A stretch of DNA of 35,246 nucleotides from Candidatus Ornithomonoglobus merdipullorum (GTDB lineage Bacteria; Bacillota; Clostridia; UBA1381): NCBI GenBank assembly GCA_018714695.1, contig DVNB01000023.1, positions 1 to 35,246 of the forward strand, given 5' to 3'. Position 1 is the stretch's first letter, and each line of letters starts with the position of its first letter. The notes below the pieces were generated by a model, which searched no databases, was not told the origin of the DNA, and saw only the letters and a program-made list of their open reading frames with translations. This document shows, one piece after another, positions 1 to 35,246 of the stretch. A program made the translations under genes and the position numbers.

Positions 1-549
1 GACAATTATGTGCCGCATATTGAAAAACTGAACTCCATTGCTGCCGGATACGGAATTGCAGACAGGGTCCGCGGCGTTGTGATGTCAATGTTCGAAATGA
101 CATTTGAAAACGAAAGCTTTGATCTGATATGGTCGGAAGGCTCCGCTTACATTGCCGGTTTTTCCAATGCTATAAAGGACTGGAAGAGGCTGTTGAAGCC
201 GGACGGATACATTATTTGCAGTGAGATAAGCTGGCTGCGGGACGATCCGTCAGAGGAGAGTAAAAGATTTTGGAATGAGGGATATTCCGAAATGAATACC
301 ATAGAGCGAAAAACGGAACAGATACGAGAGCAGGGATATGAATTTGAAGGGTGTTTTACATGTCCCGTTTCGGACTGGACTGTCAACTATTATGATCCAA
401 TTGAGGAAAATATCAAAAAGCTGGAGAAACGATATCCGGGGAATACGCAGGCTATGGAGGCTGTCCAACACTTGCGGGAGGAGATCGACCTCTACAAAAA
501 GCATAATAGTGATTACAGTTACGTTTTCTATGCGATGAAAAAGAAGTAA
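1..549 (+). CDS. Class I SAM-dependent methyltransferase, 5'-truncated by window edge
   Basis: The reading frame is open from base 1 (DNYVPHIEKLN...), so the gene starts outside the window; the GTG at 10 is an internal Val codon. About 182 C-terminal residues are visible. The opening Asp-Asn-Tyr resembles the acidic residue after strand beta-2 that binds the ribose of S-adenosylmethionine. It is followed by a motif-III-like stretch (ESFDLIWSEGSAY), then LLKPDGY, typical of strand beta-5 in Methyltransf_11/25 proteins. The glycine-rich motif I lies outside the window. The substrate cannot be told. The gene is convergent with ogt and ends at a small terminator-like hairpin. Confidence 0.85.
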   Translation, partial: DNYVPHIEKLNSIAAGYGIADRVRGVVMSMFEMTFENESFDLIWSEGSAYIAGFSNAIKDWKRLLKPDGYIICSEISWLRDDPSEESKRFWNEGYSEMNTIERKTEQIREQGYEFEGCFTCPVSDWTVNYYDPIEENIKKLEKRYPGNTQAMEAVQHLREEIDLYKKHNSDYSYVFYAMKKK

Positions 550-573
550 CGGCCCATGGTCCGTTTTATTCTT
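549..573 (+). terminator. Terminator-like hairpin after the methyltransferase
   Basis: A short palindrome begins at the stop codon: ACGG and CCGT arms flank CCATGG. It is followed by a T-rich run (TTTTATTCTTTCT). This looks like a weak intrinsic terminator for the methyltransferase. Confidence 0.45.
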
Positions 574-591
574 TCTGCAGGAGGCATGTAT

Positions 592-627
592 ATGATAATA
601 GAGAAAATAGAATATGATGTCATATAG
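592..627 (+). other. Tiny ORF with strong RBS, probable truncated gene start
   Basis: An AGGAGG at 579-584 is well spaced from ATG 592 (a closer in-frame ATG is at 586). The frame reads MIIEKIEYDVI and then stops at 625-627, inside the 3' end of the opposite-strand ogt. The ribosome binding site is better than such a short peptide would need. It may be the surviving 5' end of a gene whose body was deleted. No family can be assigned. Confidence 0.3.
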
Positions 628-1153
628 CGGTTCCTCTTTTGGGAACAAAGAGCGACCGCATATCTGCTTTCTCTAAAGTCAGCAGTTTTATCTTCTTTTC
701 TATCCCTCCGGCATATCCTGTAAGACTTCCGTTTGATCCTACGACTCTGTGGCAGGGAACTATAACGGATATCATATTATGTCCTACAGCGCCTCCGACT
801 GCCTGTGCCGACATATGCGGCAGACCTTTTTTGGCGGCGAGGCGCTTGGCGAGGTCTCCGTATGTAGTGGTATGACCATACGGGATCAAGCAAAGAATTT
901 CCCATACCTCATTCTGAAACTCGGTCCCGGTAAAATGCAGAGGTATGTTAAAATCAGGCTCTTTCCCGGAAAAATAAATGTCGAGCCAATGTTTGGCGGT
1001 CCGCAGTAAAGCGGTTTCCTGCTCTGTGCATTCTTTCCGCAGTCCGCGGGCAAAATATTTTTGCCCCTCAAACCATAGTCCTGTCAAGCCGATGTTATCG
1101 GCTGCCAAAAGAATATCGCCTATAGGTGATTGGTAATGACCTGTATACTGCAT
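620..1153 (-). CDS. ogt: Methylated-DNA--protein-cysteine S-methyltransferase
   Basis: The protein has 177 residues and matches the Ogt/MGMT family in length and layout. An N-terminal ribonuclease-H-like domain (GHYQSPIGDILLAAD) precedes the DNA-binding and catalytic domain. The active-site signature IVPCHRV is present; its Cys accepts the methyl group from O6-methylguanine in a suicide reaction. The helix-turn-helix region (YGHTTTYGDLAKRLA) and GYAGGIEKK also fit. It is a cytoplasmic DNA repair protein. The start ATG at 1153 has GGAGG upstream on the minus strand, and a good sigma-A promoter lies 55-83 bp before it. The gene is convergent with the methyltransferase at its left. Confidence 0.93.
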   Translation of the reverse strand: MQYTGHYQSPIGDILLAADNIGLTGLWFEGQKYFARGLRKECTEQETALLRTAKHWLDIYFSGKEPDFNIPLHFTGTEFQNEVWEILCLIPYGHTTTYGDLAKRLAAKKGLPHMSAQAVGGAVGHNMISVIVPCHRVVGSNGSLTGYAGGIEKKIKLLTLEKADMRSLFVPKRGTAI

Positions 1154-1207
1154 ATAATACCTCCGTTGTTTGAATTTTATTTATTCATCGGGATAATAAC
1201 AGTGTAT

Positions 1208-1236
1208 ATGATAACATAATCCTTAAAGAATATCAA
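1208..1236 (-). promoter_or_regulatory. Sigma-A promoter of ogt
   Basis: On the minus strand the -35 box is TTGATA (1231-1236) and the -10 box is TATCAT (1208-1213). The spacing is 17 bp, with TG one base before the -10 (extended -10). Confidence 0.65.
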
Positions 1237-1327
1237 TACCGAAATAGATGAATTCCACGGTTTTTTAATGAGTTAACAAAGTGTGAATGAGATGCCAACT
1301 ACCAGCCTTATTGCCAAATTGTGCAAG

Positions 1328-1455
1328 TCTCCCCTGAAAGAGGAGGAGAACCGCCGAACGGCGGTGGAGGGGTTCGGCGGTATGAACTGTAGTTAAAAAA
1401 GCGGAACCCCTCAGTCAGCTTCGCTGCCAGCTCCCCTTTTAGGGAGCCTTGCCGC
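1328..1455. repeat. Palindromic dispersed intergenic repeat (MITE/REP-like)
   Basis: This lies in the 480-bp gap between ogt and the pseudogene, which otherwise holds only the ogt promoter and AT-rich DNA. It contains CTCCCCTGAAAG..., a CCGCC/GGCGG hairpin, GGAGGGGTTC facing GAACCCCTC across about 30 bp, and a second palindromic arm (GCTCCC...GGGAGC). The first 50 bp (1328-1377) recur almost unchanged as the reverse complement at 29043-29092, so it is a multi-copy element in this genome. No transposase is visible. It is probably non-autonomous. Confidence 0.7.
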
Positions 1456-1594
1456 GAATGGGCGCTTCATGTTCATAAAGAATTCACTCATTCAAAAGCC
1501 GTGAGATGAATTCAAGCATGGTGCAGCTATGCAGATTACGGAGATTGAGTATGAAAGAATTCAGGAACATACATGGATGAATTGAAAGATATGA

Positions 1595-1876
1595 AAATGG
1601 GAGGCGGAGCGGGGATACCTTTTTACGGGCGATCTTGTGTATAAGGATGTGCTGTTTGCGTACTATCCGTCAACGGATCCGGAAGCGTATCTGGAGTCGC
1701 TTGAAAAGATAGCGCGGCTGCCGGTGAAACGGGTATTTCCTGCGCACCACAGTCTTGATATACATCCGGAGATCATTGTGCGCATGAGGGACGAGCTGCG
1801 AAAACTCAGATCGGAGGGCAAGCTGCACCATGGCGGCGGAAAATTTGATTACGGTGCCTGGGGGTTATGGATATAA
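1595..1876 (+). pseudogene. C-terminal remnant of an MBL-fold metallo-hydrolase
   Basis: The frame contains LFTGDLVYKDVLFAYYPSTD, and later VFPAHHSLDI. These resemble the late metal-binding Asp and His motifs of metallo-beta-lactamase-fold hydrolases. Only about 90 codons survive, against some 250-300 in an intact enzyme. The frame is closed by TGA at 1592-1594, just upstream. The HxHxDH motif that would hold most zinc ligands is absent. No RBS precedes the nominal GTG at 1637. It is best read as a decayed gene fragment next to the dispersed repeat. Confidence 0.7.
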
Positions 1877-1894
1877 TACATAGGAGGAAAAACG

Positions 1895-2413
1895 ATGATA
1901 CTTGAAACGGAACGATCATATATGCGCGAGCTGGAGCAGGGTGATTTTGACGCGCTGTGCCTTATATTGCAGGACGAGGAGACGATGTATGCGTATGAGG
2001 GCGCGTTCACGGATGCAGAGGTACATGAATGGCTTGACAGGCAGATCGAGCGGTATAAAAAATGGGGTTTTGGTCTCTGGGCGGTGATACTTAAAGAGAC
2101 CGGAGAACTCATCGGTCAGTGCGGGCTTACGATGCAGCCTTGGAAGGGCGGCGAGGTGCTTGAGATAGGCTATCTTTTCAGACGTTCGTACTGGCACAAG
2201 GGTTATGCAACGGAGGCGGCACAGGCGTGTAAGAAGTACGCGTTTGAGAATTTGGATGCCGATGAGGTATGCTCTATAATAAGGGACACAAATATGGCAT
2301 CGCAAAATGTGGCGCTGAGGAATGGTATGACGCCGACAGATACGATGGTGAAGCATTATAAGGGCGTGGATATGCCGCACTGCCGATATGTTGTTGAGCG
2401 GGTAAAATGTTAA
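1895..2413 (+). CDS. GNAT-family N-acetyltransferase (RimJ/RimL type)
   Basis: The protein has 172 residues and starts MILETERSYMRELEQGDFDAL, the usual opening of RimJ/RimL-like acetyltransferases (LxTERLxLRxL). The acetyl-CoA region is present as a diverged EIGYLFRRSYWHKGYATEAAQA, where the H-K-G-Y-A-T segment matches the Q/RxxGxG/A pyrophosphate-binding loop. It is followed by NMASQNVALRNGM, the classic late motif. It is a cytoplasmic acyltransferase; the acceptor (ribosomal protein, antibiotic or metabolite) cannot be told. AGGAGG lies about 10 bp upstream of ATG 1895. Confidence 0.88.
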   Translation: MILETERSYMRELEQGDFDALCLILQDEETMYAYEGAFTDAEVHEWLDRQIERYKKWGFGLWAVILKETGELIGQCGLTMQPWKGGEVLEIGYLFRRSYWHKGYATEAAQACKKYAFENLDADEVCSIIRDTNMASQNVALRNGMTPTDTMVKHYKGVDMPHCRYVVERVKC

Positions 2414-2456
2414 GTTTATAAAAAAAATGATTTACAAATTTTTTAACGGCGAATGA

Positions 2457-2485
2457 TTTTCAATTTTACATAGATATGGTATACT
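2457..2485 (+). promoter_or_regulatory. Possible promoter of the large phosphoesterase gene
   Basis: TATACT (2480-2485) with a TGG extended -10 sits 17 bp after a weak -35 (TTTTCA, 2457-2462). It lies about 80 bp upstream of the ATG at 2565. Confidence 0.4.
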
Positions 2486-2564
2486 TTGTTACGGGAAAGC
2501 CGGAGGGGCTTATTTGCGGACCAAAGTCTTTGCGGTAGTTTCCGTTGACAGGAGGTATTCATCT

Positions 2565-5500
2565 ATGAAAAATATCAGTACAAGAGTAATATCGCTGCTC
2601 GTTTCGGGTGCGGCTGCGTTCGGAACATTTCCGGCTTTGCCGGCAGCGGCTAGCGGCACGGCGGAGATAAGCAGTCTCACGCTGCAGCCGGGCGAGACTC
2701 AGGCTTCGGTTAATATCACATGGTACACCGAAGGTACATCGGAGTCTGTTGATCCAAAGGTGGAGATAGGAGACCTGGTTGTAGACGCGGAGGTGTCGGA
2801 TATAACTGTGCCGACAGGCAAGACGGCGGAAGATAATGATTATGCCGGATATGTTGTATGTAAAGCTGAGGTAAACGACCTTGCTCCAGAGACTGTTTAT
2901 GACTACAGGCTCTCAAACGACGGCGGCACGAATTGGTCGGAGACGTATACATACACGACGCCTGCGGAGGATCATTTCACATTTGCGTTCACGAGTGATC
3001 CTCAGATCAAAGAGGACAGCAGTATAAATGACGGCGGCTGGAATCCGTCCGACGGCACGAATCAGACCGGATGGGCGAAGATGATGGAGGTAGTCGCGTC
3101 AAAGGGCGCAACGCTGATGGTATCGGCGGGCGACCAGGTAGAGGATCAGAGCTGGGGAAAGAAGAGTGAATATGACGCATTCTTTGCTCCGGAGGAGATG
3201 GCGTCGATCGCATACGCGCCGGCAGTCGGAAACCATGACCGTCATTACATGTTCAGAGATCATTTTAACCTCCCGAATGAGATGGCGATAAGCGATGAGG
3301 AGACGGGTGATCAAAATACTTTAACTGAAGTAAAGACGACGTTCCGCGGTCAGAACAACGGAACGAGCCTTAGCCACGGAAACTACACAAAGGCTACGGA
3401 GCAAGAGATAGCGGAAAATAAGAATGAAAAGGGAGTTACACCTAATGAGGACGGCATTTTTGACTATGTTGAGCGCCGTGAGATGGAAACAGAGGGTAAC
3501 TATTACTACCTTTACAACAATGTTCTGTTCGTGACTCTGAACACGGGCGCATACCCGGGCGGAAACGATGATGAGAATGCCGGAAATACGGACATTCCGA
3601 GCGCGGAAAATGATAATTCCGAGGCAGAGGCAATAGTGGCGAATTTCGATAAGACACTTGCCGCGGCAACGAGTGAGTATAATGGACTGTATGACTGGAT
3701 CATCGTAACGCACCATAAATCGACTCAGACAGTCGCAAAGCATGCGGCGGATTCGGATATAGAAAACTACGTTGACGCCGGATTCGAGCAGCTGATGGAG
3801 GATTATGACGTTGATCTCGTTCTCGGCGGACACGATCATGTGTACTCAAGAAGCTATGTTTTGAACGGCAAGGGCGAGAGAATGAGCGAGCGCCTTGATA
3901 CTATAAACGATCCCGAGGGAACGATATATCTGACAGGCAACTGTGCGAGTGATATGCAGTATTACACTCCGTTTGATTCGCTTGACAAGACGAACAATGA
4001 GGATTATCCCGTGCTTGCAAACGGCGAGAAGGGCTCGCAGGCGTATCTTGCAGGCAAGGATGCCGAAAATCAGGAGGATTATCTCCCGGTAGGAAATCAG
4101 GAGCATAATCAGGAATACAGCCCGAGCTACGCTCTGTTTGACGTTGATGGCGACACCATAAGCGTAAATGTATATAACCTTGACGGTGACTCGGAAACTC
4201 CGGATTCAAAGGAGATCGACTCGTTCACGATAACAAAGGGCAAGGACGGCGGCGAAAAGGCGACCGGTTTTGAGAACGGCAGCTCATCGCTCGATCTCAC
4301 TGAGACAGCCCGTTATGACTCAGGTATGACGAACGCTGACGGCGGCGTTATGGAGATAGTCGATTATAACACTGTAACCGGCTGGGCATACGCTGTAAAC
4401 GGTAAGACAGGAGATCTTACGGCTATAGCGCTGAAGGATATTGAAAACAAGGAAAATATCGATCTGCTCGACGGAAACGATATAAATGTGAAGGAGCTTG
4501 TGGAGGAAGAGGGATTCGTATACGGTGACATGACGTCGGTATCGATATCGCCGGACGGCACAAAGCTTGCGGCTGCTATACAGGCGGATGGCTATAACGA
4601 TAACGGCAGAGCGGCGATCTTCACCTGCAATGCTGACGGAACTCTGACATTTGACAGAGCGATCGAGACGGGCGTTCAGCCTGATATGATAACCTTTGCC
4701 GAGAACGGCGCGTATATCCTAACAGCAAACGAGGGCGAGCCGAGAGAAGGCTACGGCGAAGGCATTGTTGATCCCGCCGGAAGTGTTACGATCATCGATA
4801 CGGCTTCGTGGACGCCTGCGACTGTAGGTTTTGATGGCTTTGATCATGAAACGCTTGCAAAATCCGGAGTTGTTCTCAAGAAAGGCTCGACACCTGCCGA
4901 GGATCTTGAGCCGGAATATATCGCATGTACTGACGGCAAGGCATATGTGACGCTCCAGGAAGCAAATGCGGTAGCTGTGCTTGATATAGCAAATAAGTCT
5001 TTCACGGGTGTATACCCGCTCGGAACGGTGGATTACTCACAGGTAAAGATAGATCTCAACAAGAATGACGAGGATGCTGACAGAGGCTACAGCCCCGAGA
5101 ACTATGAAAATGTGCTCGGACTGCGTATGCCGGACGGCATAAGCGTGTACAGCGCAAACGGCAAGACGTACATCATCACGGCAAACGAGGGTGACAGCCG
5201 AGAGTGGGGAGACTATCTCAACGAGGACGAGGGCAAGCTCACATCGACCACAGATGTTGAAACAGAAAAGAAGGTAACATATCTTTTGGCTGAGGATTAT
5301 GACGGTTTGCAGGAGGGAAAGACATATCTCTTCGGAACGAGGTCATTCTCGGTATTTGAGGTGCAGGATAACGGACTCAGTCTTGTATATGACAGCGGCA
5401 GCGACTTTGAAGCTATGACTGCGGAATATCTGCCCGACTATTTTAACTGCTCAAACGACAGTCTTGATATAGACGACCGCAGCAACAAGAAGGGTCCGGA

Positions 5501-7619
5501 GGCTGAGAGCGTAACGGTAGGTGCTGTAGGAGATAAGACATACGCGTTTGTGACGCTTGAGAGGATAGGCGGAGTTATGGTATATGATATAACCGATCCG
5601 ACCGCTCCGCAGTATGTGAATTATATGAACAGCCGTGACTTCTCTGCCGAGGTCGGCGCGGACGATTCGCCCGAGGGACTGAAGTTCATCCCGGCATCTG
5701 ACGGAAAGAACGCGATGCTTCTTGCGGCATGCGAGGTAGGCGGCACGGTAGCGGTGTATGAGCTTACTTCCGGAACAGCGTCAGAGGATGACGGAGATAT
5801 AGACATCTACTTCACAAATGATGTACACTGCGCATACACCAAGTATGATCAGGTAGCAACGGCAGTGAAGGATAAGGATATCCTGATCGACGCCGGCGAC
5901 AACATACAGGGCGATCTTGTGGGAACGCTTTCGGACGGCGGCTATATGGTCGATATCATGAATTATCTCGATTACGATGTTGCCGTACCGGGAAATCACG
6001 AATTCGACTATGGCATGGACAGATTCTTCGAGATCGCTAAGGGAACAGCTGACACGGCTAAACTGGCAGATTTCGATTATATATCGTGCAACTTCAGAGA
6101 CCTCGCAGCGAACGAGCCGGTTCTTGACGGATGGAAGATGTTCGATATAAACGGAACAAAGGTAGCGGTAGTAGGCATATCCACACCGGAGACGCTCGTA
6201 AAATCGAATCCGGCATATTTCAAGGATGAAGAAGGCAGCTGGATCTACGACTTCTCGAATGATGAAACGGGCGAGCTGCTCTATACAACGGTGCAGAACG
6301 CTGTAGATGAGGCGACCGAGGCGGGAGCGGATTACGTTATCGCGGCAGGTCATCTCGGAACAGATGCAGAGTCACAGCCGTGGACATCTACAGAGGTAAT
6401 AAAGAATACGACAGGCATAGATGTCATGATCGACGGTCACTCGCACAGCACATTCAACACTACAGCGGAAAATGCTGACGGTGAGATGATCCCGACGGTA
6501 CAGACCGGTACGAAGCTTGAGAATATAGGCAAGATAACGATAGACGAAAACGGCGATATAACAGCCGAGCTGATCCCGATAACAGAGGAAAGCCCTGCGA
6601 AGGATCCGGATACAACGGAGTTCTTGGCAGGAATAACAGCCGAGCTTGATAAGACGCAGAATGAGGTCGTTGCAAAGACAGACGTAAAGCTTACAACTAC
6701 GGATGTGGTTACAGGCGAACGTATTATAAGAAACCGTGAAACGAATCTCGGTGACCTCTGCGCGGATGCGTACAGAGCGAAGCTTGACGCAGATATTGCC
6801 TTTGTAAACGGCGGAGGCATAAGAGCTGATATTGAAGCCGGAGACATCACCTTCGGTGATATAGTATCAGTACACCCATACGGCAACGAGGCATGCATGA
6901 TCGAGGTAACGGGACAGCAGATACTTGACGCGCTCGAGTGGGGAGCGCAGGCAAACCCGGGTGAGTCGGGCGGCTTCCTGCAGGTATCGGGTCTTACATA
7001 TGAGATACACAATACGATCCCGTCACCGTGTATATCTGATTCTATGGGCGGATTTGTCGGCATAGAGGAAGGCGCGGAGAGAAGAGTGCAGAATGTCAAG
7101 GTAGGCGGAGTTGACATTGATCCGAGCGCGACATATACTTTGGCAGGACATAATTACATGCTCCTCGACTTCGGCGATGGTTACAACATGTTCGAAGGCT
7201 CAACGGTAGTTCTTCAGTCGGTCGCTATCGATAATCAGGTATTGATCGATTATATCACGGATGAGCTGGGCGGAAACGTATCGGCAGACTCGATATACAG
7301 CGATCCGTACGGTGAGGACCGTATAAAGATATTCGGCGAGTGCGATATGACTGTTGCGCCGAGTGAGAACGGCTTGACAGTGACTGCAGTGAACAACACT
7401 GCTGAAGACATAAGCGGCGACGTTATATGTGCGCTGTACAAGGACGGAAAGCTCGTGGGAACGGCGATAGGCAACGATGCCGTTATAGAAGCGGGCGACA
7501 GCACGGAAGTGCAGGTGGGATATGACGGAACAGAAGAATATGATGCAGTAAGAGTATTCATCTGGGACGATATAAGCACAATGGATCCGCAGTGCAGTGA
7601 TGCTACGATGGCGGTATGA
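2565..7619 (+). CDS. Giant secreted phosphoesterase: PAP-like metallophosphatase + choice-of-anchor-I propeller + 5'-nucleotidase
   Basis: The protein has 1684 residues from ATG 2565, chosen for its GGAGG and because a signal peptide follows at once (MKNISTRV...LPAAAS). Visible modules in order are as follows. A fibronectin-like purple-acid-phosphatase N domain spans about 35-130. A calcineurin-type metallophosphatase spans 135-440 (SDPQ, AGDQVED, GNHDRH, THHKS, GGHDHVYSR). A beta-propeller-like region resembling choice-of-anchor-I spans 568-1071. A UshA-type 5'-nucleotidase spans 1079-1545, with N-terminal metal motifs (TNDVH, DAGDN, GNHEFDYG, GHSHS) and a C-terminal substrate domain (RNRETNLGDLCADAY, NGGGIRADI, GDGYNMF). 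A short C-terminal domain spans 1592-1684. Metal ligands of both phosphatase domains look intact. It probably releases phosphate from extracellular nucleotides. No LPXTG or C-terminal membrane segment is seen. Confidence 0.88.
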   Translation: MKNISTRVISLLVSGAAAFGTFPALPAAASGTAEISSLTLQPGETQASVNITWYTEGTSESVDPKVEIGDLVVDAEVSDITVPTGKTAEDNDYAGYVVCKAEVNDLAPETVYDYRLSNDGGTNWSETYTYTTPAEDHFTFAFTSDPQIKEDSSINDGGWNPSDGTNQTGWAKMMEVVASKGATLMVSAGDQVEDQSWGKKSEYDAFFAPEEMASIAYAPAVGNHDRHYMFRDHFNLPNEMAISDEETGDQNTLTEVKTTFRGQNNGTSLSHGNYTKATEQEIAENKNEKGVTPNEDGIFDYVERREMETEGNYYYLYNNVLFVTLNTGAYPGGNDDENAGNTDIPSAENDNSEAEAIVANFDKTLAAATSEYNGLYDWIIVTHHKSTQTVAKHAADSDIENYVDAGFEQLMEDYDVDLVLGGHDHVYSRSYVLNGKGERMSERLDTINDPEGTIYLTGNCASDMQYYTPFDSLDKTNNEDYPVLANGEKGSQAYLAGKDAENQEDYLPVGNQEHNQEYSPSYALFDVDGDTISVNVYNLDGDSETPDSKEIDSFTITKGKDGGEKATGFENGSSSLDLTETARYDSGMTNADGGVMEIVDYNTVTGWAYAVNGKTGDLTAIALKDIENKENIDLLDGNDINVKELVEEEGFVYGDMTSVSISPDGTKLAAAIQADGYNDNGRAAIFTCNADGTLTFDRAIETGVQPDMITFAENGAYILTANEGEPREGYGEGIVDPAGSVTIIDTASWTPATVGFDGFDHETLAKSGVVLKKGSTPAEDLEPEYIACTDGKAYVTLQEANAVAVLDIANKSFTGVYPLGTVDYSQVKIDLNKNDEDADRGYSPENYENVLGLRMPDGISVYSANGKTYIITANEGDSREWGDYLNEDEGKLTSTTDVETEKKVTYLLAEDYDGLQEGKTYLFGTRSFSVFEVQDNGLSLVYDSGSDFEAMTAEYLPDYFNCSNDSLDIDDRSNKKGPEAESVTVGAVGDKTYAFVTLERIGGVMVYDITDPTAPQYVNYMNSRDFSAEVGADDSPEGLKFIPASDGKNAMLLAACEVGGTVAVYELTSGTASEDDGDIDIYFTNDVHCAYTKYDQVATAVKDKDILIDAGDNIQGDLVGTLSDGGYMVDIMNYLDYDVAVPGNHEFDYGMDRFFEIAKGTADTAKLADFDYISCNFRDLAANEPVLDGWKMFDINGTKVAVVGISTPETLVKSNPAYFKDEEGSWIYDFSNDETGELLYTTVQNAVDEATEAGADYVIAAGHLGTDAESQPWTSTEVIKNTTGIDVMIDGHSHSTFNTTAENADGEMIPTVQTGTKLENIGKITIDENGDITAELIPITEESPAKDPDTTEFLAGITAELDKTQNEVVAKTDVKLTTTDVVTGERIIRNRETNLGDLCADAYRAKLDADIAFVNGGGIRADIEAGDITFGDIVSVHPYGNEACMIEVTGQQILDALEWGAQANPGESGGFLQVSGLTYEIHNTIPSPCISDSMGGFVGIEEGAERRVQNVKVGGVDIDPSATYTLAGHNYMLLDFGDGYNMFEGSTVVLQSVAIDNQVLIDYITDELGGNVSADSIYSDPYGEDRIKIFGECDMTVAPSENGLTVTAVNNTAEDISGDVICALYKDGKLVGTAIGNDAVIEAGDSTEVQVGYDGTEEYDAVRVFIWDDISTMDPQCSDATMAV

Positions 7620-7621
7620 AT

Positions 7622-7665
7622 AAAAAAGCCACAGCCGGGGCAAAAGCCCCGGCGCGGCTTTTTTT
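7622..7665 (+). terminator. Strong intrinsic terminator
   Basis: This is a GC-rich hairpin with arms GCCGGGGC/GCCCCGGC and an AAAA loop. AAAAAGCC/GGCTTTTT pairs outside it, and the stem ends in a T7 run. It begins 3 bp after the phosphoesterase stop codon. The outer A/T pairing could let it work in both directions. Confidence 0.9.
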
Positions 7666-7690
7666 ATTCCTGCAATATGTATAATATACC

Positions 7691-7719
7691 TTTACAATCT
7701 GTGAATTTTGATGTAAAAT
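7691..7719 (+). promoter_or_regulatory. Promoter of the hydroxyacid dehydrogenase/GNAT operon
   Basis: TTTACA (7691-7696) and TAAAAT (7714-7719) are 17 bp apart, 37 bp upstream of the start codon at 7756. Confidence 0.6.
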
Positions 7720-7755
7720 ACAGTTGATATATCAAAACTGGAAAGGGTGTTTATT

Positions 7756-8715
7756 ATGAAGGTCGTTGTTACGGCGCGTGATTTTTCGGAGCCGGAGATA
7801 GACGGGAGCTATATATTAAGGGATGCCGGATTTGAGATCATAGAGTGTACCTGCGAGTACGGGAGCGGAACGTCGCCGGAGCAGGTGGCGGAGCTCATAG
7901 GCGATGCCGATGCGGCTATTGTGGGGCTTGAGCCTATAAACGATACTGTATTTGAGCGGTGCCCGAATTTAAGGCTTATATCAAGGCGCGGGATCGGATA
8001 TGATTCTCTTGATCTTGACGCGTTCGGACGACACGGCGCGGCGGCTGTGCGGACGACGGGGACTGTCGAAGGTGCGGTCGCGGAGCATGTGATGGCGTAT
8101 ATCATGTATTTTGCAAGACGGCTTGATCTGCAAAGCGCATCAATGCACCGCGGCGAGTGGAAACGGAGCATGACCTACGGAGCTAAAAACAGGACATTGG
8201 GGCTTATCGGTTTTGGCGGTATCGGCAAAGAGATAGCAAGGCGCGCGGATGGGTTCGGGATGAATGTGCTCTATAACTGCCGCCATCCTCAAAAAGCGTG
8301 GGAGACGGAATATAATGTGCATTATGCGCCGATAGAGGAGATCGCGCAAAAGAGCGATTACATATCGATAAATGTGCCGCTCACGAATGAGACGGAGGGA
8401 ATGATAGATGCGTTATTCATAGAGTCTATGAAACATGAGTCTGTGCTCATAAACATAGCGAGGAGCCGCATAGTGGATGAAACGGCGCTGGCTGAGGCGC
8501 TCATAGGCGGACGGATAAGGGGAGCGTGCATAGATGTGTATGACAGCGAGCCGTGCACCGATTCGGTATTCAGGAGTATCGAAAATGCAGTCCTCACGCC
8601 GCACACGGCGAATTTCACGACAGAGAATATCAAGAGCATGAATGAGCTTGCGGCAGAGAATATAGTCAAATTCTTTGACGGAACGATAGACGATAAATAT
8701 GTTATAAAAATATGA
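7756..8715 (+). CDS. D-2-hydroxyacid dehydrogenase (phosphoglycerate dehydrogenase-like)
   Basis: The protein has 319 residues from ATG 7756, which follows GGAAAGGG at a proper distance; an in-frame GTG at 7747 overlaps that RBS and is less likely. The N-terminal substrate domain has LRLISRRGIGYDSLDL. The NAD-binding Rossmann fold has GFGGIG (152-157). The catalytic Arg lies in INIARSRIVDE and the catalytic His in LTPHTANFT, with the usual acidic residue between (DVYDSEP). It catalyses reversible NAD(P)-linked oxidation of a 2-hydroxyacid, and SerA, glyoxylate/hydroxypyruvate and other reductases share this layout. It lacks the ACT domain of long SerA forms, so the substrate is open. It is followed without a gap by a GNAT gene. 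Confidence 0.9.
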   Translation: MKVVVTARDFSEPEIDGSYILRDAGFEIIECTCEYGSGTSPEQVAELIGDADAAIVGLEPINDTVFERCPNLRLISRRGIGYDSLDLDAFGRHGAAAVRTTGTVEGAVAEHVMAYIMYFARRLDLQSASMHRGEWKRSMTYGAKNRTLGLIGFGGIGKEIARRADGFGMNVLYNCRHPQKAWETEYNVHYAPIEEIAQKSDYISINVPLTNETEGMIDALFIESMKHESVLINIARSRIVDETALAEALIGGRIRGACIDVYDSEPCTDSVFRSIENAVLTPHTANFTTENIKSMNELAAENIVKFFDGTIDDKYVIKI

Positions 8716-8732
8716 TAAGGGATGAAGGAAAT

Positions 8733-9173
8733 ATGATCAGAGAAGTAAAAGAGGATAAAAAGTGGTATCTTGATCTGCTACTGCTTGGCGATGAGCAGGA
8801 GAGTATGATCGACAAATATCTTGACCGAGGGACGATGTATGTATATGATGACGGCGGCGCAAAGGCGGTGTGCGTTGTGACCGATGAAGGCGACGGGGTG
8901 CTTGAAATAAAGAACATAGCCGTCACTCCGGAAAGCCAAAGGAAGGGATACGGAAGGGCGCTGATTCGTTTTCTTGAAAACGAATACAGAAACCGTTACA
9001 AGCTGCTCCGCGCCGGTACCGGCGACAGTCCATTGACTGTGCCGTTTTACGAAAGCTGCGGCTTTGAGCGGGCATATGTGATAAAGGACTTTTTTATCGA
9101 TAATTATGATCACCCGATATACGAATGCGGCATACAGCTTCGGGATATGGTGTATTTTGAGAAGAGGCTGTGA
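8733..9173 (+). CDS. GNAT-family N-acetyltransferase
   Basis: The protein has 146 residues from ATG 8733 (preceded by GATGAAGGAA). An ATG at 8712 overlapping the previous stop is in frame, but family members usually begin MIREV..., which favours 8733. The acetyl-CoA motif is clear: IAVTPESQRKGYGRALIRFLE (R/QxxGxG/A), followed by VPFYESCGFERA, the typical beta-6/beta-7 segment. It is cytoplasmic, with an unknown acceptor. It is translationally linked to the upstream dehydrogenase. Its stop codon (9171-9173) abuts the leader of CRISPR array 1, so it marks the left edge of the CRISPR locus. Confidence 0.87.
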   Translation: MIREVKEDKKWYLDLLLLGDEQESMIDKYLDRGTMYVYDDGGAKAVCVVTDEGDGVLEIKNIAVTPESQRKGYGRALIRFLENEYRNRYKLLRAGTGDSPLTVPFYESCGFERAYVIKDFFIDNYDHPIYECGIQLRDMVYFEKRL

Positions 9174-9245
9174 GGGATATTTTCAAACTGAATGAATTTA
9201 AGGGGAGAATTCGCATTAGTGGGCGTAACTACGGGATCTTTTAGT
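9174..9245 (+). promoter_or_regulatory. Leader of CRISPR array 1
   Basis: This region aligns without gaps to the leader of array 2. A 19-bp identical block (TTTCAAACTGAATGAATTT, 9181-9199) begins exactly 65 bp before the first repeat in both. The last 28 bp, ending GGGATCTTTTAGT, differ at 3 positions. The 20-bp middle is diverged. The distal block equals the last codons of the cas2 gene. A leader at this end fits the degenerate repeat at the far end of the array. No clear sigma-A promoter was seen inside. Confidence 0.8.
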
Positions 9246-10187
9246 CTTTTCCCCGCATGCGCGGGGGTGATCCAACGTCCGATGCCCGGGAAGTACAATA
9301 CGCTTACTTTTCCCCGCATGCGCGGGGGTGATCCACGTGTATAAAAAAATGCCCCGTCATTAACGGGCTTTTCCCCGCATGCGCGGGGGTGATCCCTTCC
9401 GCTGCACTCAGTCTCAGGGACACGTCAGCTTTTCCCCGCATGCGCGGGGGTGATCCTAATAGAAACCATAGGAAATACTATAAAAACCGCTTTTCCCCGC
9501 ATGCGCGGGGGTGATCCTTCAGCCCCTCTGCCCGTCCGCTTACCTTATACCTTTTCCCCGCATGCGCGGGGGTGATCCCATTGTCTTTTTCCATTCTGTA
9601 CATGACCGCGCCTTTTCCCCGCATGCGCGGGGGTGATCCCCTGTTCCGCAAATTCTCTTACTGTAAATATTTCTTTTCCCCGCATGCGCGGGGGTGATCC
9701 TCGCCCTCGTATCTGTTGTTAAAAATATAGTTGCTTTTCCCCGCATGCGCGGGGGTGATCCTTCGTGATTCACGGAGGCCAAGAAAGTATTGTACTTTTC
9801 CCCGCATGCGCGGGGGTGATCCTCAGCGTGATACCTTTGCGCGCAAACGTGTCTACTTTTCCCTGCATGCGCGGGGGTGATCCTATATCGCATACGTCAT
9901 CATACTTGATATTTGCCTTTTCCCCGCATGCGCGGGGGTGATCCTGGCGCTTGTCAATACGATTACCGAGGCGCTTGCTTTTCCCCGCATGCGCGGGGGT
10001 GATCCCAGATGTCTCGCGTCAAATGCCGTAGCTACTGACTTTTCCCCGCATGCGCGGGGGTGATCCCTGTTTATCAAGTTACTTAGCCAGATAAAAGTTC
10101 TTTTCCCCGCATGCGCGGGGGTGATCCTGTTTCCTTTACAGCGTTTTTTAGCTTCATCATCTTTTCCCCGCATACGCGGGGTGATTC
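9246..10187 (+). CRISPR. CRISPR array 1, type I-E, 16 repeats / 15 spacers
   Basis: Repeats of 28 bp recur every 61 bp without exception, with 33-bp intervals (32-bp spacer plus one PAM-derived base by analogy with E. coli). Each repeat has a CTTTT flank, a 6-bp stem CCCCGC/GCGGGG, an ATGC tetraloop, and a GTGATCC 3' tag that would form the crRNA 5' handle. The repeat at 9856 has a C-to-T change in the stem. The last (10161-10187) is degenerate and one base short, marking the trailer end, so transcription runs on the + strand. No duplicated spacers were noticed. Confidence 0.99.
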
Positions 10188-10259
10188 ATCTGCGCATATG
10201 GGACAGGCGCTTTAAAAAATCTATGAGAAATTTTATTCATGCATATTGATTAAATATAT

Positions 10260-10294
10260 AATATTAAAAATAAAAGAAAATTATTGACAAATAA
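10260..10294 (+). promoter_or_regulatory. Candidate Cascade target overlapping promoter P1 (PAM + pseudo-protospacer)
   Basis: AAT at 10260-10262 is followed by ATTAAAAATAA (10263-10273), identical to the first 11 bases of the pseudo-spacer at 10365. Over the first 17 positions, 15 match. A 32-bp footprint would end at 10294 and cover the -35 box of P1. The -1 base T agrees with the most common PAM-derived base in the arrays. The target role is inferred. Confidence 0.6.
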
Positions 10295-10312
10295 CAGTAG
10301 TAATGGTATAAT
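10284..10312 (+). promoter_or_regulatory. Consensus promoter P1 for the crRNA-like element
   Basis: A perfect TTGACA (10284-10289), a 17-bp spacer, and a perfect TATAAT (10307-10312) with TGG extended -10. Transcription would start near 10319, just before the pseudo-repeat unit at 10336. It may also read into cas3. Confidence 0.85.
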
Positions 10313-10318
10313 ATACAC

Positions 10319-10390
10319 ATGGTTTGATATAAGCTATATTCCTTGCATAAGCAAGGGTGCTCCGATTAAAAATAATAGAGATCAAACCAT
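10319..10390 (+). repeat. 10-bp inverted repeat bracketing pseudo-repeat 1
   Basis: ATGGTTTGAT (10319-10328) and its exact reverse complement ATCAAACCAT (10381-10390) enclose the first pseudo-repeat. The right arm is inside the pseudo-spacer and the left arm lies at the predicted P1 start site. In RNA this would give an outer stem around the crRNA-like hairpin. Confidence 0.65.
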
Positions 10391-10424
10391 ATTCTTCTTA
10401 TCCCTGCGTAAGCAGGGGGAATTG
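10336..10424 (+). ncRNA. CreR/CreA-like degenerate mini-CRISPR (crRNA mimic)
   Basis: Two 28-bp pseudo-repeats (10336-10363 and 10397-10424) flank a 33-bp pseudo-spacer, so they sit exactly 61 bp apart, the period of the real arrays. They match the array-1 repeat at 19 and 18 of 28 positions. The stem changes are compensated: CCCCGC/GCGGGG becomes CCTTGC/GCAAGG in the first and CCCTGC/GCAGGG in the second, with loops ATAA and GTAA. The first ends GTGCTCC, close to the genuine handle GTGATCC. The element lies between P1 and cas3, on the same strand as the arrays. CRISPR-repeat-like RNAs that guide Cascade to promoters (CreA in CreTA modules; CreR cas-regulating RNAs) are known. Cas6e processing and Cascade loading here are inferred. 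Confidence 0.8.
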
Positions 10425-10468
10425 TTTATGGTGCTGTGTGGCAAAAAATAGCTGATAGCACCATAAAC
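10424..10468 (+). promoter_or_regulatory. 12-bp perfect inverted repeat in the cas3 leader
   Basis: GTTTATGGTGCT (10424-10435) and AGCACCATAAAC (10457-10468) are perfect reverse complements across a 21-bp loop. There is no adjacent T-tract, so it is not a normal intrinsic terminator. It could be an operator, an attenuator between P1 and cas3, or a processing structure. It starts at the last base of pseudo-repeat 2. Confidence 0.7.
10428..10451 (+). CDS. Possible mini-ORF (7 codons) in the cas3 leader
   Basis: ATG at 10428 encodes MVLCGKK and then TAG. Its only RBS-like sequence is the G-run of pseudo-repeat 2 (AGGGGG), about 8 bp upstream. It overlaps the left arm of the 12-bp inverted repeat. 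It could be a leader peptide or a CreT-like mini-toxin, or simply chance. Confidence 0.25.
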   Translation: MVLCGKK

Positions 10469-10500
10469 ATCCCTGTTGATCAGTTATTGAAAACTTTTTC

Positions 10501-10529
10501 TTTACTCTGTAAATGAACGGTGTTATAAT
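10501..10529 (+). promoter_or_regulatory. Promoter P2 of the cas operon
   Basis: TTTACT (10501-10506), a 17-bp spacer, and TATAAT (10524-10529) with TGT extended -10. It lies 23 bp before the cas3 ATG, leaving room for the purine-rich RBS GGAAGGAAGGTGGGAG. Confidence 0.7.
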
Positions 10530-10552
10530 AAAAAAGGAAGGAAGGTGGGAGA

Positions 10553-13234
10553 ATGAAGCTTTTTTTGTCAAAGCCTTTGAAGTATATGATCGCAAAGTCA
10601 GACAGACGGGATCGTAACGGTTGGCTGCCGTTTTATATCCATGCGCTCGACACTGCGGCTATAATAAAGCGGCTGATAAAACATTATGGATTAGACAGAT
10701 CATGGAAATTTATTTGTAACATGGATCGGGACGCATTTATCAAAACTGTGATATTGATAGCGCTTTTGCATGATATAGGCAAGCTGACACCGGCGTTTCA
10801 GCATTTGATCACGTTTTCGCTGCCATCTGATTTTAGATATGACGGTATACCGTATACGGATGATTTTGCGAATAGAAGCGCTTCGCATCACACTGTTGCC
10901 GGAGAATGTGTCCTTATCAAATTGGGGTTGTCAAAGGAATTGTCGTCAATAGTGGGTGCTCACCACGGAATGACGCCGGAAAACGGTGTGTGCAAAAAAA
11001 ATATTGATGCATATCCCGATAATTATTTCGGAGAACCTCAAGATGAAGAGTTTTGGATGAGCATTTGGAAGGAATGGCTTGAATTCTCATTGAAGATGGC
11101 GGGTTTTGGCTCTGCAAAAGATGTGCCGGTGCCTGATAAAAAAACACAGGTCTTGATCTCCGGACTTCTGATAACTGCCGATTGGCTTGCGAGTGACAGC
11201 AGCAAATTTCCACTGCTTGACCTTGATGAACTGCCGTCTGATGAATATGATGAAGGACGTGCGGATAAGGCTTGGGGAGAGATAGGGCTTACGGAGCCAT
11301 GGACATCGGATGTGTATATTGCAGATGATGATATTTTTGAGGAACGTTTCGGATTTTATCCGAATAAGGTACAAAAGTTTGTACTCGATGTCGTGAATAT
11401 GGCGGAAAGACCTGGTATAATGATACTCGAAGCTCCGATGGGATGCGGTAAGACAGAGGCGGCTCTTATGGCGGCGGAAGTGTTTGCCGAAAAGAACGAC
11501 AAGCACGGTGTGTTTTTCGGTTTGCCGACGCAAACCACCGCAAACGGTATATTTGAGCGTTTCAAAGAGTGGGCTGAAGGACAGTCTGAAGAATTTTATC
11601 ACAGCCTGATCCTTGCTCATGCCAATGCGGGTTTTCAGCCTGCTTTTGAAAATATGCCGAAACGTATGCCTGACGTTGATGAAGATCCCGAAAGCGGGCT
11701 TATAGTGCATCCGTTTTTCATGGGCAGGAAGATGTCATGCATGTCTGATTTTGTTGTGGGAACTGTAGATAGAATGCTTATGGCCGCGTTAAAGCGCAGG
11801 CATACTATGCTCCTGCATTTTGGTCTGTCTCAGAAGGTGGTCATTATAGATGAGTGTCATGCTTATGACGCATATATGAACCGTTATCTTGAAAGATCTA
11901 TCGAATGGCTCAGCGCATACGGTGTTCCCGTGATACTTTTGTCGGCAACTCTTCCGCCTTCGAGGCGAAGAGCTTTGGTATCGGCGTATACAGGTGAAAA
12001 CCCTGAAAATATAACATTTGAAAATGAGACGGCATATCCTGCGGTGACATGGTCGGACGGCGGGAAAACATACAGCAGATCCATTGCGTATGATCATCCA
12101 AATAAAAATGTGATAGTCGATCAAATGAGTGAAGACAAGGCTGTTTTGGAAGCGGTTGCTGCCTCGGAGGCGGGAGCATGCGTCGGCATCATCTGCAACA
12201 CTGTAAGGAAAGCACAGAAGGTATCAGAGATCATAGAGAAGCACAGGGGGACGGAAAAAATGATCCTGTACCATGCACAGTACATAATGCAGGACAGAGC
12301 GGAAAAAGAGGATCGGATACTTAAATCTGCGGGGAAAAAATCAGGCCCGGCTGACCGGAGAGGGCTTATCATAGTTGGCACGCAGGTGCTGGAACAGTCT
12401 CTCGATATAGATTTTGATCTGCTCATAACGGAGCTTTGCCCGATGGATCTGCTTTTGCAGAGGATAGGCAGGTTGTTCAGACATGACAAGCGGGAAAGAC
12501 CGAATATTTGCAAACAGCCGAAGTGCATCGTTGTGCATTCGGAAGAGGATGGATTTGACAAGGGTTCAGATGCTGTTTACGGCAGATGGCTGCTAATGCA
12601 GACAGAAAAATATCTGCCTGATAAAATAGAAGTGCCGGATGACATATCACGGCTTGTAAGCAACGTGTATGAAAAATGCAGTACAGATACAGAAGCGGAA
12701 AAGAAGGCATATAGAGAGTATTGCAATAGTGTTGGAACAAAGAAAAGCCATGCCGGAGGGTATCTGCTCGGTTCAGCAAAAGGATCCAGAAGGGATCGAA
12801 CGCTTGACGGATGGTTGGCTCAGGGAGTCAAGGATGCAAAGGCTGAAGCATCGGTCCGGGATGGCGATCCTTCGATAGAAGTGCTTTTGATGGTCTCCGA
12901 CGGAGACGGCTATGCGAGTTTTTTGCCGTGGCGGTCGGATGGAGAGAAGATACCTATGTTTGAATGTCCGCCGGACGATGTGTGCAAAAAAATAGCTATG
13001 CAGAGGCTGAAGCTTCCCGGCGCGCTCTGTAATGAATATGTTATAGATGATACGATAGAAGAATTGGAAACCGGAGATAAGATGCTCAAGGCATGGCAGG
13101 ACTCGCGCTGGCTGAGCGGTGAGCTTGTGCTGTTTATGGATAGGGGATTGACGGCGCGATTGAATGGATTTGTTTTGAAATATTCACTGGAAAAAGGTTT
13201 GTCGTATGAACGTTTAAAGGAGGGAGAAGATTGA
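10553..13234 (+). CDS. cas3: Cas3 nuclease-helicase (type I-E)
   Basis: The protein has 893 residues, the normal length for a one-piece type I-E Cas3. The N-terminal HD nuclease has H30 and the H73-D74 pair (ALLHDIGKLTPAFQ). The superfamily-2 helicase follows: Walker A GCGKT with K300, DECH box 433-436, an SAT motif in LLSATLPPSRR, and motifs V/VI in GTQVLEQSLDID and QRIGRLFRH. An accessory C-terminal domain ends the protein. Cas3 is recruited by target-bound Cascade and nicks, unwinds and degrades the non-target strand. The ATG at 10553 follows a purine-rich RBS. The gene heads the cas operon, and its stop overlaps the cse1 start by 4 bp. No inactivating change was seen in the motifs. Confidence 0.97.
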   Translation: MKLFLSKPLKYMIAKSDRRDRNGWLPFYIHALDTAAIIKRLIKHYGLDRSWKFICNMDRDAFIKTVILIALLHDIGKLTPAFQHLITFSLPSDFRYDGIPYTDDFANRSASHHTVAGECVLIKLGLSKELSSIVGAHHGMTPENGVCKKNIDAYPDNYFGEPQDEEFWMSIWKEWLEFSLKMAGFGSAKDVPVPDKKTQVLISGLLITADWLASDSSKFPLLDLDELPSDEYDEGRADKAWGEIGLTEPWTSDVYIADDDIFEERFGFYPNKVQKFVLDVVNMAERPGIMILEAPMGCGKTEAALMAAEVFAEKNDKHGVFFGLPTQTTANGIFERFKEWAEGQSEEFYHSLILAHANAGFQPAFENMPKRMPDVDEDPESGLIVHPFFMGRKMSCMSDFVVGTVDRMLMAALKRRHTMLLHFGLSQKVVIIDECHAYDAYMNRYLERSIEWLSAYGVPVILLSATLPPSRRRALVSAYTGENPENITFENETAYPAVTWSDGGKTYSRSIAYDHPNKNVIVDQMSEDKAVLEAVAASEAGACVGIICNTVRKAQKVSEIIEKHRGTEKMILYHAQYIMQDRAEKEDRILKSAGKKSGPADRRGLIIVGTQVLEQSLDIDFDLLITELCPMDLLLQRIGRLFRHDKRERPNICKQPKCIVVHSEEDGFDKGSDAVYGRWLLMQTEKYLPDKIEVPDDISRLVSNVYEKCSTDTEAEKKAYREYCNSVGTKKSHAGGYLLGSAKGSRRDRTLDGWLAQGVKDAKAEASVRDGDPSIEVLLMVSDGDGYASFLPWRSDGEKIPMFECPPDDVCKKIAMQRLKLPGALCNEYVIDDTIEELETGDKMLKAWQDSRWLSGELVLFMDRGLTARLNGFVLKYSLEKGLSYERLKEGED

Positions 13235-14883
13235 AGGATACAGAATTTAACTTGATCGATGAAAGGTGGATACGAGTGATCGATAAAAAATGTGATATTG
13301 CGGAACTGTCATTGAATGAATTGTTTCGTGACGCGCATTTATATGCTGATCTTTGCGGAGAACTGCCGACTCAGGATATTGCTGTCATGAGGATATTGCT
13401 TGCAATACTGCATACGGTCATTGCAAGATATACTCCTGAGGGAGATCGCGTCGATACCGAGACGGCGGATGATGCGATAGACAGATGGAAGGATATATGG
13501 GACAATGGTTCTTTTCCGAGCGGAGTGATAGATAAATACCTTGATTCGGTCAAAGACAGGTTTTGGCTGTTCCATCCCGTGTATCCGTTTATGCAGGAAC
13601 CGTTAGCGAAATATGGTACAAAATATACGGCATCAAAGCTCAACGGCGAGCTTTCGGAGAGCAATAATAAAGATCGCCTTTTTCGTATGTTTTCAGGGAA
13701 AGACAAAGATATACTGACAATGCCGCAGGCGGCACGCTGGCTGCTTTATGTAAATGCATTCGATGACACATCGGCAAAACCATCGTCTTTGTCACGCTCA
13801 AGGAAGATCAAGTATGATTCTCCCGGAGCCGGATGGCTGGGTAAACTTGGACTGATAACATTGCGGGGTAGAAATTTGTTTGAAACGCTGATGTTGAATC
13901 TTGTGATCCCCGCTGACAGAGAAGATGCAGAGGTGAATCGGCAGACTCCCTCTTGGGAGCGGGAGAGATATATCCCTGATGATGCAGAAGATGTTTGCAT
14001 AGAACGTGTGGAGAGAGTAAGGATCGTGCAGCCGGATAATCTTGCAGAATTGTATACACTGCAGTCAAGACGGATATTGCTTGAACGCAATGAGGATGGA
14101 ATAACAGGATGCAGTTTGCTCGGAGGAGAATTTTTTGAGCGTGAAAACGCGTTCATTGAACCTATGACTGTTTGGAGAGACAGCGGGAATAAAAAGAAGG
14201 ATATATATACGCCAAGACGTCATGATCCGTCAAAACAGTTCTGGCGTGAGTTTGCGTCAGTGTATCCGGAAAGCGATACGACCCATAGGAGGCCCGGCGT
14301 AATATCGTGGTTTGCCCTGCTGATGGACTATGAGCTTATTCCCGATGGATACAGACTGGATACAAGGATATGTTCGGTGCAGTACGGTGACAAAGACTTT
14401 TTTGTAACAGATGTGTTTTCAGATTCTCTTTCCATGAGCGGAGAGCTTATCTCTGAAATGGCGCTTCCCTGGCAGGCGTGCGTAACTGAATCGATAATGA
14501 TAACAGACCGTGTGGCAGATGTTTTAGGTAAGCTTGCAAGGGAAATATTCCTGGCGGGCGGCGGTGATACGGAATCGGCGTCGACAAGTGTTAGAAAAGC
14601 AAAAGCTGAATATTATTTTGACGCGGATGAAGAATTCAGAAAGTGGCTTGCGGGGATCGATCCGGGCGCGGATAGAGTGGTCGAAAAAAAAAGAGACTGG
14701 CAAGAAAAAGCGATGAAGCTTGCCGCAAATTTGGGAAGAAAGATGGTGAATGAGGCCGGAGCCGGTGCGATAATAGGGAGAGTTGTAAATATAAATGATA
14801 ATGAGATAATGTTTTCCGCTGCGAAAGCAGAAAATAATTTTTACTATAGACTGGCACAGATAAAGGGAAGGGAGGTGCGATAA
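13231..14883 (+). CDS. casA: Cse1/CasA (Cas8e), Cascade large subunit
   Basis: The protein has 550 residues. It begins with TTG at 13231, overlapping the cas3 TGA (TTGA), behind a strong AAAGGAGGG; the start is not ATG but is supported by that RBS and by FNLIDERWIRV (residues 6-16), the conserved Cse1 opening. FWLFHPVYPFMQEP near residue 110 is also typical of the family. As the large subunit of the type I-E surveillance complex, it recognises the PAM, helps open the target duplex, and recruits Cas3. Residues contacting the PAM cannot be assigned by eye. The gene is followed after one base by cse2, consistent with coupled translation. Confidence 0.95.
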   Translation: MKDTEFNLIDERWIRVIDKKCDIAELSLNELFRDAHLYADLCGELPTQDIAVMRILLAILHTVIARYTPEGDRVDTETADDAIDRWKDIWDNGSFPSGVIDKYLDSVKDRFWLFHPVYPFMQEPLAKYGTKYTASKLNGELSESNNKDRLFRMFSGKDKDILTMPQAARWLLYVNAFDDTSAKPSSLSRSRKIKYDSPGAGWLGKLGLITLRGRNLFETLMLNLVIPADREDAEVNRQTPSWERERYIPDDAEDVCIERVERVRIVQPDNLAELYTLQSRRILLERNEDGITGCSLLGGEFFERENAFIEPMTVWRDSGNKKKDIYTPRRHDPSKQFWREFASVYPESDTTHRRPGVISWFALLMDYELIPDGYRLDTRICSVQYGDKDFFVTDVFSDSLSMSGELISEMALPWQACVTESIMITDRVADVLGKLAREIFLAGGGDTESASTSVRKAKAEYYFDADEEFRKWLAGIDPGADRVVEKKRDWQEKAMKLAANLGRKMVNEAGAGAIIGRVVNINDNEIMFSAAKAENNFYYRLAQIKGREVR

Positions 14884-14884
14884 C

Positions 14885-15487
14885 ATGGGAAGACCATGGA
14901 ATGAAATATATGGTTATGTGAAAAGCAGAGTAGAAATACTTGGAGCTGATCTTGACAGCAGCAGAACGAAGGCAGAGCTGGCCAATCTGAGGCGGGGAAT
15001 AGGAAAAACGCCCGGTGAGGACCCGAAACTTTGGGGTAGCTTTTTGCTTGATCTCCCGAAAGAGCTTGAAAAAGATGCTGAACACAGGACCGAGCCTACT
15101 TTTGCGGAATGGGCAGCGTATACCGCGCTTGCATTGTATGCGCTTCACCAGCAGGGGAATGACGAGACTGTGAATTGTTCAGACGGCTCGGCGGCGCTTG
15201 GGAGAGCTATAAGAAAACTTGTGCATTCGAAAGATGATGAAGAACGCATTATGCGAAGATTTTCGGCGATGGCGACATCGGCTGGACCGGCTGAGCTTGC
15301 TCATCATCTGCGCTCTATAATACAGTTATTGAGAGCGGAAAAGGTGAAGCTTGATTATGCTGATCTGGCGCGAGATCTGTATCTGTATCAGCTGCCGGAC
15401 GGAAAGAACAGCGTGCGTCTGAAATGGGGACGTGACTATTACAGAGAAGAAAAAACAAATAACGAGTTAAAAGAAGGAGAGGAATAA
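14885..15487 (+). CDS. casB: Cse2/CasB (Cas11e), Cascade small subunit
   Basis: The protein has 200 residues and is mostly helical, within the usual Cse2 range. The C-terminal segment HHLRSIIQLLRAEKVKLDYADLARDLYLYQL matches the conserved Cse2 tail in spirit (key features: LL, LDYAxLAxDL). In type I-E Cascade two copies form the inner belly that stabilises the R-loop. The ATG at 14885 follows GGGAGGTG. It lies one base after the cse1 stop and one base before cas7, in a fixed I-E gene order that supports the call where sequence conservation is low. Confidence 0.93.
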   Translation: MGRPWNEIYGYVKSRVEILGADLDSSRTKAELANLRRGIGKTPGEDPKLWGSFLLDLPKELEKDAEHRTEPTFAEWAAYTALALYALHQQGNDETVNCSDGSAALGRAIRKLVHSKDDEERIMRRFSAMATSAGPAELAHHLRSIIQLLRAEKVKLDYADLARDLYLYQLPDGKNSVRLKWGRDYYREEKTNNELKEGEE

Positions 15488-15488
15488 G

Positions 15489-16580
15489 ATGAACAATTTT
15501 TATATCGATATTCATATAATTCAGACAGTGCCTCCGAGCTGTATCAACAGAGATGACACGGGCAGTCCGAAAACGGCAGTGTATGGAGGAAAAACGAGGG
15601 CGAGAGTCTCTTCACAGGCGTGGAAGCATGCGGTGAGGCTTATGTTCAGAGATATATTTGACCAAGAGCTTCTCGGTGACCGCACAAAGCGTGTGACAGA
15701 GATGGTGGTAAAGCATATCAAGGCTGTTGACTCGGCTATAGATGACGCTAAAGCTGAAAAGCTTGCGCTGGACGCATGCAAAGCGGCCGGTATTTCTATG
15801 GATAAGAAGAAGGAGCAGCAGTCCGATGTTCTTATGTTTATAAGCAATGCACAGGCGCGTGAGATAGCAAGGCTGGCGGTTGAGAAAAATAACGGAGCTG
15901 ATGTGAGCGGCAATGATTTCAAGGCGGCTTTGAGGGCGCGCCCGTCTGTGGATATGGCGCTGTTCGGAAGGATGGTGGCGTCAGACCCGTCTCTCAATTA
16001 TGATGCCGCGGCGCAGGTGGCGCACAGCATCTCAACACACACGGTGCATAATGAATATGATTATTTCACTGCTGTTGATGACCTTTCTCCGGAAGATAAT
16101 GCGGGCGCCGGACATCTCGGAACGGTAGAGTATAATTCGGCGACACTTTACCGTTATGCAACAGTAAACGTAAATGAATTATGCAAAGATCTTGGCAATG
16201 ATATTGCAGTAAAGACGGTTAAGGGATTTGTTGGATCGCTTGTCAGATCAATGCCCACGGGAAAGCAAAACACGTTTGCAAACAGGACTTATCCGGATTA
16301 TGTGTATGTTACGGTCAGGAACGATCAGCCCGCAAACCTGTCAGGCGCTTTTGAAAAACCTGTAACGGCAAAAGACGAAGGTTATGTTAAAGGATCAATT
16401 GAGGCTCTTTCAAAATATTCCGGTGAGGTGTATAAAAATTATGCGTCAGCTCCCGCTGTATCATGGGATGTAGGCGCATCGTCAATAGGCGCCGCGGACG
16501 AGCATGTGACGTTCAAAGAATTATTAGACAAACTTGAAACGTATATGATGCAAAGACTCAGTGAAACCGAGGTGATGTAA
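15489..16580 (+). CDS. casC: Cas7e/CasC, Cascade backbone subunit
   Basis: The protein has 363 residues. It opens with an RRM-like strand (FYIDIHIIQTVPPSCINRD), then KTAVYGGKTRARVSSQAWKHAVR (about 28-50), the hallmark region of type I-E Cas7 that contacts crRNA. Six copies form the helical backbone of Cascade along the crRNA spacer. AAAAGAAGGAGAGG lies immediately before the ATG. It sits between cse2 and cas5 with one-base gaps, so equal co-expression is likely, although the complex needs several copies per complex. Confidence 0.97.
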   Translation: MNNFYIDIHIIQTVPPSCINRDDTGSPKTAVYGGKTRARVSSQAWKHAVRLMFRDIFDQELLGDRTKRVTEMVVKHIKAVDSAIDDAKAEKLALDACKAAGISMDKKKEQQSDVLMFISNAQAREIARLAVEKNNGADVSGNDFKAALRARPSVDMALFGRMVASDPSLNYDAAAQVAHSISTHTVHNEYDYFTAVDDLSPEDNAGAGHLGTVEYNSATLYRYATVNVNELCKDLGNDIAVKTVKGFVGSLVRSMPTGKQNTFANRTYPDYVYVTVRNDQPANLSGAFEKPVTAKDEGYVKGSIEALSKYSGEVYKNYASAPAVSWDVGASSIGAADEHVTFKELLDKLETYMMQRLSETEVM

Positions 16581-16581
16581 A

Positions 16582-17235
16582 ATGCCTACATTGCTGCTTA
16601 GGCTTGCAGGACCGCTGCAGTCATGGGGTGTCGGTTCGAAGTTTGAGATAAGGCTGACGGAAAATGAGCCTACAAAGAGCGGCGTGATAGGTATGATCGC
16701 AGCCGCGCTTGGAAGACGGCGTGATGAGCCGATCGATGATCTGGCGTCAATGAAGTTTGGCGTGAGGGTGGACAGACCGGGAGTACTGTTAAGAGATTTT
16801 CATACAGCGAAGCTTGTAAAGACAGCAAAAAAGACGGAGTCATATGTGACATACAGATATTATTTGTCGGATGCTGTGTTCCTTGCGGGACTTGAAAGTG
16901 ATGACAGAGATCTTTTAGCTAAAATAGAATATGCTCTTAAAAATCCTGTTTTTCCGCTGTTTCTCGGAAGAAGATCGTGTCCTCCCACGCTGCCGATAGT
17001 TTGGGGGATGCGTGAATGTTCCATTCTTGACGCGTTAAAGGATGAAGCTCCGCTTGTGGAAGGGGCTGATAAAATGCGTGTAAGATATGATTCATCGTCA
17101 GGGAGCGCAATGAAGCGTGATATGCCGATCTCATTTGATGTACGGCACAGGAAATACGGCTATAGGTATGAGGCGGAGGATTGGGTATCGTTTGGATCAT
17201 TGGATGAAGAGCATGACCCTATGGCAGAATTGTGA
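16582..17235 (+). CDS. casD: Cas5e/CasD, Cascade 5'-handle-binding subunit
   Basis: The protein has 217 residues. The N-terminal RRM motif LLLRLAGPLQSWG (4-16) and PTKSGVIGMIAAALGR (30-45) are diagnostic for Cas5e. It caps the Cascade backbone and binds the 8-nt 5' handle of the crRNA, which here would read GUGAUCC plus one base. The ATG begins one base after the cas7 stop. The C-terminal region (DVRHRKYGYRYEAEDWV) fits the family. It is separated from cas6e by 10 bp. Confidence 0.96.
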   Translation: MPTLLLRLAGPLQSWGVGSKFEIRLTENEPTKSGVIGMIAAALGRRRDEPIDDLASMKFGVRVDRPGVLLRDFHTAKLVKTAKKTESYVTYRYYLSDAVFLAGLESDDRDLLAKIEYALKNPVFPLFLGRRSCPPTLPIVWGMRECSILDALKDEAPLVEGADKMRVRYDSSSGSAMKRDMPISFDVRHRKYGYRYEAEDWVSFGSLDEEHDPMAEL

Positions 17236-17245
17236 GGTGATAGAG

Positions 17246-17887
17246 ATGTATTTGTCAAGAGTGATGTTGAATCTGAACAAGCGCGATACGATAAAGGCGC
17301 TCGCTTCATCGGCAATTTTTCACGGGGCTGTTGAATCGGCATTTGAAGGTGAGAAAAAGAGAAGACTTTGGAGAATTGACACGTTGCGTGGAAAACGGTA
17401 TATACTGATCTTGAGTGAGGACGTTCCCAATCTTGACGGGTTTGCGGCGCAGTTCGGGTATGCGGGAGAATATGAGACAAAAAATTACGACTCCTTGCTT
17501 GAACGTATCGAAAACGGCAGCGTATGGAGATTCAGGCTTACCGCTAATCCTACGTATGCAAAGTCGGATGGGACCGGTGATAAACGCGGAAAGGTAAAGG
17601 CTCACAGGACAGAGGAGCATCAGCGTGAATGGCTGATCAGAAAGGCAGATCAAAATGGTTTTTCTGTAAGCAACAATGATTTTTCTGTGAATGGAGCCGA
17701 ATTTCTTAGGTTCAGAAAAAGGGACAACGGTAATTCACGTATGGTAAACATGATATCCGTTACATATGACGGCGTGCTTCATGTTACGGACAAGGAAAGA
17801 TTTAAAAGGGCGCTTTGCTGCGGAATAGGGCGCGAAAAAGCATACGGTATGGGTTTATTGACTGTCATGAGGGCTTCAAATGGCTGA
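17246..17887 (+). CDS. casE: Cas6e/CasE crRNA-processing endoribonuclease
   Basis: The protein has 213 residues from ATG 17246, preceded by GAGGTGAT. The frame is open 129 bp further upstream inside cas5, but the MYLSRVMLNL start is the conserved one. H26 in AIFHGAVESAF is at the position of the catalytic His known in T. thermophilus Cas6e. The C-terminal glycine-rich loop GIGREKAYGMGLL is intact. It cleaves the pre-crRNA at the 3' base of the repeat hairpin and stays bound to it. In this locus it must accept stems with ATGC or GCAT loops, and perhaps the pseudo-repeat stems near cas3. It overlaps cas1 by 8 bp. Confidence 0.96.
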   Translation: MYLSRVMLNLNKRDTIKALASSAIFHGAVESAFEGEKKRRLWRIDTLRGKRYILILSEDVPNLDGFAAQFGYAGEYETKNYDSLLERIENGSVWRFRLTANPTYAKSDGTGDKRGKVKAHRTEEHQREWLIRKADQNGFSVSNNDFSVNGAEFLRFRKRDNGNSRMVNMISVTYDGVLHVTDKERFKRALCCGIGREKAYGMGLLTVMRASNG

Positions 17888-18920
17888 TAATTATGGTATG
17901 ATAAAACCGGAGCTTGAGCTTTTGCCGCAGATAAAAGATAGGATGACATTTATTTATCTTGAACGCTGTAGGATAAGTCGGAATGACAGTGCTATAAAGG
18001 TCATAGACGATACCGGTATTGTGCATATTCCGGCGGCGTATATTACAGTTCTGCTTTTGGGACCGGGAACTGACATTTCACATAGGGCTATAGAGCTGAT
18101 AGGCGACAGCGGTGTTAGTATAGTGTGGATAGGAGAGCATGGAGTACGATATTATGCGCATGGAAGAGCCCTTAATGCCCATACAAGACTGCTTGTGAAG
18201 CAGGCAGAGCTTGTCAGCAATACGCGGAAGCATCTTGCTGTTGTTCGCAAAATGTACATGATGAGATTTGGTGATTCTGAAGATATAAGCCGACTAAGCC
18301 TGCAGCAGCTAAGAGGAAGAGAAGGAAGCCGTATGCGCATGGAATACAGGAAGTATTCAAAAAAGTATGGTGTTCCGTGGAGTGGACGTAATTATGACCC
18401 GAATGATTTTCAAGCCGGTGATCCTGTAAATCAAGCATTATCGACAGGGAATGTGTGTCTTTATGGCTTGGCGCATGCCGTTATTTCTGCCTTGGGTTGC
18501 AGTGCCGGACTTGGATTTATACATGTGGGACATGAGTGGTCTTTTGCATACGATGTGGCGGATCTGTATAAAACCGAAACGACTATTCCGATAGCTTTTG
18601 AGATGGCGGCGGAGCTGCAGAAGGATGGCAAAAAACCGTCAAGTGAGTTTGCAGGGAAGGTGCGCAGACGCGTTAGAGATAAAATAGTAGATATTCATCT
18701 TTTAGAGAAAATGGTATCGGATATAAAATATCTTCTTTTGGATGAGGATGCGAATACTGAGAATGAATCTGTATATTTGTGGGACAATCTTAAAGGGGTC
18801 GTCGCAAACGGGATACAATATCGTGAGTACGGTAAAGAAAATGAGTCAGATGATGAGTTTGATTTTGCTGAGTATGACGATGATGCGGAGGATAGTGATG
18901 ATAGTAATAACGATGAATAA
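17880..18920 (+). CDS. cas1: Cas1 integrase (type I-E) with acidic C-terminal tail
   Basis: The protein has 346 residues. Metal-binding residues E148 (LRGREGSR), H215 (FIHVGHEW) and D228 (VADLYK) have the same 67- and 13-residue spacing as E. coli Cas1 E141, H208 and D221. It forms the spacer-integration complex with Cas2. Unusually, the last 25 or so residues are a low-complexity acidic tail (ESDDEFDFAEYDDD and onward) beyond the normal I-E Cas1 end. Part of this tail is encoded by DNA that overlaps the cas2 start by 23 bp. It follows cas6e with an 8-bp overlap. No cas4 is present, as usual for I-E. Confidence 0.97.
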   Translation: MADNYGMIKPELELLPQIKDRMTFIYLERCRISRNDSAIKVIDDTGIVHIPAAYITVLLLGPGTDISHRAIELIGDSGVSIVWIGEHGVRYYAHGRALNAHTRLLVKQAELVSNTRKHLAVVRKMYMMRFGDSEDISRLSLQQLRGREGSRMRMEYRKYSKKYGVPWSGRNYDPNDFQAGDPVNQALSTGNVCLYGLAHAVISALGCSAGLGFIHVGHEWSFAYDVADLYKTETTIPIAFEMAAELQKDGKKPSSEFAGKVRRRVRDKIVDIHLLEKMVSDIKYLLLDEDANTENESVYLWDNLKGVVANGIQYREYGKENESDDEFDFAEYDDDAEDSDDSNNDE

Positions 18921-19782
18921 CTGTCCTCCAAAATTAAGAGGAGATCTGTCAAAATGGTTGTTCGAAATAAATACAGGAGTATTTGTAGGTCATGTAAATG
19001 CGCGTGTAAGGGAGAAGCTTTGGGATAGAATATGTGAAAATATAGACACCGGTCAGGCTGCTATGGTGTACAGTGCAAAAAATGAACAGCACATGGAATT
19101 TCGCATACACAATTCGTCATGGGAGCCGACCGATTTTGACGGGCTTACTTTGATAAAGCGACCGCTTCCCGTTGTGAAGCGCAAGCCACAGAAAAAAGAG
19201 GAGGAGCTTGAACCCGGATTCAGCAAAGTGGCAAAAAGACAGATGGGGCGAAGGAGGAGAATGCGAAGTGAAGGAGAGAGCAAAAAATATGCATTTCTCG
19301 ATATAGAGACGACGGGACTGGATAAAGAATCCGATGAAATAATTGAGATCGGTGTGATCTGTACAGATGAAAAGACGATCACGGAACGTTGGAGCGCTGT
19401 CGTGATACCGCAAAGGAATATACCCGATTCCATAATAAAGCTTACAGGCATAGATGACAAAATGATTGAGCATGAAGGAATAACGCTTGATGAAGCGTTG
19501 AGAACATTAAACGATAAGATATGTGACAGAGTTACGGTTATTTACAATGCTCCTTTTGATATGGCTTTTCTGCGTCGGGCAGAGGCTGTAACAGGGCGCA
19601 GTATTCATTTTAAAAAGGTGATCGATGCGCTGTCTGTGGCAAGAAAACGAGTGGATACTGTGCCTGATTACAAACTGGAAACCGTAGCAGAGTATCTGGA
19701 TGTCAGTGCGAAGGGACATCATAGAGCGTTGGATGATTGCGAAATTTTATGCAGGGCGTATTTCAAACTGAATGAATTTTGA
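18898..19782 (+). CDS. cas2: Cas2 fused to a DnaQ-like DEDDh exonuclease
   Basis: The protein has 294 residues from ATG 18898. The open frame extends upstream, but MIVITMNNCPPKLRGDL is the conserved I-E Cas2 start. Cas2 (about 1-95; KWLFEINTGVFVGHV) is joined by a basic linker (about 96-128, including GRRRRMR) to a 3'-5' exonuclease domain. Its motifs are complete: D135 and E137 (DIETTG), D221 (NAPFD), H275 and D280 (HxAxxD). Fusions of this kind are known in some type I-E systems, including S. thermophilus, where the DnaQ domain promotes spacer integration, probably by trimming prespacer 3' ends. Standalone DnaQ enzymes do this in E. coli. The last codons (FKLNEF) are also the start of the array 2 leader. 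Confidence 0.96.
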   Translation: MIVITMNNCPPKLRGDLSKWLFEINTGVFVGHVNARVREKLWDRICENIDTGQAAMVYSAKNEQHMEFRIHNSSWEPTDFDGLTLIKRPLPVVKRKPQKKEEELEPGFSKVAKRQMGRRRRMRSEGESKKYAFLDIETTGLDKESDEIIEIGVICTDEKTITERWSAVVIPQRNIPDSIIKLTGIDDKMIEHEGITLDEALRTLNDKICDRVTVIYNAPFDMAFLRRAEAVTGRSIHFKKVIDALSVARKRVDTVPDYKLETVAEYLDVSAKGHHRALDDCEILCRAYFKLNEF

Positions 19783-19825
19783 TGAGTGGATCAAAACAGT
19801 TGGCGTAGCTAAGGGATCTTTTAGT
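19761..19825 (+). promoter_or_regulatory. Leader of CRISPR array 2, overlapping the cas2 3' end
   Basis: TTTCAAACTGAATGAATTT (19761-19779) encodes the last residues of Cas2-DnaQ and is identical, at the same distance from the first repeat, to the leader of array 1. The 28 bp next to the repeat also match with 3 differences. The leader is therefore embedded in the cas2 coding end. No clear promoter was found. Confidence 0.8.
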
Positions 19826-22051
19826 CTTTTCCCCGCGCATGCGGGGGTGATCCTATGCTGATGTCTACAACATCCGAAACGGATGGCTTTTCCCCGCGCA
19901 TGCGGGGGTGATCCTTTTTCCGATCTGTGCAAATTGCACAAAATTGCCTTTTCCCCGCGCATGCGGGGGTGATCCGGCACAAAGCAAGTAAAGAAGTATC
20001 AGGAAAAACTTTTCCCCGCGCATGCGGGGGTGATCCTATAACACAATAGTCGAGCTGATAGCGGATATCCTTTTCCCCGCGCATGCGGGGGTGATCCCCC
20101 TAACGCCTGTCGAATGGCGTTGGCTGTCGCCTTTTCCCCGCGCATGCGGGGGTGATCCTTTTCTGCCGCTAATGCGAGTTACCGTGTGCTAACTTTTCCC
20201 CGCGCATGCGGGGGTGATCCGTGGGGCTGCCACTGATCTTGCCGGACTGGGCACTTTTCCCCGCGCATGCGGGGGTGATCCTTTTTTTAAAAAAGTTTTT
20301 TGAGATAATCACAGACTTTTCCCCGCGCATGCGGGGGTGATCCTCAGCGAATAAGTGCTTTGCTCCGACAGTTAGGCTTTTCCCCGCGCATGCGGGGGTG
20401 ATCCTAGCAGCAACAAGCGCTGTTATACCGGTAGCAACTTTTCCCCGCGCATGCGGGGGTGATCCCGCCACAACGCGCAAGCAGGGTTTTGTCATACTCT
20501 TTTCCCCGCGCATGCGGGGGTGATCCTAGCCGCTAGTAATAAGAAACAAGGGCGGAAGCCTTTTCCCCGCGCATGCGGGGGTGATCCCCTATCTGTGGTA
20601 TAATAATAGTGAAGTTAAGGCTTTTCCCCGCGCATGCGGGGGTGATCCTACGATGGTATCCGCTGGACGGATATCATCGGACTTTTCCCCGCGCATGCGG
20701 GGGTGATCCTAAAAAATTTTAGGAGGTATAAAAAGATGACTGCTTTTCCCCGCGCATGCGGGGGTGATCCTAAGTTCGTCGAGGGTGCTCGGCTCTTCGA
20801 TTTCTTTTCCCCGCGCATGCGGGGGTGATCCCGGAGTGGGCGAGACTTGCGGTACAGTGGGCAGCTTTTCCCCGCGCATGCGGGGGTGATCCTGTATGTA
20901 TGGAAAATGGGACAAGGTTTGAGTGCTTTTCCCCGCGCATGCGGGGGTGATCCGACAACGGATGGAGCGGCATCGGCTACCATTACCTTTTCCCCGCGCA
21001 TGCGGGGGTGATCCGTGTGCTATTATATAAGTGTCTTAAAGATAGACCTTTTCCCCGCGCATGCGGGGGTGATCCTAAAACAAGCGTTGGGTTTAGAATA
21101 AGTGAGGGCTTTTCCCCGCGCATGCGGGGGTGATCCTCAGCTGTTCACCAACAGCGGAACATACTTTAACTTTTCCCCGCGCATGCGGGGGTGATCCCAT
21201 CTCACTAATGAAATAGTTTTCATTGGTATGCTTTTCCCCGCGCATGCGGGGGTGATCCTTGTAGTTCTTACACCACGATTCGGATAACAAACTTTTCCCC
21301 GCGCATGCGGGGGTGATCCTATGATAATAACTGCTTAGCGCGTGTAGTATTTCTTTTCCCCGCGCATGCGGGGGTGATCCCAGGATATCCCCGGAAGGAC
21401 TTATCCAACTTGCCTTTTCCCCGCGCATGCGGGGGTGATCCTGGGATGGGAACAAATCGAAGAAAAACCAGCCACTTTTCCCCGCGCATGCGGGGGTGAT
21501 CCTAACGAGAACAAATCTCGGTGACGGTGAATGTGCTTTTCCCCGCGCATGCGGGGGTGATCCTGTCATAGTTACCTTCGGCGCATATGCCGATCGCTTT
21601 TCCCCGCGCATGCGGGGGTGATCCCGAAACCGAAAGAACCCGACCGCTTCAAGATCGCTTTTCCCCGCGCATGCGGGGGTGATCCCTCGTGGGGCGGTAA
21701 GCTACAACCGCCCATATACTTTTCCCCGCGCATGCGGGGGTGATCCTGTGTCAGCTATCATGGACACGATGCCGTTAAACTTTTCCCCGCGCATGCGGGG
21801 GTGATCCTATGGGGCGAGAATGCTTATCATCAAGAATAAACTTTTCCCCGCGCATGCGGGGGTGATCCCCGCACTTGAAGACCATTATAATCGATGTAAA
21901 GCTTTTCCCCGCGCATGCGGGGGTGATCCTGAAGTCCTTGCTTGATGAGGGTATGACAGACGCTTTTCCCCGCGCATGCGGGGGTGATCCTCAGGCTCTT
22001 TCTCATGCTTATGCAAGAAGTTCCTTTTCCCCGCGCATGAAGGGGTAAGCG
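19826..22051 (+). CRISPR. CRISPR array 2, type I-E, 37 repeats / 36 spacers
   Basis: The 28-bp repeats have the same CTTTT flank, CCCCGC/GCGGGG stem and GTGATCC tag as array 1, but the tetraloop is GCAT. Period is 61 bp except after the repeats at 20131 and 20254, where intervals are 34 bp. Internal repeats looked identical on inspection. The last repeat (22024-22051) has a broken stem (GAAGGGG) and tag, marking the trailer. The leader is therefore at the cas2 side and transcription is on the + strand. Spacer first bases are mostly T or C. Confidence 0.99.
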
Positions 22052-22206
22052 AAAGCGGTGCTTATGTTACTTAGGAATAATGCTGAGGTAAGATGGGCAC
22101 AGCTTACATATATTCTGCATGATTCTGTTTTGAATTATATAATTATCATATCCAGCCGTCAATTATCCCGGACGTGAATTCTAAACAAAACATAAGAAAT
22201 TCAAAA

Positions 22207-22236
22207 TTTACAGCCAAAGAGCTGCGATGATATAAT
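22207..22236 (+). promoter_or_regulatory. Promoter of the GH43-type gene
   Basis: TTTACA (22207-22212), an 18-bp spacer, and TATAAT (22231-22236) with TGA extended -10. It lies 92 bp before the ATG. The rest of the 277-bp gap after array 2 is AT-rich, and I see no other feature in it. Confidence 0.65.
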
Positions 22237-22328
22237 AATATCAGATATATTGCTTTGCAGAAGCTATGTCCGTAATAAGGCAAAGGGCTTTTCTGCGGAT
22301 AAAATAAGGTCATGAAAGGGGAATAAAT

Positions 22329-25300
22329 ATGCTTAAGCAGAGGATCATGTCATTTCTGTGCGCGGCTGCGGTGACCGCTGCGGCGATCCCGGCGGGAGTA
22401 ACGGTATTTGCCGAGGATGAGGTGATCCCGCTTGATGACAAGGAGCAATCCGGCTCGGCGGGATGGAACAACCAGAATGGTTATGAAAATGCATTTGATG
22501 GAGATATAGGCACGTATTTTGATGGATTGCAGAACGGATACTGCAGTGTTGATCTCGGCGCTTTGTATGAGATCTCAAGGCTGAGATTCTATCCCAGACA
22601 GGGGCGATCATCAAACAAGCCGAGTGAATATGTGGAGCGCATGGCGGGCGGCGTATTCAGCGGCTCGGCGGACGGCAGCAGCTGGACAACTCTTTATACT
22701 GTGCCGGATACGATATATGAGGGCGAAAATGTGCCTGAGACCGTGAAATGGTATGAAGCGGATGTCAGCGGCAAATATCGGTATATAAAGTATGAAAACG
22801 CAAGGCATGAAGCGAATATAGCGGAGATGGAGATATACGGGACCTTTTCCGCGGAGGGCGGAGATACGCCGCAGGCTTCGGCATCGCCGGAGCCTACTGG
22901 AGAGCCTGAATACAGCGGCTTTGAGCTGATAGACCGCACAGGCTGGAGTGTTGAAACAAATTCGCAGCAGGCAACATCGGGAAATAACAGTGTCGGTATG
23001 GTCATTGACGGCAACCCGTCTACGATATGGCATTCGAGCTGGTCAAATTCGGAAGATTATGACCCGGAAATGAATCCGGTATATCTAACGGTAAACATGG
23101 GATCGAAACAATCCGTTTCGGGACTGAGATACACACCGCGTGTGAAGGATACCACGGCGGGCAGCATAAACGGCGTGATAACCGCGTATGAGGTATATGT
23201 GTCGGACGATAATTCAGATTGGGAAAAGGTCGGCGAGGGCAACATGGGATATACCGCCGACGGTGAGCAGACGGCAAAGGACATAATATTCGCTCCGACT
23301 GAGGCACAGTACATAAGGCTTGTGGTAAAGGATAATCTCAATAACACACCGAGCTATGTCGGCAGCTGCGCCGAGATAGAGGCGTTGAGATACACCGGTG
23401 AGGCGGAGGAACATCCTATAATTGCCGCAAGGGCGGAGCTTTCAGAGACTGTGGAAGCAATAGCCGGACTGGAGACAGACCATGCAATAAAGGCAAAGCT
23501 TTCCGAAAAGGCTGAAGAGCTTATGGTTACCGGGACAGTTGACGGTATAGAAAACTTCATTTCAGCTACCGGCTTCGTGACCGATGCATTGCGATGGATG
23601 GACAGAGGGATAGATGATGTGTATATCGAAAGGGTCATGACAATTCTTTCGGATGAAGACATGTCATCCTCCGCAGTCACGTCAGCAAATACCGAACTTT
23701 CGGGTTTCTACCGCACCGGAGCCGAGGCAGAAGCTATATGGGCGGATAAGTGGCAGGATGAATTCTGCATGCCGGAGGAAGATCTTGAAAAGCCGCTCTA
23801 TGAGCGTATAGAAAGCGCGGTCACACGCGCAAAGGCAAGGATAGATTCCAACGATGGGAATGATTATATAATGCTCAAGGAGCTCGTTTCATATCTGAGC
23901 CGCAAAAACGGCTATGAGGGATATGGGAACGAATTCGGACGAAACGCGGACGAGTGCGAGGCGATCGTGAATAATATAAATTTCACACTTTCAAATCTTG
24001 AAAAGATGGACAGGGGAGAGCTGGATACGGAGCTTACGATGTTCCGTTCCGGTGATATGTGGCTCGACACTCTCGGCTCCAAGATCTCCGCTCACGGTGG
24101 ACAGATAATAAAGCAGGGAGATACATATTATTGGTACGGTGAGGATAACAAGATAGCGTACGCGCTTACTACGGGAGTTTCCTGCTATTCGTCAAAGGAT
24201 CTTAAGAACTGGAAGTATGAGGGGCTGGCATTCAAGGCATATGATGACGGAACAGAAGAAGGACTTTTTACACAGGAGTTTATGACGGATAGCCTTCTCG
24301 GGACGCAGGGCAGGATAGAGCGCCCCAAGGTCATATACAATGAAAACACTGGTAAGTATGTAATGTGGATGCATCTCGAAAAGGACGGCGGATACGGTCT
24401 TTCGCTTGCGGGCGTCGCAATATCGGACAGCCCGACGGGACCATTTAAATGGCTCTGGTACGGCATACCGGTATACGATAATTATGTTGTGAACAGGACA
24501 AAGAACAGGACGGATATACTCACATTCAGAGATATGAACCTGTTTGTGGATGATGACGGAAAAGCCTATGTATTTTATTCATCGGAGAGCAATCAGGTAA
24601 TGTATGCCGTTCAGCTCAATGATGAATACACATGGATAAATGATGAGGGTCTTGAGATCGCGGGAACGACCGAGGATGATATAAGAGAAGGCGCGGTAAT
24701 AGTGCCGGACATGAGAGTTACGACTAACGGCGTTGCTGACAATACATACGGAAAGACCTCTTTCACGCGTTATCAGCTCGCGTCTGGCGGCGGAATGGCG
24801 CTTGAGAGAACAACGAACGATGACGGAGAGACGATCTATGTGAGCCAGAGAAAGGACGACAGATTATTCATCCCCGAATATCCCGAAACCGGGCGCTGGG
24901 CAAGAGTAGGTCAGAATGCGGCAGAGGAAAATAAGGTCGAGGGAAAGACAGAAACGACCGTAAACAACAGCTGCAACAATCAGCGAGAGGCTCCGGCGCC
25001 GATAAAGATAGACGGCAAATATTATATGGTGACGTCCGCACTGAGCGGATGGAGGGCGAATCCGTCGCTCACGCAGGTGACAGATAATATTTTGGGAACA
25101 TGGACTCCTACAGGAAACCCCATGACGGGAGCGGGCCCCGATAACAACGGACAGTGGTCACAGGATGCGACTACCGCTACATCATTCAATTCGCAGAGCA
25201 CATGTATAATAGAGCTTCCGAACGGGGAATACATGTATATGGGTGACAGATGGAAGAACGGCGTTTACGAGACGAACAACAGCCTTGGAACGTTCCCAGA

Positions 25301-26813
25301 TGTGGATGTAAAGGCGTCTACGTACGTATGGCTGCCGATAACATTCGAGACGGACAATACATATGGCGAAAACACGCTCAAGGTGCGCTGGTCGGACGCA
25401 TGGTCGTATGATGAGGAGCAGATCTATAACGACAATGCCGTGCCGGGGACAATAAATATCCCCGTAGAATCTCAGGAGGAGCCTGTAATATGGTACAGCT
25501 TTGACGGGATCAAGGATGGAGTGATACCCGACAGGAGCGGCAACGGCAACAGCGCCGCGCTGCGCGGAGGCGGACGCTACAGCGGAAATGAAAAGATAGG
25601 TCTTACTCTTTCGCTCGACACAGAGGGACATATAGTTCTTCCCGACAATATAACGTCGAATATTGAGGACTTCACTGTTTCGATGTGGATAAATGTAACC
25701 GAGAGGGGAACAGGTATACATAACAAGAAGCTTTTCGATCTCGGCGGAAAAATATCGTATATCCCGCAGGGAAATAACCAATACGGATATTTCATGTATA
25801 CAAAGTTTGGTGAAGCCGACATCGTTTCGGAAAAGACGCAGCTTGCAGTGGACACATCGGCACCAAACAGGTGGACGCAGCTCACCATTGTGAAGAGCGG
25901 TGACACGCTTTCGATGTATGTAAACGGTATACTTGACACGCAGGATGTAATATCGGAAACAACGCAGTCGCTTGGAGTTCTTAACGGCAACACCATAGGT
26001 GCAGGCATGGCGCTCAATATTGACGAATTCAAGTTTTATAACAGGGCGTTGTCACCGGCGGAGACGCTTGTAAGAAGCGCGGAAGGACTTGAAGACGGCG
26101 AGGCGGCGGAGATGATCGCTGACGGTATCGTGCTCGGTGATACGGAGGATATAACGGAAGATCTGGCGCTTCCGGTATATGAAGGTATCATAACATGGTC
26201 AAGCTCTGACGAGGATGTGGTTGCCGCTGACGGAACGGTAACGCGTCCGGCGTCGGGAACGGCATCGGCAGTGCTTACGGCAAGGATAACGGTCGGCGGC
26301 GAAACGGTGACGAGGGAGTTCAATGTGACCGTGGCAGGGACAGGAGACACACCGATTGAAACTCCTGAAGCGCCTACATCCGCACCGAGCGAAACGCCGG
26401 AAGTGCCCACGGACGATCCGAGTGAAACACCTGAGGCTCCCACGGATGAACCCGGAGAGACACCGGGGATACCGACGGATGAACCGAGCGAAACTCCCGG
26501 AGCGCCCACAGACGAACCGGGTGAAACACCGGATGTACCTACGGACAAACCGGATTCTGTAACAATGGAGATCATGCGAACGGACGGCAAGGCGGTTTGC
26601 GTATACAGCGTTTCATCTGACGAAACAAGAGAGCTTACGGCATATCTTGCGGCATATAATGCTCAGGGAATACTGGTGTCGCTGAAAGCGGTGCAGCTCA
26701 CGTCTGACGGTGCGGAGCTTTCAATAGATATTCAGGAAGATGAGGAATACAGCTTCAAGGCATTCGTATGGGATGGAGAGCAAACGCCTGCGGCGGATAT
26801 TAAAGAGGCATAA
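22329..26813 (+). CDS. Secreted GH43-type glycoside hydrolase with CBM32, LamG and Ig-like domains
   Basis: The protein has 1494 residues. ATG 22329 follows AAAGGGGAATAA. A signal peptide (about 1-28) ends at VFA. Two F5/8-type-C/CBM32-like domains span about 38-172 and 207-354. A helical region spans 360-560. A five-bladed-propeller GH43 catalytic domain spans about 575-1037, with SAHGGQIIKQGDTYYWYGE, CYSSKDLKNWKYEG, IERPKVIYN and APAPIKIDGKYYM. These resemble subfamily 24, which contains exo-beta-1,3-galactanases; the Glu in ERPKVIYN is the probable catalytic acid. A LamG-like domain (1050-1244), an atrophied bacterial Ig domain (1254-1337), a Pro/Thr-rich repeat linker (1344-1409) and a C-terminal domain follow. 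Arabinogalactan-type or mucin glycans are likely substrates. No sortase signal is seen. Confidence 0.85.
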   Translation: MLKQRIMSFLCAAAVTAAAIPAGVTVFAEDEVIPLDDKEQSGSAGWNNQNGYENAFDGDIGTYFDGLQNGYCSVDLGALYEISRLRFYPRQGRSSNKPSEYVERMAGGVFSGSADGSSWTTLYTVPDTIYEGENVPETVKWYEADVSGKYRYIKYENARHEANIAEMEIYGTFSAEGGDTPQASASPEPTGEPEYSGFELIDRTGWSVETNSQQATSGNNSVGMVIDGNPSTIWHSSWSNSEDYDPEMNPVYLTVNMGSKQSVSGLRYTPRVKDTTAGSINGVITAYEVYVSDDNSDWEKVGEGNMGYTADGEQTAKDIIFAPTEAQYIRLVVKDNLNNTPSYVGSCAEIEALRYTGEAEEHPIIAARAELSETVEAIAGLETDHAIKAKLSEKAEELMVTGTVDGIENFISATGFVTDALRWMDRGIDDVYIERVMTILSDEDMSSSAVTSANTELSGFYRTGAEAEAIWADKWQDEFCMPEEDLEKPLYERIESAVTRAKARIDSNDGNDYIMLKELVSYLSRKNGYEGYGNEFGRNADECEAIVNNINFTLSNLEKMDRGELDTELTMFRSGDMWLDTLGSKISAHGGQIIKQGDTYYWYGEDNKIAYALTTGVSCYSSKDLKNWKYEGLAFKAYDDGTEEGLFTQEFMTDSLLGTQGRIERPKVIYNENTGKYVMWMHLEKDGGYGLSLAGVAISDSPTGPFKWLWYGIPVYDNYVVNRTKNRTDILTFRDMNLFVDDDGKAYVFYSSESNQVMYAVQLNDEYTWINDEGLEIAGTTEDDIREGAVIVPDMRVTTNGVADNTYGKTSFTRYQLASGGGMALERTTNDDGETIYVSQRKDDRLFIPEYPETGRWARVGQNAAEENKVEGKTETTVNNSCNNQREAPAPIKIDGKYYMVTSALSGWRANPSLTQVTDNILGTWTPTGNPMTGAGPDNNGQWSQDATTATSFNSQSTCIIELPNGEYMYMGDRWKNGVYETNNSLGTFPDVDVKASTYVWLPITFETDNTYGENTLKVRWSDAWSYDEEQIYNDNAVPGTINIPVESQEEPVIWYSFDGIKDGVIPDRSGNGNSAALRGGGRYSGNEKIGLTLSLDTEGHIVLPDNITSNIEDFTVSMWINVTERGTGIHNKKLFDLGGKISYIPQGNNQYGYFMYTKFGEADIVSEKTQLAVDTSAPNRWTQLTIVKSGDTLSMYVNGILDTQDVISETTQSLGVLNGNTIGAGMALNIDEFKFYNRALSPAETLVRSAEGLEDGEAAEMIADGIVLGDTEDITEDLALPVYEGIITWSSSDEDVVAADGTVTRPASGTASAVLTARITVGGETVTREFNVTVAGTGDTPIETPEAPTSAPSETPEVPTDDPSETPEAPTDEPGETPGIPTDEPSETPGAPTDEPGETPDVPTDKPDSVTMEIMRTDGKAVCVYSVSSDETRELTAYLAAYNAQGILVSLKAVQLTSDGAELSIDIQEDEEYSFKAFVWDGEQTPAADIKEA
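26358..26555 (+). repeat. Six 33-bp tandem repeats encoding a Pro/Thr-rich linker
   Basis: Six in-frame units start at 26358, 26391, 26424, 26457, 26490 and 26523. Each encodes about 11 residues of the type ETPxxPTDxPS/G. Codons differ between units, so the array is old or has been maintained at the protein level. It forms an extended linker between the Ig-like and C-terminal domains. Confidence 0.9.
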
Positions 26814-26817
26814 AAGC

Positions 26818-26856
26818 AAAAGGATGCGGAATTGCTGCCGCATCCTTTTACTTTTT
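26818..26856 (+). terminator. Intrinsic terminator after the GH43-type gene
   Basis: A 12-bp perfect stem AAAAGGATGCGG/CCGCATCCTTTT (26818-26829 with 26838-26849) encloses an 8-base loop. The right arm ends in TTTT and is followed by ACTTTTTG. Confidence 0.9.
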
Positions 26857-26910
26857 GTGTGCAATACCCGAATTTCAGCTGAACTTTAAAAAATATAAAA
26901 AATTAAAAAA

Positions 26911-26965
26911 ACACTTGACAAATCTGTTCGACAAGTGTACAATATAAATATAGTTCGACAAATGT
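26911..26965 (+). promoter_or_regulatory. blaI-family operon promoter with overlapping operator repeats
   Basis: TTGACA (26915-26920), a 17-bp spacer, and TACAAT (26938-26943). ACACTTG (26911-26917) and CAAGTGT (26932-26938) form a dyad across the promoter. GTTCGACAA(G/A)TGT occurs twice, at about 26926 and 26953. These are probable binding sites for the BlaI-type repressor encoded immediately downstream. Confidence 0.7.
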
Positions 26966-26986
26966 TAAATGTGAGGTGGATGTGGA

Positions 26987-27352
26987 ATGAAGCGTATACC
27001 GGACAGTGAGCTGGAGCTCATGATGATAATATGGGATGCGGGGAAGGCTGTGACGTCGGATCATATAATGCAGAGGATCGACCGTGACTGGACAAAAACA
27101 ACGGTCTTGAATCTTCTGTCACGGCTCTGCTCCCGCGGGTTTCTTGAATGCAGAAAGGAGGGGAGGCATAATATCTATACAGCGCTCGTCGATAGGGATG
27201 AGTATCTGAAGGAGGAGAGCAGGAGCTTTCTTAGGCGTATGTATCACAATTCGCTTACAAAGCTTGTCGCGTCGCTCTATGACGGAGACAGTGTCTCAAA
27301 GGAGGATCTGGCTGAGCTGAAATCGTTTATAGAGGAGGCGGAAAATGATTGA
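26987..27352 (+). CDS. BlaI/MecI-family transcriptional repressor
   Basis: The protein has 121 residues, the family's normal length. It opens with IPDSELELMMIIWDAG, followed by a winged helix-turn-helix (TKTTVLNLLSRLCSRGFLECRKEGRHNIYTALV) and a C-terminal dimerisation helix. BlaI repressors bind dyads as dimers and are inactivated by proteolysis started by a membrane M56 protease. Here the protease gene overlaps its 3' end by 8 bp, and operator-like repeats lie over its promoter, so autoregulation of the three-gene unit is likely. GTGAGGTGG is upstream of the ATG. No beta-lactamase is visible nearby, so the regulated function is open. Confidence 0.93.
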   Translation: MKRIPDSELELMMIIWDAGKAVTSDHIMQRIDRDWTKTTVLNLLSRLCSRGFLECRKEGRHNIYTALVDRDEYLKEESRSFLRRMYHNSLTKLVASLYDGDSVSKEDLAELKSFIEEAEND

Positions 27353-28130
27353 TATGCTTTTTGTGTCGCTTGAAGTGTCTTTGGCAGTGCTTGCGGTGCT
27401 GGCGGTCTCGCCGCTGCTTATGCGCCGTTACAGCCGGAAGTGGAGGTATTGGGTGTGGCTGCTTTTTGCCGTCAGACTTATGATCCCGTACAGGCTTGAG
27501 CTGCCTGCAGCGCCTGTGAGCGTGAGTGTACCGGAGATCATAACGGTGACAACCGTGACCGAGGAGGGGGCGGAGCCGATCCCGGAGACCGCGGCAGAGC
27601 CGGGACCTCGGGATAAAACCGGGACGGTGCGGACTGCGGATGAGACGCGCCGGGCGATCGATGTGCGCAGTGCGGGCATTTTCGTATGGGCGGCGGGAGC
27701 GGCGGCGTTTTTCGGTGTTCATACGGCGGCTTATATGGTGTTCAGAAGGCGCGTGAAGCCGTATCTTGTTCATGAATCCGAGCACGTTTACAGATGCGCG
27801 AGGATAGAGAGTCCGGTGCTTGTGGGCTTTATAAAGCCTATGATCATTCTGCCCGAGGCGGATTACAGCGATGAAGAACGTGAGATCATAGTTAAGCATG
27901 AGCTGACACATTGGCAGCGCCGTGATATGTGGTATAAGCTTGTCCTGCTTATCGCAAATTCGGTACACTGGTTCAATCCGATAGTGTATGTAATGGTGCG
28001 CCGCGCAAACGCAGATCTGGAATATACCTGTGATGATGCGGTCGTGCGCGGCAGTGATGCTGAATACAGAAAGCTGTATTCGATGGTGATACTTAAAACA
28101 ATGGGATCCGTTAAGAGGAGGAATAGGTAA
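27345..28130 (+). CDS. M56-family (BlaR1-like) membrane metalloprotease, short form
   Basis: The protein has 261 residues; the ATG overlaps the blaI-type stop and follows GAGGAGGCGG. Hydrophobic segments lie at about 4-25, 34-48 and 108-131. The zinc motif HELTH is at 185-189, and E226 in DLEYTCDD is the probable third ligand. It stops after ILKTMGSVKRRNR, where full M56 proteins continue through a membrane helix to an extracellular sensor. That missing tail (LSTSF...KKRFSNILD) is found at the start of the next gene, entered by a TAATG overlap. It probably cleaves or triggers cleavage of the upstream repressor when its partner senses a signal. Confidence 0.9.
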   Translation: MIDMLFVSLEVSLAVLAVLAVSPLLMRRYSRKWRYWVWLLFAVRLMIPYRLELPAAPVSVSVPEIITVTTVTEEGAEPIPETAAEPGPRDKTGTVRTADETRRAIDVRSAGIFVWAAGAAAFFGVHTAAYMVFRRRVKPYLVHESEHVYRCARIESPVLVGFIKPMIILPEADYSDEEREIIVKHELTHWQRRDMWYKLVLLIANSVHWFNPIVYVMVRRANADLEYTCDDAVVRGSDAEYRKLYSMVILKTMGSVKRRNR

Positions 28131-28993
28131 TGAACGAATATATCAAGCCGCCGAGGCTCTCGACCTCTTTTTCAAGGAGCGGCAAAAAGGCAAAAAAGAG
28201 ATTTTCTAATATTCTTGATCAGAAGGTAAAAAGGAAAGGGTATGCGCCGATAGCCGCTGCGGCGGTCTGCTCGGTGATGCTCGGCGGCTGCTTTGCCGCG
28301 GCATCTGTGCCGGACGAGCCTGTGAGCATGCTCGTTTTGGGCAGGGACGCGTCCGATGTTCGAAACGATGTCATAATGCTATGTACGCTTGATGAAGGTA
28401 TCAGCATAACACAGCTGCCGAGGGACACATATGCGGGGGATGATAAGCTCGGGAATATGGGTATGCAGCAGCTTACCGAAGCGGTATCGGAGCTCACGGG
28501 AGTCTATACAGACAACTATGTCAGTGTGGATTTTGAGGGACTAAGGAATATTATAGACGCTGCGGGCGGTGTCGATTTTAGTGTCCCTGTAGATATGGAT
28601 TATGACGATCCGTATCAGGGACTGTCGATAGAGCTTGATGCCGGTATGCAGCATCTTGACGGCGCCGGTGCGGAGATGGTCATGCGCTATCGAAAGGGTA
28701 ATATTGACGATACGACCGGTGCGTATTACAGTTACGACCGCGGTGATCTTGACAGACTTGAAGTACAACGCAGCTTGTATCACGCGCTTGCCGATAAGCT
28801 GATAAGCGGCGGCGTGAGCGCGGAGCTTGCCGCGGCTGTGACGGATAATATTGAAACTAATCTATCCACGTCGGATGCGGCAGCTCTCATAAAGCGGGCT
28901 GCCGGATTGGATCGTGATGCGATAAGTATAGAGCTCCTTGACGGGACGATGCAGTATGACGATATGATGGGTACGGTATATGTCCCCGAATGA
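28130..28993 (+). CDS. LytR-CpsA-Psr (LCP) domain protein with an M56-derived N-terminus
   Basis: The protein has 287 residues. ATG 28130 overlaps the M56 stop (TAATG) and has AGGAGG upstream. Residues 1-38 (PPRLSTSFS...KKRFSNILDQKVKRKG) look like the cytoplasmic tail that precedes the last membrane helix of BlaR1-like proteins. A hydrophobic stretch (39-58) follows, containing LGGC, which could also be read as a lipobox. The rest is an LCP domain: MLVLGRDASDVRNDVIML, ISITQLPRDTYAG, YVSVDFEGLRNIIDAAGGV, MVMRYRKG and RGDLDRLEVQRSLYHAL, including the conserved Arg residues. LCP enzymes transfer phosphate-linked glycopolymers to peptidoglycan. Here the domain may serve as the sensor of a split BlaR1-like receptor. 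Confidence 0.88.
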   Translation: MNEYIKPPRLSTSFSRSGKKAKKRFSNILDQKVKRKGYAPIAAAAVCSVMLGGCFAAASVPDEPVSMLVLGRDASDVRNDVIMLCTLDEGISITQLPRDTYAGDDKLGNMGMQQLTEAVSELTGVYTDNYVSVDFEGLRNIIDAAGGVDFSVPVDMDYDDPYQGLSIELDAGMQHLDGAGAEMVMRYRKGNIDDTTGAYYSYDRGDLDRLEVQRSLYHALADKLISGGVSAELAAAVTDNIETNLSTSDAAALIKRAAGLDRDAISIELLDGTMQYDDMMGTVYVPE

Positions 28994-29007
28994 TAAAAGG
29001 GGGTGTA

Positions 29008-29043
29008 GCAAAATGCATAATTATCACTTTTTATGCATTTTGC
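29008..29043. terminator. Long AT-rich hairpin, possible bidirectional terminator
   Basis: GCAAAATGCATAA (29008-29020) pairs perfectly with TTATGCATTTTGC (29031-29043). It lies 15 bp after the LCP stop codon. It abuts the dispersed repeat and is between convergent genes. There is no clean T-run outside the stem. Confidence 0.55.
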
Positions 29044-29092
29044 CAACCCCTCCACCGCCGTCCGGCGGTTCCCCTCCCCTTTCAGGGGAGGC
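29043..29092. repeat. Second copy of the dispersed repeat (inverted relative to 1328-1377)
   Basis: CCACCGCCGTCCGGCGG and flanking CAACCCCT...CAGGGGAGG are the reverse complement of the left half of the 1328-1455 element, with only a few differences. GGCTTTTTTG follows, so in the + direction the CCCCTCCCC...GGGGAGG hairpin could also terminate transcription. Confidence 0.7.
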
Positions 29093-29186
29093 TTTTTTGT
29101 CGCTATTGATTAGAAATGCATATTTATTAGTTTTGATACAGCACATTTCGAGTGGGATTGTGAATTTCATAGGCATGTATGACGGC

Positions 29187-29816
29187 TCAGGCGCCGCGCA
29201 TGATATCGAGAAACCGCTCGTTTGCCCTTGGCCAATCAATAACATTGAACCAATCCTCAATATATGCGGCGCGCTCGTTACAGTGCTTGAGATAATACGC
29301 GTGCTCCCATACATCTATATTGATTATCGGTGAAAGTCCCTTTATAAGCGGCGTATCCTGGTTTGCGGTGGTCGTTATCCGCAGTCTGCCGCGGTCGGAC
29401 ACGAGCCATGCATAGCCGGAGCCGAAAACGGAGAGCGCCGCGGACTTGAACTGTTCCTTGAATTTATCAAAACAGGAAAACTGCTTTTCTATCGCGTGCG
29501 AGAGAGCACATTCGGGAGTGTCCCCGCAGGGCGGCGCTATGCCTTCAAAGAAGAAACGATGGTTGTAAACGCCGCCGGCATTGTTGCGCACGGGTATGCG
29601 CAGACGCGCGGGGAGCTGCGGCCATACGTGCAGAAGGGTCTTCAGAGAGAGATTTTTCAGGGCGGGATTTTGCTCGATCAGCTTGTTAAGATTGTCAATG
29701 TATGTCTGCAAGTGCCTGTCGTGATGCAGGTGCATGGTCTTTTCATCTATAAACGGTTCAAGCGCGTCATATTCATACGGCAGCGGACCGTTTACGAACG
29801 GATATGTATTATTCAT
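29187..29816 (-). CDS. sodA: Superoxide dismutase, Fe/Mn family
   Basis: The protein has 209 residues from the ATG at 29816. An upstream in-frame ATG (29822) touches the AGGAGG and is too close. The sequence opens TYPFVNGPLPYEYDALEPFID as in Fe/Mn-SODs. Metal ligands appear as H31 (HLHHDRHLQTY), H86 (YNHRFFFEGI), and the Asp and His in DVWEHAYYL. The family converts superoxide to peroxide and oxygen in the cytoplasm. Metal choice cannot be settled by eye. The gene is divergent from the bile salt hydrolase and would protect an anaerobe from oxygen exposure. Confidence 0.94.
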   Translation of the reverse strand: MNNTYPFVNGPLPYEYDALEPFIDEKTMHLHHDRHLQTYIDNLNKLIEQNPALKNLSLKTLLHVWPQLPARLRIPVRNNAGGVYNHRFFFEGIAPPCGDTPECALSHAIEKQFSCFDKFKEQFKSAALSVFGSGYAWLVSDRGRLRITTTANQDTPLIKGLSPIINIDVWEHAYYLKHCNERAAYIEDWFNVIDWPRANERFLDIMRGA

Positions 29817-30028
29817 AATCATCCTCCTTTTGGGGCAACGGACAATTGCAAAGTGCGTGTTTCACAATTATCTGAGGCCGACTCATGATACTGTTATTGT
29901 ATGAAACAGACGCAAAAAGCGTTACAGCGCACTTTTTGAGGGAAACATCACCCGGAGGGATAAAAGCGCTGTCCGCAGGAGAGAATAAGCATGCGGCTCA
30001 TGCCGATATTTTACGGGGAGGCGGCTGT

Positions 30029-31000
30029 ATGTGCACGGCAATAGCTTATAAGACAAAGGACAGATATTTCGGAAGGAATCTTGATGTAGACAGGGGTTAC
30101 GGTGAAACCGTGACTGTAATGCCGCGTGGCTTTGAGCTGCGGTTCAGACGTGAGGGGATAATGAAGTCTCATTATGCCCTGATCGGTGCGGCTTATGTGG
30201 CTGACGGGTATCCGCTCTATTATGATGCTGTAAACGAAAAGGGACTTTGCATGGCGGGACTGAGTTTCCCGGGGAATGCGTATTACTTTGGGTGTGCAGA
30301 AGGCGCGCATAATGTGTCACCGTTTGAGCTTATCCCTTGGGTGCTCTGTCGCTGTGCGAATGTTCGTGAGGCAAGGGAGCTGCTGCGGGATACAAACATT
30401 GCCGAGATAAATTTTTCGGACGAGCTGCCGCTGCATCCTCTGCACTGGATAATATCGGGACATGACGGCACAATAGCGGTCGAGAGCGTGAGGGACGGAC
30501 TTATGATATATGATGATCCCGTTGAGGTGCTCACAAACAATCCGGAGTTCGGGTTCCATATGCGGAATCTGAGCAATTATATGAATCTTACCTCTGCCAG
30601 ACCGGTGAATCGTTTTTCGGGCGCCCTGGAGCTTGAGGCATACAGCGCCGGCATGGGCGCGGTTGGACTTCCCGGTGATCTTTCGTCCGCGTCAAGATTT
30701 GTGCGGGCGGCATTTGTGAAGTGGAATTCTGTGGCGGGCACATCCGAGGAGGAGAGCGTGAGTCAGTTTTTTCATATACTGAGTTCCGTCGAGCAGCAGA
30801 GGGGATGCTCACGCACCGAAGGCGGATGGGAGACCACGCTTTACAGCTCGTGCTGCAATGCGGACAGGGGAATATATTATTACAGGACATACCGCAGCAG
30901 CACAGTATTCGGGATAGATATGAACAGGGAAGACCTCGACGGTCAAAGGCTTGTGTCGTATCCGATGTATGAGGACAACGGGATCGCTATGAAGAATTGA
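30029..31000 (+). CDS. bsh: Choloylglycine hydrolase / bile salt hydrolase
   Basis: The protein has 323 residues from ATG 30029, which follows GGGGAGG. The frame is open 144 bp further upstream, but the catalytic residue must be Cys2, exposed after Met removal, and MCTAIAYKTKDRYFGRNLD fits exactly (C2, R16, D19). It is an N-terminal nucleophile hydrolase. Later family motifs are EKGLCMAGLSFPG and VEVLTNNPEF (active-site Asn). It hydrolyses the amide of glycine- or taurine-conjugated bile acids, although penicillin V acylases share the fold. It is a good marker of a vertebrate-gut habitat. It carries no signal peptide and is probably cytoplasmic. An intrinsic terminator follows. Confidence 0.93.
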   Translation: MCTAIAYKTKDRYFGRNLDVDRGYGETVTVMPRGFELRFRREGIMKSHYALIGAAYVADGYPLYYDAVNEKGLCMAGLSFPGNAYYFGCAEGAHNVSPFELIPWVLCRCANVREARELLRDTNIAEINFSDELPLHPLHWIISGHDGTIAVESVRDGLMIYDDPVEVLTNNPEFGFHMRNLSNYMNLTSARPVNRFSGALELEAYSAGMGAVGLPGDLSSASRFVRAAFVKWNSVAGTSEEESVSQFFHILSSVEQQRGCSRTEGGWETTLYSSCCNADRGIYYYRTYRSSTVFGIDMNREDLDGQRLVSYPMYEDNGIAMKN

Positions 31001-31013
31001 ATTTTGAGTATAA

Positions 31014-31049
31014 AAACAATGCGTCCCGAGGGATCGGGGCGCATTGTTC
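31014..31049. terminator. Bidirectional intrinsic terminator
   Basis: ACAATGCGTCCCGA and TCGGGGCGCATTGT form a 14-bp stem (one G-T pair) with a GGGA loop. A-rich and T-rich flanks on both sides serve the convergent bsh and DUF3737 genes. Confidence 0.85.
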
Positions 31050-31910
31050 TTATACACATTTTTTCAGCTTCTGTCTTATGTTTATGCTGCAGGTGCTCTT
31101 GTCGGCGTATTCGTCCATGATGATCTCGCCGATCCCGTCCGCGGTTATGCTGCCGCTTATCGGATCCTTTACGCTTGTTACGGAGCCGTTTATTTCGGCT
31201 TTAACGTCGCTTCTCTCAAATGAGAGATCGCAGTCGATCATCTCGCAGTCCTCAAGCACAAGGTCTTTTGCATAGCAGAGCGGCTGAGTGCCGATTATTT
31301 TGCAGCGCACAAAGCGGAGGTTTTCCGAATACCAGCCGAGGTATTCACCTTTTACCACGCTGTCATATACCGTTATGTTCTTTCCGTGCCAGAACGCGTC
31401 CTTTGTGTCAAGGTACGAGTTATGTATCTCCACGTTCTCGGTGTACTGGAACGAGTATTTTCCCTGCATCCTGAGTTTGTAGAATCTCATATCAGAGCTG
31501 TGCAGGAACGGATATTCCGAAACGAGCTCGCTGTCGCTTATCCTAAGTCCGCGGCAGAACCAGCCGAACTCGGTCGAGTTTATTTTCGACCCGCTTATCA
31601 CTGTATTGTCACACTCGCGTACTGCCTTTATTCCGCCGAGCACGGAGTTTTTTATCGTCACATCCCTGTCGTACCAGAGAGCCGCGCGGCAGGTATCTGT
31701 CATGGTGCAGTCCTCTATAAACGCTTTGGTGGTATGCCAGAGCGGGTAACGAAGTAGGAAATCGCATCCGCGTACCGCAAGGTCTCCAGTCTCCTTGAGC
31801 GCCGACTCGCCGTCGGCGGGGCCGTCAAAGCGGCAGTTTTCTATGATCGCGCCGTGAACGCCGTAAAGCGCGCGTTCCTCGTCATATACTTTATTCTTGT
31901 ATTCTGTCAT
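31050..31910 (-). CDS. DUF3737-family right-handed beta-helix protein
   Basis: The protein has 286 residues. It consists of imperfect repeats of about 20 residues (IENCRFDGPADGESALKE, VRGCDFLLRYPLWH, IEDCTMTDTCRAALWY, ISGSKINSTEFGW and so on), with regular aromatic and Asn/Cys positions of a pectate-lyase-like beta-helix. DUF3737 proteins have this architecture. No signal peptide is visible, so it is probably intracellular. No enzyme activity is established for the family as far as I know. GAGAGGG precedes the ATG, and a good promoter lies upstream. Its start region is divergent from the helicase gene. Confidence 0.85.
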   Translation of the reverse strand: MTEYKNKVYDEERALYGVHGAIIENCRFDGPADGESALKETGDLAVRGCDFLLRYPLWHTTKAFIEDCTMTDTCRAALWYDRDVTIKNSVLGGIKAVRECDNTVISGSKINSTEFGWFCRGLRISDSELVSEYPFLHSSDMRFYKLRMQGKYSFQYTENVEIHNSYLDTKDAFWHGKNITVYDSVVKGEYLGWYSENLRFVRCKIIGTQPLCYAKDLVLEDCEMIDCDLSFERSDVKAEINGSVTSVKDPISGSITADGIGEIIMDEYADKSTCSINIRQKLKKCV

Positions 31911-31953
31911 AAAAAGTCATCCCTCTCGTAACATATACTTAATTTCATGATTT

Positions 31954-31982
31954 ATTATAGCACAAAGCAGCCGGAATGTCCA
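31954..31982 (-). promoter_or_regulatory. Promoter of the DUF3737 gene
   Basis: On the minus strand TGGACA (31977-31982), a 17-bp spacer, and TATAAT (31954-31959) with TGC extended -10. Confidence 0.7.
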
Positions 31983-32050
31983 ATACTTATATCACATAAA
32001 TATATATGCCTTTTGTGAATGAAAGTAGGGCACATTGCTTTTGCGCGGTA

Positions 32051-32079
32051 TTGACATAGGCGTGCAAATGTGATAGATT
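32051..32079 (+). promoter_or_regulatory. Promoter of the UvrD-type helicase gene
   Basis: TTGACA (32051-32056), a 17-bp spacer, and TAGATT (32074-32079) with TGA extended -10, 35 bp before the ATG. Confidence 0.65.
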
Positions 32080-32114
32080 ATATTCAGATATTTATTTGAA
32101 AGGACGGTGTATAT

Positions 32115-34265
32115 ATGGAGCTGCTTGACGGTCTCAATGCCGAGCAGCGCGAGGCGGTGACGACCACAGAGGGGTATGTGCGCGTTATCGCCGGTGCCGG
32201 CTCGGGAAAGACGCGCGCTCTTTCGCACAGGTTCGCCTATCTTGTGAACGAGATAGGCATAATGCCGGGGAATATCCTATGCGTTACGTTTACGAACAAA
32301 TCCGCCAACGAGATGCGGCAGCGGATACATAATCTCACCGGAGACAATGATACCGGGTATATAAACACATTTCACGGCTTTTGCGTATCCGTGCTGCAGG
32401 AGGACATAAACGCCGTGAATTATCCCAAGAGCTTTCTCGTGCTCGACAATTCCGACATAAACTCTATGCTCGATATAATCTATGAGGAGCGCGGGTTGAC
32501 AGCGCGCGATATGACATACGGGAACGCGCGGGATATGATCGAGATAAGGAAGCTGTTCAAGGATCCCGATTACTATATAGATATGATAGATATGTCGGTA
32601 GAGACATTACGGGAAAAATACGAGAATGCCGCATCCGTTGCGGACATCATCTTCTACGGCTATCTCTATCGTGAAAAGAAATGCTTCGGGCTCGACTATA
32701 ATGATCTGATAAAATTCACGCTGTATATTTTCTCGAGGAACGGGGAAGTGAAGCTCAAATGGCAGAAACGTCTCGAATATATAATGATAGACGAGTTTCA
32801 GGATATAGACATGCTGCAGTATGAGCTTATGAGCGTGCTCTGCGGGTATCATAAAAATCTGTTCATCGTAGGTGATCCGGATCAGACGATATACACATGG
32901 CGAGGAGCGAATGTCAAGTATCTGCTCGATTTTGACAAGGAGTTCCCCGGCGTGAAAACTATCATGATGATGAAAAATTACCGTTCCACACCGCAGGTGA
33001 TCGCGGCGGCTAATTCGCTCATCGATAAAAACGGGATGCGGATAAAGAAGGAGCTTATCCCGACCTTGGGCGGCGGTATGCCTGTGTCGCTCTATCACGG
33101 CGCCGATGCGGAGGAAGAGGCAGAATGGATGGCAAAGGAGATAGAGAGGCTCCATGAGGACGGCACAGCATACCGCGAGATAGCGGTGCTTTACCGATCT
33201 CATTTTGTGACCCGCAGCATCGAGAATGTATTCGTGCGTGAAAAGCTGCCGTTTACGATATACAGCGGCACGGCGTTCTTTGAGCGAGCCGAGATAAAGA
33301 CGACGCTCTCGTACCTTCGCATGATGCTGTATAAGGACGATCTCTCGTTTTTAAGGACTGTGAACACGCCGAAGCGAAACATCGGAAAGAGCAGGATCGC
33401 GTTCCTGCGCGATTATTCCGAAAAAAACGGATGCACGCTCTATGAGGCGCTCTGCCGCAATGCTGATGATGCAAGATTTAAGGGAACAAAAGCCGGAAGG
33501 TATGTATCTCTTATAGAGACGTTTTCGGCTGAATGTACGGCAAAGCCTGTGTCGGAGCTGATGACCGCTGTCCTTGCTGAGAGCGGCTATGAGGAGGCTC
33601 TGCGCACCGAGGGCGCGCAGGAGCGGCTCGATAATCTGGCGGAGCTCAAGCAGTCGGTGTATGAATACGAGGCGACCTGCGGCGAGGAGAGCACGCTTGA
33701 CGGATATCTTGTGCAGACGGCGTTTTTCACGAGCGGCGATAATGATGATTTACGTGATCGTGTTAAGCTCATGACAGTGCACTCCGCAAAGGGGCTTGAG
33801 TTTCCGTATGTGTTCCTGTGCGCGATGAACGAGGGCATATTCCCCTCGCGCAAAACGCGGACGATACAGGCGATGGAAGAGGAGCGCCGTCTCGCGTTCG
33901 TGGCGGTGACGCGCGCGAAAAGGGGACTTTTCATTTCCGAAGCCGAGGGGCGCAACCATGACGGCTCGCCGCGCTATCCGTCGCGGTTCGTGCTCGATAT
34001 AGACAAGACGCTTTTAAGGCACATAAACGAGCCGAGGGAAGGGCTGATCTCCTCGGCAGTAAGATATATTGAGCTGAGCAGCCGTTCGCTTAAAACGGGC
34101 GATAAGGCTCCCGTTTTTGCCGAGGGCAGCAGGGTCAGACATTCCGTTATGGGACTCGGAACGGTAATGGAGGTGGATGACGAAAAGTTTGCCTATCTTA
34201 TAAAGTTTGACGATATAGAGACCCCGCGGTATATAACGTTCCGAGCGAAGCTTACCGAGGCATAG
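32115..34265 (+). CDS. UvrD/PcrA-type superfamily 1 DNA helicase
   Basis: The protein has 716 residues, close to PcrA. Helicase motifs occur in order: LNAEQREAV (Q motif), AGAGSGKTRA (Walker A, K32), FTNKSANEMRQRI (Ia), IDEFQDID (II), GDPDQTIYTWRGA (III), NYRST (IV), VKLMTVHSAKGLEFPYVFL (V) and AFVAVTRAKRGLF (VI). It unwinds DNA 3' to 5' in repair and in displacing obstacles. The C-terminal 50 residues (SRVRHSVMGLGTVMEVDDEKFAYLIKFDD) look like the Tudor-like domain by which PcrA binds RNA polymerase. AAAGGACGG precedes the ATG. The 3' end overlaps the opposite-strand ArsR-AraC gene by 14 bp. Which UvrD/PcrA paralogue it is cannot be told. Confidence 0.92.
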   Translation: MELLDGLNAEQREAVTTTEGYVRVIAGAGSGKTRALSHRFAYLVNEIGIMPGNILCVTFTNKSANEMRQRIHNLTGDNDTGYINTFHGFCVSVLQEDINAVNYPKSFLVLDNSDINSMLDIIYEERGLTARDMTYGNARDMIEIRKLFKDPDYYIDMIDMSVETLREKYENAASVADIIFYGYLYREKKCFGLDYNDLIKFTLYIFSRNGEVKLKWQKRLEYIMIDEFQDIDMLQYELMSVLCGYHKNLFIVGDPDQTIYTWRGANVKYLLDFDKEFPGVKTIMMMKNYRSTPQVIAAANSLIDKNGMRIKKELIPTLGGGMPVSLYHGADAEEEAEWMAKEIERLHEDGTAYREIAVLYRSHFVTRSIENVFVREKLPFTIYSGTAFFERAEIKTTLSYLRMMLYKDDLSFLRTVNTPKRNIGKSRIAFLRDYSEKNGCTLYEALCRNADDARFKGTKAGRYVSLIETFSAECTAKPVSELMTAVLAESGYEEALRTEGAQERLDNLAELKQSVYEYEATCGEESTLDGYLVQTAFFTSGDNDDLRDRVKLMTVHSAKGLEFPYVFLCAMNEGIFPSRKTRTIQAMEEERRLAFVAVTRAKRGLFISEAEGRNHDGSPRYPSRFVLDIDKTLLRHINEPREGLISSAVRYIELSSRSLKTGDKAPVFAEGSRVRHSVMGLGTVMEVDDEKFAYLIKFDDIETPRYITFRAKLTEA

Positions 34266-35004
34266 TTCTGTAAAGCTCCCGGTATTCGGTCGGCAGCATC
34301 TCAGCAGAGCTTTTGAATGCCTCTGTAAATTTGCTGCGGCTCTCGTAGCCGACCTTGAGCGCGATCGAGGCAATGCTCTCATCGGTCTCGCGCAGCATCC
34401 GCATCGCCTGTTTCATGCGGTACTGCTTCATGTATGAGGCGATGGGCAGACCGTACATAGCCTTGAAACCTGCTTTCAGGGTAGTGGTGTTCATAAGATA
34501 CCGTTTTGCAAGCTCGTCTATGGTATAACGCTTGTCCATGTTTTCGGTAATGAAGGCATGGACATTTTTTATTGTCTCTGTTCTGCTCTGCTCGTTTTCA
34601 CTGAGCGGCGCACCATCCGGCTGCTCAAGAGTTGTTTCTGTATCGGGCGTTATACATTCGACCTCCGCAAGCTTTTCTATCATGAGATGCAGAAGCTGCG
34701 CGCGCTCCGTGTCGGCTGCCTTGTAGTATACCTCTTTGCCTATACGTCTGTTTACTATAAGGCCGCTCGCCTTAAGACGGCTCAGATGATGTGAAACGGC
34801 GGGGCTTGTCATATCCACAATCGCGGATATGTTTATAACGCATTCCTCGCAGTGGCAGAGCAGCCAGAAAATGCGTACGCGGCTGCTGTCGCCGAGCTGC
34901 TTGAATATGTCGGCGATAGTCTGAAAATTTTCAGCGGGCGGCATCCGGTCAAGCTTTGATTCTATATCCTGACCGTGGCTGTGCGGCAGTTTTATATTTT
35001 CCAT
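34252..35004 (-). CDS. ArsR-type HTH / AraC-type HTH fusion regulator
   Basis: The protein has 250 residues from the ATG at 35004, which has GGAGG upstream; an ATG further up lacks an RBS. Residues about 25-115 form an ArsR winged helix (IFKQLGDSSRVRIFWLL, TSPAVSHHLSRLKASGLIVNRRIGKEVYY). CEECV just before the recognition helix resembles the ELCVCD metal-binding stretch of ArsR/CadC sensors. Residues about 145-248 form an AraC double HTH (YTIDELAKRYLMNTTTLKAGFKAMYG, SIASIALKVGYESRSKFTEAFK). Two DNA-binding modules in one chain is unusual. It is divergent from an off-window gene with a strong promoter, which is its most likely target. The metal-sensing role is inferred. Confidence 0.88.
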   Translation of the reverse strand: MENIKLPHSHGQDIESKLDRMPPAENFQTIADIFKQLGDSSRVRIFWLLCHCEECVINISAIVDMTSPAVSHHLSRLKASGLIVNRRIGKEVYYKAADTERAQLLHLMIEKLAEVECITPDTETTLEQPDGAPLSENEQSRTETIKNVHAFITENMDKRYTIDELAKRYLMNTTTLKAGFKAMYGLPIASYMKQYRMKQAMRMLRETDESIASIALKVGYESRSKFTEAFKSSAEMLPTEYRELYRTMPR

Positions 35005-35038
35005 GTTGATACCTCCATAAAGCTGCGATGTTATCTGA

Positions 35039-35067
35039 ATTATAACATATATTTCTGAGAATTGCAA
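35039..35067 (-). promoter_or_regulatory. Promoter of the ArsR-AraC regulator
   Basis: On the minus strand TTGCAA (35062-35067), a 17-bp spacer, and TATAAT (35039-35044) with TGT extended -10. The -35 lies within ATTGCAAT, which resembles the half-sites at 35129 and 35153. Confidence 0.65.
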
Positions 35068-35128
35068 TGGTATCTATGCTGTGTACTGTTTTACATATAT
35101 CTTTGATACAGCAATATATGATCATGCT

Positions 35129-35159
35129 ATTGCATGAACGCATAATGGTTTTATGCAAT
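35129..35159. promoter_or_regulatory. Inverted repeat, candidate operator of the ArsR-AraC regulator
   Basis: ATTGCAT (35129-35135) and ATGCAAT (35153-35159) face each other across 17 bp. They lie between the two divergent promoters, and ATTGCAAT recurs at 35061-35068. Confidence 0.45.
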
Positions 35160-35198
35160 ATGACGAAAAAGCTATACTATTTTTGTAAAAATATAATC

Positions 35199-35228
35199 TT
35201 GACAAAACCAGAGGGGGGGGGGTATAAT
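35199..35228 (+). promoter_or_regulatory. Promoter with a G10 tract in its spacer, driving an off-window gene
   Basis: Perfect TTGACA (35199-35204) and TATAAT (35223-35228) are separated by 18 bp, of which the last ten are Gs (35213-35222). Slippage in the tract would change the spacing. The gene lies beyond the window edge. Confidence 0.8.
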
Positions 35229-35246
35229 TATAAGGAACAAAGAGGC

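Follow-up and report, generated by a model that had tools for sequence, protein, structure and literature searches.

A probable type I-E CreR directed at the promoter in front of cas3 in Candidatus Ornithomonoglobus merdipullorum

Introduction

How does a CRISPR-Cas system hold its own expression in check? One described answer is the CreR (cas-regulating RNA), originally reported in 'Widespread RNA-based cas regulation...' (Cell Host & Microbe, 2023). This report is cited in PMC13131331, PMC12737573 and PMC12948488. According to the first of these, autorepression in types I-B, I-E and V-A works through CreRs with partial complementarity to a promoter (PMC13131331), and the other two present a model in which CreR senses crRNAs and anti-CRISPRs (PMC12737573, PMC12948488). 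The other close relative is CreA, the guide RNA of the haloarchaeal CreTA toxin-antitoxin systems. As described in PMC8501985, CreA needs pairing at seed positions 1–5 and 7–11, positions 6 and 12 being dispensable (a flipped-base rule given there for type I-B), and together with Cascade represses the operon's own promoter.

Here, we followed up a degenerate mini-CRISPR in a 35,246-nt stretch of Candidatus Ornithomonoglobus merdipullorum (GCA_018714695.1, contig DVNB01000023.1, positions 1–35,246, forward strand), hereafter the window. An initial annotation had read the element as a CreA/CreR-type RNA, an interpretation that the comparative evidence below supports. We consider it very likely that the element is a type I-E CreR through which Cascade, by limited seed pairing, represses the promoter feeding cas3.

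Results

A degenerate mini-CRISPR between array 1 and cas3

The type I-E system of the window looks complete, with cas3, cse1, cse2, cas7, cas5, cas6e, cas1 and a Cas2-exonuclease fusion recognized by Pfam. In the latter, Cas2 is joined to a DnaQ-like exonuclease domain (18742–19782; Cas_Cas2CT1978 plus RNase_T). Array 1 (9246–10186) lies before the cas genes and array 2 starts at 19826 behind them (noted through 22000), both built of 28-nt repeats with a period of 61 nt. The two repeats are identical except for their centre, ATGC versus GCAT between CCCCGC and GCGGGG, and the last repeat of array 1 is degenerate.

The mini-CRISPR sits in the gap separating array 1 from cas3 (Table 1). Its pseudo-repeats had been reported to match the real repeat at 19 and 18 of 28 positions and to lie 61 bp apart, which is correct to the base. 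Once the array regions are set aside, no other ungapped site in the window comes as close to the array-1 repeat (the runner-up has 17/28). Compared with the array-2 repeat, the pseudo-repeats score 18 and 19, a value of 18 being shared by two unrelated sites. The distance from stem to stem is exactly 61, and both stems (CCTTGC/GCAAGG and CCCTGC/GCAGGG, as against CCCCGC/GCGGGG in the real repeats) are wholly Watson-Crick. The geometry of the spacer had likewise been recognized, but its length of 33 bp included the eighth base of the handle; the guide has 32 nt. Cleavage is thus predicted to yield an RNA of standard crRNA shape, in which 8 nt of handle, 32 nt of guide and 21 nt of the second pseudo-repeat (10397–10417) add up to 61 nt. 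A canonical array has near-identical repeats and a foreign-derived spacer; here, the repeats match at 19/28 and 18/28 and the spacer matches the system's own promoter.

Table 1. Features of the element, its target and the neighbouring cas genes
Feature	Position	Strand	Remarks
AAT PAM of the CreR target	10260–10262	+	Precedes protospacer; pyrimidine as last base agrees with first bases of array spacers
Protospacer of the CreR guide	10263–10294	+	Matches at 1–11, 13–15 and 17, then scattered; −35 at positions 22–27
Promoter P1	10284–10312	+	TTGACA-17-TATAAT, 12/12 sigma-70, TG before −10; promoter scan
Pseudo-repeat 1	10336–10363	+	19/28 versus array-1 repeat; stem 10341–10346 / 10351–10356
Predicted 5′ handle of mature RNA, GTGCTCCG	10357–10364	+	Position equals GTGATCC+N of real repeats
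Predicted mature 61-nt CreR	10357–10417	+	Predicted from geometry
32-nt guide (pseudo-spacer)	10365–10396	+	Register after 8-nt handle
Pseudo-repeat 2	10397–10424	+	18/28 versus array-1 repeat; stem 10402–10407 / 10412–10417
Candidate second promoter P2 near cas3	10501–10529	+	10/12; promoter scan; not matched by the guide
cas3, first gene of type I-E operon	10553–13234	+	Pfam Cas3_HD, Cas3-like_C_2, Cas3_C
cse1, cse2, cas7, cas5, cas6e (Cascade)	13231–17887	+	Pfam

The perfect consensus promoter seen earlier just upstream of the element was recovered by our promoter scan (P1). Folding of 10319–10475 gave −61.8 kcal/mol as compared to −34.0 ± 3.8 for shuffled sequences, a large share of which comes from a separate hairpin at 10424–10468. 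This strong hairpin without a T run adjoins pseudo-repeat 2 and is formed by a perfect 12-base inverted repeat (GTTTATGGTGCT...AGCACCATAAAC); the assembly holds no second full copy of it (just chance matches of 14–20 bp), and nothing of its type was seen on reading the related loci L012 and L013 (see below). A perfect 10-base inverted repeat further joins the expected transcript start (10319–10328) to the 3′ half of the guide (10381–10390), enclosing pseudo-repeat 1. Rfam returned nothing at E ≤ 1 for 10190–10560.

The guide matches the element's own promoter

What does the RNA aim at? The initial annotation gave no target. We find it in the promoter of the element itself. Over the last 600 bases ahead of cas3, both strands considered, the guide matches best at 10263–10294, whether or not a PAM is required. 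The matched part (10263–10277) lies just upstream of the P1 −35, with position 12 mismatched. The seed run of the guide in these 600 bases is 13, as compared to 3–7, and once 9, for the window's 47 real spacers. Throughout the 2.65-Mb assembly (86% complete), the PAM-plus-seed pattern occurs once on the forward strand, never on the reverse strand and never in a reversed control. Dinucleotide-shuffled seeds reached the score of the real seed 3 times per 1000 in the window when an AAY flank was required (0, 5 and 5 in L012, L013 and L025), and 9 times when it was not (0, 11 and 92, respectively). Since the −35 falls within protospacer positions 22–27, bound Cascade would cover it.

In type I-E systems, the first base of a spacer derives from the PAM. 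Among the 47 spacers of the window's arrays, this base is T in 27, C in 14, G in 4 and A in 2 (pyrimidine in 41/47). As searches of viral contigs with three spacer 22-mers found no protospacer, our PAM call rests on these first bases together with the CreR targets.

Guide and target change together in close relatives

A close cas3 (E ≤ 1e-60) is present in 3 of the 95 genomes of the order, the own genome included. The two relatives, G048 (locus L012, 70% cas3 identity) and G050 (L013, 62%), form family f1 with the window. In both, the element occupies the corresponding position and has pseudo-repeats, a 61-nt spacing of their 3′ ends and a guide of different sequence. Their promoters score 11/12 (TTGACA-17-TATTAT or TATATT). 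The guide of each locus finds its match next to an AAT PAM in that locus's own promoter region, and throughout f1 the −35 lies at protospacer position 22. Guide and target have changed together across f1. The compensated stem changes had previously been taken as the sign of selection; the pairing is real, but this is the weaker part of the case, co-variation of guide and target being the stronger. Loss of stems or spacing in relatives had also been proposed as a refutation, and both are kept in L012, L013 and L025.

Searching the DNA of the own genus matched 8 of 16 genomes, the own included; the other seven shared only 34–60 bp of AT-rich promoter stretch and no whole pseudo-repeat. A further contig scan returned one distant cas3 (L021), where the element is absent, and a class-level search around G124 gave no cas3 genomes beyond those already found.

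A scan of cas3 loci reveals a patchy distribution

In a wider scan, candidate guides were those preceded by a TG[AC]TCC handle (or a hairpin), and a match required that the guide seed agree with AAN-flanked DNA ahead of cas3 in at least 9/10 of positions 1–5/7–11. Weak or partial matches (L014–L020, L054) and loci in the same places as others (L077 and L081, as L026 and L030) were excluded beforehand. From 69 loci entered, 63 were scored, six being dropped for masked N (L024, L030) or too little upstream DNA (L031, L032, L041, L055); the 63 include distant Cas3 relatives (L050–L053, 33–35% identity) that may belong to other subtypes.

Handle-bearing guide matches were found in 9 of the 63 loci, and in eight of these the full ten-base seed lies behind AAT (4) or AAC (4): all three testable f1 loci and five of the 33 from family f34 (L025, L072, L075, L088, L098). 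The scan also listed one hairpin-only match (L075) and one second site (L025). Twenty rounds with shuffled seeds gave 17 chance matches, that is, 0.85 per round over all loci for handle and hairpin guides together. With the PAM requirement lifted, the longest seed run still sits behind an AA PAM in 7/7 loci; a chance handle in L096 has a seed run of 10 without PAM. The distribution is patchy, as no match occurred in 27/27 testable loci outside f1 and f34, nor in 27/33 of f34. L094 and L093 carry few-spacer arrays with near-canonical repeats directly before cas3, which show no promoter match (seed runs ≤ 7).

The ninth locus, L099 (G861, f34), is uncertain. It matches at 9/10 seed positions, being mismatched at the first base, and also matches at position 12. 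Its spacing is 49, not 61, its seed match lies close to its own −10, and its guide is possibly shortened. In L098, the stem of pseudo-repeat 1 is not clean, and the guide and its target also make up an RNA hairpin. On reading of the sequence, both loci look self-targeting.

In the seven full-seed loci other than L098, 12 of the 14 pseudo-repeats (pseudo-repeat 1 of L013 and of L088, which have a bulge or short loop, being omitted) contain 66 Watson-Crick pairs, 5 G-T pairs and 1 mismatch among 72 stem pairs.

The conserved pairing follows the seed

For the same seven loci (L098 came to light later), the guides agree with their own targets at 12–14 of 15 scored positions, and with the targets of the other loci at 5.7 on average and 10 at most (7 × 7 matrix). 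Positions 1–5, 7–11, 13 and 14 match in 7/7 loci, position 6 in 5/7, position 12 in 0/7, and positions 15, 16 and 17 in 5, 3 and 2; because the scan itself selected the ten seed positions, the independent evidence is confined to 6, 12, 13 onward (13–15) and the PAM. Positions 18–32 match at chance level (28/105; own mean 4.0, versus 4.6 for targets of other loci). In I-E Cascade, the bases at 6, 12, 18 and so on are flipped out. Position 12 is mismatched in 8/8 full-seed loci, L098 included, which departs only mildly from neutrality (~0.05, from a chance match rate of ~0.31).

Which promoter feeds cas3?

In L012 and L013, the equivalent of P1 is the sole forward promoter-like site found (1170–1560 in both), and our scans detected no forward promoter-like or terminator-like site between element and cas3. 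Either P1 must therefore feed cas3 in these relatives, or their cas3 promoter is far from consensus; with nothing found in between, P1 most likely makes both CreR and cas mRNA in f1. The window itself leaves room for a second reading, owing to P2 (10/12), our chief reservation, and a weak terminator-like site that overlaps pseudo-repeat 2. Here, CreR would control P1 only, as a self-limiting guide RNA, with P2 mainly driving cas3 and cas expression being little affected. P2 has a TG before its −10 and lies 23 bp from the cas3 start, and the next-best guide site in the stretch containing it has a seed run of just 5; shuffled versions of this stretch hold 2.1 ± 1.3 promoter-like sites. The clean interval between element and cas3 in both relatives speaks against this reading, as do four f34 guides (L025, L072, L075, L088), whose targets lie at or within ~15 bp of a promoter-like stretch (9–11 of 12) nearer cas3, and we deem it unlikely.

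In these four f34 loci, CreR is probably a separate unit acting on the cas promoter. Pseudo-repeat 2 is followed by a T run in L088 and by a terminator-like hairpin in L072. The L088 pseudo-repeat 2 (reverse strand, 4378–4363) is itself a terminator-like hairpin with a T run, which fits the idea put forward in PMC8501985 that a terminator can substitute for pseudo-repeat 2.

Might the mini-CRISPR instead be the antitoxin guide of a CreTA module, restraining a small RNA toxin? CreA likewise combines two degenerate repeats with this seed rule and a target at its own promoter, and a 7-codon ATG frame starts at 10428 behind pseudo-repeat 2. However, a creT in front of the element does not fit, because pseudo-repeat 1 follows the expected P1 start (~10319) after only ~17 nt. 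Moreover, the interval from the −10 to cas3 contains 1, 4 and 6 ATG frames of at least three codons in the window, L012 and L013, none alike across the three (GTG and TTG frames were left aside, and creT genes are tiny and divergent). We thus give a toxin-antitoxin module very little credence. That the element is the remnant of a dying array with a spacer matching the chromosome by chance, an autoimmune fossil, would suit degenerate repeats next to array 1 with its equally degenerate final repeat, but is scarcely believable given that other genera show this layout, PAM and seed match with guides of unrelated sequence and that the stems remain paired.

The non-targeting half of the guide may fold back

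The guide's 3′ half folds onto handle and seed in L012, L025 and L075, and into a hairpin within the guide in L013. In the window it pairs with the transcript 5′ end through the 10-base inverted repeat described above (p = 0.007 for the full leader, 0.25 for handle and guide alone). Shuffling positions 18–32 alone gave p ≤ 0.05 for 4/7 CreRs as compared to 10/87 real spacers (rank test, p = 0.0016), a pattern that was noticed after the fact and serves as a lead only. The same test gave no signal in L098 (0.23) and L099 (0.38). The non-targeting half may perhaps have been selected to fold onto handle or seed. If true, CreR would be a deliberately weak competitor, ceding Cascade to real crRNAs.

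Discussion

Since the guide matches the promoter before the cas genes rather than a virus, the CRISPR system most likely turns itself down through its mini-CRISPR. Element anatomy, guide-target match, PAM and co-variation between genomes are observed directly; from these, the following circuit can be proposed. P1 would transcribe the mini-CRISPR and, a strong terminator lacking in between, probably the cas3-Cascade operon as well. Cas6e would cut both pseudo-repeats, and the resulting 61-nt crRNA-like RNA would load into Cascade. Guided to AAT and 10263–10294 by ~15 paired bases on the seed side, the complex would cover the P1 −35 and block RNA polymerase, the pairing presumably being too short for licensing Cas3 cutting. 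More Cascade should then mean more repression, and extra canonical crRNA or a Cascade-disabling anti-CRISPR should bring relief.

Going further, the f1 repressor guide might be released from the 5′ leader of the same cas mRNA that it represses, the four f34 guides might be separate units (two with clear terminator-like sites), and CreR might be weakened by fold-back; this combined picture is tentative, and we rather doubt that it holds in full. If the f1 reading is true, every cas transcript bears one copy of its own repressor, and f1 and f34 represent two circuit designs for one control.

The element would be a compact natural example of Cascade as a transcription repressor, and could serve to model how CRISPR systems keep autoimmunity down and respond to anti-CRISPRs. 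Sequence comparison by itself brings out the kept pairing (1–5, 7–11, 13–14), the unkept position 12 and the placement of the −35 at 22, and the rule of handle, seed and PAM before cas3 finds such elements with few chance matches.

How does the locus compare with known systems? The initial annotation suggested that the element was undescribed, which is true of this locus only; as PMC13131331 mentions I-E CreRs as known, the kind is established and the locus new. It is a new example with unusually good comparative support, in which the rule of pairing stands out with rare clarity. From a canonical type I-E array, whose 61-nt unit, stem-loop and handle it shares, it differs by its degenerate repeats, single spacer and guide against a host promoter. 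With the CreA of type I-B CreTA in haloarchaea, as described in PMC8501985, it has in common two degenerate, divergent pseudo-repeats, an 8-nt 5′ handle, the 1–5 plus 7–11 seed, an adjacent PAM and a design in which the own promoter is repressed with Cascade; it differs from CreA in that no toxin gene was seen, in its subtype (I-E), in an AAT instead of a TTC PAM and in pairing that continues through 13–15. The closest likeness is to CreR, for which subtype I-E is listed: a mini-CRISPR with degenerate repeats beside a cas operon that includes cas6e and the Cascade genes, a predicted crRNA-like RNA, and partial complementarity, by PAM and limited seed match, to a promoter that would feed cas3, with guide and target co-varying between genomes (7 × 7 matrix; 8/63 full-seed loci).
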